A DNA stretch of 56,233 bases, taken from the NCBI GenBank assembly GCA_024655865.1, contig JANLFM010000007.1, positions 31,245 to 87,477 of the forward strand, given 5' to 3'. Both the position numbers and the translations under genes were made by a program. How positions within the stretch are numbered: the stretch's first letter is position 1; each line of letters starts with the position of its first letter. The notes below the pieces were generated by a model. The model was not told where the DNA came from. It worked only from the letters and a program-made list of their open reading frames with translations, and searched no databases. Positions 1-56,233 of the stretch are shown here, in pieces. The DNA comes from Caldisericota bacterium. GTDB lineage: Bacteria; Caldisericota; JANLFM01.

Positions 1-45
1 TTCCCTAAATGGGTCCTCGCGGAGTACGGATTCAGGCTCCCATGA
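1..45 (+). CDS. C-terminal end of an upstream gene (partial)
   Basis: The frame starting at base 1 stays open and ends in TGA at 43-45, giving a tail of 14 residues ending in EYGFRLP. A second frame is also open, to a TAA at 64-66, so the assignment is tentative. The strong hairpin just downstream fits a gene ending here. Too little is present to name a product. Confidence 0.3.
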   Translation, partial: FPKWVLAEYGFRLP

Positions 46-64
46 ACGATTGTTGAAGCGAAGT

Positions 65-105
65 TAATGCAAAAGCTCCAGCCACAAGTTGGAGCTTTTG
101 CATTA
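65..105 (+). terminator. Strong hairpin, probable terminator of the upstream gene
   Basis: A perfect 16-bp inverted repeat (arms 65-80 and 90-105) surrounds a 9-base loop. There is no long T tract after it, although the right arm carries TTTT. It separates the truncated gene at the window start from the purine deaminase genes. Confidence 0.6.
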
Positions 106-258
106 TCCTGCTTCATTGGGATCCAGGGTTAATTAAAAAATATGGCAATCTGGATCGAAAAGCAAGATCCTTTCAAAAGTTAATCGGGTTGCCTTCCCTT
201 TTTCGGTTATTTAAACTAACCGGTGTTTAAACATCATTTCATAGAAGGAGGTCAAGAG

Positions 259-1629
259 GTGGCAGAAAAAACGCTACTTTCTAACGCTGGCATCGTAACT
301 ATGGATGCTCAGCGGCGCCAGTTCGATCACGGAGCCATCCTGATCGAGAATGACTGCATTAAGGAGTTAGGAAAAAGTAAAGACCTGTTCGAGAAATACG
401 CTTCTGAAGCCGAGATTGTGGATCTCCGCAACCGCTGGATACTCCCTGGGTTAATTAACACGCATGTGCACACCTCGCAGCAATTGGGCCGTGGCCTGGG
501 GGACGATGTCAGCCTTCTTACCTGGCTCCACGAAAGAATCTGGCCCTATGAAAGTGCAATGACGGAGGAGGACAGCTACATCTCAACTCTTCTCTGTGGA
601 ATCGAGCTGATCAAAAGCGGGGTTACCTGTTTTGCTGAGCCAGGAGGACAATTCGTGGATGGGATGGCCAGGGCAATCATGGAGTTGGGCATACGCGGGA
701 TATTGGCGCGCTCCACGATGGACTGCGGGGAAGGATTGCCTCCCAACTGGTGTGAAAGCACCGATCAGGCTCTCCAGGCCCAGGTGAATGCCTTAGAGCA
801 CTGGCATGGAAAGGCTAATGGCAGAATTAGAATCTGGTTCGGACTTCGTACCATTTTCAATAATTCCGACAACTTAATCACAAGGACCAAGGAGCTCGCG
901 GACCACTACGGAGTAGGCATCCATATGCACGTGGCGGAGATCAAGGAGGAGGTGGAGTTTGCTCAAAAAACTCGAGGGGCCACAACAGTCAAGCATTTAT
1001 TTAATCTAGGGGTTCTGGATGATAATTTCCTCGCCGTGCACTGCGTGTGGCTGACTGATGAGGAAATTGACCTTTTTGCCCAGAAAGGGGTAAAGGTTTC
1101 GCACAATCCCGCTGCAGCCATGCGCGTTTTGGGGTTTCCGAAGATTCCGGAGATGATCAAGAAAGGCATCTGCGTGAGCCTGGGGACAGATGGGGCCCCT
1201 TCCAACAACCGCATGACCTTAATCGATGAAATGTGGCTTACTTCCCTGATTCACAAAGGCCGATTGCTTGACCCCACTGTGATGCCCGCTCAAGAAATCT
1301 TAGCCATGGTCACCTTAAATGGAGCGAAATCCCTGCTTTTGGAAAGCGAGATCGGAAGCATTGAACCGGGAAAGAAGGCGGATTTAATTATCATAAATCC
1401 GAATACAGCTACTATGCTTCCCATGCACGATCCTATCGCCAACATGGTAACTTCTATGAGAGCGGAGAACGTGGAGAGCGTGATGGTGGACGGAAAGTGG
1501 GTTATGTGGGAAAGAGAAATCCTCACCGTGAACGAAGAGGAGATCCTTAAGGAAGCTCAAAGGAAAGCGGAATCCATTGTGAAGCGGGCGGGCATCTCAC
1601 TTCCAAGCAGATTCCCAAAAGTGGGATAA
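259..1629 (+). CDS. TRZ/ATZ-family amidohydrolase (purine or pterin-type deaminase)
   Basis: A metal-dependent deaminase of the amidohydrolase superfamily (456 aa), related to MTA/SAH, guanine and triazine deaminases. Visible motifs are the HVH metal pair in NTHVHTSQQLGRGL, the downstream metal histidines in HMHVAE and VHCVW, and the catalytic Asp in GTDGAPSNNR. The C-terminal PGKKADLIII strand is typical of the family. I chose the GTG at 259 because a perfect AGGAGG (246-251) lies 7 bases upstream; the ATG-like extension to 223 has no such site. It lies 28 bases before an adenine deaminase gene, so a nucleobase substrate is likely. It is a distant paralogue of the MTA deaminase at 52872, but its substrate cannot be read from sequence. 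Confidence 0.88.
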   Translation: MAEKTLLSNAGIVTMDAQRRQFDHGAILIENDCIKELGKSKDLFEKYASEAEIVDLRNRWILPGLINTHVHTSQQLGRGLGDDVSLLTWLHERIWPYESAMTEEDSYISTLLCGIELIKSGVTCFAEPGGQFVDGMARAIMELGIRGILARSTMDCGEGLPPNWCESTDQALQAQVNALEHWHGKANGRIRIWFGLRTIFNNSDNLITRTKELADHYGVGIHMHVAEIKEEVEFAQKTRGATTVKHLFNLGVLDDNFLAVHCVWLTDEEIDLFAQKGVKVSHNPAAAMRVLGFPKIPEMIKKGICVSLGTDGAPSNNRMTLIDEMWLTSLIHKGRLLDPTVMPAQEILAMVTLNGAKSLLLESEIGSIEPGKKADLIIINPNTATMLPMHDPIANMVTSMRAENVESVMVDGKWVMWEREILTVNEEEILKEAQRKAESIVKRAGISLPSRFPKVG

Positions 1630-1657
1630 AAACTAAACAGGCAAAAGGAGGAAAGCA

Positions 1658-3418
1658 ATGAAGAATCTGATTAAAGTAGCTCTGGGGCAGGAACCAGCAG
1701 ATTTGGTGGTGAAAAATGGCCAGATTGTAAATGTAGCCAGTGGAGAAATTTATCCAGGCGGAGTGGCGGTAGCAGGAGATAAAATTGCCGCCATTGGCGA
1801 CGTGGATTACACTATCGGCCCCAATACGCAAGTCGTTGATGCTCAAGGGGCTTTCATCACCCCGGGATTTGTGGAAGGGCATATTCATCCAGAAAGCAGC
1901 AATTTAAGCCTTCCGCGCTTTGCGGAAGTAGTTCTGGCCCATGGGACAACCAGCGTTTTCAGCGACCTGCATGAAATTGGAGTAGTAGGCGGTCTCCCTG
2001 CTATTGAGGCTTCTTTAAAAGAGGTGCGGCGTACTCTTTTAAAGTTATATTTTGTCATCCCCTCCCACGTTCCCTTTTCTCCAGGATTAGAGACAAGCGG
2101 TGGTCATATCGACTCCACGGTAATTGCAGAAAACATCCAGAGAGAAGATGTCGTTGGGCTTTCTGAAATCGTTTCTCTTTACGTGATATTTGGGCATCCC
2201 GATTTACTTCGTTCCATCGATCTCACTTCTCATCAAAGGAAAATCTTAGCGGGCCACGGACCGGAAACGCACGGTCCAGCCTGGAACGCTTTCGTAGCCA
2301 CGGGCATTTTCAACGATCATGAAGCCCTTTCGGTTGAGGAAGTGCTTTTAAGAGTGCGCAACGGCGTGCACGCTCAGCTTCGCCACAATTTGATCGTTCC
2401 TACTTTGCCGGAACTCCTTAAGGCTCTGACCGAGAAGCATGTTGACTCTCGCTTCCTTTCTCTGGTCACTGATGACACCAGCGCCGTAGCTTTAACTGAA
2501 AATGGACACTTAGATTATCTTGTTCGCCTGGCTTTGTCCCAGGGGGTGGATTTCGTCAAAGCCATTCAGATGGTGACCATAAACGCCGCCGCCTCCTTTA
2601 GGAAAGAAGATGAAATAGGCCTCCTAGCGCCCGGAAGGTATGCTGATATAAACATTACAAGCGGGCCCGAGGATTTCAAAGTCCTTTTAACCATCGCCAA
2701 CGGTAAAGTGGTAGCCAAAGAAAATCGCTTGATAGAGCCTCTTCCGGACATTTCCCACGACCCTCTTCTTTTAAACACCTTCCATTTGAAAGGAAAGATT
2801 GAAAGCCAGGACCTCCTTATCCCCGCTCCTCAAGGCGCAAGCAAGGTGAAAGTGCACTTCATGAAAACTCTCCCCTGGATTCCCATAACCGAGGGTGGGG
2901 AAGCAATCCTTCAAGTGGAATCCAATTTTATTGCCTGCGATCCTTCTCAGGATATTTTACACATCGCCGTCATAGAGAGGCACCAGGCAACAGGCAACAT
3001 CGGCAAAGCCTTCATCGGTGGGTTTGGCCTCAAACGCGGTGCTATGGCCTCAAGCATTGCTCACGATAATCATAACATTGTGGTTATGGGAGTTAATCCC
3101 CAGGATATGGCTGTGGCAGCAAACAGGGTAGCGGAGCTAGGTGGAGGAATAGTGCTCGCGGAAGGAGGAAAGGTAGTGGATGAAATTCCTCTTCCCATTG
3201 TAGGGCTGTTATCGGACCTGAATGCCTGGAGTTTTGCCCAGAGGAGAAAAGAAATCCTGGCTAAAGCCCGGGAAATGGGATGCCAGGTGCACGAGCCCTT
3301 TATGTTCCTCTCGTTTATCACCCTGGCAGCTTTGCCCGCCTTTGCCATTACCGATAAAGGATATGTTGATGTCTCAAAGCAGCAGTTCCTTGACCCGGTT
3401 TTAGGGGTAGCGGAATAA
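1658..3418 (+). CDS. ade: Adenine deaminase
   Basis: Converts adenine to hypoxanthine and ammonia in purine salvage; cytoplasmic metalloenzyme. The 586-aa length and two-part build fit Ade. An N-terminal amidohydrolase barrel has the metal motif GHIHPES and the SDLHEIG motif. The C-terminal Ade domain contains GFGLKRGAMASSIAHDNHNI, a family hallmark. A good AAAGGAGG precedes the ATG. It probably forms a two-gene operon with the deaminase upstream. The product hypoxanthine is also the base released by the MTA salvage operon at the far end of the window. Confidence 0.92.
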   Translation: MKNLIKVALGQEPADLVVKNGQIVNVASGEIYPGGVAVAGDKIAAIGDVDYTIGPNTQVVDAQGAFITPGFVEGHIHPESSNLSLPRFAEVVLAHGTTSVFSDLHEIGVVGGLPAIEASLKEVRRTLLKLYFVIPSHVPFSPGLETSGGHIDSTVIAENIQREDVVGLSEIVSLYVIFGHPDLLRSIDLTSHQRKILAGHGPETHGPAWNAFVATGIFNDHEALSVEEVLLRVRNGVHAQLRHNLIVPTLPELLKALTEKHVDSRFLSLVTDDTSAVALTENGHLDYLVRLALSQGVDFVKAIQMVTINAAASFRKEDEIGLLAPGRYADINITSGPEDFKVLLTIANGKVVAKENRLIEPLPDISHDPLLLNTFHLKGKIESQDLLIPAPQGASKVKVHFMKTLPWIPITEGGEAILQVESNFIACDPSQDILHIAVIERHQATGNIGKAFIGGFGLKRGAMASSIAHDNHNIVVMGVNPQDMAVAANRVAELGGGIVLAEGGKVVDEIPLPIVGLLSDLNAWSFAQRRKEILAKAREMGCQVHEPFMFLSFITLAALPAFAITDKGYVDVSKQQFLDPVLGVAE

Positions 3419-3484
3419 GAAAATGCCTCGCCGGACACTTCAACCCTAATTCTCAGGCGATATCCCCAGCTTTCTTCCTGGCGC

Positions 3485-3490
3485 TATAAT
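3485..3490 (+). promoter_or_regulatory. Perfect -10 box placing transcription start at the next ATG
   Basis: TATAAT sits only 9 bases before the ATG at 3500, so the expected start of transcription (about 3496-3499) is at or next to the start codon. No ribosome binding site is visible and no clear -35 box is seen. This suggests a leaderless or nearly leaderless mRNA for the primase-ligase gene. Confidence 0.55.
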
Positions 3491-3499
3491 AGATGTGCC

Positions 3500-4861
3500 A
3501 TGGAGTTCAACGAGAGGCACGTTAGGCTTTTTTACCGCCTGCTCAATCACAAAAACAATTCCGAGCTGCGCTTCCTGAAGCGTAGCCTTTACCCCGCTTT
3601 TCAGATCGTCAAGAGCGAGGAAGAGTTCCTTGAGGCCTGCAAGGCCTGGAACGGAAAAAGGAACATTTACGCCGGGATCAGGGATCGAGCTTTTGGTTTG
3701 AAAAGGTGCGCCACCGCTTCTGAAATCGTGGGTCTCCAGACTGTGATTCTGGATATTGACCCAATAAGGGAGGCGGAGACCCCCTCCAGGGAAGAAGAAC
3801 TGGAGAACGCCATCCGGGTTTCCGAAATAATGGCGCGGTGGTTTGAGGAACATGGATTCCAGAGACCGTACGGAGCGGTTACAGGAAACGGCACTTGCCT
3901 CTACTTTTCCCTGCCCTTTTATGAAGTCAATGAGGAAAACAGGGAAAGCGTTTCCTCAATGCTCGAAATATTTGAATCCCAAATGCGCCAGATTTTCAAG
4001 AAGGAGTTAAGGGAGCACAACTGCCGCATCGACAGCATGTATGACCTCCCCCGCATCACCAAAGTGATCGGGACCATGAGCATTAAGGGAGAAGAAAGTG
4101 AGGACCGACCCTGGCGTCTCTCCTTCTGGATTGAGGAGCCGGAGGAAAGACGGGTGGACGAAAAGCTCCTGGAATTTCTTTTAAATTTAAAGAAGGAAAG
4201 GAATACCCATTATTTCATAGAGGAAGAAAAATCTCCGGAGCAGAACGCCGCCTCTCCCGAGGCGCCCTTCCCTACCCCAAAATTAGATTTTGGCCCGGTC
4301 TGGTTGATGCAGCCCATCCCGTACTTCGGGGAAAAAACCCAGGGAGATTGGATCTGGGAGCCAAAAATCGATGGCTGGCGCATGCAAATAATCAAGGGGG
4401 AAAACGCTGTGGAGTTCTGGGGAAGGAGACTCGAGAGAAAACCAAACTGGACAGAAAAGCTCAAGGCGGTTCCAAAATCATCCCTTGCCTACCTACCACC
4501 CGGGACGATCCTGGATTGTGAACTCTACTGCGATCAGGGAAGGCGCTTCATCCCCTCCCTTTTTACCTCTCGGCCTAAGGGGCAGCCCATAATTTACGTT
4601 TTTGATCTCATTTTTTATAAGTGGGAGTTCGTGGGGAACCTTCCTCTTAAAAGAAGGAAGGAAATACTATCCGCTATTCCTTTCAGGGAGCCGCTTTATC
4701 TAGTTCTGGGGGGAAAGGTGGACAATTTAGAGCTGCGGCTCAAGGAAGCCGTCCTTTCCGGACATGAGGGGATAGTGATCAAGGAGCTAAACAGCCCCTA
4801 CCTTTTAGGAAAGGCCGCCCCCATGGCCACGGCGAACTGGAGAAAAATAAAACCGAGGTGA
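3500..4861 (+). CDS. Archaeo-eukaryotic primase-like / ATP-dependent DNA ligase fusion
   Basis: A 453-aa fusion of two DNA end-processing modules. Residues about 75-215 look like an AEP primase-polymerase: metal motif LDIDP (D85, D87), GNG at 129-131, and IDSMYDLPRI...GT (D178, R185). Motif II, usually GNGxH, reads GNGTC here, so the conserved His is a Cys (C133). Residues about 260-453 form a ligase nucleotidyltransferase domain: KIDG (K289 is the predicted AMP-accepting lysine), DCELY (E341), VFDLIFY, EGIVIKE and WRKIKP. The protein stops right after motif V, so the OB-fold usual in LigD-type ligases is missing. Domain order is polymerase-ligase, unlike many LigD proteins, and no Ku gene is nearby. 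A role in end joining or gap repair is inference. Confidence 0.85.
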   Translation: MEFNERHVRLFYRLLNHKNNSELRFLKRSLYPAFQIVKSEEEFLEACKAWNGKRNIYAGIRDRAFGLKRCATASEIVGLQTVILDIDPIREAETPSREEELENAIRVSEIMARWFEEHGFQRPYGAVTGNGTCLYFSLPFYEVNEENRESVSSMLEIFESQMRQIFKKELREHNCRIDSMYDLPRITKVIGTMSIKGEESEDRPWRLSFWIEEPEERRVDEKLLEFLLNLKKERNTHYFIEEEKSPEQNAASPEAPFPTPKLDFGPVWLMQPIPYFGEKTQGDWIWEPKIDGWRMQIIKGENAVEFWGRRLERKPNWTEKLKAVPKSSLAYLPPGTILDCELYCDQGRRFIPSLFTSRPKGQPIIYVFDLIFYKWEFVGNLPLKRRKEILSAIPFREPLYLVLGGKVDNLELRLKEAVLSGHEGIVIKELNSPYLLGKAAPMATANWRKIKPR

Positions 4862-4868
4862 GACAAAA

Positions 4869-5384
4869 ATGGCAGTAGGGAGATTTCAGGTGATGGCCAC
4901 CCTCCAGGCGGCCCGGGCGCATGTCCTGGGGAAACCGGTGGAGACGGCAAAAAGCTTTGGACTAAACCGCGCCATATTTTATGCCGCGGCAAAAAGAGGA
5001 TTTAAAGTAGTCAAGGGGGCTCGACCTCCAGAGGAAATTCTGGTAGCCAAAAGACCTCTCCCAGAGGAAAAGTTGAGGAAAATTCAGGAGAGCTTCAAGG
5101 TAGAGGAAATCGGGGACGAGATGGCCTACGCTGTGGAGTTGGATGGGAAGACTTATTACACCATCGGCAATGAAATCCAGACCGAGCAGGACTTCGAGAA
5201 GCAGATTGAGAAAAGATTTGGTGACAAATTCCAGGAGGCCTGGAACGAGGCTCTGGAAATCTGCCAGAGCTACGATCAGGGAGTCCTTCTCTCGCAACGC
5301 TACTTCTACGAGGTGATCTACAAGCCTAGGAGAGATGAGCTGGCTAAAAAGTGGGACGCCATGGTCCAGGGAAAGAAAGAGTAG
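4869..5384 (+). CDS. Uncharacterised protein, partner of the primase-ligase
   Basis: A 171-aa soluble protein I do not recognise. It begins 7 bases after the primase-ligase stop with a good GAGGTGAG site, so the two are almost surely co-transcribed. Residues about 5-50 are helical and Ala-rich with a short basic stretch, possibly DNA-binding. The middle has a small strand-rich segment (YAVELDGKTYYTIG), followed by an acidic-basic helical C-terminus. There is no transmembrane segment, signal peptide or Ku-like motif. The tight linkage suggests it acts with the fusion enzyme, perhaps as a DNA-binding or bridging subunit; this is inference only. Confidence 0.75.
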   Translation: MAVGRFQVMATLQAARAHVLGKPVETAKSFGLNRAIFYAAAKRGFKVVKGARPPEEILVAKRPLPEEKLRKIQESFKVEEIGDEMAYAVELDGKTYYTIGNEIQTEQDFEKQIEKRFGDKFQEAWNEALEICQSYDQGVLLSQRYFYEVIYKPRRDELAKKWDAMVQGKKE

Positions 5385-5782
5385 AGTATCCAGGGAATAG
5401 GATCAAAAGGGGGAAGAAACAGGCCCTGAAATGACTTCATTTGGCTCGAGGGGTAGATATTTCCATCTGGCTCGAGGTTGCCCTACCTTGTCGGGGAAAG
5501 AGTGCCCTGAGGGGCAAAATGGGTCATTTCTGAAGTGATGAAAACTGGCGCAAAGAGCAAAAAGCAGCGTTTTTCACCCCAGGGAGCTATAGAAAAACGT
5601 CCACTGCACCGGTAAGGCTTTCATAAGATCTCCAGGGAACGCCAGCAAATCGTATTAGGAGCTTCTTCGAGGTGTTTCTCGTTTCAGGAGAAGAAGGAGC
5701 AATTCAGGCAATGCAGGGATACCTTCATCTTCATCATGACGCCACGGCTTTATCCTTCCAGAATCTTGACAATTGGAAGTTC
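5385..5782. other. Intergenic region without a recognisable gene
   Basis: About 400 bases without a convincing reading frame on either strand. It holds two direct copies of TGGCTCGAGG (5442-5451 and 5468-5477). I see no terminator with a T tract. Confidence 0.4.
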
Positions 5783-5810
5783 TTGACAATTTATTCATCA
5801 ATGATAAAAT
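5783..5810 (+). promoter_or_regulatory. Sigma-A type promoter of the marR-aldo/keto reductase operon
   Basis: TTGACA (5783-5788), 16-base spacer, TAAAAT (5805-5810). A second TTGACA lies at 5766-5771. The predicted start of transcription falls inside the palindrome that follows. Confidence 0.75.
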
Positions 5811-5841
5811 TTAACAAATGATAATTATTATCAGATGTTAA
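5811..5841 (+). promoter_or_regulatory. Palindromic operator, likely MarR autoregulation site
   Basis: A 31-base imperfect palindrome with outer arms TTAACA/TGTTAA (5811-5816, 5836-5841) and inner arms GATAAT/ATTATC around a central T. It covers the predicted transcription start immediately after the -10 box, the usual place for a MarR repressor to bind its own promoter. Confidence 0.65.
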
Positions 5842-5861
5842 ATTCATTTCAGGAGGGAACA

Positions 5862-6323
5862 TTGGAAAAAGAGAAGAACACAACCGAGGAGCTTACCCAA
5901 CTTCTGGCATTAATTTTCCTCAAAGTGGGAGCCCACAAGACGAAAACTGGAAGCCGGCTGGGGCTTACCAACCTTCAACTGGAAGCTTTAGAATGGATTG
6001 CGGAACACGATGGTTCGGCACTTGGAGCCTTAGCCGAGGCTCGCTATTATCTCCGCCCTACTGCCACGAGGTTAGCGGACGCTCTGGAAAAGGAACAGCT
6101 CATTGAGAGGCGCCCTGACCCTGAAGACAGAAGGTCGGTAAAGCTCTTCATTACAGAAAAAGGGAAAGAGGCGATCATGAAGGTGCGGTCTGAGATTTCC
6201 TCGATTCTTGAAGAGATCCTAACTTTCATGGAGGAAAGGGATCAGAAAGCTCTCCTTCTAGGACTTAAAGCGCTGATCGAGGCCGATAAGAAGTTAGATC
6301 AGAAAAGGGAGAAAAAGAAATGA
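5862..6323 (+). CDS. MarR-family transcriptional regulator
   Basis: A 153-aa winged-helix regulator. The recognition-helix region reads LRPTATRLADALEKEQLIERR, and the wing is DPEDRRSVKLFITEKGKE, typical of MarR. The TTG at 5862 is chosen because AGGAGG (5851-5856) lies 5 bases before it; the ATG at 5835 lies inside the operator and has no binding site. The gene overlaps the aldo/keto reductase gene by 4 bases, so both are one operon, and the operator at 5811-5841 suggests it represses both. The ligand is unknown; the reductase suggests a reactive carbonyl or aromatic compound, which is inference. Confidence 0.88.
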   Translation: MEKEKNTTEELTQLLALIFLKVGAHKTKTGSRLGLTNLQLEALEWIAEHDGSALGALAEARYYLRPTATRLADALEKEQLIERRPDPEDRRSVKLFITEKGKEAIMKVRSEISSILEEILTFMEERDQKALLLGLKALIEADKKLDQKREKKK

Positions 6324-7477
6324 ATTATCGCACCCACAGGGGGTTTAGAGTCTCAGAAATTGGCATCGGTTGCTATGCCCTAAGCGGCGTCTATGGCCAC
6401 AAGGACCAGGATGAGTTCCAGCAAATGGTCCGTCGCGCCGTGGAGCTGGGGGTGAACTTTTTTGACACCGCGGGAAGTTACGGAGAGGAAGCGGAGGAGC
6501 TCTTGGGAAAGAGCCTTGCGCCCTTCAGGAAAAACGTCCTCATTTCCACAAAGGTGGGGGTGGTCGAGGGTACCAAATTTGACCTCACTTCAAGAAGCAT
6601 CCGCACCTTTTTGGAACGGAGCCTCAAACGCTTGAAAACGGACTGGATAGACATCCTTCAGGTGCATTTCGACGACCCCGATACCCCCGTCCAGGATACA
6701 GTGGCAACCCTGGAGGCTCTAAAAAATGAGGGAAAGATCCTTCAGTATGGAGTGGGGCATCTTCCTCCCGAGCGCGCGCTCGAGTACCTGGAGATAGGAA
6801 AGCCCTTTTCCCTGATGTTCGAGCTCTCCGCGGTCTCAAGGTCGGCTCGGCAGAGATTTTTTCCCCTCCTTGAAAAGTACGAAATCAAAGGAATCGCTTT
6901 TAGTGTCACAGGGCGAGGAATGCTGGCTTTCAAATCAGTGCCTGAAAGCTTTCCCCCGGGTGACTTAAGGAATTACGATCCCCTCTTCCAGAGGGACCTT
7001 CGGGCATCAGGAATGCGCGTGCGGCAAAAATTGGATGAGCTGGCCCGAAACTTAGGGAAAACTCTGGCTCAGGTGGCCATCGCCTGGGTTCTCTCGCATC
7101 CCCAAATAATCTGTGCCCTCTGCGGGCCATCCACAGTCCCACATCTTGAGGAGAACGTCAAAGCAAGCGGATGGCAAATACCGCCTGAGGAGCTCCGGAA
7201 GTTAGAGGCTTTACTCGAAGAGGAGGATAAACGCCTAGCCCGGGAAAGGCTTGAGACCACTACCCAAATTTTGAGCGCTTCTTCCTCGGGAGAGACGGAG
7301 AGCACTACTTTAATATACGCTCTCGACACGCTGATCGAGTTAGGATTCATCAAGGAAAAGGAGGGACTTCCCCTTTACCTGCGCATTATGCGCCTGGATG
7401 GGATGCCGCTTAATGAAAAAAGGGGGGCCTCACAAAGCATCAAGGATGAGTTATTAAGCTATCTAAATCCTGTGTGA
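6320..7477 (+). CDS. Aldo/keto reductase with C-terminal extension
   Basis: An NADPH-dependent oxidoreductase of the AKR superfamily (385 aa). The catalytic tetrad is visible: Asp and Tyr in FFDTAGSYG, Lys in ISTKVG and His in QVHFDD. The cofactor region near residue 270 contains LCGPSTVPHLEEN. The barrel ends near residue 310. A further 70 residues, Ser-rich and then helical (SASSSGETES onward), are not part of the usual fold; their role is unknown. It is translationally coupled to the MarR gene (ATGA overlap) and so likely induced by the compound that gene senses. Confidence 0.88.
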   Translation: MNYRTHRGFRVSEIGIGCYALSGVYGHKDQDEFQQMVRRAVELGVNFFDTAGSYGEEAEELLGKSLAPFRKNVLISTKVGVVEGTKFDLTSRSIRTFLERSLKRLKTDWIDILQVHFDDPDTPVQDTVATLEALKNEGKILQYGVGHLPPERALEYLEIGKPFSLMFELSAVSRSARQRFFPLLEKYEIKGIAFSVTGRGMLAFKSVPESFPPGDLRNYDPLFQRDLRASGMRVRQKLDELARNLGKTLAQVAIAWVLSHPQIICALCGPSTVPHLEENVKASGWQIPPEELRKLEALLEEEDKRLARERLETTTQILSASSSGETESTTLIYALDTLIELGFIKEKEGLPLYLRIMRLDGMPLNEKRGASQSIKDELLSYLNPV

Positions 7478-7532
7478 TCCCGGGAACTCTCCTTTAGTGC
7501 TCTACCTGGACGATAAATGAAAGGGTGGGCCA

Positions 7533-7896
7533 GCATAACGGCGGACTCACCCTCAATCTTGAATAGACGCCAGAGACCCCGAGGGTATATTGGGATCAAA
7601 ATCAACAGTCTCCTGGAGCTTCTCCTTGGGCATTTTTCCCATGGCTCTCGTTCATCTGCTCCGTGACCATAAGTAAGCTTCTCCACGGCCTCGGGTTAGG
7701 AAAAGAACTCAATCGCTGTCGTCCTCCTTTTTCCTCATTTCTCCACTTCTCTAAGGTACTGTTTGTAGATTATTGCAGACTCTCCTTGAAGGAAACAGGG
7801 CAGGCCTTTAACCGTTCCTTGTTTTTACCCAGCGCCTTGATGAACTTTTGCGCTTCCAGTATATTGCCTCCCTATTGATTCAATTTTTGGATCCAT
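7533..7896 (-). pseudogene. Decayed small gene remnant (tentative)
   Basis: The minus strand holds protein-like pieces in alternating frames. One begins at the ATG at 7896 (MDPKIESIG), continues after a shift as ILEAQKFIKALGKNKERLK, and further down come MPKEKLQETVDFDP and EGESAVMLAHPF. No single frame stays open. This looks like one or two short decayed genes between the reductase and the cysteine genes. I cannot name the family. The rest of 7478-8012 shows only the Rrf2 operator. Confidence 0.3.
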
Positions 7897-7970
7897 CGAC
7901 AGGAAGCCAAAGGTTTTAGGGTCGTCGCGCAGATTGCTTCACATACAGTGACAATTCACCGGGTTTATTG

Positions 7971-7996
7971 TATACTTTGTTGATCATATTAGTATA
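7971..7996 (+). promoter_or_regulatory. Inverted repeat, probable Rrf2/CymR-type operator
   Basis: TATACT (7971-7976) and AGTATA (7991-7996) are inverted with a 14-base spacer, just upstream of the rrf2 start at 8013. The position and AT-rich dyad fit autoregulation of the rrf2-cysK-cysE cluster by its first gene product. No strong separate -35/-10 pair can be assigned. Confidence 0.5.
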
Positions 7997-8012
7997 AATA
8001 TATGGAGGAACT

Positions 8013-8450
8013 ATGAAACTCTCTACAAGAGGAAGATATGGAGCCAGAGTGCTTCTGGACTTAGCTCTTCAGGAAGAAGGGAAACCGGTACCCTTAAAGG
8101 AGATTGCTAAGAGGCAGCAGATCTCTGCCCTTTACATAGAACAATTGATTACCCCACTTATCGCAGCCGGAATTATAAGGAGCACCAGAGGTGCTGGTGG
8201 AGGTATCTGGTTAGTCAAACCCGCTTCGGAGATAAAACTTAGTGAGATAATTGAGTTGCTTGAGGGTCCAATTTCCCCCGTCCATTGCGTCGACAACCCT
8301 AATGCCTGTTCGCGCTCTGACCTGTGTGTCACACGGGATGTGTGGATCGAGTTGAAAAAGTCCGTGAGCATGGTGCTGGAATCTAAAACTCTGCAGGATT
8401 TAGTTGAAATGCAAAAAAGGAAGAAAGTGCCAGCCAAAGGGTTGGTTTAA
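8013..8450 (+). CDS. Rrf2-family regulator of cysteine synthesis (IscR/CymR-like)
   Basis: A 145-aa winged-helix regulator starting MKLSTRGRYGARVLLDLALQ, the classic Rrf2 opening. A cysteine cluster CVDNPNACSRSDLC (C-x6-C-x5-C) sits where IscR binds its [2Fe-2S] cluster; B. subtilis CymR lacks such a cluster. Gene order rrf2-cysK-cysE implies control of cysteine synthesis, as for CymR, which senses O-acetylserine through CysK. Here the Cys triad suggests that Fe-S status may also be sensed (inference). GGAGG precedes the ATG. It is followed 33 bases later by cysK. Confidence 0.88.
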   Translation: MKLSTRGRYGARVLLDLALQEEGKPVPLKEIAKRQQISALYIEQLITPLIAAGIIRSTRGAGGGIWLVKPASEIKLSEIIELLEGPISPVHCVDNPNACSRSDLCVTRDVWIELKKSVSMVLESKTLQDLVEMQKRKKVPAKGLV

Positions 8451-8483
8451 AAAATTTGAACTCAAAAGAAGAAGGTGAAATTT

Positions 8484-9473
8484 ATGGATAAGCCCGCTCA
8501 ACAAGTAGAAAAAGTCCGCTATAAGAGTATAGAGCTACCGAAACTCACCAGAGGAATTGCTAAGGACTCCACAGAATTGATCGGGAACACCCCTTTAGTT
8601 AGATTGAACCGGATAACTGAAGGAGTTAAAGCAAAAGTGGTAGCCAAACTCGAATCCTTCAATCCCTTAGGAAGCGTAAAGGACAGGATAGGGGTGTCAA
8701 TGATTGTTGATGCTGAGGAAAAGGGGTTGATTAATAAAGATACCGTGATTGTTGCACCTACCAGCGGCAATACTGGCATTTCTTTAGCTTTTGTCTGTGC
8801 TGCTAAGGGATACAGACTTATCCTCACAATGCCGGACACCATGTCTCTTGAAAGGCGACAACTTCTGGCCTTTTTTGGCGCTGAGCTAGTACTAACTCCA
8901 GGAGCTGAGGGGATGCTCGGGGCAGTAAAGAAGGCGGAGCAACTGGTAGCAGAAAACCCGGGTTACCTTATGCTACAGCAATTCAATAACCCTGCTAATC
9001 CGGAGATACACCGGCTCACTACAGCCGAGGAAATCTGGAGGGATACCGATGGAAAGGTGGATATTCTGGTCGCAGGTGTCGGTACAGGGGGGACGATCAC
9101 CGGCGTTAGCGAGGTATTAAAAAAGAGAAAACCTGGATTCAAGACTGTGGCAGTTGAGCCAGCTAGTTCTCCAGTCCTTTCTGGTGGTAAACCAGGAGCG
9201 CATAAAATTCAAGGTATTGGTGCTGGCTTCATTCCAGATGTTATGAGGTTGGATCTGGTTGATGAAATCATCAAGGTCACCGACGGGGACGCTGGAATAA
9301 TGGCTAGAAGGTTGGCGCGGGAAGAAGGAATATTAGCCGGTATATCTTCTGGCGCAGCCACCTGGGCAGCGATGGAGGTAGCCAGAAGGCGGGAGAACGA
9401 AGGGAAACTCATTGTGGTGATTTTACCTGATACCGGAGAGCGTTATCTATCCACTTGGCTTTTTCAGGAGTAA
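8484..9473 (+). CDS. cysK: Cysteine synthase (O-acetylserine sulfhydrylase)
   Basis: A PLP enzyme that makes cysteine from O-acetylserine and sulfide. Family motifs: [10 protein letters not shown], the PLP lysine in [11 protein letters not shown], the substrate loop TSGNTGI, and the phosphate-binding GTGGTITGV. At 329 aa it is slightly longer than usual because of a 25-residue N-terminal extension. I chose the ATG at 8484, with AAGGTG 7 bases upstream, rather than the GTG at 8475. It lies between its likely regulator and cysE, so enzyme and substrate supplier are co-expressed. Confidence 0.93.
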
Positions 9474-9523
9474 CTCGTTCCTATATCCGATACTAAAGGC
9501 GCCATAAAAGGAAAGGATAATTT

Positions 9524-10168
9524 ATGTTGTTTAGTACTTTGAGGGAAGACATTAGAACAGTTTTAGCCCGAGACCCGGCAGCAAGGAGTGTGCTGGAGGT
9601 GATTTTTTGCTACCCCGGATTGCATGCTTTGTGGCTTCATCGCTTGGCTCACTTCCTTTGGCGACATAAGCTCTTGTTTCTGGCCCGTTTCTTATCGCAC
9701 ATTAATCGGTTCTTAACCAATATTGAAATCCATCCCGGAGCCAGAATCGGCCGGCGTTTTTTTATAGACCATGGAGCTGGAGTGGTCATTGGCGAGACAG
9801 CTGAAATTGGAGACGATGTGGTTATGTATCAGGGAGCCGTATTAGGCGGAACGAGTTTAAAAAAAGAGAAACGCCATCCCACTATCGGCAACAATGTAGT
9901 AATCGGCGCTGGAGCAATAATTTTGGGAGCTATTACTGTTGGCGATAATGCAAGAATCGGTGCCGGTTCAGTGGTGGTGAAATCTGTGCCGCCTGGAGCA
10001 ACCGTGGTGGGGATCCCGGGGAAGGTGACTCAGGAAAGAGTGGAACCCGTTATGAACCTCGAGCACGGAAGGTTACCTGACCCAGTAGATGAAGCTATTA
10101 GATTTCTCCTACAAAGGCAGGATGAGTTGGAAGAACGTCTCAAGAGACTCGAGCGTACCAGCGGGTAG
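9524..10168 (+). CDS. cysE: Serine O-acetyltransferase
   Basis: Makes O-acetylserine from serine and acetyl-CoA, the substrate of the CysK encoded just upstream. The 214-aa protein has an N-terminal helical part (about 1-65) and then a left-handed beta-helix of hexapeptide repeats, with the active-site segment [19 protein letters not shown] and the [12 protein letters not shown] loop. This is the short form lacking the long N-terminal domain of E. coli CysE. An AAGGAAAGG stretch precedes the ATG. Probably the last gene of the rrf2-cysK-cysE operon. Confidence 0.93.
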
Positions 10169-10261
10169 CAATTCCCAAAGATGAGTTGATCAAAGTAAAG
10201 ATGAAAATAGTGAGTGAATTCAGCCAAGGATCCGGAATATGAAGTTTGAAACGCTGTCTAT

Positions 10262-10504
10262 TCATACTGAAGAGAGGACAGACAAGGCATTTGGTGCTGT
10301 ATCGGTGACCATATATCGAACATTGATCTTTGTGTTTGAAGACTTTCCCATTCCTTTATGAACAACAGTTTGACCGTCAGGCAAAAAGGTTCTAAGATTT
10401 GCATTGGTGGTTGTATCAAATTTTTCAAAAAGATCAATTAAGTTTGTTCCAGGGTTACTCTCCGAAATTGCCCGAAGAGAATTATTAGCTAATTGCTCTG
10501 AACT
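10262..10504 (-). pseudogene. Gene fragment lacking a start
   Basis: The minus strand has an 80-codon open frame between stops at 10505-10507 and 10262-10264, with natural-looking composition (for example NLIDLFEKFDTTTNANLR and DGQTVVHKGMGK). No start codon with a ribosome binding site is visible. It may be the C-terminal remnant of a secreted or surface protein; family not recognised. Confidence 0.3.
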
Positions 10505-10585
10505 TCAACCACTCCCTTTCGTAGTGAAAACAAAATCGCCTCCTGCCACCAAAAGATTTGTAGGAGTAGGAGAGTTTAACAGCAG

Positions 10586-11158
10586 ATGAAGCTCACCATT
10601 GAGAAGCAGATAGCTATAGGCTTCGGGATTGTTATCGTCCTTATTGTTGTCCTCAGCACCGTAGTATTTCTCAACGCCCGCACTTTCATCGAGAACAGCG
10701 TATTGGCCCAACATACGCTTGAAGTCATTGATACTCTGGATAAGACATTTACTACAATAGAGCACGTAGAAACCGGTATACATGGCTATGTCATATCTAA
10801 TGATGAGAAATTCCTGAAACCCTATCAGACGGCGTTATCGAGTGTTGATGGCTACCTGGAGCGTCTCCGCGAATTGACGGTGGATAACCCGTCTCAACGG
10901 AATCGAGTAGCCTTGCTGGATCAAGCTGCAACCCAGGTGCTCGACTGGGCGACCCAAGCTTTGCAGGCTTATCAAGCTGAGGGTTTTGAAGGAGCTCATT
11001 TTATAGTTACAGAGGAAGGCAAACAAAAAATGGATGCTTTCCGCTCGGTTATAACCGAAATCAGGGCTGAAGAGTCCACATTAATGGATCAGACACACAC
11101 CGCAATAGAATCCAGTGCAAATATTACAAAAAACTGCTCCTTACCACAGTCATCGTGA
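10586..11158 (+). pseudogene. N-terminal CHASE3 sensor part of a frameshifted HD-GYP protein
   Basis: First of three pieces of one large sensor. It has a transmembrane helix (about residues 9-29) and a CHASE3-like helical extracytoplasmic domain (ENSVLAQHTLEVIDTLDKTF, GIHGYVISNDEKFLKPY). The frame ends in an unrelated tail (NCSLPQSS). The natural continuation YKKLLLTTVIVILGT lies in the next frame from about 11130, so a single base, probably a T near 11126-11130, is missing. The second membrane helix is in the next piece. Confidence 0.75.
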
Positions 11159-11798
11159 TATTAGGTACGATAATGACAATGGCTATTCTTCTCAGGAACA
11201 ACCTACGCGCAAGGGAACTTGCTGAGGAAAAGGTCAGGGAAATCAACCTCAATTTGGAAAAGTTAGTTGCCAAGCGTACCACTAAACTTAAAGAGAGCAT
11301 GGGAAGGGAACACGGCCTCCTCAAAGCCATTCCCGATGCTGTCATTCAAATGAATCGAGATGGTTTTCTTTCAGATTATCATGCTCCCCATCCCAATATC
11401 CTTCCAACTAGAATTACCAAAGGATGCAATATTCGCGAGGCTTTTGCGCCTGAGGTAAGTGAATTGTTCTTGCGCCATGCTCAGAGTGCCCTTGAGACCA
11501 GAGCTACGGAAACTTTTGAAGTGAAGTTGAAAGGTGCGGAAGGGCTAAATTTTTATGAAGTACGCATGGCTCCTAGCAGTCCAGAGGAAGTAGTCGCTAT
11601 CGCCCGCGACATCACCGAGCGCAAGCGGGCGGAAGAACAGTTGCGTCTGCAAAGTGCCGCATTGGAAGCCTCTGCTAATGCTATTGTCATCACTGACCGC
11701 GAAGGCATCATCCAATGGGTCAACCCGGCATTTACAGCCCTCAGCGGCTACAGCGCGGAAGAAGCCGTGGGCAAAAAACCTAACATTCTCAAATCGGC
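11130..11798 (+). pseudogene. Middle PAS-PAS part of the frameshifted HD-GYP sensor
   Basis: Second piece of the sensor. It holds the closing membrane helix (LLLTTVIVILGTIMTMAILL), a coiled-coil linker (AEEKVREINLNLEKLVAKRT), a first PAS domain ending in ARDITERKRAEEQL, and the start of a second PAS (EASANAIVITDREGIIQWVN). The frame breaks at about 11796, where GGCGTG replaces an expected GGGCGTG: restoring one G joins LKSG to VHDQAFYKDLW in the third piece. Confidence 0.7.
11608..11639 (+). repeat. 32-bp intragenic repeat, copy 1
   Basis: An exact 32-base copy of 11973-12004. Both encode DITERKRAEEQ, the linker after each PAS domain. It reflects duplication of a PAS unit inside the sensor gene and could mediate loss of one PAS domain by recombination. 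Confidence 0.8.
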
Positions 11799-13625
11799 GT
11801 GCATGATCAGGCCTTCTATAAAGACCTGTGGGATACCATCCTCGCTGGGCGGGTCTGGCGTGGCGAAATCACCAACCGCCGCAAAGACAGTAGCCTTTAC
11901 ATCGTTGAGCACAACATCACTCCTATTCAAAACACCCGCGGCGAGATTACGCATTTTGTCACCGTCCAAGTGGACATCACCGAGCGCAAGCGGGCGGAAG
12001 AACAAATCCAAGAACAACTGCAAACCCTGAGTGCTCTGTACGCCGGGGCACAGAGGCTTACTGAGAGCCTGGATTTAGAGGAGGTGGCCAAGCAGGTCAC
12101 CCGCACCTGCGTGGAGGTCTTTAAGGTTCGCCTGGCCTGGCTGGGCCGTGCCAACCCTGATGGCAGCGTTAAGCCCTTAAGCTGGTTCCCGGAAGAGACG
12201 GCATATCTCCGGGAGATCAGCGTGCGCTGGGATGACACTCCTGAGGGGCAGGGGCCTACTGGGAGAGCTATCAGAAGCGGTTTTCCCCAGATCATCGAGG
12301 ACATAGCCGGTGACCCCCGTTTTGCGCCCTGGCGGGAGACGGCCTTACAGGCCGGGCTTTCCACCAGCGCCGCTTTCCCGCTCATCAGCCGGGGAGAAAC
12401 ATTTGGAGCGCTTAACCTGTACAGTGACCAACCCGGATTCTTTAGCCCGGAGCGCCTGGAGATGTTCCAGGCCTTCGCCCATCAGGCCGCGGCTGCCCTG
12501 GAGAACACCCGTCTCTTTGAGGAAACTCATCGCCGTCTGGCGCACATCACGGCCCTGCGCAACATTGACATGGCCATCACCGGCAGCCTCGACTTGCGCG
12601 TCACCTTTAACGTGGCCCTAGATGAGATAGTCAACCAGCTGAAAATTGATGCTGCTAGCATTCTGCGCCTGGACCCGTACACCCAGACGCTGGAATACGC
12701 TGCTGGGCGAGGGTTTCGCACCCGGGCCATCGAGCAATCTCGCCTGCGCCTGGGCGAGGGACACGCCGGGCGTGCCGCGCTGGAACGGCGCATCGTGCAC
12801 ATCCCCAACTTGCTTGAAACCGGAAGGGATTTTTTGCGCGCTGATTTGCTCAAAGGAGAGGGCTTCATGACTTACTTCGCTGCTCCATTGATCGCCAAGG
12901 GCCGCGTGCTCGGCGTCCTGGAAATCTTCCACCGCTCTCCGCTTGAGGGCAACGACGAATGGTTGAACTTTTTGGAAACGCTGGCCGGGCAGACGGCCAT
13001 TGCCATTGACAACACAAGATTGTTTTACGATCTGGAGCGCGCAAACGTATCCCTGTTACAGGCTTACGATGCCACCATTGAGGGCTGGTCCCGAGCTCTA
13101 GATTTGCGTGACAAGGAGACGGAGGGGCACACCCAGAGAGTGACTGAGCTTACCCTGCGTCTGGCTCGGGAGATGGGCATAAGCGACGAGGAACTCATCC
13201 ATTTGCGCCGCGGGGCCCTCTTACACGACATAGGTAAGATGGGCATCCCTGACCATATCCTTCTCAAACCCGGGCCCCTGACCGAGGAGGAATGGGAGAT
13301 CATGCGCAAGCATCCCCAATACGCTTACGAGATGCTCTCGCCTATCGAATATCTGCGCCCGGCACTGGACATCCCATATTGCCACCACGAAAAATGGGAC
13401 GGCACAGGCTACCCGCGGGGGCTGAAAGGAGAGCAGATTCCCCTGGCAGCACGCATCTTTGCCGTGGTGGATGTCTGGGATGCCCTCACCAGTGACCGTC
13501 CCTACAGAGGGGCCTGGCCCAAGGAAAAGGCTCTGGAATATATTCGAGAACAATCGGGGAAGCACTTCGATCCAAAGGTAGTGGAACTTTTCCTCGAGAT
13601 AGCAAATCAAATTCAGGATACTTAA
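11799..13625 (+). CDS. GAF-GAF-HD-GYP part of the sensor (probable c-di-GMP phosphodiesterase)
   Basis: Third and largest piece (608 aa). Residues 1-75 finish the second PAS domain. Two GAF domains follow (about 90-240 and 260-410), then an HD-GYP domain with HDIGKMGIPD and HHEKWDGTGYPRGL. These motifs are intact, so a product from this frame could still hydrolyse cyclic di-GMP to GMP. The apparent GTG start at 11799 is an artefact of the frameshift and has no ribosome binding site. The full protein would be about 1010 aa, membrane-bound, with CHASE3-PAS-PAS-GAF-GAF-HD-GYP order. A transcription terminator follows at 13663. Confidence 0.8.
   Translation: MHDQAFYKDLWDTILAGRVWRGEITNRRKDSSLYIVEHNITPIQNTRGEITHFVTVQVDITERKRAEEQIQEQLQTLSALYAGAQRLTESLDLEEVAKQVTRTCVEVFKVRLAWLGRANPDGSVKPLSWFPEETAYLREISVRWDDTPEGQGPTGRAIRSGFPQIIEDIAGDPRFAPWRETALQAGLSTSAAFPLISRGETFGALNLYSDQPGFFSPERLEMFQAFAHQAAAALENTRLFEETHRRLAHITALRNIDMAITGSLDLRVTFNVALDEIVNQLKIDAASILRLDPYTQTLEYAAGRGFRTRAIEQSRLRLGEGHAGRAALERRIVHIPNLLETGRDFLRADLLKGEGFMTYFAAPLIAKGRVLGVLEIFHRSPLEGNDEWLNFLETLAGQTAIAIDNTRLFYDLERANVSLLQAYDATIEGWSRALDLRDKETEGHTQRVTELTLRLAREMGISDEELIHLRRGALLHDIGKMGIPDHILLKPGPLTEEEWEIMRKHPQYAYEMLSPIEYLRPALDIPYCHHEKWDGTGYPRGLKGEQIPLAARIFAVVDVWDALTSDRPYRGAWPKEKALEYIREQSGKHFDPKVVELFLEIANQIQDT
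11973..12004 (+). repeat. 32-bp intragenic repeat, copy 2
   Basis: Exact match to 11608-11639, encoding the same post-PAS linker. Confidence 0.8.
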
Positions 13626-13662
13626 GAGCAAACCCTCTCCAAGCGGAAAATGGCAATTCGTT

Positions 13663-13693
13663 GGCTCCTTCAAAAGGAGCTGGGAGCCTTTTT
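13663..13693 (+). terminator. Rho-independent terminator of the sensor gene
   Basis: GGCTCC (13663-13668) pairs with GGAGCC (13683-13688), directly followed by TTTTT (13689-13693). An alternative inner pairing, GCTCCTT with AAGGAGC (13674-13680), competes with it. Confidence 0.7.
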
Positions 13694-13737
13694 GTCTATT
13701 GTTCTCAAAAATGACTCAAGGCCTTTCCTTTGACCGG

Positions 13738-13772
13738 ATTCCTCGAAAACCAACAGGCAATTTTCGAGGAAT
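13738..13772 (+). promoter_or_regulatory. 12-bp inverted repeat in the leader of the Mg2+ ATPase gene
   Basis: ATTCCTCGAAAA (13738-13749) and TTTTCGAGGAAT (13761-13772) form a perfect 12-bp dyad with an 11-base loop, 70 bases before the ATPase start. It could be an operator or an RNA hairpin. It does not resemble the M-box consensus as far as I can see by eye. Confidence 0.45.
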
Positions 13773-13842
13773 TGACTCCTGGCGGCCCTGGGAATAGACT
13801 TCAAGAGTCCAAAATAGGAAGCACCTTAATCGGAGAGCCACC

Positions 13843-16410
13843 TTGGAAAAGAGAGTAACGAAGGAAAAAGCCAAAAAGAATGGGCTCAAGGAGTACTGGG
13901 CTCTCCCTTTGGATGAGCTGGCCCGAGCGCTGGACGCTAATTTAGAGAAGGGGCTTACTCAGGAAGAGGCTCTTCGGCGCCTGGAGGAAGCGGGACCGAA
14001 CCGCCTGAACGGCAAAAAGCGCCTTTCAGCGCTTTCCATTTTCCTCGCTCAGTTTAAAAGCCCGATCATCTTTATTTTGATTTTCGCCACAATCATTTCC
14101 GCAGTGGTTCAGGATTTTATAGACGCAGTTATTATCATGAGCATCGTCCTGGTCAGCGCTATTTTGAGCTTCATCCAGGAATACAGCGCCAATAATGCTG
14201 CAGAGAAGCTCAAAGCCAGGGTCTCGGTGAAATGCAGGGTCATTCGCGATAATGAGGAAAAGCTCATCCCCATAGAGGAAGTTGTCCCCGGAGATATAGT
14301 TCTTCTCGCTGCAGGAAGCATGATTCCAGGAGACGGAATCGTCGTGGGAGCTCGCGACCTTTTCGTTAATCAGGCGGTTCTGACCGGGGAAACATTTCCC
14401 GCGGAGAAAAAATCAGGTGCCGTCAATCCTCAAAGCAGCTTGCCTGAGCGCACGAATATGGTGTTCATGGGAACAAGCGTGAGCAGCGGAACAGGCAGAG
14501 CCCTGATCGTGGAAACAGGCAAGAGCACCATGTTCGGGCAAATCGCGCATAAGCTTTCCATCCGGCCTCCCATGACGGAATTCGAGCGTGGCATCCGCAG
14601 GCTGGGATACCTGCTTTCAGAGGTAATGTTTATCCTGGTAATTGTCATTTTTGCCCTGAACGTGGCCTTCAAAAAACCGGTCCTGGACTCCCTTCTTTTC
14701 TCCATTGCCCTGGCTGTGGGCCTTACCCCTCAGCTTTTACCCGCGATCATCACGGCCAACCTCTCCCAGGGTTCCAGATTAATGGCCAAAGCGGGGGTGA
14801 TCGTGCGCCGGCTCTCCGCAATTGAAAATTTCGGGAGCATGAGTGTCCTGTGTACAGATAAAACTGGCACCATCACTGAGGGGGTAATTAAGCTGGACAG
14901 GGCCCTGGATGTGAACGGTCAGCCTTCAGATTTAGTTTTCCAGGAAGCATACTTGAATTCCAAATTCCAGGCAGGTTTGTATAATCCCCTGGATGAAGCA
15001 GTAGTTTCCTCGCAAAATTTGGATGTCGGGCGCTGGAAGAAAATAGATGAGATCCCCTACGATTTTGTGCGCAAGCGCTTGACCGTGGTCGTCTGGGAGG
15101 AGCAGATGGGCTCCCCCAACCAGGTGCGGATGATCACAAAGGGGGCGCTCGACAACGTCCTGGCTATTTGCTCAACTTTCCTTCAAGGAGATCGGGCTTT
15201 GCCTTTGAATCCGGAAGTGCTGGAGCGCATCCATCAGCTTTACCTTGAATGGAGCGAACAGGGATTCAGGGTGTTGGGAGTGGCCCGTAAATTCGTGGAG
15301 CCTAAGACGGCTTATTTAAAGGAAGACGAGCAGGATATGGTCTTTATCGGTTTTTTGCTCTTTTTCGACCCGCCCAAGGAAGGAGTAAAGGACACCCTTC
15401 TCGAGCTGCAAAGTCTGGGAATCAGGCTGAAAATTATTACCGGAGATAACAGGTTCGTGGCTGAATATGCCGCTCGCTCCATCGGCCTCAAGATTAAAAG
15501 AATCCTGACCGGAAAGGAGCTTGACTCCCTGGATGATGAAGCCCTACTCAGAGTAGCTGATGAGACGGATATTTTCGCTGCGGTTGATCCCAACCAGAAG
15601 CAGAGGATCATCCTCGCTTTAAAGAAGATGGGCAATGTTGTAGGGTTCATGGGGGACGGGGTAAACGATGCTCCCGCTTTGCACAGCGCTGACGTGGGAA
15701 TTTCCGTGGAGAATGCTGTGGATGTGGCCAAAGAGGCTGCGGATTTCGTGCTTTTAAAACGGGATCTGGAAGTGCTCAAGGAGGGCATCATCCAGGGGCG
15801 GCGCACTTTCGCCAACACCCTTAAATATATCTTTATGGCCACGAGTGCCAACTTCGGGAATATGTTCAGTATGGCTGGGGCCTCCCTTTTCCTCCCGTTC
15901 CTTCCCCTTCTTCCCAAGCAGATCCTCCTCATTAACCTCCTCACTGATCTCCCGGAAATGACCATCGCGCTGGACCAGGTGGACGAGACCTACATCAACA
16001 ATCCCCATCGCTGGGATATCACCTTTATCCGCCGCTTTATGCTCACCTTTGGTTCTTTGAGCTCCATTTTTGACTTCGCCACCTTCGGCTTGCTCCTTCT
16101 ATTGATGAGGGCGGATCAAGCCTTATTCCAGACAGGGTGGTTTGTGGAGTCCGTACTCTCCGCTGCAACAGTCATCTTCTCCCTGCGCACGCGTCTTCCC
16201 TTTCTCCGCAACCGGCCAGCAAAACCTCTTCTTCTGGCCACGGGTCTGGTTGCGCTTATCGTGCTCTATCTCCCCTACTCTCCATTGTCGCCGGTAATGG
16301 GCTTTAAACCCTTACCCCTTTATTTCCTTCTGAGCATCATCGGGATAGTGGTGATTTACTTCTTCTCGGCTGAGGCCTTAAAGAGGGCTTTTTACCGCAA
16401 GATGAAATGA
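13843..16410 (+). CDS. mgtA: Magnesium-transporting P-type ATPase (MgtA/MgtB type)
   Basis: An 855-aa P3B-type ATPase importing Mg2+ across the membrane. Landmarks: N-terminal cation-ATPase domain, LTGET (181-184) in the actuator loop, phosphorylation motif DKTGT (D339), and MGDGVNDAP in the hinge. The membrane motif AVGLTPQLLPAIITANLSQG closely follows the MgtA signature and separates it from Ca2+ pumps. About ten membrane helices are expected. Translation seems to start at a TTG (13843) after GGAG; no better start is visible. The leader dyad at 13738-13772 may regulate it. No other Mg2+ gene is adjacent. Confidence 0.92.
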   Translation: MEKRVTKEKAKKNGLKEYWALPLDELARALDANLEKGLTQEEALRRLEEAGPNRLNGKKRLSALSIFLAQFKSPIIFILIFATIISAVVQDFIDAVIIMSIVLVSAILSFIQEYSANNAAEKLKARVSVKCRVIRDNEEKLIPIEEVVPGDIVLLAAGSMIPGDGIVVGARDLFVNQAVLTGETFPAEKKSGAVNPQSSLPERTNMVFMGTSVSSGTGRALIVETGKSTMFGQIAHKLSIRPPMTEFERGIRRLGYLLSEVMFILVIVIFALNVAFKKPVLDSLLFSIALAVGLTPQLLPAIITANLSQGSRLMAKAGVIVRRLSAIENFGSMSVLCTDKTGTITEGVIKLDRALDVNGQPSDLVFQEAYLNSKFQAGLYNPLDEAVVSSQNLDVGRWKKIDEIPYDFVRKRLTVVVWEEQMGSPNQVRMITKGALDNVLAICSTFLQGDRALPLNPEVLERIHQLYLEWSEQGFRVLGVARKFVEPKTAYLKEDEQDMVFIGFLLFFDPPKEGVKDTLLELQSLGIRLKIITGDNRFVAEYAARSIGLKIKRILTGKELDSLDDEALLRVADETDIFAAVDPNQKQRIILALKKMGNVVGFMGDGVNDAPALHSADVGISVENAVDVAKEAADFVLLKRDLEVLKEGIIQGRRTFANTLKYIFMATSANFGNMFSMAGASLFLPFLPLLPKQILLINLLTDLPEMTIALDQVDETYINNPHRWDITFIRRFMLTFGSLSSIFDFATFGLLLLLMRADQALFQTGWFVESVLSAATVIFSLRTRLPFLRNRPAKPLLLATGLVALIVLYLPYSPLSPVMGFKPLPLYFLLSIIGIVVIYFFSAEALKRAFYRKMK

Positions 16411-16732
16411 AGCCATTTCAGGCAACCCTTCTTCCGCACTTCCGCTAACCTGTTCTTTACGGCAGACCTAATCCTATTCCTCCGCGTCTCGGTGATTTAC
16501 CTTTAAGGAATCTTCTCCTTCTTATCCGCTTCGGGCGGAACCTTCCTGGGGCAGATTTTCTCCCTATATGAAAGAAAACACTTTCTCATTCTTCCCTTTT
16601 TAGCAATAAACATTGCTTTTTTGTGTTAAAACTCCGCTTCTCCTCCGCTTCTGCTCCCTTAAGGTTAGTTTTTTAATCTCTTTTTAAAAGGGTGTAAATT
16701 TTTCCAGAAATTTCTCGAGGGAAAATAAAAAG
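16411..16732. other. Intergenic region without a gene
   Basis: Pyrimidine-rich spacer with no supported reading frame. A small hairpin (TCCGC...GCGGA around 16527-16541) is not followed by T's. On the minus strand, T-rich sequence directly after the tRNA 3' end may serve as its terminator. Confidence 0.4.
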
Positions 16733-16806
16733 CGCGCCCAGCAGGAGTCGAACCCGCAACCCGCAGATCCGAAGTCTGCCGCTCTATCCAATTGAGCTAT
16801 GGGCGC
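16733..16806 (-). tRNA. tRNA-Arg, anticodon TCG
   Basis: Full cloverleaf on the minus strand: acceptor GCGCCCA/TGGGCGC, D arm with AGCTCAATTGGATAGAGC, anticodon stem GCAGA/TCTGC with loop CTTCGGA (anticodon TCG, codon CGA), T arm GGTTCGACTCC. No encoded CCA; the discriminator is G. Confidence 0.95.
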
Positions 16807-16844
16807 ACTGCGGAAGGACTCACCATTGGCCCTCCCTTGAGATT

Positions 16845-16873
16845 ATTCTAATTTAAGCCTTGACTTGTGACAA
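16845..16873 (-). promoter_or_regulatory. Promoter of tRNA-Arg(TCG)
   Basis: On the minus strand, TTGTCA (16868-16873), 17-base spacer, TAGAAT (16845-16850), about 38 bases before the tRNA 5' end. Confidence 0.6.
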
Positions 16874-17089
16874 ATGCCTCAGTTTAAAACCCTTATGGAT
16901 TGCAGACTTTACAAGGAGCGTATCCTGGAGCCTGAGCCTCCTTTGCTTTGAAGTCTTGTTCTCAAGGAGTACAAGACTTTTTGTGATATCGCAGGCTTAG
17001 AAAATAATCAGGAGAGCTGACCTGAAAGAGTATAATCAGATCAAGTAGCCATTCTGAAGAGAAATATTAAGGAGGTTTAACAGGCAAGG

Positions 17090-17941
17090 GTGAACAAATA
17101 TATATTCATATTAATAGCCAGTTGTTTACTGGCGGGAATGTTGTTTTTCACAGGGTGCACTGTACCAACCCCCATTTCCAGTTCACTTACCTCAACGCCA
17201 ACAAGCGAAACACCGAAATCTTACGTGGCTGTCTATTATCCGGTGTTCAGCGAACCAAATGCCTACTTAGTAAGAGAGGTTCATGTCGTTAAAAAAAGCG
17301 GGAACCCAATGGAAACTGCACTTTATGAGCTAATCAAGGGAACACCAACTACACCGGGGGCTCAACGGGTGATTCCCGAGGACACAAAAGTCCTGGGAAT
17401 CGAAGTATCCTCCGGAGAGGCCAGGGTGAACTTCTCCCGTGCTGTGCTTAGGGCAAACGTGGGGGCAGAGCTTGAAGCTTTGGGGATTGCGAGCATTGTG
17501 AACACGCTCTCGGAGTTTCCGGAAATTCAGAGAGTCTCTTTTCTGGTAGAAGGTAGTCTTGACCAGGAAGCCATGGACTGGTGGGGGCACGTGGGGCTCT
17601 ATGAACAACCATTTGCACCCAACTGGGATCTCGCAATGCAACCAGCGGTCTGGGTGATATTCCCTCTTCCCGGGGAAACAATCGAAAGCCCTGTTGCAAT
17701 TCGCGGGAAAGCCATAGTCTTTGAGGCCGCTTTGTCTGGAAGGATTAAAGATCACTCGGGCAAAGTGCTGGCAGAGGGGTTTACTATGGCCACAAAGGGT
17801 GCTCCTGGACGAGGAGATTTTGAGCTTAATCTTACTTTTCAGGTCACGGGACCAGAAGAGGGAATAATAGAAATTTACACAACCAGTCCCAAGGACGGGA
17901 GTGAAATTATTGAAGCCACGGTGCCCGTCAAGTTGAAGTAG
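17090..17941 (+). CDS. GerMN-Gmad2 lipoprotein
   Basis: A 283-aa predicted lipoprotein. The signal peptide ends in a lipobox (FFTGC, Cys23), followed by a Thr/Ser/Pro linker. Residues about 60-170 match the GerMN domain (LIKGTPTTPGAQRVIPEDTK ... VNTLSEFPEIQRVSFLVEG). Residues about 190-283 match the Gmad2 Ig-like domain (WVIFPLPGETIESPVAIRGKA). Both are known from sporulation and germination proteins but are widespread in non-spore-formers, so sporulation should not be concluded. The GTG start has GGAGGT 13 bases upstream, rather far. It is probably co-transcribed with the ZIP transporter 20 bases downstream. Confidence 0.88.
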   Translation: MNKYIFILIASCLLAGMLFFTGCTVPTPISSSLTSTPTSETPKSYVAVYYPVFSEPNAYLVREVHVVKKSGNPMETALYELIKGTPTTPGAQRVIPEDTKVLGIEVSSGEARVNFSRAVLRANVGAELEALGIASIVNTLSEFPEIQRVSFLVEGSLDQEAMDWWGHVGLYEQPFAPNWDLAMQPAVWVIFPLPGETIESPVAIRGKAIVFEAALSGRIKDHSGKVLAEGFTMATKGAPGRGDFELNLTFQVTGPEEGIIEIYTTSPKDGSEIIEATVPVKLK

Positions 17942-17960
17942 AATTTGGAGAGAACGGGCA

Positions 17961-18773
17961 TTGGTTGAACTCTTTGGAAACATCAATCCGATCTGGCAGG
18001 CGCTCCTGGCCACCCTCTTTACCTGGGGAGTGACAGCCTTAGGGGCAGCCGCGGTCTTTCTCGCAAAAAAGATCAGTGAGAAGATCCTTTCCATGATGTT
18101 AGGCTTTGCCGCAGGGGTGATGATCGCCGCAAGCTTCTGGTCCCTTCTCGCTCCCGCCCTGGAAATGGGAAGGGAATTGGGGATTACTCCCTGGGTTCCA
18201 GCTCTTGTAGGTTTCCTTTTGGGTGGGGTCTTCCTGCGCTTGATAGATTTTCTTCTCCCCCACCTTCATCCGGGTTTTCAAGCGGACAAAGCTGAAGGCT
18301 TAAAGACCGGATGGAAGCAGACTACCCTCCTGATCATGGCAATAACTATTCACAATTTCCCCGAGGGCCTGGCCGTGGGGGTAGCCTTTGGAGCGGCCTA
18401 TTACGGAATCCCGGGAGCGACCCTCACCGGAGCACTGGCCCTCGCTTTAGGAATAGGGATTCAAAATTTCCCAGAGGGTATGGCGGTCTCTCTTCCCCTC
18501 AGGGGGCTCGGCCTTTCCCGTTTTAAGAGTTTCCTTTACGGGCAGGCTTCCGCCCTGGTGGAGCCCATGGCCGGAGTTTTAGGAGCAGCGACTGTCCTTC
18601 TGGCACGGCCTCTCTTGCCTTATGCGCTTTCCTTCGCTAGTGGCGCTATGATCTTTGTAGTCGTTGAGGAGCTCATCCCGGAATCCCAGAAGGGGGAAAA
18701 TTCCGATATCGCCACAATGGGAGCTCTTTTAGGGTTCGCTATTATGATGCTCCTGGATGTGGCTTTGGGGTGA
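17961..18773 (+). CDS. ZIP-family metal transporter
   Basis: A 270-aa membrane protein with about eight helices. The metal path is marked by HNFPEG in helix IV and QNFPEG in helix V (motifs TIHNFPEGLAVGVAFG and GIQNFPEGMAVSLPLRG), as in GufA/ZupT-like ZIP proteins that import Zn2+ and other divalent metals. The Gln in place of the second His is common in the GufA branch. The likely start is TTG 17961 with GGAG upstream. Neighbours give no further clue to the metal. Confidence 0.9.
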   Translation: MVELFGNINPIWQALLATLFTWGVTALGAAAVFLAKKISEKILSMMLGFAAGVMIAASFWSLLAPALEMGRELGITPWVPALVGFLLGGVFLRLIDFLLPHLHPGFQADKAEGLKTGWKQTTLLIMAITIHNFPEGLAVGVAFGAAYYGIPGATLTGALALALGIGIQNFPEGMAVSLPLRGLGLSRFKSFLYGQASALVEPMAGVLGAATVLLARPLLPYALSFASGAMIFVVVEELIPESQKGENSDIATMGALLGFAIMMLLDVALG

Positions 18774-18843
18774 AGGGAAGCATTCTTTTTAATGTGTTAA
18801 AATTTTCTTGAAAATTCCTTTTGGGAGGGAAAGGAGGACATTT

Positions 18844-19758
18844 ATGTCCAGACAGGTGAAAGCGTTTTTCTCTTTAGCCTTAGCGGTAGTCCTGCTTTTA
18901 GCTTCTCTTTCAGGGTGCGCCCAGCAAGCAACCATAAGTGCTCCCCCAGTACAGACGAAAATCATCGCCTTCCTCACGGATTATGGTACCAAGGACTTTT
19001 ATGTGGGAGCGGTCAAAGGCAGAATTCTCCAGATCAACCCGGAGGCAAAGATCATCGATATCACTCATGAAGTAACGCCATATGACATTCATGAGGGGGC
19101 GTTAACTCTGCTTCTGGCAGCCAGGGAGTTCTCAAACGATACCGTCTTTCTGGCTATCGTGGATCCGGGAGTGGGGACGGAAAGGAGGCCAATTGCAGCC
19201 CAGACCAACGACGGCAAAATTTTCGTGGCTCCTGATAATGGCCTTTTGACCTTCGTTCTCCAGGAGTTCGGAGTAAAAGAAGTGAGGCAGATCACAAATG
19301 AGTCATGGATGAGGCCTGGAGAACGCTCTTACTCCTTCCATGGCCGGGATATCTTTGGCCCGGTAGCCGCGCACCTCTCTTTAGGAAAGAGCTTCTCTGA
19401 AGTGGGCCCGGTGATCACGGATTACGTAAATTTGCCCATCAGTCCCTCTAAAGTGGAGAATGGAAAGCTCATCGGGCAGGTCCTGTGGATTGACCAGTAC
19501 GGAAATGTGCAGGTCAACATCACCGGAAAACAGGCCAAAGACGCCGGCTGGGCGATCAACGACAAAATTCGCATCGAGGTGGGAACAGCCACTCCTTTAG
19601 TGGCTCCCTTCGTGCACACCTACGGAGATGTCCCGGAGGGCGACCCTTTAATTTTTCAGGCCTCTACGGACTTCTTAGAAATCTCCATCAATATGGGAAA
19701 CATGGCCGAGTTCTTAGGGGCGGAGATCGGCGCCCTGGTTACGCTCACAAAGGAGTAG
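18844..19758 (+). CDS. SAM hydroxide adenosyltransferase (DUF62) family lipoprotein
   Basis: A 304-aa member of the SAM-dependent chlorinase/fluorinase/hydroxide adenosyltransferase family. Family motifs are all present: LTDYGTKDFYVGAVKG, IVDPGVGTERR (Asp and Arg of the hydrolytic triad), APDNGLL, SFHGRDIFGPVAAHL (triad His) and WIDQYGNVQVNI. It also has a clear lipoprotein signal (residues 1-25, lipobox LSGC), which is odd because the family is normally cytosolic and uses S-adenosylmethionine. I chose ATG 18844, with AAGGAGG 7 bases before it; the frame extends upstream to 18808 without a site. The substrate outside the cell is unknown. Confidence 0.88.
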   Translation: MSRQVKAFFSLALAVVLLLASLSGCAQQATISAPPVQTKIIAFLTDYGTKDFYVGAVKGRILQINPEAKIIDITHEVTPYDIHEGALTLLLAAREFSNDTVFLAIVDPGVGTERRPIAAQTNDGKIFVAPDNGLLTFVLQEFGVKEVRQITNESWMRPGERSYSFHGRDIFGPVAAHLSLGKSFSEVGPVITDYVNLPISPSKVENGKLIGQVLWIDQYGNVQVNITGKQAKDAGWAINDKIRIEVGTATPLVAPFVHTYGDVPEGDPLIFQASTDFLEISINMGNMAEFLGAEIGALVTLTKE

Positions 19759-19860
19759 AAAAGCAAAGTTATTACAAGGAGAACATAATTTTAGGAAGAT
19801 CTCACCGTATCGAATTGTATTTACACCATTTTATTAATCACATGTAGCGGGATTGAATAA

Positions 19861-19882
19861 AAAGCACTGCTGAGGGTGCTTT
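19861..19882 (+). terminator. Weak terminator-like hairpin
   Basis: AAAGCAC (19861-19867) pairs with GTGCTTT (19876-19882), loop of 8. It lies about 100 bases after the stop of the SAM-hydrolase-like gene. It lacks a strong T tract. Confidence 0.35.
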
Positions 19883-19930
19883 GGTGCATTTCTGCGCGAT
19901 TTTTTTACTTGCAACCCTTGAATTCTCGCT

Positions 19931-19963
19931 CCCCGATAGCGGGGTTTGGCCTCAGTGGAGGCC
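19931..19963. other. Two adjacent hairpins
   Basis: CCCCG/CGGGG (19931-19944) and GGCCTC/GAGGCC (19948-19963), each with a 4-base loop. On the minus strand they lie downstream of the small membrane protein gene and may end its transcript. The rest of 19759-20038 shows nothing else. Confidence 0.35.
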
Positions 19964-20038
19964 TTTCCAGGTGATGAAAGTGGAGGGAAACCCTTAATGG
20001 AATGGCTGAACAAAGTGCAGGAAGAGACCCTCTTTTTG

Positions 20039-20212
20039 CTACTTCTTCCCTTCCAGGTGGAGATAATTAGCAAACAAAGCGGAGACGATAGCCAGGAGCA
20101 CCCAATTGGTAGTCCTCAGGAACAATGGGTTTCCAAAGTAGCTCACCACTCCAAGAATAAGAAAAATAACGGAAAGAGCGATTAGAATTCGGGCGAGAAT
20201 TTTAAACACCAC
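20039..20212 (-). CDS. Small two-helix membrane protein
   Basis: A 57-aa hydrophobic protein with two predicted membrane helices (ILARILIALSVIFLILGVVS and NWVLLAIVSALFANYL). The start is GTG at 20212 or 20209, preceded by a GGGGGTGAT stretch; the longer reading frame runs into the tRNA and is not used. It lies just downstream of tRNA-Arg(CCT) on the same strand and could share its transcript. Family not recognised. Confidence 0.5.
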   Translation of the reverse strand: MVFKILARILIALSVIFLILGVVSYFGNPLFLRTTNWVLLAIVSALFANYLHLEGKK

Positions 20213-20235
20213 CAGATCACCCCCTTTTATGTTTT

Positions 20236-20312
20236 TGGTGCGCCCAGCAGGACTCGAACCTGCAACCTGCGGATTAGGACTCCACTGCTCTATCCTATTG
20301 AGCCATGGGCGC
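20236..20312 (-). tRNA. tRNA-Arg, anticodon CCT
   Basis: Minus-strand cloverleaf with acceptor GCGCCCA/TGGGCGC, discriminator A and encoded CCA (20236-20238). Anticodon stem GTGGA/TCCGC with loop GTCCTAA gives anticodon CCT (codon AGG). Its 5' half is repeated in part at 34668-34708, so it may have served as an integration site. Confidence 0.93.
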
Positions 20313-20769
20313 ACTAATAAAGCCATTTTCTGGCTCTTCAGGCCCTCAACTTTCCCGTGGATGTCAAAAAACAACCCTCAGGAAAATCCCAATAGTCTCC
20401 TTAAAGGAGCCACTCAAATTATAGAGGATTTTTCAAGGAAGTTCTACGATTGTTCGAAAGCTTCAAAGCCCAATTAGCACACGAGAGGCTTTTTTCCTAC
20501 AAAGTAAAAATTGATGCAAATTTTGGAACTATCGGCCTTACCTTAAACCTTCAAAGAAGGAGCAGAACAAACAATCAGAAAGAAACCCGGATGGGAAACC
20601 TGATCCCCGAGGATGCCGCTACTTGCTTCTGAAGGTCCTTTTCTTCCTGGCCTTTTCCTCCCGAGCTGCGTGGAAGGAACACCCAGCTCGTTAACCGCTT
20701 TTCCTCCGGTAGAGGTCCAGCCCTAATGCAAAAAGGAGGCAGGCTACTTTTCCACTTGTTCCTTTTTGA
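20313..20769. other. Spacer at the left edge of the accessory island
   Basis: About 450 bases with no supported gene on either strand. A TTGACA on the minus strand near 20359-20364 lacks a matching -10 box. Confidence 0.35.
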
Positions 20770-20791
20770 AAAAACCAGCCTGTCCCTTTTT
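20770..20791 (+). repeat. 22-bp direct repeat, left copy
   Basis: Identical to 28029-28050 (core CCAGCCTGTCCC flanked by five A and five T). It lies 7 bases beyond the stop of the ABC permease gene. The two copies bracket the RiPP-like cassette. Confidence 0.8.
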
Positions 20792-20798
20792 CGTAGCT

Positions 20799-21599
20799 TC
20801 AATAAAACCCCAGCGTCCCATCTCTTCTCACTTTGCGGAAGGCCCAGCGGAAAGTGAGGACTCCTAAAGGAATAGTGAGCAAAGAGAAAGCCAGAAGGAT
20901 CATGATTTCTGATCCCACTGCTTCCCAACCTGCATGCTGCAGCAGAGAAAGCCTCAGAGCCCTAAGTCCATGGGTTTGAGGGAGAACCTGGGCCAGCCCC
21001 TGGAGCCAGGGAGGAAGGATTTCCACGGGATAATACACTCCTGAGAGAAAGCCGGAAAGCATCCCCATGAACCAAGAGATGGGATCCCCTTGCTTGTTCA
21101 CAAGAATTATCCCTGCGGAGATCATGCCGATCCCAGCCACGCTGATGATGGTTAAAAGAAAGGAGAGGAGGGCCAAGCCAATATTCGGAGAGAGCTTCAT
21201 GCCGAAAACCAGAAGGCCCAAGCCGAAAATTAGGGAGCTGTTGAGGAGGGTAAGCAGATAAGGCCAGAGGGCTGAGCAAAAAAGGAATTCCCAGGGTTTC
21301 AAGCCTGAGGCCAGGAGAATCTCCAAGGTACCCAAGCGTTGTTCTGAAGACACCGCTCCAGAAAAGGTGTTCTGGGAAACCGCGAAGAAATTCTGAAAGA
21401 TCACTCCAATCAAGAGAAAGGAGAGAAAATTCCCTCCATAAGGGGTAAGGAGAGGGATAAGGTTATTGCCCACCAATTTAGCGAGAAAGAAGTAGGAGGC
21501 TAACGAGATCACCATGCTGAACAACTGAAGGATCAAGGCGGTACGGTAAGTGGTGAAGGTTATGGCTTCTCTTAGAAGAAAAGCCAGGGGTTTTCTCAT
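20799..21599 (-). CDS. ABC-2 type transporter permease
   Basis: A 266-aa membrane protein with six predicted helices and the ABC-2 permease layout: a cytosolic N-terminus, a coupling segment (SSEQRLGTLEILLASGLKPW) and the late GVYYPVEILPPWLQ motif before the last helices, as in exporters of polysaccharides, lipids or peptides. Its start overlaps the stop of the ATPase gene by 4 bases. The pair is divergent from the radical SAM gene and is the best candidate exporter for the modified peptide, but a general multidrug or lipid role cannot be excluded. Confidence 0.85.
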   Translation of the reverse strand: MRKPLAFLLREAITFTTYRTALILQLFSMVISLASYFFLAKLVGNNLIPLLTPYGGNFLSFLLIGVIFQNFFAVSQNTFSGAVSSEQRLGTLEILLASGLKPWEFLFCSALWPYLLTLLNSSLIFGLGLLVFGMKLSPNIGLALLSFLLTIISVAGIGMISAGIILVNKQGDPISWFMGMLSGFLSGVYYPVEILPPWLQGLAQVLPQTHGLRALRLSLLQHAGWEAVGSEIMILLAFSLLTIPLGVLTFRWAFRKVRRDGTLGFY

Positions 21600-22561
21600 C
21601 GCTTCTCAGTGAGCTTTAAAAAGATGTCCTCTAAGCTGGGCTCCTCTAAGGCAAGATGGGTGATTTCCCAGTCGCAGGTCCCAGCAAGAGAAAGGAGCGA
21701 GGAAGGGGAAAATTTCTCTTTCCGGACAAAGAGGAGCACCCCCTGGGAATTGGTCTCCACTTTCTCCACACCCTCCACCTTCAAGAGGATGGCTCTATCC
21801 GATTCTTTTAAGGGAGGACTGGTTTGAAGACGCCAGCAGGCATTGGGAAAAGAAGCGCGGAGGTTGCTCAAGTCTCCTTCCGCTATTAGTTTTCCTTTAT
21901 CCAAGATCCCTATGCGATCGCAGATCCGCTCCGCCTCTAAAAGGTTATGAGTGACCAGGACAATGGTCTTTCCCCGGGCCTTCAAGTCCAGGATTAACTG
22001 CCTTATGACCAGTGCGGACTGGGGATCAATAAAGGAAGTGGGCTCATCCAGAAGGAGGATGGGAGGGTCCTTTAATAAAGACCTAGCTAAATCCAAGCGG
22101 CGCTTGTATCCAGAGGAATAAGTCATGAATTTTTTGTGAATAACATCTTCCAGCCCAAGGGAAGCAATAATTTGAGGAATTCTAGAAAAAGAAGAGGAAT
22201 GCCCGGAGACGGAGGCAAAGAACTTCAGATTCTGGAGGCCGGTCAAGCGCCAGTAAAAGGAGCGCTCTCCGCCTAAGGCGATCCCCACTGAGGCTCTTAC
22301 CTTTTGCTCTTCTTTAACTGTGTCATAGCCATTTACCTTAACAGAGCCAGAAGTGGGGAAAAGCAAAGAGGCTAAGAGTCGTAAGAGGGTGGTTTTCCCT
22401 GAGCCATTAGCCCCGCTAAGAGCAAAGATTAAACCTTCCTCTACGGCCAGGTTAATTCCCGAGAGGGCAGCAATCCTTCTCCGGGAAGAAGGAAAGGTTT
22501 TGGTCAATTCTTTAGTCTCAATGGCCAGTCTCAATTTCCTCACCCCAAAATTTTTTTCCAT
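21596..22561 (-). CDS. ABC transporter ATP-binding protein
   Basis: A 321-aa ATPase. Walker A is GANGSGKTT, the signature is SSGYKRRLDLARSL (SGY instead of SGGQ), Walker B is ILLLDEP, and the switch His is in VTHN. The C-terminal 90 residues form the extension seen in ABC-2 exporters. I place the start at ATG 22561 (MEKNFGV); a GTG eight codons further in is also possible. The longer frame to 22672 would overlap the radical SAM gene and its promoter and is unlikely. It works with the permease encoded next. Confidence 0.87.
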   Translation of the reverse strand: MEKNFGVRKLRLAIETKELTKTFPSSRRRIAALSGINLAVEEGLIFALSGANGSGKTTLLRLLASLLFPTSGSVKVNGYDTVKEEQKVRASVGIALGGERSFYWRLTGLQNLKFFASVSGHSSSFSRIPQIIASLGLEDVIHKKFMTYSSGYKRRLDLARSLLKDPPILLLDEPTSFIDPQSALVIRQLILDLKARGKTIVLVTHNLLEAERICDRIGILDKGKLIAEGDLSNLRASFPNACWRLQTSPPLKESDRAILLKVEGVEKVETNSQGVLLFVRKEKFSPSSLLSLAGTCDWEITHLALEEPSLEDIFLKLTEKR

Positions 22562-22565
22562 TCTC

Positions 22566-22596
22566 TTGACAATCGTAAAAAAAAAAATGCTAAATT
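22566..22596 (+). promoter_or_regulatory. Promoter of the radical SAM-peptide operon
   Basis: TTGACA (22566-22571), 19-base spacer containing an A tract, and an extended -10 TGC-TAAATT (22588-22596). GAGGTGG lies before the ATG at 22620. The promoter overlaps the probable start of the divergent ABC ATPase gene. Confidence 0.65.
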
Positions 22597-22619
22597 GTAA
22601 ATGGTGAGGTGGAAGAGAA

Positions 22620-23924
22620 ATGAAAGCCTCAAGGTATAATTTCTTCTTCAAAGAAGAGGGGCTTCTCTTCAATGCAGTAACTTGCGGTCTGGCACAGGTT
22701 TTACCAACACATGCACCCTCTATAGAAGCTGCCCTGAATGATCCAAATGATCAGAATTTATCCAGATTAGATACAGATATTAAGGAGAAGTTAATTGAAG
22801 GTGGGTTCCTGATTGAAGACGATGTGGATGAGGATACCTACTTAAAAGCAATCTTTAATCTTAGACGTTTCGCAACTAAGAATTTTGAGCTGACCATTCT
22901 ACCCACACTCAATTGTAATTTCAATTGCATATACTGCTATGAGCATAAAAGAAACGATAGAATGGATGAAAATGTTAGGAATAAGATTAAAGAACAAGTT
23001 GCCTCTTTGACAGAAATTAAAAACCTTGGTGTACTTTGGTACGGGGGTGAGCCTCTCCTTTTCCCAGAAATTATTTTTGATTTGTCAGATTATTTCATCA
23101 AATATTGCCAAGACAAAAATATTGGCTATCAAGCCTCAATAGTAACCAATGGTTATTTTTTAAATAAGGAAATGGCTCGTGATCTTAAAGAAATTAAAAT
23201 AAAATCTGCTCAAGTTACACTTGATGGTCCGGAAGTTGTCCATAATGTTAGAAGGCCATTAAAAAATGGAGGGGGCACTTTTGAAAGAATTCTCGCAAAT
23301 ATCTCCGAAAGCGCGGATGTTCTTAAAATTTATATAAGAGTGAACATTGACCGTGGAAATTATACATATTTGCCTCAGCTACTAAAGCAATTAAAATCTG
23401 CTCATCTCGAGAAAAAAGTCCAAATATCATTAGGTCTTGTGACCACTATATCAGAAGCCTGCCGAGATTACGAGGAAAATTGCCTAAGAATCAAAGAATT
23501 TAGTCCATTGGAACTAAATACGATGAATGATTTGATTAAAGAGGGTTTTGCTGGGTTTTATTTCCCAAAACCCATTGAGGTTTCCTGTATGGCTGTCTCA
23601 CCTCAAAATTTTGTTATTGGTCCTACGGGAGAACTGTACAAATGCTTAGAGACCGTTGGAGATGAAAAGGAAATAATAGGGTCTATTAATAGCATTTCAT
23701 TAAATAATTTAAATTTTATCTCTCCAAATTTGGCAAAATGGCTTTCATATGACCCTTTTACGGTCCCGGAATGTAAACATTGCGAGTTCTTACCAATATG
23801 TCTTGGTGGTTGTCCGCTCTATCACTTAAAACAATCTGAAAATTATAATATTGGTCTTCCTTGCCGAACTTGGCGCTTTTCTTTGAAGGACGTTCTTAAA
23901 AGTCAAGTTGTTTTCAATGTTTAA
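22620..23924 (+). CDS. Radical SAM/SPASM peptide maturase
   Basis: A 434-aa radical S-adenosylmethionine enzyme. The cluster motif is CNFNCIYC (C99, C103, C106), followed by the SAM-binding WYGGEPLLF. The N-terminal 90 residues look like the substrate-handling region of RiPP maturases. The C-terminal SPASM part has cysteines C323, C342, C385, C388, C394, C398 and C415, enough for two auxiliary Fe-S clusters. Such enzymes install thioether or C-C links in ribosomal peptides. A five-cysteine peptide gene follows 51 bases later. The gene is visibly richer in A+T than its neighbours, suggesting transfer. The exact subfamily (ranthipeptide, sactipeptide or Clo7bot-like) cannot be fixed by eye. Confidence 0.9.
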   Translation: MKASRYNFFFKEEGLLFNAVTCGLAQVLPTHAPSIEAALNDPNDQNLSRLDTDIKEKLIEGGFLIEDDVDEDTYLKAIFNLRRFATKNFELTILPTLNCNFNCIYCYEHKRNDRMDENVRNKIKEQVASLTEIKNLGVLWYGGEPLLFPEIIFDLSDYFIKYCQDKNIGYQASIVTNGYFLNKEMARDLKEIKIKSAQVTLDGPEVVHNVRRPLKNGGGTFERILANISESADVLKIYIRVNIDRGNYTYLPQLLKQLKSAHLEKKVQISLGLVTTISEACRDYEENCLRIKEFSPLELNTMNDLIKEGFAGFYFPKPIEVSCMAVSPQNFVIGPTGELYKCLETVGDEKEIIGSINSISLNNLNFISPNLAKWLSYDPFTVPECKHCEFLPICLGGCPLYHLKQSENYNIGLPCRTWRFSLKDVLKSQVVFNV

Positions 23925-23975
23925 TTCTTGAAATGTAGTAAGGGATTTAAAATAGAGGAAAGGAGGGCAAAAGAG

Positions 23976-24131
23976 ATGATTTTCCTAGTCAAACCGATAC
24001 GCCTTCTAGGGCACTTTAACGATGGGCCAAACTGGATATGCGCTGAATCTGGGTGCTTTAGACTCTGCGCACCAGTAGATTTGACTTGCCCATCAAGGTG
24101 CGATTTCCCCGGTTTTACCTGGGATCCTTAG
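23976..24131 (+). CDS. Cys-rich RiPP precursor peptide (candidate)
   Basis: A 51-aa peptide starting MIFLVKPIRLLG. Residues 1-19 form a Cys-free leader-like part. The core 20-51 holds five cysteines (22, 27, 31, 38, 42) within 21 residues, with acidic, aromatic and Pro residues, ending FPGFTWDP. ATG 23976 has AGGAGG (23961-23966) 9 bases upstream; the reading frame also extends upstream to 23928 without such a site. It directly follows the radical SAM/SPASM gene, the usual position of its substrate. The opening M-x-F-L-V-K-P resembles Clo7bot-type Cys-rich peptides as I remember them, which is untested. A 17-bp inverted repeat follows the stop. Confidence 0.75.
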   Translation: MIFLVKPIRLLGHFNDGPNWICAESGCFRLCAPVDLTCPSRCDFPGFTWDP

Positions 24132-24137
24132 CTAACG

Positions 24138-24206
24138 GGATTGACGGTGGGATCAACTAGAATTGTTTGCAGGCTAAATAAATAAAAAAGATCCCACCGT
24201 CAATCC
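24138..24206 (+). repeat. Perfect 17-bp inverted repeat between precursor and protease genes
   Basis: GGATTGACGGTGGGATC (24138-24154) and its exact reverse complement (24190-24206) surround a 35-base A/T-rich loop. There is no T tract on either strand, so it is not a classic terminator. It starts 6 bases after the precursor stop and ends before the ribosome binding site of the next gene. It probably protects the precursor mRNA 3' end or uncouples expression; an element end is the alternative. Confidence 0.7.
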
Positions 24207-24232
24207 ATCATATTGAAATGGAGGTTTAGCAG

Positions 24233-25588
24233 ATGGGAAGAAAACAAGGATTTTTAATTATTTTTTTAATCTTTTTGTTCATTCCTCTTAATTGTTATGC
24301 TCAAAACGGCGACGTTCTTTGTACCTCAGAACATTTCATCCTAAAAGCTTTTCCGGGAAGCCCTTCCGATGCCATTCCTTCATCTAAAGAAGCCCAAGAG
24401 TTCTGCAACTTCTACGAAAGGGTAATCGAAGAGCTCAGAGGAAAATTCGGCGGAGAGCTAAAAGGCAAGATTACCGTGGTCTTTGGAGGGAAGCAGGCAC
24501 AAGGTACTGGAGGAAGGACTGTAGCAGAGGTTTATTCATCAAAGTTACCCCTTTACAATTTTGGTACCCACGAGATTTTCCACGTAGCCCTGGAGGATCT
24601 CCTGGGGCCCCCACCGCCTCTCCTTCTCACCATCCGCCCCGCTCCGCCCTTTTGGAGCCCTTTGGGCTTAGAAGAGCTCGCCTGTACCGTATTTGAGTTG
24701 CATTTTTGGGAACGTTCTCCCCAGCTTCATCTCTACGCCAGGGTTTATCAAGAACTCAATAATTGGCCCTCCTTGGAGACAATACTTTCTCAGGAAGCCA
24801 AATTCACTTTTCAGGAGATGGAGTTTCCCTTAGAGTCCTTTATCACCTATCTCTTGGAGAACTATCCGCCCTCTTGTTTTAAAGCTCTCTGGCAGTATAA
24901 AGCAGATCTCGCCCTCAGTCCCACTCTCAACCTTCAGAAGGCAATTCAGCAAGCTTACGGAAAACCATTAGCAAAATTGGAGGAAGAGTGGCGGAGCTCG
25001 TTAGAAAAAATCTCCGTAGAGAGTGATTGGTATAAAACCGTCAGTTTCCACCGGGAATCGCAGCTTCTACTGGCTACAATCTCTTCCCAGATAACAGCGC
25101 AAGCGGAACCGATCAAAATCCAGCTCGATTCTCTTACCCAGCTCAATGAAGCTCTAAAGCCTATCGCCAAGATTTGGAACTCTGCCCCTTATGGCATCTT
25201 GGTACAACCGCTCAAGGATTTCTCCACCCTGGAAGAAAACCTGGTCCGCGCTAAGGAACTGAGCAAAAAGGCAGAAAAAGCCATTCAGCTACTTCAGGTG
25301 GTTCAGCGCAACCTGGGGAGCCAGAACTGGAATGAAGCCTATGGTAATTTCTATGAATTGCGAGGAAGCCTAATTGCTCTTGGGGAGCAGTCTCTTCTTC
25401 CCTGGGTGGATAAGAATCTGGAAGAGCTCAAAGGGAAGGTACCTCCAGAACTGGTGCGCTCTCTGGAAGAGAGGGGGTTTCCCTGGTGGGGATGGGTGCT
25501 GATCGGCTGCGGCATTGCTGGAGTTTTAGGGCTGGGAGGTTGGCTCTTTTTGAGAAGGAGGCGTATCCATAAGAAGGAAAAGGGGTAA
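24233..25588 (+). CDS. Membrane-anchored gluzincin-like metallopeptidase
   Basis: A 451-aa exported protein with a signal peptide (residues 1-24, cleavage after CYA). A zinc-peptidase core carries HEIFH (113-117) and, 30 residues on, a Trp-x-x-x-x-GLEE segment (E147/E148) resembling the EGLAE third-ligand motif of peptidase MA proteins. Residues about 175-280 form a helical domain shared with the paralogue at 28158. A coiled-coil region follows, then one C-terminal membrane helix (about 420-442) with a basic tail (RRRRIHKKEKG), leaving the catalytic part outside. AGGT-rich sequence precedes the ATG. Position after the precursor gene suggests leader or core processing at the cell surface; inference. 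Confidence 0.78.
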   Translation: MGRKQGFLIIFLIFLFIPLNCYAQNGDVLCTSEHFILKAFPGSPSDAIPSSKEAQEFCNFYERVIEELRGKFGGELKGKITVVFGGKQAQGTGGRTVAEVYSSKLPLYNFGTHEIFHVALEDLLGPPPPLLLTIRPAPPFWSPLGLEELACTVFELHFWERSPQLHLYARVYQELNNWPSLETILSQEAKFTFQEMEFPLESFITYLLENYPPSCFKALWQYKADLALSPTLNLQKAIQQAYGKPLAKLEEEWRSSLEKISVESDWYKTVSFHRESQLLLATISSQITAQAEPIKIQLDSLTQLNEALKPIAKIWNSAPYGILVQPLKDFSTLEENLVRAKELSKKAEKAIQLLQVVQRNLGSQNWNEAYGNFYELRGSLIALGEQSLLPWVDKNLEELKGKVPPELVRSLEERGFPWWGWVLIGCGIAGVLGLGGWLFLRRRRIHKKEKG

Positions 25589-25913
25589 GGTGGCTTTAAT
25601 ACTGAAGGAAGGAAATACTTTTTCCCTTGCTCCTTTCACGAAGGATTTCCTTTCCAAAATTCCTTTTTCATGAAAAAGGCGATAAGTTTAATTGTTAAGG
25701 GCGGGGTGAAAAGAGACGGAGACATGAAAAAACAGTTTTTTTCTCCAAAGGAAGGAGTATAATCAACTGTAGTTCTTCGATAGTTTACTGGAGAATGCTG
25801 TTTGTTATCGACAATGTTCTCGGCCAAGCTTAAGTGGGTGTTGTGGAATTCCAATGTACGAGCCACCCTGTCCCCCAGTGCTTTCTTCAGGACGCTCTAA
25901 ATGAGAATGCTGA
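25589..25913. other. Spacer with possible promoter
   Basis: A TATAAT at 25758-25763 could be a -10 box for the permease genes, but no good -35 box is in place. Only very short frames without ribosome binding sites are present (for example 25804-25890); I do not call them genes. Confidence 0.35.
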
Positions 25914-26942
25914 ATGGGGTACTTAAAATATATCCTTAAGCGCCTATTCTTTCTCATCCCGATCTTACTTCTCATCACTCTCACCATTTTCCTTTTAGAG
26001 AGCGCCATGGGAACACCCCCAGCAAAATATCTACTTGTAGGAAACCCCAATATAACTCCAGAAAACGTTTTCCAGGAATCTTTGAGATTGGGGCTAATTG
26101 ACCAACAAGGCAAACCCCGGCCCATGTTGATTCAATATTTATACTGGCTGAAAGCACTGTTTCAAGGTGAATTTGGATGGTCTTTGCGGCATCCCAATTA
26201 TTCGGCTCTTGAATTGTTTTTAACCTTTTTACCCAACTCCCTTCTTATGATCATTCCCTCCATCTTCCTCTCCCTTATTATTTCAATTCTCGCAGGGGTT
26301 AAATCGGCATACAGGCAGAATTCCCGCTTTGATAGAATTTCTATGATCCTGTCCTCTCTCGGGCTCTCCATTCCTCCCTACTGGTTGGCCCTCCTGGCCA
26401 TCATAATTTTCTGTGTAGTCCCCTACAGGCTCTTCAACTTTCCTTTATTTCCCTCGGGAAACATTATCTCTTTCGGGAAACCATTTGCTGGTAGCTTCTG
26501 GGACCGTATCTGGCATCTCGCATTACCTGTTTTGGTCCTGAGTGTAACTTTTGTGGCCACCTGGACCCGCTACATGCGCTCATCTTTTCTGGAAGTGATC
26601 CGCTCCGATTTTATCCGCACAGCCTTGGCCAAGGGGGTCTCAGAGAGGGGAATAATCTGGAAGCATGCCCTGCGCAATGCTCTCATCCCTCTTGTCACCA
26701 CTGTAGCCGTCTCTATCCCCTGGGTCTTCACCTGGGCAATCGTGGTGGAGACTGTTTTTTCCTACCCGGGTTTATGCCGGCTCTTTTATGAATCCTTTTT
26801 CTACCCTACCGACGTTTCCGTCCTCCAACTGGTGGTTTTCTTCTTTTTGGGGCTTACCGTGTTCTGCAATCTCCTTGCGGACACCTTCTATTGGTGGCTG
26901 GACCCCCGTATAAGAGAGCAAAGAGCTACAGGAGGAAAATAG
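25914..26942 (+). CDS. DppB-like ABC transporter permease
   Basis: A 342-aa permease of the peptide/nickel family. It opens YLKYILKRLFFLIPILLLIT, the typical DppB start. It has six membrane helices and the EAA loop region FIRTALAKGVSERGIIWKHALRNALIPL. It pairs with the DppC-like gene 1 base downstream. No binding protein or ATPase genes are adjacent, so these must come from elsewhere or the pair works with other subunits. Its place behind a peptide-maturation operon suggests transport of the peptide or its fragments. The start at 25914 has only a weak ribosome binding site. Confidence 0.9.
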   Translation: MGYLKYILKRLFFLIPILLLITLTIFLLESAMGTPPAKYLLVGNPNITPENVFQESLRLGLIDQQGKPRPMLIQYLYWLKALFQGEFGWSLRHPNYSALELFLTFLPNSLLMIIPSIFLSLIISILAGVKSAYRQNSRFDRISMILSSLGLSIPPYWLALLAIIIFCVVPYRLFNFPLFPSGNIISFGKPFAGSFWDRIWHLALPVLVLSVTFVATWTRYMRSSFLEVIRSDFIRTALAKGVSERGIIWKHALRNALIPLVTTVAVSIPWVFTWAIVVETVFSYPGLCRLFYESFFYPTDVSVLQLVVFFFLGLTVFCNLLADTFYWWLDPRIREQRATGGK

Positions 26943-26943
26943 C

Positions 26944-27873
26944 ATGCCTTCCCACCTTCTCTGGTCGATTTTCTGGAGGCGCTTTCGCAGGAGCAGACTA
27001 GCCCTTTTGGGCTTAGCCTGTTTACTGTTTTTAGCTTTAGCCTTTTTCCTCGGAGAACCGCTATACTGCTGGATCACGGGTTGCGATCCTTATACTATCA
27101 ATGTTTTGAATCGCTACGCCTTCCCTTCCTCCCAGCACTGGTTAGGAACAGATGATCAAGGGCGGGATTTATTGGCTCGCCTTCTTTTAGGAGGACGGCT
27201 CTCGGTAGAAGTAGCCTTTGCCTCTGCTTTCTTCTCCACCCTCTTTGGGACTTTCGTGGGACTTATCTCGGGCTTTTATGGAGGAGGGTGGGATTATCTT
27301 CTGATGCGCTTTGTGGATTATATGCTTTCCATTCCCTGGCTTATTATCTACATGGTGTTTGGATGGCTTCTCTTCCGCATTATTGGCTGGGGCTTATGGC
27401 CGTTGATTTTAGTTTTCTCCCTCTTCGGCTGGATGAACATCGCCCGTCTGGTAAGGGGGGAGGTGCTTTTGCTCAGGAACTCGGAATATGTAGAAGCAGC
27501 GCGATCGGTGGGGGCCACCACCTGGGGAATCATGTTCCACCACCTCCTCCTCAATTCTGTCCACATTATTTGGCCCTCTTTCGCCACCCTTATTTCCCAG
27601 AACCTCCTGGCGGAAGCTACTCTAAGCTGGATGGGGATGGGGATCCAGGAGCCTCAGCCCTCTTTGGGAAATATCATGATGAGGGAGGTCAACCCTCTCT
27701 TCGCACCTGGATATGGGCCCTTCCAATTTTTCTACCCCGGGATAACTCTGATCCTTTTAATTCTCTCCGTAAGCTGGTTGGGAGATGGCCTGCGTGACGC
27801 TTTTGATCCCAGGATGGTCTTCGCGACAACTTCCGCTAAAAACCGGGATAGTTTTACATTAAGTTCGTCTTAA
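26944..27873 (+). CDS. DppC-like ABC transporter permease
   Basis: A 309-aa partner of the preceding permease. After the first helix comes the family segment HWLGTDDQGRDLLARLLLGGRLS. The EAA loop is EYVEAARSVGATTWGIMFHHLLLNS, and the end is GDGLRDAFDPRM. AGGAGG lies before the ATG, and only one base separates it from dppB, so the two are translated together. The ATP-binding subunits are not in this window. Confidence 0.9.
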   Translation: MPSHLLWSIFWRRFRRSRLALLGLACLLFLALAFFLGEPLYCWITGCDPYTINVLNRYAFPSSQHWLGTDDQGRDLLARLLLGGRLSVEVAFASAFFSTLFGTFVGLISGFYGGGWDYLLMRFVDYMLSIPWLIIYMVFGWLLFRIIGWGLWPLILVFSLFGWMNIARLVRGEVLLLRNSEYVEAARSVGATTWGIMFHHLLLNSVHIIWPSFATLISQNLLAEATLSWMGMGIQEPQPSLGNIMMREVNPLFAPGYGPFQFFYPGITLILLILSVSWLGDGLRDAFDPRMVFATTSAKNRDSFTLSSS

Positions 27874-28028
27874 TCAAAACGAAAATTTCAAAAATACTAG
27901 TTGCCCAGGAGTATGGGAACCTTAAACTACAAAGAGGGTAACGAGTGCCTACGATGGAGGCAGGTCAAGAAATGTTTTCTAGAGCGTCGGCTATCACAAT
28001 AAGCCCAACTTCGATAGGTCAACTGCCT

Positions 28029-28050
28029 AAAAACCAGCCTGTCCCTTTTT
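28029..28050 (+). repeat. 22-bp direct repeat, right copy
   Basis: Exact copy of 20770-20791, about 155 bases after the DppC-like gene. It marks the right edge of the RiPP-like cassette. Confidence 0.8.
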
Positions 28051-28123
28051 TACAATACTAAATCAGTGGCGGTGGTGTCTGTTGCGAATTCAAAATTGTG
28101 TCTGAGTAAAATAGCCGCAGATT

Positions 28124-28132
28124 TGTTATAAT
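28124..28132 (+). promoter_or_regulatory. Extended -10 promoter element
   Basis: TG-T-TATAAT (28124-28132), an extended -10 without an obvious -35 box, about 25 bases before the ATG at 28158. Confidence 0.5.
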
Positions 28133-28157
28133 TAGCAATAGGGGCAAAAGGCTAATC

Positions 28158-29082
28158 ATGGCTGGATGTTGTTTTATTAGGAAGGGAGCTGGGGTTTTAG
28201 CGGGGATCCTGATTAACTTTCTGCTTGTTCTTTTCCTCGGATTAGGTTCCTTACCGGCTGTAGGTGCGGAATGGTCAGTATATCGCTCAGGGGATGAAGA
28301 ATCCTCCCAAAGGTTCCGTTTACAACTTCTACGCTGAAGGAGTTTTTCTCTTTAATTTCCCAGAGTCAGCTTTGTTTCAACAAATTATTGGCCCAGGTAG
28401 CGAAATGATAGGGTCATCGTATTTTACGGTCCTCAGGCAACGTCATCGGGGCCAGGATCCCCACACCGGTGCGCTCTTATACCTGAAATTGCAGCCATTG
28501 CAATTACCCTCCCTTGAAGAAATCCTCGTTAACCCGAATGATTTTCGGGCGAATGATCTTTTTTGCTCTTTCATTGCCTGGCTCGAGGAGAGATCTGGGC
28601 CTGATAAGTTGCTAAAGCTCCACTCGCTCCTCAAGGACGATCAGCCTTCCAGTTTAAACGAAGAACTTCTGGAAATTTATGGCCAAGATCTAAAGGCAAT
28701 GTCTTCGGCCTGGATGGATTTTTTGAAGGAAACCCTCCAAAACCACCCGCTCACTTTAGACGCAGAGCTTTACCGAGGCCTGAATCAGGGGTTAAAGGAA
28801 ATAACACAATCCACAGATTTAGCCAGGGAAAACCAGGATTTTCAGGAAAATTTCTTTAAGCTGGCTAATTTATCGAGTTATTATCTTGCCCGCTTAGATT
28901 TGCAAAAGGCGCAATTCTACTATCAGAAGCTCCAACAGCTCCTGGAGGAGAAAAAGGCCGAGGAGGAAAGGGAAGCGAGAAGTTGGGTTTATTCCTTGAT
29001 TGGCATCGGAGTTATTTTGATCTTAACGTTTATTGCTTTGGTGGGTATCAATTTTTACAGGCGCAGGAAAAGTACAAGGTAA
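28158..29082 (+). pseudogene. Frameshifted paralogue of the membrane-anchored peptidase, lacking HExxH
   Basis: The frame from ATG 28158 encodes a signal peptide (MAGCCFIRKGAGVLAG... to AVGAEWSV) and ends at a stop near 28336. The rest continues in another frame, open from 28264 to 29082 (272 aa). The long part matches the C-terminal half of the protein at 24233: SLEEILVNPNDF versus SLETILSQEAKF, then the same helical domain (ELLEIYGQDLKAMSSAW versus QAYGKPLAKLEEEW), a coiled coil, a membrane helix and a basic tail. The zinc motif is absent, so even if repaired it would be a non-catalytic relative. One lost or gained base between 28270 and 28330 explains the break. Confidence 0.65.
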
Positions 29083-29195
29083 CTTGATTCAATCCTCCAT
29101 CCTGAGCAATGAAATTGACCTGACCTGGGAAAAGACCACTGGATAGAGCAGAGGAGAACATAGATGGTATAAAGCACAATGGTTAAGGAGGTATT

Positions 29196-29708
29196 TTAAG
29201 GGATTGTTATTTCCATGGTGGGGGTTTGCACTGTGGTCTCAATCGCTCTCTCCAGGTCGGGTCTACTCAAGATCAGCAAAAGAGAGGCAACCAGTTCGTA
29301 TTCTCCGCTTTTCACAGGAACGCTCTCCTTTACAGAAAACTGGGGATCAGCTTTATATATTGGCCTATGGCTCATGTTGGACTCCCAGACCAGGGAACCC
29401 GAGGCATAGAGAGCAAGATAAAAGGGATCTGGGCTCAGAGTAAAGAGATATTCCTCTGGCTTCTGCCCTCCCAGACGATGGGTGAGAAGAAGCTCGATTT
29501 TTTCCTCCTTAAAATCGTAGCCCAGGGCTTTCATCTGCAAATCGACCCAGATACCCGAATTCCTGATTATTAGGTGATCTGATTCTCTCTCCCAGTCCAA
29601 GGATTTAATAGAAGTAGAAACCACTGGAGGAGAAAACCTCACAGCTCTTTGACAGCCAAAGAGCGTAAGGGAAATTAGAAGAAGGCAAAAAATTAAGCTC
29701 TTCGCCAT
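29196..29708 (-). CDS. Putative lipoprotein of unknown function
   Basis: A 170-aa exported protein. Starting at ATG 29708 it has a signal peptide ending in a lipobox (SLTLFGC, Cys18). The rest is strand-rich with no motif I recognise (for example WERESDHLIIRNSGIWVDLQ, GEYELVASLLLILSRPDLER). The pattern of a charged secretory domain repeating EYLFTLSPDPFYLALYASGS suggests a small beta fold. Its start overlaps the end of the broken gene upstream by 16 bases, so the two were one operon. The longer frame to 29810 lies within the upstream gene and is not used. Confidence 0.6.
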   Translation of the reverse strand: MAKSLIFCLLLISLTLFGCQRAVRFSPPVVSTSIKSLDWERESDHLIIRNSGIWVDLQMKALGYDFKEEKIELLLTHRLGGQKPEEYLFTLSPDPFYLALYASGSLVWESNMSHRPIYKADPQFSVKESVPVKSGEYELVASLLLILSRPDLERAIETTVQTPTMEITIP

Positions 29709-30537
29709 TGCCAATAATACTGGTAATAATAGAGGTAGGGAACGCGCTGGAAGAAAGGCGGTTGATCTGGTCGGATTATGGAGGTATACCTTGTGTCCCA
29801 CTGATTCCATGAACTGCCATCCCAGATTTTCTGGTCAACATTTCTACCATAGGGAAGCAAACCACTGTAGGGAGCACCTGAATACATTACCTCTGCCATT
29901 GATTCCGATGCTCCAGAAGAAAACGGCAACATTCCCCACCAGAGTGGGCGCCAGGCACCATTCCAGTAGATATCGGCATACCAAGTTGAGAAAATGCGAT
30001 AGACTCGAAAAGCATAAGAAGACCCTGGGCTCAACGTCGTACCAGTGTAGACCATGATAACCTCGCCATTTCTTCGTATATTAGCAAAACCCCATGGCCC
30101 CCGGGTCTTTCTGTCACGTTAGGGCCATTTTTAATCCATCCAGCCTGGATAAATCCTGGTCCTCCAGCTGCCGTGAAAACGGAAGCGTTTACATTGTCAG
30201 AATATTTGACCTGGGGATTAGTGCAGTCTATGAGAGCATAGGTTCCTGAATAGTTGCCTTGGGTAAAAACTGTAAGTTGATATAGACCAAGGGAAGCTGC
30301 ATTTGGTCCCATCCCATTGGCCTCTGTGACGGCTTTCCCAATCTTGGAATTGATAATAATAACAAGCTCCATTCCCTTAGGCCGGGACTGAGGGTGTCCC
30401 ATACATATCCTCGTAGGGGCTTATCGCGGGAATTTGCAAAGACATTCTTTCTCTTCTAAACGGTCCGCCTGGACTGGGGTTAAACCGAGAGAAACAAAAG
30501 CCATGAGCAAAAATCCAATAACTACTAATTTCTTCAT
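29693..30537 (-). pseudogene. Secreted protein gene broken by several frameshifts
   Basis: The original start is ATG 30537 with AGGAGGTGA upstream and a clear signal peptide (MKKLVVIGFLLMAFVSLGLT). The frame stops at a TAA after 38 codons, while a natural sequence (SLQIPAISPYEDMYGTPSVP) continues in a second frame. GMELVIIINSKIGKAVTEAN resumes in the first frame. Near 30094 a run of five G's breaks the frame again: adding one G joins TERPGG to PWGFANIRRNGEVIM. The Trp/Tyr-rich C-terminus (WYADIYWNGAWRPLWWG) looks like a beta-sheet secreted domain. Family unknown. Confidence 0.6.
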
Positions 30538-30849
30538 TTTTCACCTCCTAAATTTTTTGCCAGCTTTGCCGGTCTTCCTTTAAAAGCCTCCCATTTTTCC
30601 TTTTATATTCAAAGACGGAGGAAAGAGAAAAAATGAGCGTCAAAATCAGAGGGTAAATGAAAGAACTTTCCCTTTCCTACACTTTAAAAAGGGAAGCTAT
30701 TAGGTTTTCCCGTGGATATCAGAAAAATGCAAACAGAAAATCATTTTGGGCTTCCCGCTTGCCTATGGGAATGGGGGGCGAGAAATCGGGATTTTGTGCC
30801 GTGTCCTTTAAGATGCCCTTTCGTCTTTCTTCACATGAAAGTAGGTCAT
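30538..30849. other. Intergenic region without a gene
   Basis: A-rich and T-rich spacer between the broken secreted-protein gene and the exosortase locus. No convincing promoter, terminator or reading frame was found. Confidence 0.35.
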
Positions 30850-31440
30850 TTAATTTTTTCTTTTGCTTTTCTTTTTTCTTCTGAAGGGTTTTAAGGAGGG
30901 ATATTCATAAACCCGACTCCCCTCACCGGGCTTTTGAACAGTAGAAAAAGTGCTTAAAGCAGTCGGCCTCCACCAGGATTGCACCTCGGACCAGCAGAAT
31001 ATCAGCCATAAGAGGAGGGGAAATAGAATCTTTCCCAACTGGATGAGGAAGTAAAGCAGCGGTTCCGCAACCGCAATCTGGGCGTCCGTGGCGCCCACTT
31101 TAGTTAACCAGTACCCCAGGAAGCGGTCAGCTACCCTAAGAAAGTAGAGCACTACGAGGCCCAAAAGGATCTGCCATAGCCGCTTCTTCCAATGAGGTTT
31201 CCAACCTGGGGTTGCGGCCATCAAAGCCAGGAAGGGGACAATGTTCGTGAAGGCGCTTTCCCATAGATTTCCTAAAGCAGGAGAAAGGTTAAAGCTGATC
31301 TTAACCCCCAGAAACCAAGGGAAAAGCCAGGTCAGGGGCCAGAGAGTTGCAACCGTGTAGTAAGGTCCTAAAGGAATCCAGAGGAGGAAAAGGGCGGTCA
31401 AGGCCAGGACGAAACGCAGCAAAAAGGCCCAGACCCTCAT
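30850..31440 (-). CDS. Exosortase H-associated membrane protein (candidate)
   Basis: A 196-aa protein with about five membrane helices (for example FVLALTALFLLWIPLG, LWQILLGLVVLYFL, KILFPLLLWLIFCW) and a basic C-terminal tail (FRRKKKSKRKN). Its ATG overlaps the exosortase stop (ATGA), so it is translated with it. Small membrane partners of this kind accompany exosortase H. Its function is unknown; the fixed pairing suggests assembly or substrate handling. The assignment rests on size, topology and context. Confidence 0.65.
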   Translation of the reverse strand: MRVWAFLLRFVLALTALFLLWIPLGPYYTVATLWPLTWLFPWFLGVKISFNLSPALGNLWESAFTNIVPFLALMAATPGWKPHWKKRLWQILLGLVVLYFLRVADRFLGYWLTKVGATDAQIAVAEPLLYFLIQLGKILFPLLLWLIFCWSEVQSWWRPTALSTFSTVQKPGEGSRVYEYPSLKPFRRKKKSKRKN

Positions 31441-32045
31441 TTCTCTCTCTTTTCACGGGATGTCTTTGCCTGCTTTTGAGAAGAAGCAGGGCTGGTAAAT
31501 ACTTTAGGAACGGGCCGACGGATCCAGGAAAGCCAGATTAGAAAGAGGCTGACTACAAAGAGAATCAAGGTCAGTTGCCACAGATAGAGGTGCACCCACT
31601 CCATGAGCTGAGGATCGCGCATCCCGATTAAAGCCAAAATAAGAAGGCGAATCAAATTCAGGATGAAAAGAATGGCTATCCCTGTCCCGACCCCAACCAG
31701 CTTTTTCCACCAGATTCCGGGGTAAGCAAGAAGAATAGAACTGAAGATGATTATCTCGTAGAGGCCGGTGCACTCGGGAATGATCTCAATGGCCACCCCG
31801 GAAGAGGAGTAGGTAATTCCGGTTACCTGTACGGAAAAACCGAAAAGGCTGAGAAACCGAGCGGAGACAAGAGCTGTCCACTCCTGCAGGTGCTCTACCC
31901 CGCTCTTCCAGAAATAAAAAAGAGCGAAGAAGCCTACCGCTAAAACTACAAAGAGGAGAAGAAAACGTGTCAGATTTTTTCGTGAGGTTTGTTCAGTTTG
32001 ATTTCCCTTTATTGTCTTCGCCTTTTTCCTTTTATCCTGCCCCAC
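31437..32045 (-). CDS. Exosortase (XrtH-like)
   Basis: A membrane cysteine protease-transpeptidase of the exosortase/archaeosortase family (202 aa). It carries the invariant residues in family order: Cys in PECTGLYE (C92), Arg in NLIRL (R133) and His in WVHLYLW (H152), among about six membrane helices. The N-terminus is basic. The GTG at 32045 is preceded by AAAGGG at good distance; the frame opens further to 32066. It sits directly between a protein with an IPTLxxWG-like C-terminal signal and a partner membrane protein, so it likely processes that one substrate. Confidence 0.82.
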   Translation of the reverse strand: MGQDKRKKAKTIKGNQTEQTSRKNLTRFLLLFVVLAVGFFALFYFWKSGVEHLQEWTALVSARFLSLFGFSVQVTGITYSSSGVAIEIIPECTGLYEIIIFSSILLAYPGIWWKKLVGVGTGIAILFILNLIRLLILALIGMRDPQLMEWVHLYLWQLTLILFVVSLFLIWLSWIRRPVPKVFTSPASSQKQAKTSREKREK

Positions 32046-32083
32046 GGTTTCGCCCTTTCTACGCAAAAATCCGTACGGAGCAC

Positions 32084-32089
32084 ATTATA
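32084..32089 (-). promoter_or_regulatory. Possible -10 box before the exosortase
   Basis: TATAAT on the minus strand about 40 bases before the GTG start. No good -35 box; the exosortase may have its own transcript as well as read-through from the surface protein gene. Confidence 0.35.
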
Positions 32090-32126
32090 CAGGAAGGAAA
32101 ACGGGAGGAAAATGAAGACTCCGGGC

Positions 32127-34445
32127 TCAAAGCGCAAAGCAGGCCAGGAGAAGGAGACTAAAAGTTAGCAAGAAAGCACCCCACCAACTCATAGAAGGCA
32201 TTGCTTTTGGATCTTCCAGGAGTTCAAAGGTGGCAATTAGAGTCTTGTTGCTGTCCATATTAAGAGTCAAGGGGTTTTCCTTTTCATGCCCGGAAGGGAC
32301 ATCCCCGCTCCAGTTTAGGAAGCGGTACCCAGGAGAAGGGGTGGCGGTGAGGGTTACAACAGAACCATACTCATATGAGGTTCCCCCTGAAGGGGTCACT
32401 GTTCCGTTACCCACTACGTTTACGGTTAAACTGAAGACCTGGATGATCCACTGGGCATAAACAGTGATATCTCCATACACAGGTGTGTTCGAATCAAACC
32501 TTGCTCCGCTCCCATTGGCTTCAGTGTTCCACTCTCTGAAGGTATATCCTATTCTGGAAGGAGGTGTGGGCAAGGAATCTATGTGCCCACCATGTGTGGC
32601 CGTCTTTGTCCTTGGGTTAGCTTCGGTATCACCGCCATTTTTGTCAAAGGTTACGGTGTAGGTATTAATCGTGAAGTTCGCATTGATTGTCTTGTCGGAA
32701 TCCATCGTGATTGTTAGGGGATTGTCTTGTTCATGTCCGGAAGGGACATCGCCGCTCCAGTTTAGGAAGTGGTACCCAGGAGAAGGGGTGGCGGTGAGGG
32801 TAACTGGCGTGCCTGCTGCATATGTTTCCTGATCAGGAACCTTCGTTACGGTTCCAGAACCGGCAGGGTTCACGTTAACAGTGAGGGAGTAGGTGCCTTC
32901 ACAAACAAGGTAGGAGGAGACTGTAGGAGCAGAAACCGAAGGAATACATGAGGAAAGGGCAGAAGAAACAATATTAAAAGAAAGGTTTTTGGCGGCATTC
33001 GTTACTGCAGGCAATGCAACCGATGGTGTGCAACTTCTCAAGAATCCGCAGCTGCAACCAGAGATATCGCCGTTTGAATCGAGTTTCAGGACAAGAAAGT
33101 CGTTACTTCCTGCGCCAAAAGAACCAGTAGCACCTGCTATCACATATCCTCCGTCTGTGGCCTGAGAGACGGAGAAAGCCTGATCATCGCCCACACCCCC
33201 AAATACTTTCGCCCAGGAGAGAGTGCCATTTGAATCGAGCCTCAGAACGAGGAAATCATAACCTGTTGCGCCAAAAGAGGTGGTATATCCTGCAACGATA
33301 TATCCCCCATCAGAGGTTTCCCAGACAGAAGAAGCGCACTCGTAGTTGCTTCCGCCGAATGCCTTTGCCCAAGAAAGATTGCCGGCTGAATCCACTCTCA
33401 GAATAAGGAAATCAAAATTCCCCACACCAAAGGAGCTGGTATTCCCTGCGACAACAAAACCGCCGTCTGATGTTTTATAGACAGAATAGGCATATTCATG
33501 GCTGCTCCCACCAAATGTCTTTGCCCAGGAAAGGTTACCATCGATATCAAGTTTCAAAACCAAGAAATCGTAACCCGTACTGGAAGAGTAGGAATATCCC
33601 ACAACAATATAAGAACCATCAGTAGTTTTCAAGACGGATTTAGCCATATCGATGCTCCCTGCACCAAAGGTCTTTGCCCAGTTTAAATTGCCATTTGAAT
33701 CCATTTTCAGAACAAGGAAGTCGTAATTGGTGCTATAAGAATAAGAGTATCCCGCTACAATATATCCCTGATCTTCCCCATTGGACCCTTCAGAGATGGA
33801 GTATGCTTCTTCATTGCTACTTCCACCAAAGGTCTTCCCCCAGACGAGATTGCCCTGTGCATCAAGCTTGAGAACGAGGATATCATTGCTTCCTGCGCCA
33901 AAAGAGTTAGTGTATCCCGCTACAATATATCCTCCATCTGCGGTTTTTAAGAGAGAGGTGGCACAATCATTCTTTGCTCCCCCAAAAGTCCTGGCCCAGG
34001 AGATATTGCCCAGCAAATCAAGTTTCAGAAGCAGAACATCGTTGCCTCCTGCGCCAAAAGAGGAGGTATACCCCGCAACAATATAACCCTCATCTGAAGT
34101 CTTTAATACAGAATAACAAAAATCAGAGCTAATCCCGCCGAATGCTTTTGCCCAGGTGGGCCCTCCAGACGATGATGTCACTCGCCCCTCTCCCAGGGAT
34201 TGTTTGAAAATATCAGTTATGTCTCTGCTTTCTATCTGGGAAGTTGTTTCCCTTAATGTGGATGTTAGGTCGTTTTCTTGCGCCTCAAGACTTTTGCCCC
34301 TCATTTCCCCTGCCAAATCAATGGAGCGCCAACTTAAACTTGAATCAGCCCGTACTCTCTGTGGAGAAGAGGTAAAAACCATTCCGGAAAAGAACATTAC
34401 CTGAACAAGGAAAAATGCAGTCAAAAGGATAATTGCCTTCTTCAC
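32127..34445 (-). CDS. Exosortase-sorted surface protein with seven beta-propeller-like and InlB-type repeats
   Basis: A 772-aa secreted protein. A signal peptide ends near SPQRVRA. Seven repeats of about 50 residues follow (about 100-455), each with the pattern WAKxFGG...S(V/L)xxTxDGGYIVAGYTxSFGxGxxDFLVLKLDSNGNLS, likely a beta-propeller. Two glycine-rich divergent InlB-like repeats (ending SPGYHFLNWSGDVPSG) flank an InlB B-repeat (YTVTFDKNGGDTEANPRTK). The end PSMSWWGAFLLTFSLLLLAC resembles the IPTLxxWG-CTERM sorting signal, but the usual terminal Arg cluster is missing. GTG 34445 has AGGAGG 6 bases upstream. A surface adhesion or structural role is inferred. Confidence 0.85.
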   Translation of the reverse strand: MKKAIILLTAFFLVQVMFFSGMVFTSSPQRVRADSSLSWRSIDLAGEMRGKSLEAQENDLTSTLRETTSQIESRDITDIFKQSLGEGRVTSSSGGPTWAKAFGGISSDFCYSVLKTSDEGYIVAGYTSSFGAGGNDVLLLKLDLLGNISWARTFGGAKNDCATSLLKTADGGYIVAGYTNSFGAGSNDILVLKLDAQGNLVWGKTFGGSSNEEAYSISEGSNGEDQGYIVAGYSYSYSTNYDFLVLKMDSNGNLNWAKTFGAGSIDMAKSVLKTTDGSYIVVGYSYSSSTGYDFLVLKLDIDGNLSWAKTFGGSSHEYAYSVYKTSDGGFVVAGNTSSFGVGNFDFLILRVDSAGNLSWAKAFGGSNYECASSVWETSDGGYIVAGYTTSFGATGYDFLVLRLDSNGTLSWAKVFGGVGDDQAFSVSQATDGGYVIAGATGSFGAGSNDFLVLKLDSNGDISGCSCGFLRSCTPSVALPAVTNAAKNLSFNIVSSALSSCIPSVSAPTVSSYLVCEGTYSLTVNVNPAGSGTVTKVPDQETYAAGTPVTLTATPSPGYHFLNWSGDVPSGHEQDNPLTITMDSDKTINANFTINTYTVTFDKNGGDTEANPRTKTATHGGHIDSLPTPPSRIGYTFREWNTEANGSGARFDSNTPVYGDITVYAQWIIQVFSLTVNVVGNGTVTPSGGTSYEYGSVVTLTATPSPGYRFLNWSGDVPSGHEKENPLTLNMDSNKTLIATFELLEDPKAMPSMSWWGAFLLTFSLLLLACFAL

Positions 34446-34476
34446 AAAAACCCTCCTAAGTTTTTCATGATCCATA

Positions 34477-34482
34477 ATTATA
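34477..34482 (-). promoter_or_regulatory. -10 box of the surface protein gene
   Basis: TATAAT on the minus strand about 32 bases before the GTG start at 34445. The -35 region is weak. Confidence 0.45.
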
Positions 34483-34667
34483 AAAAGGAAGTTAGGGATT
34501 CGACCACAAACAGGTTTGAGGAACAAGTATGAGGGAAACTGAAACTTTTCCCAGAAGTGACCAATGCAGTTTCAGGTGATACCACCTACGGTTTTCCTCG
34601 ACCAATAACCACCTTCAACCAAAGCCCGAAAAGAATTTCCTGAAGGGAAGTTTTTACATTGAGCTTT

Positions 34668-34708
34668 CGGGATGGGCTCCAAGCTCTATCCTATTGAGTC
34701 ATGGGCGC
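34668..34708 (-). repeat. Partial tRNA-Arg(CCT) copy, candidate island boundary
   Basis: The 26 bases 34683-34708 match the 5' end and D arm of tRNA-Arg(CCT) at 20287-20312 with one mismatch, in the same orientation. Weaker similarity runs to about 34668 into the anticodon region (TGGAG...ATCC). No T arm or acceptor 3' strand follows, so this is not a functional tRNA. Confidence 0.65.
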
Positions 34709-34789
34709 AAATGCGAAATTTAATCACAACTATCACAATGGGAAAATTGCTGAAGGAGCGAAGAGAGCGCCCGGGCTGAAAGCCACCCT

Positions 34790-35452
34790 CTAAATATTCA
34801 GGTCCTTCACTTCTCCGGTGACCATGTAGATCACGTGCTCGCCAATGTTCGTGGTGTGATCCCCGGCGCGCTCCAGAAATAGGGAAATCACCAGAAGCGG
34901 CGTAGCCCGGGTGATGGTCCTGGGGTCCTCAATCATATATGTCAGGAGCTCCCTCTGCACCTGATCGCGCAGGCCATCGATCTCATCATCCCGGAGGCAC
35001 ATTTTCTCCGCGCGATTGGCATCGCGGAGCATAAAGGCCTGGAGGGCATCCTCAAGCATGCCATCGATAATCTCCACCATTCGGGGGATGTCGATTAACG
35101 GCTTGAGTAGAGGCTGATCCGCAATTTTCAGCCCCTCCTTGGCCACGCTCTCGCTCAAATCACCGATTCTTTCCAGGTCCGTAATGGTTCTGATAATTCC
35201 TATGAGCACGCGGAGGTCACTAGCCATGGGTTGCTGGGTAGCGATCGTGGCTACAGCTTTCTGGTCGATCTGGCGGGCGAGTTCGTCGATCACGTCGTCG
35301 TTTTTTATGATCCAGTTCATGAGGTCCTTATCCCTTCCCTTCAGGGCCTTCACCGTGAGCCTTAAGCTCTCCCTGACCTTGGACCCCATCTGGAGGACCA
35401 TCTCTTCCATTTCCTTGATATCCGCTTCCAGAGTTCTTCTTACAGCACTCAT
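34790..35452 (-). CDS. phoU: Phosphate transport regulator PhoU
   Basis: A 220-aa cytosolic helical-bundle protein that links the Pst transporter to the PhoR kinase. Two PhoU repeats each carry the metal-binding E/D-x-x-x-D pattern (ARQIDQKAVATIATQQPMAS; LRDQVQRELLTYM) and both domains contain DLERIGD-like or ERAGDHTTNIGEH motifs. It is the last gene of the phosphate operon, with a 3-base gap after pstB. Confidence 0.94.
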   Translation of the reverse strand: MSAVRRTLEADIKEMEEMVLQMGSKVRESLRLTVKALKGRDKDLMNWIIKNDDVIDELARQIDQKAVATIATQQPMASDLRVLIGIIRTITDLERIGDLSESVAKEGLKIADQPLLKPLIDIPRMVEIIDGMLEDALQAFMLRDANRAEKMCLRDDEIDGLRDQVQRELLTYMIEDPRTITRATPLLVISLFLERAGDHTTNIGEHVIYMVTGEVKDLNI

Positions 35453-35455
35453 TTT

Positions 35456-36220
35456 CTAACCCCACCTTCCTGTAATATAGCCCTCAGTTCGGGAATCCCG
35501 AGGGGCAGTAAACAGTTCCTTGGTAGGCCCAAATTCAATTAATTCTCCCGCAAGGAGAAAGGCTGTGAAGTCCGAAGCCCGGGCCGCCTGCTGCATATTA
35601 TGGGTTACAATAATCAAAGTGTAGCCCTTTTTCAGCTCCTGCATCAAATCCTCGATGCGCATGGTGGAAATGGGATCTAAAGCGGAGCAGGGTTCATCTA
35701 AGAGGATCACCTCTGGCTCCACAGCGAGAACTCTGGCGATACACAGGCGCTGCTGCTGACCTCCTGAAAGAGAAAGCGCTGAGGTCTTCAATTTATCCTT
35801 AACTTCATCCCACAGGGCCGCCTGCTTCAGACACCGCTCCACGATTTCCTCCAGGTGAACTCGATCCTTTATGCCGTGAACTCGTGGCCCGTAAGCCACG
35901 TTATCGAAAACTGACATAGGGAAAGGATTGGGCTTCTGGAAGACCATACCCACCTTTTTGCGCAGCTCCACCACGTCAATCCTTGCGTTATAAATGGGCT
36001 GCTCCTCCAGATAAACCTGGCCCTCCACCTTTGTTTGAGGAATGAGATCGTTCATACGGTTGAAAAGGCGAAGAAATGAGGATTTTCCACAACCAGAAGG
36101 GCCGATGATCGCCGTGATCTGATTCCTGGGAATAGAAAGGGTGACCTGCTTTAAAGCCTGATTTTTCCCGTAAAAGAGGGAAACGCTTTCTGTCCTCATT
36201 TTTGCCGCAATTGAGGTCAT
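35456..36220 (-). CDS. pstB: Phosphate ABC transporter ATP-binding protein PstB
   Basis: A 254-aa ATPase driving phosphate import. Walker A GPSGCGKS, signature LSGGQQQR, Walker B VILLDEP and the PstB-specific [13 protein letters not shown] and RMNDLIP segments are present. I choose ATG 36220, with AGGAGG about 7 bases before it; the frame opens further to 36268, into pstA. It follows pstA by 38 bases. Confidence 0.95.
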
Positions 36221-36258
36221 ATTCATTCCTCCTGGAGGTTTTTGAGTGATGATCATTT

Positions 36259-37113
36259 TCAGCTCCATTTCCTTTTAAATGCCCTGAGCCGTGCCCTCAT
36301 TATAATTGCCGTGAGGTTGAAGAGTAAAACCAGCCCCAGAAGCACTAAGGCGGTAGCCCATTTAATTTCTGCGGGAATGCCGGGAACCTGAGTGGCGACC
36401 ACATAGAGGTGATAGGGAAGGGCGTTGAACTGGTCCAACGGAGAACGGGGAATGATGGCCGTGAAGGCCGTTCCCGTAACAAGAATGGGTGCGGTCTCGC
36501 CTGCAGCACGACTTACAGCCAGAATCAGACCGGTGATGATTCCGGGATAGGCCTGAGGCAGGACCACCCTCCTGATGGTCTGCCATTTGGTAGCCCCCAG
36601 AGCCAGGCTGGCCTCCCTCAGGGAATTAGGTACAGCGGCTAGAGCCTCCCGAGCAGCGGTGACAACCACAGGGAGAACTAAACAGGAAAGGGTGAGGCTG
36701 GCCGCAAGGAGCGAGGAGCCCATCTTCATCATGAGGACAAAGAAGCTCAAGCCGAAAAGCCCGTAGACGATAGAGGGAACGCCCGCAAGATTGACGATGC
36801 TCAAATTTATCAGGCGCACTATTCTCCCCTGCCTGGCGTATTCCTGAAGGTAAATGGCTGCCAGAAGCCCCACAGGAAGAGCGAAGATTACCACTCCCAG
36901 CATAAGGTAAAAGGTCCCTAATATTGCGGAAAAGATGCCCCCCTCAATACCCCTTTTCTGCGGCAACTGGGATATAAACTCCCAGCTGATCGCTCCTGCC
37001 CCGTGGATCACGATATAGGAAATGATGTAAATCACGGAGCCTACGACAATAAGGCAGGCTAGGGCCATAAGTACAAAGGCCACAATTTGACTCAGGTAGC
37101 GTCCTTTCATCAT
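36259..37113 (-). CDS. pstA: Phosphate ABC transporter permease PstA
   Basis: A 284-aa membrane protein with six helices and the binding-protein-dependent transport signature in [27 protein letters not shown]. It forms the channel with PstC. Its start overlaps the pstC stop by 4 bases, so the two are translationally coupled. Confidence 0.94.
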
Positions 37114-38012
37114 AACTGTCCCAACCTCCTTTTCTGTTTTTCTAAAACGAGGTCGGAGATGATGTTCACCACAAGGGTAATCAAGAAGAGCACGATTCCC
37201 ATGGCAAAGAGGGCCTGGAACTGCAGCCCCCGAAAGGAAGCATTGTTAATTTCTATAGCAATCCTGGCCGTGAGCACGCTCATGGGATCAGTAATATTCG
37301 TGGGGATGGAGAGCCTTCCTCCAGAAACCATGAGGACGGTCATGGTCTCACCGATGGCCCTACCAATGCCCAGCATAATCGAGGCCACGATTCCGGGACT
37401 GGAAGCAGGAAGAATGACCTTACGAATGGTCTGCCACTTCGTAGCGCCCAGGGCATAGGATGCCTCCTTATACTCTTTGGGCACTGCGGAAATGGCGTCC
37501 TCGGAGATGCTGATAATCGTGGGAAGGCAGATCAGGGAAAGCATGATTCCGGCAGTGAGTCCGTTCAGTCCGGTGCTCAAGTGAAATATTGATTGGACTA
37601 CCGGAGCCAGGAGGATAAAGCCGATAAAACCCAGGACAATAGAGGGGATGCCAGCAAGGATTTCGATGATGGGCTTTAAAAGCTCCCTCAATCCTGAGGA
37701 GGCGATCTCCGAAAGAAAAGCAGCAGCCCCCACACCCAGGGGAATAGCGATCAGAAGGGCGACAAAGGTCACAACCAGGCTGCCCACGATGAAGGGGAGA
37801 ATTCCAAATTGCGGGGGACTGGAAACCGGAAGCCAGGTAGTACCGAAGATGAAGCTCAAGGGATTCGTGTAGCTGAAGATGGGAAGCCCTTCCCGAAAGA
37901 GCATAACCGTGATCAGCCCGAGAATTATCAGGGTGATCCATCCGGAGAAGTGAATTAGTGCCTCTACAATTCGCTCCCAGAGCCTCTTACGAAAAATAGG
38001 GACAGTCCCCAT
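37110..38012 (-). CDS. pstC: Phosphate ABC transporter permease PstC
   Basis: A 300-aa permease with six helices and the loop [27 protein letters not shown]. The start is uncertain. ATG 38012 lies 4 bases after the pstS stop but inside an inverted repeat and without a ribosome binding site; a TTG at 38051 would add 13 residues and overlap pstS. The first residues (MGTVPIF) are encoded by the GGGAC-N-GTCCC repeat element, so the native N-terminus seems to have been replaced when the element inserted. The body of the protein is normal. Confidence 0.92.
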   Translation of the reverse strand: MGTVPIFRKRLWERIVEALIHFSGWITLIILGLITVMLFREGLPIFSYTNPLSFIFGTTWLPVSSPPQFGILPFIVGSLVVTFVALLIAIPLGVGAAAFLSEIASSGLRELLKPIIEILAGIPSIVLGFIGFILLAPVVQSIFHLSTGLNGLTAGIMLSLICLPTIISISEDAISAVPKEYKEASYALGATKWQTIRKVILPASSPGIVASIMLGIGRAIGETMTVLMVSGGRLSIPTNITDPMSVLTARIAIEINNASFRGLQFQALFAMGIVLFLITLVVNIISDLVLEKQKRRLGQL

Positions 38013-38031
38013 TTTTTTATGAAATGGGGAC
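37999..38031 (-). repeat. REP-like palindromic element at the pstS-pstC junction
   Basis: An 11-base palindrome GGGACAGTCCC (37999-38009) overlaps a 10-bp inverted repeat GTCCCCATTT / AAATGGGGAC (38005-38014, 38022-38031, loop 7). It covers the pstS stop codon and the pstC start. On the coding strand the hairpin is followed by CTATTTTT, so it may also weaken read-through from pstS into the permease genes. Confidence 0.6.
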
Positions 38032-38901
38032 GAAATCCAATTCTGAGACAATCCTTTGTCCCTCCGGGCTTAGAATCCAGTCTATGTATTCCTTAATTAT
38101 TCCCTCGGGCTGACCCTTGGTGGTCACAAAAAGGGGGCGGGCTATGGGGTAACTGCCATCCTTGATGCTCTCTAAGGAAGGCTTTACCGCATCCGAGCTG
38201 GCGTCTTTCTTAATTCCCAAAACCTTCACTTTGTCCGAGAGATAACCAAGGCCAAAGTAACCGATAGCATTCGGGTTGCGGGCAACCTCATCATGAATGG
38301 ACTGGCTCGTGGGAAGAAATTGGACGTCTGATCCATATTCGGCATTTTTGTCCTTTGCCTGTAACACGTGCTCCTTAAAGAAAACGTGAGTACCGGAATT
38401 GCTATCCCTGGAAAGGACCACAATTGGCGCATCTAATCCACCAACCTCGCGCCAATTGCTAATTTTGCCGGTGTAAATTGCAGCCAACTGTTCCATCGTA
38501 AGATCATTCACTGGATTTTGAGGGTTTACCACCACGGTCACTCCATCGAGGGCAACAACTATTTGAACGGGATCGAATCCCTTCTCTTTTTTAGCCCGGG
38601 CAATTTCCTCCTGCTTCCAGGGGCGAGAGTTATTACATATATCCGTTGTGCCATCAATTAATGCCGTAATCCCAAACCCTGAGCCGCCACCAGATACCGA
38701 AATTTTAACTCCAGGGTTCTTCAACTGATATTCTTCCGCCCAGGCGCTGGCTAAATTAACCATGGTATCTGATCCCTTAACCACGATGCTTCCTGTCCCT
38801 GCTGGGGTGGAGGAAGTGGAAGAAGTACCTGGAGCGCTGGTACAAGCTGAAGCCAGAATTACCAAAACCACAAAGATCCAGATTAACCTTTTCAGTTTCA
38901 T
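38017..38901 (-). CDS. pstS: Phosphate-binding lipoprotein PstS
   Basis: A 294-aa substrate-binding lipoprotein. The signal peptide ends at a lipobox (VILASAC, Cys20) with a Ser/Thr-rich linker. Phosphate-binding segments are visible: SGGGSGFGITALIDGTTDI, the GVTVVVNPQNPV strand and SRDSNSGTHVFFKEHVL. AAAGGAG precedes the ATG. It is the first gene of pstSCAB-phoU, with a Pho box upstream and a hairpin downstream, so it is probably made in excess over the permeases. Confidence 0.94.
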   Translation of the reverse strand: MKLKRLIWIFVVLVILASACTSAPGTSSTSSTPAGTGSIVVKGSDTMVNLASAWAEEYQLKNPGVKISVSGGGSGFGITALIDGTTDICNNSRPWKQEEIARAKKEKGFDPVQIVVALDGVTVVVNPQNPVNDLTMEQLAAIYTGKISNWREVGGLDAPIVVLSRDSNSGTHVFFKEHVLQAKDKNAEYGSDVQFLPTSQSIHDEVARNPNAIGYFGLGYLSDKVKVLGIKKDASSDAVKPSLESIKDGSYPIARPLFVTTKGQPEGIIKEYIDWILSPEGQRIVSELDFVPIS

Positions 38902-38923
38902 TTTATTATCCTCCTTTACTCCG

Positions 38924-38979
38924 AGAATACTCTGAGGGGTTTAAATTGGGGTTAAACGAAGGTTAAATTTTCCTTAAAT
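38924..38979 (-). promoter_or_regulatory. Pho box and -10 element before pstS
   Basis: Four direct repeats of the hexamer TTAAAT/C on the plus strand begin at 38941, 38952, 38963 and 38974, exactly 11 bases apart, the helical spacing of PhoP/PhoB sites. On the minus strand a -10 like TATTCT (38924-38929) follows 11 bases after the last repeat, so PhoP would replace the -35 contact. Confidence 0.75.
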
Positions 38980-38983
38980 CCTG

Positions 38984-40732
38984 TTATTCCCGATGGAATG
39001 GAAGGCGCACGATAAAGAGAGCCCCTTTCCCCTCCTCTGAGATCACGGAAATGGAGCCGGAAAAACTTTCCACAATGTGTTTGGCTAATGAGAGGCCGAT
39101 GCCGAACCCCACAGTGCCTCGACCTTTGTCCGCCTTGTAAAAGCGCTCAAAAATCCTGGGCAGATCATCCTTGGCAATGCCTACCCCCTGATCGCGGAAG
39201 TTCACAGTTACCCAGTCCCCCTGTCTTACGGCCTGAATCTGGACCATTCTTCCTTGTGGGGTAAACTTGAAAGCGTTATCCAGGATGGCCAGGAAGGCTT
39301 CCCTGAGGCTCAGGAAATCCGCCTTAACGCTGAGCGGTTCTTCGGGAAGCTCTAACTGAAAGTCGATCCCTTGCTCCAGCGCCCGTTCCCTCAAGGAGTC
39401 GTGGAGCTCCTTCAGCAATCCCCGGATGTCGGAAACCTGAAGGTCAAAGGAGGCTTTGCCCGATTCGATTAAAGAAAGCCTGCTCAAAGCCTCGATCAAC
39501 GATTGAAGGTACTCCACCTCTTTGTAGCTTCTCTGAAGGAAGTCCCTTTGTACCTCAGGGGAAGGAGTGGGTTCCTGGAGAAGGGTTTCCAGCATGATCT
39601 TCAGGGAAGAAATTGGAGTTTTAAGCTCGTGACTGACATTGGCCACGAAATCGCGCTTGATAGCCCTGAGGTTTTCCAATTCTGTTAAATCTTTAAGCCA
39701 GAGAATTGCGTATTCTTGCTCCGAGGCGCTCAGGGTTGTGCCCGAGAGAAGGAGAACCCGGTTATCGAAGGAGATCCGTTCCTTAGTTGAGCTCTCAACA
39801 GCCCTTTTGGCCGCCTGAGCCAGGTTGTGGTCCAGAGTGCTTTCAAGGAGCGTCTTCCCCAAAAGTTGCCTTTCCGTGAGGCGGAGGATTTTGCTCGCTT
39901 CCTTTGAAACCTTGAGCACTTCCCAATTAGAATTCAGAATAAGAACCCCATCCTCCTCCATTTTGGAATATGCGTTCCACTTTTCCTCAAGGGAGCTGGC
40001 CTTTCGGGAAAGGGCATCAATCCGGGACATCAAGGAGTTGATCTCCCCTGCAAGCTGGCCAATCTCATCTGAGCGCAAACTCCTGATCGAGGTCACCCTT
40101 CCCTCCTTGAAACCTACGAGCGCCCCCACTATTTCCTGAATGGGCTTTCTGACCAGTCCGGAAAAAAACAGGCCTAATATCAGAAACAAGCCAAACCCGG
40201 AACCCACGCTCAACCAGCTGTAAAGGTAAATTTTCTCTAAGTCCGCATCCCAGATAGCTGTGGGGACACTTAAGCGCAGCACTGTGGATATCGGTGGCTT
40301 CTCTTCAAGGGGAACGGCCACATAGAGGTTCCTTGCGTTTTCAGTTGTACTGTACCTGCGCTCCAGCCCAACTTCGCCTTTTAGGGCCTTTTGCACCTCG
40401 GGCCTATTGAGGTGATTCTCTAAAGTGGGAGCCTCAAGGGCGGAATCCCCCAGGACATTTCCTTCACTGTCAATTAGGGTCACGCGCACACCGGCTTTGG
40501 CAGAGATTTCCCGGGCGTAAAAAGTGGCACTATTTTTCAGCTCATCTTGCGGGATGTTGGAGAGCAGTTGCGCTGCGGTCTGAGCTTCCTTGATGAGCAG
40601 GGAATTTCGACCCTCGAGGTAGACCTCCCCTCCGTAAAGTGAAATAAAGGCACCCACAGCCACGAAGGCCAAGAGGGCAATAGCACTGTAAAGGAGTGCG
40701 GTTTTTAAACCAAAATTAAGCCTGATCCTCAA
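38984..40732 (-). CDS. phoR: Phosphate-sensing histidine kinase PhoR
   Basis: A 582-aa membrane sensor kinase. Two membrane helices (about 12-33 and 172-193) enclose an extracytoplasmic domain. HAMP (about 194-245), a PAS domain (about 255-350), HisKA with FVANVSHELKTP (phospho-His 368), and an ATPase domain with LDNAFKFTP, DQGVGI, FERFYKAD and GFGIGLSLA follow. Its start overlaps the phoP stop by 17 bases. Context with pstSCAB-phoU supports phosphate as the signal. Confidence 0.92.
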   Translation of the reverse strand: MRIRLNFGLKTALLYSAIALLAFVAVGAFISLYGGEVYLEGRNSLLIKEAQTAAQLLSNIPQDELKNSATFYAREISAKAGVRVTLIDSEGNVLGDSALEAPTLENHLNRPEVQKALKGEVGLERRYSTTENARNLYVAVPLEEKPPISTVLRLSVPTAIWDADLEKIYLYSWLSVGSGFGLFLILGLFFSGLVRKPIQEIVGALVGFKEGRVTSIRSLRSDEIGQLAGEINSLMSRIDALSRKASSLEEKWNAYSKMEEDGVLILNSNWEVLKVSKEASKILRLTERQLLGKTLLESTLDHNLAQAAKRAVESSTKERISFDNRVLLLSGTTLSASEQEYAILWLKDLTELENLRAIKRDFVANVSHELKTPISSLKIMLETLLQEPTPSPEVQRDFLQRSYKEVEYLQSLIEALSRLSLIESGKASFDLQVSDIRGLLKELHDSLRERALEQGIDFQLELPEEPLSVKADFLSLREAFLAILDNAFKFTPQGRMVQIQAVRQGDWVTVNFRDQGVGIAKDDLPRIFERFYKADKGRGTVGFGIGLSLAKHIVESFSGSISVISEEGKGALFIVRLPFHRE

Positions 40733-41408
40733 ATTTGTACCCTACCCCCCTTACTGTTTTAATGTATTTGGGATTAGAAGGGTCATCCTCAATTTTTTCC
40801 CTTAGCCACCTGATGTGCACCTGGAGAGTTTTCTCATCGATTATGGAATCACCCCAGATCTTTGAAAGGAGACGATTGGCGTTCAATACCTCCCCCGGAT
40901 GGGAGGCCAGTTCCAGTAGGAGCTGGAATTCCTTGCGAGAAAGGCTCAAAGGTGTTCCTTTTTTTAAAACGGTCAGCCTGCTGGGATCAATCTCAATTTC
41001 TCCCCTGACCAGCTTCCCTTTATATCCTCTCCGCCTCAATTGTGCCCTGATGCGCGCCTTGAGCTCGGCCAGGGAGAAAGGCTTGGTCATATAGTCATCA
41101 GCTCCGCTATCCAGACCGTGAACCTTGTCCTCCTCCAGGCTCCTTGCGGTTAACAGGATGATAGGGACGTCGGAGAGGGATCTGATCCTTTTACAGACCT
41201 CCAACCCTGAAAGACCCGGGAGCATGATGTCTAAAATAACCAGATCAAAATGAGATTCCTTGAAAAGGGAAAGAGCATCCTCTCCCAAACTGACGCAAAC
41301 GGGCTCCCACCCTTCCTGCCTGAGGTTATAATCCAGGGCTCGGGAAAGGTTCTCCTCATCCTCCACAACCAGAATCCTCTCGCCAGTCATCCTCGCTTGT
41401 TCTCGCAT
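40716..41408 (-). CDS. phoP: Phosphate response regulator PhoP/PhoB
   Basis: A 230-aa OmpR/PhoB-type regulator. The receiver has the acidic pair VVEDEEN, phospho-acceptor D60 (VILDIMLPG) and the conserved Lys in MTKPFS. The C-terminal winged helix ends with [29 protein letters not shown]. ATG 41408 or ATG 41390 are both possible starts. It is first in the phoP-phoR-pst order, divergent from tRNA-Glu, and the likely ligand of the Pho box at 38941-38979. Confidence 0.93.
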   Translation of the reverse strand: [230 protein letters not shown]

Positions 41409-41436
41409 CCCTTTCTACCGCAATTTTGCCACATTA

Positions 41437-41465
41437 TTGACTTGGATGCACTCATTTTGTAATAT
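41437..41465 (+). promoter_or_regulatory. Promoter of tRNA-Glu and the phosphatase gene
   Basis: TTGACT (41437-41442), 17-base spacer, TAATAT (41460-41465). The transcription start would fall about 7 bases before the tRNA. Confidence 0.8.
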
Positions 41466-41478
41466 TTTTACCGTCAAT

Positions 41479-41553
41479 GGCGCTGTAGAACAGTGGTTAG
41501 TTCGGCGGGCTCTCAATCCGCAGACCGGGGTTCGATCCCCCGCAGCGCTACCA
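41479..41553 (+). tRNA. tRNA-Glu, anticodon CTC
   Basis: Complete cloverleaf with encoded CCA. Anticodon stem GCGGG/TCCGC, loop CTCTCAA, anticodon CTC (codon GAG). T arm GGGGTTCGATCCCC. The 3' CCA ends 6 bases before the ATG of the phosphatase gene. Confidence 0.93.
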
Positions 41554-41559
41554 AAAGAA

Positions 41560-42291
41560 ATGAGATTCAGGGCTTGGGGGGTCACAGATAAGGGTTACTA
41601 TCGCTCTAATAACGAGGATGCCTATTTTCTCAGTCACGCAGAGGGCGATCTAAATTCTTTTCCCTTTTTCATTGTAGCTGACGGCCTGGGAGGCCATGCC
41701 TGGGGAGAAGTCGCCTCGCGCCTTGCCGTGGAAAAAGCAGCGAGCGTTCTTTCAGAGCAAAAGCCACCGACTCCTGAAGCGCTCCGAAAGTCTTTTGAGG
41801 AAGCCCACCTCAACATCCTCAGGGCTAAAAAGGAGAACCCTGAGTTTGGGGAAATGGGAACCACAATGACCGCTCTTTCCTTTGCCGGCGATTTAGCTTT
41901 TGTAGGGAACTGTGGTGATTCCCGAGCCTACCTTTTCCGGGAAGGCGAGCTAAGGCAAATTACTAGAGATCATTCCTATGTCCAGGAACTGGTTGATTCC
42001 GGCCTGATCACGAAGAAGGAGGCTCGTTACCATCCATATCGGAACGTGGTTACCGGGGTTTTAGGCCTGGAGGGTTCCTTCCGCACGGATATATTTTCCC
42101 TGGAAGTCAAAGAGGGAGACGTTTTCCTTTTAGCAACCGATGGCCTCACCGAGGAGCTTTCCGATGAGCTTTTTCAAAAGATCGTGAGCTCCAATCCTCC
42201 AGAAACGCTCCTTTACGAGCTTCTCTCTCAAGCGTTGGATCATGGAGGTCAGGACAACATCACTCTAATCGTGGTACACTTATTGACATAG
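41560..42291 (+). CDS. PP2C-family serine/threonine phosphatase
   Basis: A 243-aa soluble phosphatase of the PrpC/Stp type, opposing Hanks-type kinases. Metal motifs are all visible: RSNNEDAY, VADGLGGHAWGE, GNCGDSRAYLF, ATDGLTEEL and GGQDNITLIVV. ATG 41560 gives the usual family N-terminus (MRFRAWGVTDKGYYR); the longer frame runs through the tRNA. No ribosome binding site is visible and only 6 bases separate it from the tRNA CCA, so tRNA processing would leave a nearly leaderless mRNA. No partner kinase is in the window. Confidence 0.92.
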   Translation: MRFRAWGVTDKGYYRSNNEDAYFLSHAEGDLNSFPFFIVADGLGGHAWGEVASRLAVEKAASVLSEQKPPTPEALRKSFEEAHLNILRAKKENPEFGEMGTTMTALSFAGDLAFVGNCGDSRAYLFREGELRQITRDHSYVQELVDSGLITKKEARYHPYRNVVTGVLGLEGSFRTDIFSLEVKEGDVFLLATDGLTEELSDELFQKIVSSNPPETLLYELLSQALDHGGQDNITLIVVHLLT

Positions 42292-42415
42292 ACGCTCTCT
42301 CTATGATTTAGTTCCTCTCAAACAAGGACAAGCAAGCAATTGAAGAAAGGGGGGTTGAAAGGTTTACTAAAGTAGACTTTGAAATCTTTAAAGTCAATTA
42401 AAAGGAGGTATGGTA

Positions 42416-44542
42416 ATGAAGAAACTGTTAGTTAGTGTTTTAATCACTGCCCTGGTGTTCAGCCTGGCAGCAATCCCCATGACTGCAGCTACTGCTTTAT
42501 CGGACATTTCTGGGCATTGGGCCGAGAAATCCATTAACGCTCTCCTGGATAAGAATTACGTCTCCGGATATCCGGATGGCACCTTCAAGCCCGACAATGC
42601 CGTTACGAGAGCGGAGTTCTTGAAGATTCTCACTTCTGTTTTGAACATCCCTCCAGCCACGGGTGGAACCTCTCAATTCTCCGATGTTACACCTGAGGAC
42701 TGGTTCTTCGGATACGTAGTAGCTGCTGTGGATAAAGGGATTGTTTCCGGGTATCCGGATGGCACCTTCAAGCCCAATAATCCCATCACCAGACAGGAAG
42801 CAGCAAAGATCGTAGTTAAGGCTCAAGGGATTGACGAGACACAGGCGGCCGTGGACTTCACCCTCTCTATGCTCACCGATGGGGATCAAGTTGCGGAGTG
42901 GGCCAGGCCCTTTGTAGCCGCTGCCGTGGAAAACGAGATCATGATGGGGGATCCTACGGGGGCTTTCAGGCCAATCGCCCAGATTACCAGAGCTGAGACC
43001 GCCACCATCGGCTTCCGCATGCTCCCGGTTGAGGTAGCAGGGACTTTCATCTTCGGAAGAGGCGCGGATTCCGTGAAATTAGATCCCGCTGATGTCACTG
43101 ATGGCGAGTCTGCCCGTGCCACAGTGCAGATTTACGACACCCTGGTAATGTTCAAGGGCGAAACTACCCTGATCAAGCCGGGGTTGGCCAAGAGCTGGGA
43201 GGTGTCTTCCGACAACCTCACCTGGACCTTCCATCTGAGAAGGGGTGTAAAGTTCCATGACGGCACGGATCTCAACGCGGATGCCGTTCTCTTCAACTTC
43301 GAACGCTGGTGGGACACAGAGAATCCCTATCATAAAGGGACATTTGAGTACTGGGAGTCCATGTTCGGTGGATTCAAGGGAGACGAGGGCTGTGTAATCG
43401 ACAAATTTGAGAAGGTGGATGACTACACCTTCCGTATCGTCATGAAGCAACCCTTCGCTCCACTCCTTTCCAACCTGGCCATGTTCTGCTTTGCCATTGC
43501 TTCTCCTGCGGCCATCAAGGATCAGGGGCCGGAGAATTACGCTACCTCCACCGAATTTCCCCCTGTGGGCACTGGCCCCTTTAAGTTTGTAGAGTGGGTC
43601 AAGGACGACAGGATTGTATTAGAGCGTTACCCGGAATACTGGGGCGAGAAGGCCAAAATAGAAAAGGTGATCTTAAAGGTTATCCCGGATAACTCCGCAC
43701 GATACCTCGCCTTGAAGTCCGGAGAAATCATGGGCATGGAGGGTGCTAACCCGGACGATGTGAAGGCAGCGAAGAATGACACCAACCTTCAGGTTATTTT
43801 GCGGCCTGCGATGAATGTGGGCACCGTAATCTTCAACGTCACTGCCAAGCCCTTTGACGATGTGCGCGTGCGCAAGGCCATCGCTATGGCCATCAACAAG
43901 AAAGCCATCGTGGAAGCCTTCTACGGGGAGACCGGCCTTGTGGCCAACCAGTTCCTGCCTCCTTCTATGTGGGGGTACAACGACAAGCTTGAGGATTATC
44001 CTTACGATCCCGAAGGGGCTAAGGCTCTCCTTGCTGAAGCTGGATATCCGGATGGCTTTGAGACCGATTTCTGGTACATGCCCAACCCTAGACCCTACTT
44101 CCCCGATCCTAAGGGAATTGCTGAGGCTATTGCCGCCGATCTGGGAAAAATCGGGGTGCGTTGCAACCTGAAGACCGAGGACTGGACCACTTACCTTGCT
44201 GACCGCAGGGAGGGCAAATTTAACCTCTGGATGCTGGGATGGACCGGTGACAACGGAGATCCGGATAACTTCCTGTACTTCCACTATGGTGTTCCTCGAC
44301 CAGGTGAGGGCAATTACAACAACCCCGAGCTGATCAAGATTTTGACCGATGCCCAGAAAGTTGTGAACCAGGCAGAGAGGGCAGAACTTTACAAGCAGGC
44401 CGCGGCCATTATCCATGAGGATTGCCCCAGGCTCTTTATTGGGCATAACCAGGTACCGCTCCTCTTCTCCAAGAAGGTCACGGGATATGTGGTAAATCCC
44501 ACCTCCACCGAAATCTACAACACCGTGGTAATACTGCCGTAA
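42416..44542 (+). CDS. S-layer-anchored peptide-binding protein (SLH domains plus SBP family 5)
   Basis: A 708-aa exported fusion. After a signal peptide (to AATA, about 24) come three S-layer homology modules (about 25-70, 85-130, 150-195; for example ISGHWAEKSINALL, YVSGYPDGTFKPDNAVTRAE). The rest (about 205-708) is a peptide/nickel-type binding protein with TWTFHLRRGVKFHDGTDLNA and FDDVRVRKAIAMAINKKAI. Binding proteins are usually lipid-anchored; here SLH modules would hold it to cell wall polymers. AGGAGG lies 7 bases before ATG 42416. It feeds the DppBC permeases downstream, across a 34-base palindrome. Confidence 0.92.
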   Translation: MKKLLVSVLITALVFSLAAIPMTAATALSDISGHWAEKSINALLDKNYVSGYPDGTFKPDNAVTRAEFLKILTSVLNIPPATGGTSQFSDVTPEDWFFGYVVAAVDKGIVSGYPDGTFKPNNPITRQEAAKIVVKAQGIDETQAAVDFTLSMLTDGDQVAEWARPFVAAAVENEIMMGDPTGAFRPIAQITRAETATIGFRMLPVEVAGTFIFGRGADSVKLDPADVTDGESARATVQIYDTLVMFKGETTLIKPGLAKSWEVSSDNLTWTFHLRRGVKFHDGTDLNADAVLFNFERWWDTENPYHKGTFEYWESMFGGFKGDEGCVIDKFEKVDDYTFRIVMKQPFAPLLSNLAMFCFAIASPAAIKDQGPENYATSTEFPPVGTGPFKFVEWVKDDRIVLERYPEYWGEKAKIEKVILKVIPDNSARYLALKSGEIMGMEGANPDDVKAAKNDTNLQVILRPAMNVGTVIFNVTAKPFDDVRVRKAIAMAINKKAIVEAFYGETGLVANQFLPPSMWGYNDKLEDYPYDPEGAKALLAEAGYPDGFETDFWYMPNPRPYFPDPKGIAEAIAADLGKIGVRCNLKTEDWTTYLADRREGKFNLWMLGWTGDNGDPDNFLYFHYGVPRPGEGNYNNPELIKILTDAQKVVNQAERAELYKQAAAIIHEDCPRLFIGHNQVPLLFSKKVTGYVVNPTSTEIYNTVVILP

Positions 44543-44631
44543 AAGGAAAGGGAATGGTACTTCTTCCCGCATCCAATGAGACTTTAAACATCGTAGTGGT
44601 GGAACTTTAGTTTTTGAAAGGAAAAAGTTTG

Positions 44632-44665
44632 ATGGGACTTGCGGGTATATACCCGCAAGTCCCAT
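44632..44665 (+). repeat. Perfect 34-base palindrome between binding protein and permease genes
   Basis: The two 17-base halves are exact reverse complements; the hairpin has a GC-rich 15-bp stem (ATGGGACTTGCGGGT) and an ATAT loop. No T tract follows. It ends 10 bases before the permease ATG. Such hairpins often stabilise the upstream binding-protein mRNA and limit the permease; it could also mask the permease ribosome site. Confidence 0.75.
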
Positions 44666-44675
44666 AATTTAGGAT

Positions 44676-45680
44676 ATGCTAAGCTACATTATTCGCAGAA
44701 TACTATCGCTCATTCCCGTGCTCATCGGGGTCTCAATTATTGTCTTCTTATTTATTCATATGATCCCCGGAGACCCGGTTCTGGCAATCCTGGGGGAAAG
44801 GGCCACCGTGGAGAACGTGGAAAGAGCAAGGCACGAGTTGGGTTTAGACCGTCCTCTGTGGGAGCAGTATTTCCTTTATGTGAACAAGATCTTCCACGGG
44901 GATCTGGGGCGCTCCATCAGATCCAATACCCCTGTGTCTCAGGAAATGGCTACTAAATTTCCCGCAACAGCCGAGTTATCAATTTTTGCCATGATCATTG
45001 CCTTAATTGTTGGTCTCCCCGCAGGGATAATTTCAGCGGCCAAACGCAATTCGATATTCGACACTACCGTTATGATCGGAGCCCTAATTGGTGTCTCCAT
45101 GCCTATTTTCTGGTTAGGTTTAATGCTCGCTTTCCTTTTTTCAATTTTCTTAAAGTGGCTCCCTTTTTCCGGAAGATTAGATTCCACGATTATCCTACCG
45201 ATACAAACAAACTTCTTGCTTTTAGATAGCTTGCTTGCTGGCAATTGGGAGGCCTTTAAGAATAGCCTGGCCCATCTCATCCTTCCTTCGTTGGCTCTTT
45301 CTACCATCCCCATGGCGATTATCGCCAGGATGACCAGGAGTTGCCTTTTGGAAGAGCTAGGCCAGGATTATATCCGCACAGCACGGGCTAAGGGACTCAA
45401 AGAGAGCAGTGTTCTCTTGAGGCACGCTCTTAAAAACGCCCTTTTGCCCGTGGTCACGATTATCGGACTCGAGACAGGAGCTTTACTGTCAGGCGCTATC
45501 CTTACCGAGACCATCTTCTCCTGGCCAGGAATTGGCAGGTGGATTTACATGGCCATTCAATCCCGGGATTACCCTATAGTTCAAGGAGCCACGCTCCTCA
45601 TAGCTCTGATTTATGTACTTGTGAACTTGCTCGTGGACATTTCTTACGCCTTTTTAGATCCGAGAATCAGGGTCCAATAG
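44676..45680 (+). CDS. dppB: DppB-like ABC transporter permease
   Basis: A 334-aa permease of the peptide family. It opens MLSYIIRRILSLIPVLIGVS, has six helices, and the EAA loop DYIRTARAKGLKESSVLLRHALKNALLPV. It forms a channel with the DppC-like protein encoded 9 bases downstream and receives substrate from the SLH-anchored binding protein. ATPase genes are missing from the window. It is a clear paralogue of the permease at 25914. Confidence 0.93.
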   Translation: MLSYIIRRILSLIPVLIGVSIIVFLFIHMIPGDPVLAILGERATVENVERARHELGLDRPLWEQYFLYVNKIFHGDLGRSIRSNTPVSQEMATKFPATAELSIFAMIIALIVGLPAGIISAAKRNSIFDTTVMIGALIGVSMPIFWLGLMLAFLFSIFLKWLPFSGRLDSTIILPIQTNFLLLDSLLAGNWEAFKNSLAHLILPSLALSTIPMAIIARMTRSCLLEELGQDYIRTARAKGLKESSVLLRHALKNALLPVVTIIGLETGALLSGAILTETIFSWPGIGRWIYMAIQSRDYPIVQGATLLIALIYVLVNLLVDISYAFLDPRIRVQ

Positions 45681-45689
45681 GAGAAAAGC

Positions 45690-46592
45690 ATGGAAGAACT
45701 GGTAACGGAGATCAAAAAGAAAGAAGCGCGTTATTCCTTTTTCCGCCAGGCAGCGAAACGATTGTGGGATACTCGCTCTGCCCGCATTGGCCTTTTTATC
45801 GTGGCCTTTTTCGTGATTCTGGCTATCGTGGTTCCCCTGGCATTCCCTTACGATCCCAAGGTGGACTCCAATCTCGCCATGAAGCTAAAACCTCCTTCCT
45901 GGGAACACCTTTTTGGTACAGATCAGCTTGGCAGGGATGTCCTGGTAAGGGTTGTGCATGGCGCCCCTATCTCTTTAAGAGTTGGGCTAACTGCCGTGGC
46001 CTTCGGGCTCTTGGTGGGAACATTCTTGGGAATGATTGCCGGTTTCTTCCGAGGCGCTATAGACTCCATTATTATGCGGCTCATGGATATCATGCTCGCC
46101 TTTCCCGCAACGCTTCTGGCGATTGCCATCGTGGCTATGCGCGGGCCGGGATTGAACAACACCATGTTCGCCATCGGTATCGTTTCCGTTCCAGGATACG
46201 CCCGTATTGCCAGGTCAGCCGTCCTCGCTCTTCAAGAGAGGGAGTTCGTCTCCGCCGCTCGGGCCATCGGAGCCAAACCTATGAGAGTGCTTTTCCGCCA
46301 CATCCTCCCCAATGGCATTTCTCCCCTTGTAGTTCAGGCCACCTTGAACCTGGCCACTGCGGTCCTGGAAGCGGCTGCTCTGGGTTTCCTGGGACTGGGT
46401 GCGCAACCCCCTCAGCCTGAATGGGGAGCCATGCTCTCTGACTCCTATAAATTTCTCACTATTGGCGCCTGGTGGCCAGTGCTTTTCCCGGGGCTGGCAA
46501 TCATGCTCACCGTTTTGGGCTTCAACCTTTTAGGGGACGGCCTGCGTGACGCTCTTGACCCCAGAATGATCGTGAAATCAAGGTACTTTTAA
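45690..46592 (+). CDS. dppC: DppC-like ABC transporter permease
   Basis: A 300-aa permease with six helices. Family segments are HLFGTDQLGRDVLVRVVHGA, the EAA loop EFVSAARAIGAKPMRVLFRH and the end GDGLRDALDPRM. The start has an AGGAG a few bases upstream. It completes the permease pair of the SLH-binding-protein transporter. Confidence 0.93.
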   Translation: MEELVTEIKKKEARYSFFRQAAKRLWDTRSARIGLFIVAFFVILAIVVPLAFPYDPKVDSNLAMKLKPPSWEHLFGTDQLGRDVLVRVVHGAPISLRVGLTAVAFGLLVGTFLGMIAGFFRGAIDSIIMRLMDIMLAFPATLLAIAIVAMRGPGLNNTMFAIGIVSVPGYARIARSAVLALQEREFVSAARAIGAKPMRVLFRHILPNGISPLVVQATLNLATAVLEAAALGFLGLGAQPPQPEWGAMLSDSYKFLTIGAWWPVLFPGLAIMLTVLGFNLLGDGLRDALDPRMIVKSRYF

Positions 46593-46705
46593 AAAAGAAG
46601 GCTGCTTCCTTAAGAATCGGTAAAATTCCCATTTTTGATAGCAGAGGCGTATTTTTGTTTCTCGAAAAGTTTTAATCAGGCCTTTGGACGAAAGGAGTGA
46701 TGAGA

Positions 46706-48232
46706 ATGGGCGCTGAACCAACGATCAACCTGGGGCTTGGAGATTGGCTTATTATCCTTATCTATTTTGCCCTGGTGATCGGCATAGGTATAAGCGTATC
46801 CCGAAAGAGGCTCGGTTTTGACGATTATTTCGTTGCCGGAAGAGCGGTTACCTCTCCTCTGTTGGTCGCTACCCTTGTTTCCACCTTTTACGGACTGGGA
46901 GCTCTTTTTGGCACGGCAGAGGTTGGGTATATGTCAGGGATCGTGGCCCTCTTTTCCTTCAGCCTTCCCTTCTATCTGATGTTCATCATCATGGCCATCT
47001 TATCCCCGAAGATCCACGATCGAAATCCCCAGGCAAGATCGATGGTGGACCTGATGGGAGAAACTTACGGTAAAGGAACCAGGGTCCTCGCAGCCCTGAC
47101 CAGCTTTTTCTACTCCACAAACACCATGGAGATCATGGGAATGGGCTTCATCTTCTCCATATTCTTTCATATCCCCTTCGGCTGGGGGGTCGTTTTGGGA
47201 ACGGTCATTTCCCTGATTTATACCTTCTTTGGAGGCTTGAAAGCAGATATTCTCTCGGACCTGGTTCAGTTCTGCCTGATGTTGGTCACCCTGGGGATAG
47301 CCACTTTCATCAGCTGGTCATCCATGGGAGGGGTTGCAGGGGTCTGGAACGGGTTAGCGCAGTTCACCCAAAGCGATCCCTCGACCTATTTCCATCCCCT
47401 GGGAGGTTTTCTCACCCTGCCTCTTTTCCTGGTTTACGGCACCACTTCCCTTGCTGTCTTAGGGGACCCTGCATTTTTCCAGAGGATTTTCGCTTCTGCC
47501 TCGGGAAAGGAAATTCGCCGCGGCTTTCTGTTAGGTATTCCCATGTGGCTTTCCTTTGACCTTTGCGTTACTTTATTAGGAATGATGGCTGCAGCCGCCA
47601 CAGGGATGGGCATCATTGCAGAGACCCATCCCGACCAGGGAATTATAGCGCTCCTGGGGCATTTCCTTCCTCCCGGGTTGATCGGGATCTTCGTGGCGGG
47701 ACTATTCGCAACCGCCATGTCAACGGCTGATTCTTACTTTCTGGTCTCAGGGGGCAATTTAGTTTACGATATTTATCGTCCCGTCTTTCGTCCCAATCTG
47801 GAAGAGCACAAGCTCACAAAATACACTCGCCTGGGAGTGCTGGTTTCTGCCTTAATCTCATTGGTACTCGTTTTCTACTTTGGCAGGATCGTAGGGGTCT
47901 GGGTCTTTCAGGCAAGTCTGATTATTAATTCCGTCCTCTTCCCGCTTTATGCGGCCCTCTTTTATCGAGGGAGAAAAACCAGGCTTGCGGGAATGCTCTC
48001 TTGTGGATTCGGCTTTGTAGCTACAATCCTCTACTACTTTTTAATTTCAACTTTCGGCTATTACAGCACTGATTGGGAAACCTACATGCTCGACCTCACC
48101 ATTTTCGGAAAAACTTTCACCATCTGGCAGGAGTACAATATTTTCTTCATCCTGCCTCTGGTTGTGGCTCTTTACTTCATTGGGAACATTATTTCCAAGG
48201 AGGGCAAAAAATGTCCGGCTGGAATGTCTTAG
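46706..48232 (+). CDS. Sodium:solute symporter (SSS family)
   Basis: A 508-aa secondary transporter with about 13 helices. The N-terminal motif GISVSRKRLGFDDYFVAGRAV, the TFYGLGALFGTAEVGY segment of helix 1 and GLFATAMSTADSYFLVSGG (with the Na+-binding Ser/Thr residues) mark the SSS family, which includes proline, pantothenate and carboxylate carriers. ATG 46706 follows AAGGAG (46692-46697) at 8 bases. Its end overlaps a tiny membrane protein gene. Substrate not deducible. Confidence 0.92.
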   Translation: MGAEPTINLGLGDWLIILIYFALVIGIGISVSRKRLGFDDYFVAGRAVTSPLLVATLVSTFYGLGALFGTAEVGYMSGIVALFSFSLPFYLMFIIMAILSPKIHDRNPQARSMVDLMGETYGKGTRVLAALTSFFYSTNTMEIMGMGFIFSIFFHIPFGWGVVLGTVISLIYTFFGGLKADILSDLVQFCLMLVTLGIATFISWSSMGGVAGVWNGLAQFTQSDPSTYFHPLGGFLTLPLFLVYGTTSLAVLGDPAFFQRIFASASGKEIRRGFLLGIPMWLSFDLCVTLLGMMAAAATGMGIIAETHPDQGIIALLGHFLPPGLIGIFVAGLFATAMSTADSYFLVSGGNLVYDIYRPVFRPNLEEHKLTKYTRLGVLVSALISLVLVFYFGRIVGVWVFQASLIINSVLFPLYAALFYRGRKTRLAGMLSCGFGFVATILYYFLISTFGYYSTDWETYMLDLTIFGKTFTIWQEYNIFFILPLVVALYFIGNIISKEGKKCPAGMS

Positions 48233-48324
48233 CTTATGCGGCAGCGGTGGTGGCTATGTCCGCACCCCTCCTCATCCTCTACCTTTTCATTAAGGAGGAG
48301 CTCAAGGGCAGGAAAAAGAGATAA
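48211..48324 (+). CDS. Symporter small accessory protein
   Basis: A 37-aa one-helix membrane protein (VLAYAAAVVAMSAPLLILYL, then a Lys/Arg-rich tail). It has its own AAGGAGG (48198-48204) inside the end of the symporter gene and overlaps that gene by 22 bases. Small one-helix proteins encoded directly after SSS transporters are a known accessory type, probably a stabilising subunit. Confidence 0.7.
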   Translation: MSGWNVLAYAAAVVAMSAPLLILYLFIKEELKGRKKR

Positions 48325-48380
48325 TCGATCAATTTCCTTCGCTTCCTCAGGAAGCGAAGGAAAAAGTGATGCGTACTCCT

Positions 48381-49406
48381 TTAAGGGAGGGTCACCCACA
48401 TTTCCTCGTCGTAGTAGAGGTCGCGCTTCCAGTCGACCTCTTCGGTAATCAAAGGCCTGGGCTCACCAACGGCCTCTATGCGCACTAAACTGGAGCGGAA
48501 GAAGTTCACATCTGGCCTTCCCACGCGCACTGGAGCTTGAGTGGCAATGCGATAACCCCTTTCGGCGATCTCTTTAGGATCAAGGTAGTATTCGTGGAAG
48601 TTCCTCACGATTTCCGTGATGGCGAAATTCATCTTCAGGAGGTTCTCCTGAATTTTCTGCCATTTTTCCAGGGAACACTCAATTCGCGTAAGCCCGAAAT
48701 AACCGGTGGCTCCGTTCTTCTTGAGGGCCTGGGCGCAGCGGGAAAGGAAAAGGGTGATTCCGGGAAGGGTCTCCACGGGATCGGTGAAGAAGACGTCGGA
48801 TTGTCCCGTAAGCTCCTGGGGCAGGGGCTTACGGGCGTCGTAATCCAGGACCTGGTAGTTATCCCAGCCGAACTCCCGAGCTTTTTCCCGCAGGAATTCG
48901 TTTAACCTGCGGTCAATTTCGATCACCTGAATGCGTTTGGGCAAGCCCGTGAGCGCACAGGCTAAAGAGGTGAGGTCGTCATCCCCCAAAAAGATGATCT
49001 CCCGGTCCTCCAGGTCTCCCCGGCTGTAAAGGAAAAGCACCCTGGCCACCGTGTCTGAAGGAAGGATGTAACCCTGATCGTAGTCGGCTACAGCGCGAGG
49101 GCGACCCTCGCTGGCCCTCAAAAACTTTTCTAAGAGCCCTTGAAAGGGTCCATTGGCCACAACGGTCTTGCCATGACAGGCCGGGCAGGAAAGATCTTCC
49201 AGCGGGCCCAGCCGAGCGCAAACTTCCCTTCCCTGGTCCGTGAGGTAGAAAAATTCACCTCGGCTTTCCACAAGCCCTCGGCCCAGTAGTCCTCCCAGGA
49301 GCTCGGAGAAGCGCTGTCCGGTAGTATCCGAGTCCCTGAGCAAACGCCAGTAGGACTTTGGCCCCTCAAGGAGAGCCTGTAAAACCCGTTGTTCTGTCCT
49401 TCTCAT
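48381..49406 (-). CDS. bpsA: N4-bis(aminopropyl)spermidine synthase (branched polyamine synthase)
   Basis: A 341-aa aminopropyltransferase that adds aminopropyl groups from decarboxylated SAM to an internal nitrogen of spermidine, giving the branched polyamines of thermophiles. It has an N-terminal winged helix, a partial zinc motif (CPACHGK), the nucleotide-binding FLGDDDLTSLACALTG and FFTDPVETLPG (TDPPETL in most family members as I recall). ATG 49406 has GGAGGGTG upstream. It releases methylthioadenosine, which the operon at 51.5-56 kb can recycle. It is divergent from acpS. Confidence 0.9.
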   Translation of the reverse strand: MRRTEQRVLQALLEGPKSYWRLLRDSDTTGQRFSELLGGLLGRGLVESRGEFFYLTDQGREVCARLGPLEDLSCPACHGKTVVANGPFQGLLEKFLRASEGRPRAVADYDQGYILPSDTVARVLFLYSRGDLEDREIIFLGDDDLTSLACALTGLPKRIQVIEIDRRLNEFLREKAREFGWDNYQVLDYDARKPLPQELTGQSDVFFTDPVETLPGITLFLSRCAQALKKNGATGYFGLTRIECSLEKWQKIQENLLKMNFAITEIVRNFHEYYLDPKEIAERGYRIATQAPVRVGRPDVNFFRSSLVRIEAVGEPRPLITEEVDWKRDLYYDEEMWVTLP

Positions 49407-49483
49407 TTTCACCCTCCTGTCATTAAGGTTTCAACTCATTTAAAATAATAAAGGAGGAAATAATAATTGCAACCTTATTCAGG

Positions 49484-49834
49484 ATGATTACCGGATTGGG
49501 AATTGACCTTGTGGAGGTAAAGAGGATCAGGGAACTTACGGAGAAGTTTGGAGAGAGGTTTCTCAAAAGGGTTTTTTCGGAAAGCGAGCTCTCCTATTGC
49601 TTCTCCCATAAGGACCCCTTCCCCCACCTCGCTGTCCGGTTTGCCGCAAAAGAAGCTTTGGTAAAAGCTACGGGCTCTCCAGAGTTGGCCTTCCGCGAAA
49701 TTTCCGTAGAAAGTGAGGGAGGTGTGCCCTTGATCAAAATTCAAGGGGAGAGGCGCGAGGACCTCCTCGTTTCCTTAAGCCATACAAGGGATCATGCGGT
49801 TGCCGTAGTGCTGAAGAAAGGAGAAGGTAAATGA
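49484..49834 (+). CDS. acpS: Holo-(acyl-carrier-protein) synthase
   Basis: A 116-aa enzyme that transfers phosphopantetheine from CoA to acyl carrier protein. Motifs: GLGIDLVEVKRI (metal Asp), RFAAKEALVKATG (Glu and Lys) and VSLSHTRDHAVAVV. The ATG at 49484 gives the canonical N-terminus, yet the only strong ribosome site (AAGGAGG, 49451-49457) is 26 bases upstream and suits an in-frame ATT at 49466 better. Its stop overlaps the nnr gene start (ATGA), a common bacterial pairing. Confidence 0.93.
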   Translation: MITGLGIDLVEVKRIRELTEKFGERFLKRVFSESELSYCFSHKDPFPHLAVRFAAKEALVKATGSPELAFREISVESEGGVPLIKIQGERREDLLVSLSHTRDHAVAVVLKKGEGK

Positions 49835-51369
49835 AAGCTGTAACCCGCGAAGAGATAGCGTTCCTGGACAGAGAGGCCAGCGAAAAATATCACATTCCTT
49901 CATTAGTCCTCATGGAAAATGCTGGAAGGGCGGTAGCGGAATCCGTGCTCCGTAATTACCCTAAGGTACAAAAGATTGCCGTACTTGCGGGAAAAGGGAA
50001 CAACGCCGGGGATGGTTTTGTGGCTGCCCGTTACCTCTCGAAGAATAAGAGCGTTACACTGTTTCTCTTTGGCGATCCAGAAAGGCTGAAGGGTGACGCT
50101 TTAAGCAATTTTCAAGCGCTGAGGAGTTTTCCGGTAAAAATAGAGGAATTTCACGAGACGAGCCCGGCATTGAACTTTCCGGATTTTTCCTCCTTTGATC
50201 TTTTAATTGATGCCGTTTTTGGCACCGGTCTGAAGGGCGTGGTTGAGGAATTCTATCAAAGAATTATTGAGACCGCGAACGGCTCCGGAGTTCCCATCCT
50301 GGCTGTGGACATTCCCTCTGGACTGGATGCTAATTCCGGAAAGCCATTGCCTGTAGCCATCAGGGCCTCAACGACGGTTACCATGGGCCTGCCCAAGGTG
50401 GGGCTCCTTGCTCCCTCTGCCTATGAATTCGTGGGGGAACTGGAGGTAGCGGATATCGGCTATCCTCCGGAGTTTCTCTTCAGGGAGGGCTTGAAGGGGC
50501 ACCTTTTAGAGCCCTCTGACTTTAAAGGTTTGCTCCCCCCGAGGAAAAAGGACAGTCACAAGGGGACCTACGGAAAAGTTCTGGTGATTGCAGGTTCCCT
50601 CAGGTACCGCGGCGCAGCTAACCTTGCAGCATTTGCCTCCCTGAGGGTGGGGGCGGGGCTGGCGGTGCTCGCTTTGCCTCGGAGCCTGTGCCTGAAGAAC
50701 GTCCGTAAGCCTGATGAAGTAATCCATTTACCCCTACCGGAAACAGAGGAATACACGATTTCCCTTCAGGCCCTGGAGATGGCCTTAAACGAGGCTGAGG
50801 ATTCTAAGGCTGTGGTGCTCGGTCCGGGCCTTTCTCAACATCCTTCAACCAGGGATTTTGTCCTTAAATTTCTCAAAGAGAACCCCACTCCCACTCTCTT
50901 AGACGCTGACGGACTGAATGCCTGCGCTTCCCAGCCCGAAGTGCTCCTTTCAACCCCCGCTCCCTTGATCCTTACTCCTCATCCCGGCGAGCTCTCGCGA
51001 CTTTTAAAGGTCAAGACAGCGGAAATTCAGGAGGATCGGGTTCGGGTCTGTCTGAAGGCTGCGCTTGATTTTGATAGCATCGTGGTGCTTAAAGGGTTCC
51101 GTACGGTGATCGGGGATCCCGCCGGAAACTTTTACATCAATCCTACGGGAAATCCGGGCATGGCCTCTGGAGGGATGGGGGATGTGCTCGCAGGCACAAT
51201 TGGAGGGCTTCTTGCTCAGGGACTTACTCCTCTGGAAGCTTGCACTCTCGGGGTTTATGCTCACGGTTTAGCGGGGGATATGGTGGCTGCGGAAATGGGA
51301 GAAAGGGGGATCGTAGCCTCGGACCTCCTTCAAAAATTACCCCTCGCTTTGCGCTCCCTCCTCTCTTAA
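49831..51369 (+). CDS. nnr: Bifunctional NAD(P)HX epimerase/dehydratase
   Basis: A 512-aa fusion that repairs hydrated NADH/NADPH. The N-terminal epimerase (YjeF_N, about 1-210) has GKGNNAGDGFVAARYL and DAVFGTGLKG; the C-terminal ADP/ATP-dependent dehydratase (about 220-512) has HKGTYGKVLVIAGS, TPHPGELSRLL and NPGMASGGMGDVLAG. Length and order match the standard Nnr fusion. Translationally coupled to acpS. Confidence 0.94.
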   Translation: MKAVTREEIAFLDREASEKYHIPSLVLMENAGRAVAESVLRNYPKVQKIAVLAGKGNNAGDGFVAARYLSKNKSVTLFLFGDPERLKGDALSNFQALRSFPVKIEEFHETSPALNFPDFSSFDLLIDAVFGTGLKGVVEEFYQRIIETANGSGVPILAVDIPSGLDANSGKPLPVAIRASTTVTMGLPKVGLLAPSAYEFVGELEVADIGYPPEFLFREGLKGHLLEPSDFKGLLPPRKKDSHKGTYGKVLVIAGSLRYRGAANLAAFASLRVGAGLAVLALPRSLCLKNVRKPDEVIHLPLPETEEYTISLQALEMALNEAEDSKAVVLGPGLSQHPSTRDFVLKFLKENPTPTLLDADGLNACASQPEVLLSTPAPLILTPHPGELSRLLKVKTAEIQEDRVRVCLKAALDFDSIVVLKGFRTVIGDPAGNFYINPTGNPGMASGGMGDVLAGTIGGLLAQGLTPLEACTLGVYAHGLAGDMVAAEMGERGIVASDLLQKLPLALRSLLS

Positions 51370-51546
51370 GCAACCCTTGTCTTAGTGCATATTTCTCTAT
51401 ATTTTCGCATATTTAAAAGGATTTCAGAGGAAAACAGATATTTTCAAAAAAATTTTCCGGAATTAGGCAAAATATATTGATTTTTGCCGGAAAAAGTTGT
51501 AATTTTGACTCCGATTTTTATCTGAGGAGAAAGGAGCGAGAAAAAC

Positions 51547-51978
51547 ATGCGGACTCTCGGTACTCACATTATAATTGAATGTTCTGGCTGCAATCCAGAC
51601 ATCCTGAACGACCTGGAAGCTGTTAAGCGTATTCTGACCGAAGCTGCAATTGCAGCCAAGGCCGAGGTCAGGGAACGTGCTTTTCATCGCTTTGCTCCCC
51701 AGGGGGTATCCGGCGTGGTTGTGATCTCTGAGTCCCACCTTTCCATTCACACCTGGCCAGAGTACGGATACGCTGCTTTGGACATATACACCTGTGGGGA
51801 AAACACGATGCCCTGGAAAGCCTGCGATTTCGCTGCCAGAGAGTTTGAAGCAAAAAATATCAAAATCACGGAGATCAAAAGGGGTATCCCTGTGGGGGAA
51901 GACCTTTTCTCCCACGAAGTAAACCCGGTGGAGGAGAAAAATGTCAGGATCAGTACCCAGGTGGCAGTGGTTTCATGA
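51547..51978 (+). CDS. speD: S-adenosylmethionine decarboxylase proenzyme
   Basis: A 143-aa class 1B enzyme of the short bacterial/archaeal type. The self-cleavage site is SESHLSIHTWPE: Ser63 becomes the pyruvoyl cofactor, and the processing residues His68 and Cys83 (YTCG) are present. It makes decarboxylated SAM, the aminopropyl donor for SpeE (overlapping gene) and BpsA. The C-terminus extends about 20 residues beyond the usual end, in the part that overlaps speE by 38 bases. Confidence 0.95.
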   Translation: MRTLGTHIIIECSGCNPDILNDLEAVKRILTEAAIAAKAEVRERAFHRFAPQGVSGVVVISESHLSIHTWPEYGYAALDIYTCGENTMPWKACDFAAREFEAKNIKITEIKRGIPVGEDLFSHEVNPVEEKNVRISTQVAVVS

Positions 51979-52879
51979 CTACTTTGCGCCCACAGAGGTT
52001 CACCTCCATGGGTATAAAAGAATGCTCTTTCAGAAGGAGACTCCTTATCAGCTCCTTGAGATCGTAGATTCCCCATACTTTGGAAGAATGCTCATCCTGG
52101 ACGGGGACGTACAGTCCTCGGAAAAGGACGAATATATTTATCACGAAGCTCTGGTGCAGCCGGCAATGGTCTTACACCCAAATCCGCGCAGGGTTCTCGT
52201 AATGGGCGGAGGAGAAGGAGCTACCCTGCGTGAGGTTTTGAGGCATAAAACGGTGGAGAAGGCCTTGATGTTCGACCTCGATCCCGAAGTGGTGAACGCT
52301 TGCCGGGAGCTCCTCCCGGAATGGAGCGCTGGTGCTTTTGACGATCCGCGCACGGAACTCCACTTCGGGGATGCCAGAGCACTCCTTTTTAACTATCAGG
52401 GTGAACCCTTTGACGTGATCATCTCCGATTTGACCGACCCCTTTCAGGAGGGGCCATCCTATCTCCTCTTCACCAGGGAGTTCTTCCAGCTCGTCCGGGA
52501 AAAACTTTCTCCTCAGGGAGTGCTCGCGCTTCAGGCATCGCTTTTGAGAAATTTGACCTACGAGATGCACCGGGCAATTTGTGCCACTTTAAAAGAGGTG
52601 TTCCCCATAGTGCATTCCTATTTTGCTTATGTGCAGGCCTTTGACACCACCTGGGGGTTCGCTCTGGCTTCAAATTCCCTTGATCCCCGGGAGATCTCAC
52701 CCCAGGAAATAGACCGGCGCATTTCTTTTAGAATTTCGGGTGAGCTCAAGTACTACGACGGGGAAACTCACATTTCCCTGTTTCACCTGCCCAAGGACAT
52801 CCGCACCCTGATTTCTCAAGGGGGACCAATCATCGAGGATAAAAAACCCTTCTGGCTTCCGCGCAAGGGAAATGAATAA
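51941..52879 (+). CDS. speE: Polyamine aminopropyltransferase (spermidine synthase family)
   Basis: A 312-aa Rossmann enzyme that transfers aminopropyl groups from decarboxylated SAM to a diamine, releasing MTA. Motifs: LDGDVQSSEKDEYIYHEAL, VLVMGGGEGATLREVL and DVIISDLTDPFQEGPSYLLF (catalytic Asp). In thermophiles the acceptor may be agmatine or putrescine; the sequence does not settle which. GGAGGAG lies just before the ATG inside speD, so synthesis is coupled to the enzyme that supplies the donor. The C-terminus overlaps the MTA deaminase gene by 8 bases. Confidence 0.93.
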   Translation: MSGSVPRWQWFHDYFAPTEVHLHGYKRMLFQKETPYQLLEIVDSPYFGRMLILDGDVQSSEKDEYIYHEALVQPAMVLHPNPRRVLVMGGGEGATLREVLRHKTVEKALMFDLDPEVVNACRELLPEWSAGAFDDPRTELHFGDARALLFNYQGEPFDVIISDLTDPFQEGPSYLLFTREFFQLVREKLSPQGVLALQASLLRNLTYEMHRAICATLKEVFPIVHSYFAYVQAFDTTWGFALASNSLDPREISPQEIDRRISFRISGELKYYDGETHISLFHLPKDIRTLISQGGPIIEDKKPFWLPRKGNE

Positions 52880-54164
52880 AATCGTCCTGAAGAGAATTTC
52901 CATCCTCCCTATGACCCGGGCGGAGGACCTTCTTATTGAGGGAGACCTTCTTATTGAGGGAGATCGCATCGCTTATGTTGGTCCGCCCCGCTTTTGGCCA
53001 GAGGAAGTGGAAGTTTTCGAGGGAAATGGCAAGGTTGTCCTTCCCGGCTTCGTGAACGCCCACACCCATCTGGCGATGGTCTTCCTCAGGGGTTTCGCGG
53101 ACGATATGGCCCTGGATCGCTGGCTTAAGGAAAAAATCTGGCCCATGGAAGCGAAGCTCAAGCCCTATCACGTGTACACTTTCAGCATGCTGGGAGCGGC
53201 AGAGCTGATCGCTTCCGGAGTTACTACCTTCGCCGATATGTACTTCCACATGGATCGGGTAGCACAGGCCGTGGAGGAGACCGGGCTCAGGGCTTCCCTT
53301 TCCCAGGGAATGATCGCTCAAGGAAACCCCTTTCCTCAGGAAGTGCTCAAAAGAGGAACGGATTTTGCCGTGAAATTCCGGGGAGCGGCTCAGGGAAGGA
53401 TCACCACCATGCTTGCTCCCCATGCCCCTTATACCTGCCCTCCGGATTTCTTGAAGAGGGTCAGGGAAGTAGCTCTGAAAGAGGGTCTTCCTGTTCACAT
53501 CCACGTCAGTGAGACAAACAAGGAAGTTGAGGATTGCCTTATGGAATACGGGGTCACCCCACCGGAACTCCTTGAGAGCCTGGGTCTTTTCGATTGTTCC
53601 GTTCTGGCAGCGCACTGCGTGGTCCTAAGGGATCAGGATTTCTTTATCTTAAGGAAGGTCAAGGGAGTGGCGCACTGCCCGATATCCAACTTGAAATTGG
53701 CCTCAGGAGTGGCTCCCGTGCCTCGACTTCTGGACTGTGGGGTGAACGTAGCGCTGGGGACGGATGGCGCTTCCTCCAATAATCGCCTGGAACTCCTTCA
53801 GGAGATAAAAACTGCCTCCCTCCTGGCTAAAGGAGTGAATTTTGACCCTCTGGCGCTTCCCGCTTTTCAGACGCTCCAGATGGCAACCCTGGGAGGGGCA
53901 AAGGCGCTTTCTTTAGAGCAGGAAATAGGCACCCTGGAAGTGGGAAAAAAGGCCGACCTTGTGGTCTTCGATTTCGATACCCCACACCTTCAGCCCTGTT
54001 TCGATTACTACTCCCACCTCGTTTATTCTGCTCTGCCCTCGGACGTGCACTCCGTGATGGTCGATGGAAAATGGCTCTACAGGGATCGCCGCTTTGAAAC
54101 CCTGGACTGGGAAAGAGTAAAGAAAGAGGCCCTAAAAGCGACAAAGGAGCTAGTTCAAGGATGA
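52872..54164 (+). CDS. mtaD: 5'-methylthioadenosine/S-adenosylhomocysteine deaminase
   Basis: A 430-aa amidohydrolase that deaminates MTA to methylthioinosine. Metal and catalytic motifs: NAHTHLAMVFLRGFADD, HIHVSETNKEVED, AAHCVVL and GTDGASSNNRLE. Near the N-terminus an 18-base tandem duplication repeats DLLIEG (residues about 19-30). It overlaps speE and the phosphorylase gene, so its product passes directly to the next enzyme. Compared with the paralogue at 259, this one sits in a clear MTA context. Confidence 0.93.
   Translation: MNKIVLKRISILPMTRAEDLLIEGDLLIEGDRIAYVGPPRFWPEEVEVFEGNGKVVLPGFVNAHTHLAMVFLRGFADDMALDRWLKEKIWPMEAKLKPYHVYTFSMLGAAELIASGVTTFADMYFHMDRVAQAVEETGLRASLSQGMIAQGNPFPQEVLKRGTDFAVKFRGAAQGRITTMLAPHAPYTCPPDFLKRVREVALKEGLPVHIHVSETNKEVEDCLMEYGVTPPELLESLGLFDCSVLAAHCVVLRDQDFFILRKVKGVAHCPISNLKLASGVAPVPRLLDCGVNVALGTDGASSNNRLELLQEIKTASLLAKGVNFDPLALPAFQTLQMATLGGAKALSLEQEIGTLEVGKKADLVVFDFDTPHLQPCFDYYSHLVYSALPSDVHSVMVDGKWLYRDRRFETLDWERVKKEALKATKELVQG
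52926..52961 (+). repeat. 18-bp perfect tandem duplication in mtaD
   Basis: Two exact adjacent copies of GACCTTCTTATTGAGGGA (52926-52943, 52944-52961), adding six in-frame residues next to the first strand of the enzyme. Likely a recent replication slippage event. Confidence 0.85.
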
Positions 54165-54952
54165 AAGTGGCATTTATCGGGGGAACTGGATTCTACGAGG
54201 CTCACTTCCTCAAAGATCCCCGGGAAGTAATTGTGAGCACCCATTATGGAGAGGTGAAAACCCTTCAGGGTAAGCACGGGGATAAGGAAATCGTCTTCAT
54301 TACCAGACACGGAAAGGGCCACGCTGTCCCTCCCCACCTTGTGAATTACAGGGCGAACATCGCCTGTTTGAAGAGATTGGGCGTTAAGGCCATTCTGGCT
54401 TCTGCCGCTGTGGGTTCATTAAATATGGATATGGAACCCGGGCACCTGGTGATCCTGGATCAATTTCTGGATTTCACGAAGGGCCGTCCCAGCACCTTCT
54501 TCGATGGAGGAAAGATGCCCGTGGTGCATACCGATATGAGCTATCCTTACTGCGACTTCCTCAGGGAGACCCTGTTTAAGGCCGGGAAATCCCTGAATTT
54601 GCCTATCCATCCTTCCGGGACCTACGTCTGCACTGAGGGGCCGAGGTTCGAGTCCGCCGCCGAGATCAAAATGTTCCGCAGCCTGGGTGCCCACGTTGTG
54701 GGGATGACCGGGGTTCCCGAGGTGGTGCTAGCAAGGGAAGCGGGGATCTGCTATTCCTCCGTGGCTTTGGTGACCAATTATGCGGCGGGAATCTCCCCTA
54801 CCCTTTTGACCCACGAAGAGGTTGTAGAAATGATGAAAATCAACTCTCAAAATTTCATCAAGCTTCTTTTAAAGACCGTGGAGATGCTCCCCGAAGAGTG
54901 GCAGTGCTCCTGCGAGAAGAGGCCGGAAGCGGAGCTGATCCTTCGTGATTGA
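54161..54952 (+). CDS. Methylthioadenosine-family phosphorylase, probably methylthioinosine-specific
   Basis: A 263-aa MTAP/PNP-fold phosphorylase. Family motifs: IGGTGFYE, phosphate-site RHGKGHAVPPHLVNYRANI, ASAAVGSLN and TEGPRFESAAEI with GMTGVPE. The base-binding segment reads VTNYAAGIS. True MTA phosphorylases have Asp (TDYD) to bind adenine N6, while Asn favours 6-oxopurines. Together with mtaD immediately upstream this suggests a methylthioinosine phosphorylase giving hypoxanthine and methylthioribose-1-phosphate. It overlaps both neighbours by 4-8 bases. Confidence 0.88.
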   Translation: MKVAFIGGTGFYEAHFLKDPREVIVSTHYGEVKTLQGKHGDKEIVFITRHGKGHAVPPHLVNYRANIACLKRLGVKAILASAAVGSLNMDMEPGHLVILDQFLDFTKGRPSTFFDGGKMPVVHTDMSYPYCDFLRETLFKAGKSLNLPIHPSGTYVCTEGPRFESAAEIKMFRSLGAHVVGMTGVPEVVLAREAGICYSSVALVTNYAAGISPTLLTHEEVVEMMKINSQNFIKLLLKTVEMLPEEWQCSCEKRPEAELILRD

Positions 54953-55976
54953 GCTTCCAGTTCAGCCTTTCCGTTTCAGGAAGGGAAAGCTTTACCTATT
55001 GGATCAGAGGCTCCTTCCTCAACAAAAGGTCTGGGTGGAATGCTCAAGTGCCTTGGATGTCTTTTACGCCATTCGCCAGATGGTAGTTCGAGGGGCACCA
55101 GTAATTGGAACCGTGGCCGCTTATGGCCTGTACCTGGAAGCTCGGAGGCAAAAGAGAGAAGGAAAACTCACTAAAGAGAAGATCCAGAAAGCGGCTGCGC
55201 TTCTTTTGAGCGCTCGTCCCACAGCAGTGAACCTCGCCTGGGCTGTGGAAAGGTCCCTCAAAGCCCTTGAAGGCTCTGATGATTGGATGGAAGCCCTCCT
55301 TGAGGAAGCGCGAAGGCAGGAAGAGGAGAATATTGCCTGGACGGAAAAAATCTCCCTAATTGGGGCGGAGATCATCCCTGATAATGCTAAAATTTTGACC
55401 ATTTGCAACACCGGGCCTCTGGCTACCGGAGGATACGGCACCGCTCTGGGCGCGATCATCTTCGCTTGGAATCAGGGGAAAAAGCTGGAAATTTACGCTT
55501 GTGAGACCAGGCCTTACCTTCAGGGAGCGAGACTTACGGCCTGGGAATTGAAGCAGTTAAAAATTCCCGTGACCCTGATCACCGATGGGATGGCTGCCTG
55601 GACGATGGAGAAGAAGGGCATCAATCTGGTCCTGGTGGGGGCGGACCGCATCGCTTTAAACGGCGACACAGCCAATAAAATTGGCACCTTAGGGCTGGCG
55701 ATCCTGGCCCATCATTTCGGCATCCCCTTCTATCCCGTGGCCCCCCTTTCCAGCTTCGACCGCAATTTGAGCTCTGGGAAGGAAATTGCCATCGAAGAGA
55801 GGGATCCCCGAGAAGTTCTCTTTATCGGGAATACGCCTATCGCCCCCCAAGGGACAAAGGTTTTCAACCCGGCTTTTGACGTTACCCCCTCCAAATTGAT
55901 CACGGGAATCATCACAGAGGAGGGGCTGATCTCTCAGCCTTTGGAAAAGAACATCAGGGAGGCCTTAAAAAGGTAG
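54945..55976 (+). CDS. mtnA: Methylthioribose-1-phosphate isomerase
   Basis: A 343-aa isomerase of the methionine salvage pathway, converting methylthioribose-1-phosphate to methylthioribulose-1-phosphate. Motifs: RQMVVRGAPVIG, TICNTGPLATGGYGTALG (catalytic Cys) and GADRIALNGDTANKIGT (catalytic Asp). GTG 54945 overlaps the phosphorylase stop by 8 bases. Later salvage genes (mtnB, mtnC and so on) are not in the window. Confidence 0.94.
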   Translation: MIELPVQPFRFRKGKLYLLDQRLLPQQKVWVECSSALDVFYAIRQMVVRGAPVIGTVAAYGLYLEARRQKREGKLTKEKIQKAAALLLSARPTAVNLAWAVERSLKALEGSDDWMEALLEEARRQEEENIAWTEKISLIGAEIIPDNAKILTICNTGPLATGGYGTALGAIIFAWNQGKKLEIYACETRPYLQGARLTAWELKQLKIPVTLITDGMAAWTMEKKGINLVLVGADRIALNGDTANKIGTLGLAILAHHFGIPFYPVAPLSSFDRNLSSGKEIAIEERDPREVLFIGNTPIAPQGTKVFNPAFDVTPSKLITGIITEEGLISQPLEKNIREALKR

Positions 55977-56134
55977 TTTGGGTCTTCCAGAAAATTCTTT
56001 TGTATTTCCCGGTGAAAGCATGATAAAGGGACCTGCTCCGCTTTTGTCAGACAAAGGTTGCTCACTTACCCAGCACAAGGGCCTTTAAGCTCAAAAGGTA
56101 AATTTAGGGGGTGAATTGAACTAATAAAATTCCC

Positions 56135-56163
56135 TTGACTGGAAATATTTCATTTGCTATAAA
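56135..56163 (+). promoter_or_regulatory. Promoter of tRNA-Ile
   Basis: TTGACT (56135-56140), 17-base spacer, TATAAA (56158-56163), 13 bases before the tRNA. Confidence 0.8.
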
Positions 56164-56176
56164 AATCTTACTGAGT

Positions 56177-56233
<57 letters not shown>

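Follow-up and report, generated by a model that had tools for sequence, protein, structure and literature searches.

A predicted minimal Clo7bot/TIGR04463-type RiPP locus in a Caldisericota bacterium

The 56,233-nucleotide stretch of Caldisericota DNA analysed here (the window) carries what we consider, with good confidence, to be a minimal locus for a RiPP of the Clo7bot/TIGR04463 type, in which a laterally acquired SPASM radical-SAM maturase modifies a 51-aa Cys-rich peptide encoded beside it, a divergent ABC-2 pair probably exports the product, and the HExxH protein and DppBC permeases that follow are separate genes. An earlier note had drawn all of these into one cassette, and the features it claimed are all present at their positions, as judged by reading frames and by Pfam and NCBIfam profiles, which back the radical-SAM, ABC-2, ABC_tran and BPD_transp assignments. 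The locus is laid out as follows.

20770–20791 (+): 22-nt repeat AAAAACCAGCCTGTCCCTTTTT, copy 1
20799–21599 (-): ABC-2 permease, probable exporter subunit (Pfam/NCBIfam)
21596–22564 (-): divergent ABC ATPase of the DrrA type, probable exporter subunit (Pfam/NCBIfam); start inferred, an earlier ORF start being possible
22620–23924 (+): SPASM radical-SAM RiPP maturase, Clo7bot/TIGR04463-like, 434 aa (NCBIfam, PF04055, invariant cysteines)
23976–24131 (+): putative 51-aa five-Cys precursor peptide MIFLVKPIRLLGHFNDGPNWICAESGCFRLCAPVDLTCPSRCDFPGFTWDP (leader signature M-x-[FWY]-[ILVM]-x-x-P)
24138–24206 (+): 17-bp perfect inverted repeat (hairpin) between the precursor and HExxH genes
24233–25588 (+): membrane-anchored HExxH (gluzincin-like) protein from a family restricted to this lineage, a probable bystander
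25914–26942 (+): OppB/DppB-type permease belonging to an orphan pair, a probable bystander (Pfam/NCBIfam)
26944–27873 (+): OppC/DppC-type permease of the same orphan pair, probably a bystander (Pfam/NCBIfam)
28029–28050 (+): 22-nt repeat AAAAACCAGCCTGTCCCTTTTT, copy 2

The maturase scores best with the NCBIfam profiles TIGR04463 (313.7 bits) and Clo7bot TIGR04334 (309.4 bits), followed by CefB (257.5), FlmE/OhkG (204.6) and geopeptide (186.1). All of these top profiles describe RiPP maturases, although the enzyme lies under every curated cut-off (525 for TIGR04463 and 600 for TIGR04334). The anaerobic sulfatase maturase profile TIGR03942 reaches 84.8 bits against a cut-off of 349, far under the RiPP profiles, placing the enzyme with RiPP maturases and not with sulfatase maturases. 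Its radical-SAM motif CxxxCxxC reads CNFNCIYC, within a PF04055 match, and the SPASM cysteines (C323...GELYKC342, CKHCEFLPICLGGC and C415) follow the pattern C-x(9-15)-G-x4-C / C-x2-C-x5-C-x3-C / C; in an alignment of relatives CxxxCxxC and the seven SPASM cysteines are invariant across 19 sequences. The closest solved structure by profile is that of CteB, the SCIFF maturase (5wgg, E 1.3e-41), followed by 8vpo, aligned over nearly the full length. A structure prediction made with five distant rows (pLDDT 43) was too poor for a fold search, and the literature covered by the search offered nothing usable on the Clo7bot/TIGR04463 maturase family.

The enzyme is the sole one of its kind in its own genome, and no such maturase was found in those genomes of its genus and family that were searched. 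A scan of genome contigs returned only other radical-SAM families at 20–29% identity. Relatives (31–43% identity) come from further families of the phylum as well as from other phyla, and also from named plasmids, where they are annotated as Clo7bot or TIGR04463 maturases. In the tree the enzyme lies outside the supported TIGR04463 clade and inside no annotated clade, and its branch has no firm placement otherwise. Two distantly related genomes (loci L068 and L121) have the same two-maturase arrangement, accompanied by ABC-2 exporters and a number of signature peptides; the clades that pair their enzymes (G034a/G102b and G034b/G102c) are both strongly supported, and transfer of a whole cluster is likely.

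No gene of the window has a more deviant codon usage than the maturase (distance 0.272; median 0.147), whose GC content is 0.36 against 0.50, while the ABC-2, HExxH and DppBC genes are of native composition, leaving the maturase alone as foreign. The simplest history is that the maturase arrived beside resident peptide-handling genes. Elsewhere, a maturase relative at L125 (8059–9420) has a GC content of 0.29 in surroundings of 0.57 and no signature peptide beside it, and is either another recent arrival or an enzyme with a different substrate.

The outer ends of the proposed cassette, 20770 and 28050, coincide with the two perfect copies of AAAAACCAGCCTGTCCCTTTTT, and a mobile cassette bounded by 22-nt direct repeats was considered. 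Three degenerate copies lie on three other contigs (L129, L130 and L131), and the element is therefore a dispersed intergenic repeat and not a cassette border; its copies mostly sit just past gene 3' ends, and it resembles REP-type GGGACAGG repeats. An island at the tRNA-Arg gene (20236–20312) was rejected as well: a 16-nt inverted match resembling tRNA lies at 29141, but its strand is wrong for an attachment site, no tRNA gene was found at that position, and no integrase was recognised among the listed ORFs. On the flank, the gene at 18808–19758 has no gene order in common with sister genera, so that no empty site could be read there.

The precursor ATG follows the maturase stop codon at a distance of 51 nt, behind a GGAGGG-type ribosome site, and the encoded peptide begins MIFLVKP, fitting the signature M-x-[FWY]-[ILVM]-x-x-P, with core cysteines at C22, C27, C31, C38 and C42. 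No NCBIfam or Pfam profile matches it, including TIGR04333 (cut-off 31 bits), which does detect the annotated Paraclostridium peptides; a search against RiPP profiles, as the earlier note had proposed, puts RiPP families on top for the maturase, though under their cut-offs, and gives no match for the peptide. The signature, defined after the data had been seen, was counted on ORFs of 25–130 aa with at least two cysteines. It is present on 31 of the 266 such ORFs that lie no more than 1.2 kb from a related maturase, against 3 of 1079 farther off (one of them evidently another precursor) and 1 of 1608 in 34 control loci picked without regard to a maturase, giving a background of about 0.06–0.3%. 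Because the near count takes in the window, four genomes from a single genus and multiple copies at a locus, a Fisher p-value overstates independence; the signature still recurs in many unrelated genomes. It also begins annotated Clo7bot peptides (MKFIKKP..., MKYIVKP...) and CefA (MQYLVQP...), and the two closest maturases (43% identical in L112 and 40% in L113) have a signature peptide directly downstream, as in the window. From the counts, the likeness to annotated peptides and this common downstream position, we take the 51-aa ORF to be a real precursor.

Signature-bearing Cys-rich peptides lie at most related maturases, so the small gene is conserved with its leader in homologous neighbourhoods. 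The earlier note had named two outcomes that would speak against it, a maturase of the sulfatase type and a small gene that no related neighbourhood keeps; neither was found, since the maturase groups with RiPP enzymes and the neighbourhoods retain the Cys-rich gene. One genus of the phylum has tandem precursors of 104–119 aa beside a single maturase (L065 9366–10831, L064 9288–9945, L067 8819–9477); they are of two types (MKWIVNPMDEF... and MNWIIKPGSP...) with about 15 Cys each, and the two checked had no NCBIfam match above cut-off.

The radical-SAM enzyme very probably cross-links the adjoining Cys-rich peptide. We infer that it would recognise the N-terminal MIFLVKP leader and install cross-links, most likely cysteine thioethers, in the Cys-rich core. 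The precursor sequence points to no particular type of link, fitting neither PapB repeats nor SCIFF spacing. As the number of cysteines is odd, one thiol would stay free if the links pair cysteines, while thioethers to other residues need no pairing. The product, whatever activity it may have, would probably leave through the divergent ABC-2 pair.

It is barely credible, by comparison, that the 51-aa ORF is a chance frame and that the maturase acts on some other protein or is of the sulfatase-maturase type. That no family profile matches the peptide would fit such a reading, but a leader signature of so low a background, a strong ribosome site and a place downstream of the maturase gene that the closest relatives share argue for a gene, and the sulfatase-maturase profile reaches a mere 85 bits. 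Whether the transporter belongs to the module is a closer question. At L068, a locus from the same phylum, maturase, precursor, ATPase and permease follow one another in that order, the permease being 41% identical to that of the window, and ATPase/permease pairs adjoin related maturases at L068, L069, L070, L117, L118, L120 and L121, with homologous ATPases at the first six. By genome, pairs of ABC-2 type stand beside the maturase in G034, G102, G071, G218, G008 and G039, with permeases confirmed by Pfam in G034 and G039 only; by locus, Pfam confirms those at L068 and L070, while the permeases of L117, L118, L120 and L069, without a Pfam match, are judged by length, position and sequence only. 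The maturase and peptide could instead form a self-contained module, the ABC-2 pair being a further bystander and the product either exported by another transporter or kept inside. We regard this as possible though clearly the less likely reading: 32 of the 386 genomes have a close relative of the permease, in most cases away from any related maturase, and 20 further permease neighbourhoods held no adjacent maturase of this family, with weak radical-SAM matches a few kb off in three; several maturase loci, including the closest relative L112, have no adjoining transporter; and the ABC-2 genes are of native composition. Export by the divergent pair, as first proposed, is thus plausible but not proven, the related arrangements speaking for it and the usual occurrence of the permease family without a maturase against it.

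The larger proposal was that the whole of 20.8–28 kb is one autocrine circuit, in which the maturase would modify the peptide and the ABC-2 pair export it, with the HExxH protein then trimming it and DppBC, using ATPases borrowed from the C4 operon, re-importing or sensing it. In its favour, the genes for the maturase, peptide, HExxH protein and DppBC share a strand within 5.3 kb, and in the one genome from the same genus the maturase, the HExxH protein and the ABC-2 permease are all without a close homologue. The single direction claimed for these genes holds from maturase to DppC, but the strong hairpin at 24138–24206 (z = -4.6, no T tract) splits the peptide gene from the protease gene; as the end of a repeat element it was rejected, there being no second copy anywhere in the genome. 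The HExxH protein has an apparent N-terminal signal and a C-terminal TM segment and matches no Pfam family above threshold. H113, E114, H117 and the downstream E148 are invariant in the four known members of its family; PF13485 matches weakly (best 0.066) in two other members only, and a single-sequence fold (pLDDT 50) is too poor to judge. The family is almost wholly confined to this taxonomic family, where two genomes, of sister genera, carry it without the maturase. The DppBC pair has a 50% identical paralogue in the same genome (G000:C4, L073), within a complete operon conserved in sister genomes, but itself adjoins no binding protein or ATPases and so falls short of a full dipeptide/oligopeptide importer. 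When co-occurrence was checked, none of the 21 related maturase loci had an HExxH or DppBC homologue (E 1e-3). Together with a composition that marks the maturase as the newcomer, these findings make the circuit very unlikely, and for trimming by the HExxH protein, as for sensing or re-import through DppBC, adjacency is all the evidence there is. The supposedly unusual union of protease and permeases in a RiPP circuit accordingly finds no support, and both are most likely unrelated bystanders.

Other genes of the window also concern surface proteins and peptide transport. At 28158–29082 (+) a signal-peptide ORF (28158–28337) and a membrane-anchored ORF (28264–29082) with a weak Peptidase_MA_2 match lie in different frames, neither with HExxH, and the region appears to be what is left of a decayed surface-peptidase relative. 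A protein at 42410–44542 (+) apparently joins S-layer-homology repeats to an oligopeptide-binding protein and has its own permease pair next to it (44676–46592); similar proteins precede complete Opp operons in sister genomes (L078 and L079). An exosortase (EpsH family, PF09721) at 31437–32066 (-) adjoins large, repeat-rich surface-type proteins.

The favoured reading, a minimal locus in which a recently landed maturase would act on the 51-aa peptide beside native, lineage-specific peptide-handling genes, adds a maturase–precursor pair predicted from sequence to a known kind of modified-peptide system. It also shows one short N-terminal signature to be common to the Cys-rich precursors of several separately named maturase families (Clo7bot, CefA and TIGR04463-like); the signature can serve to detect unannotated precursors like the present one, missed by every profile searched here. 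A circuit of protease and importer would matter more: a Clo7bot-like cross-linked peptide that, after export by the ABC-2 pair, a surface metallopeptidase cuts and a dedicated permease pair takes back in as a signal would make a RiPP the basis of an autocrine system and add a new protease family. We consider such a system highly improbable, the evidence being against it.

Clo7bot, with its TIGR04334 maturase and TIGR04333 Cys-rich peptides, offers a parallel, for example in the Paraclostridium bifermentans plasmid NZ_CP094934.1. The window maturase resembles the Clo7bot enzymes over its full length (309 bits) and is 33% identical to that of the plasmid; both systems have a short Cys-rich precursor adjoining the maturase and starting M-x-[FY]-[IL]-x-K-P (MIFLVKP and five Cys in the window), and both have ABC transporter genes in the neighbourhood, the divergent orientation of the ABC-2 pair setting the window apart. 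Unlike Clo7bot, the window has a single precursor, against about nine in Paraclostridium, and one that TIGR04333 does not match, while its maturase falls under the TIGR04334 cut-off and forms no clade with the Paraclostridium enzyme. TIGR04463 (rSAM_vs_C_rich), the best-scoring profile, implies a Cys-rich partner peptide by its name, yet here too the enzyme is under the cut-off and outside the supported clade, that of the Methylomagnum and Thermus enzymes. In the CefA/CefB system, CefA of Methylomagnum has a start like the window leader but is a long protein and not a 51-aa peptide. CteB, for all that it is the closest solved structure by sequence (PDB 5wgg), is distant (TIGR03974, 70 bits), as are the PapB-type ranthipeptide maturases (PapB, 105 bits), and the window precursor has neither what we take to be the SCIFF pattern and spacing of cysteines nor what we take to be the Cys-x3-Asp repeats of PapB substrates. 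Both enzymes nevertheless carry out SPASM thioether chemistry, the model for the reaction proposed here.
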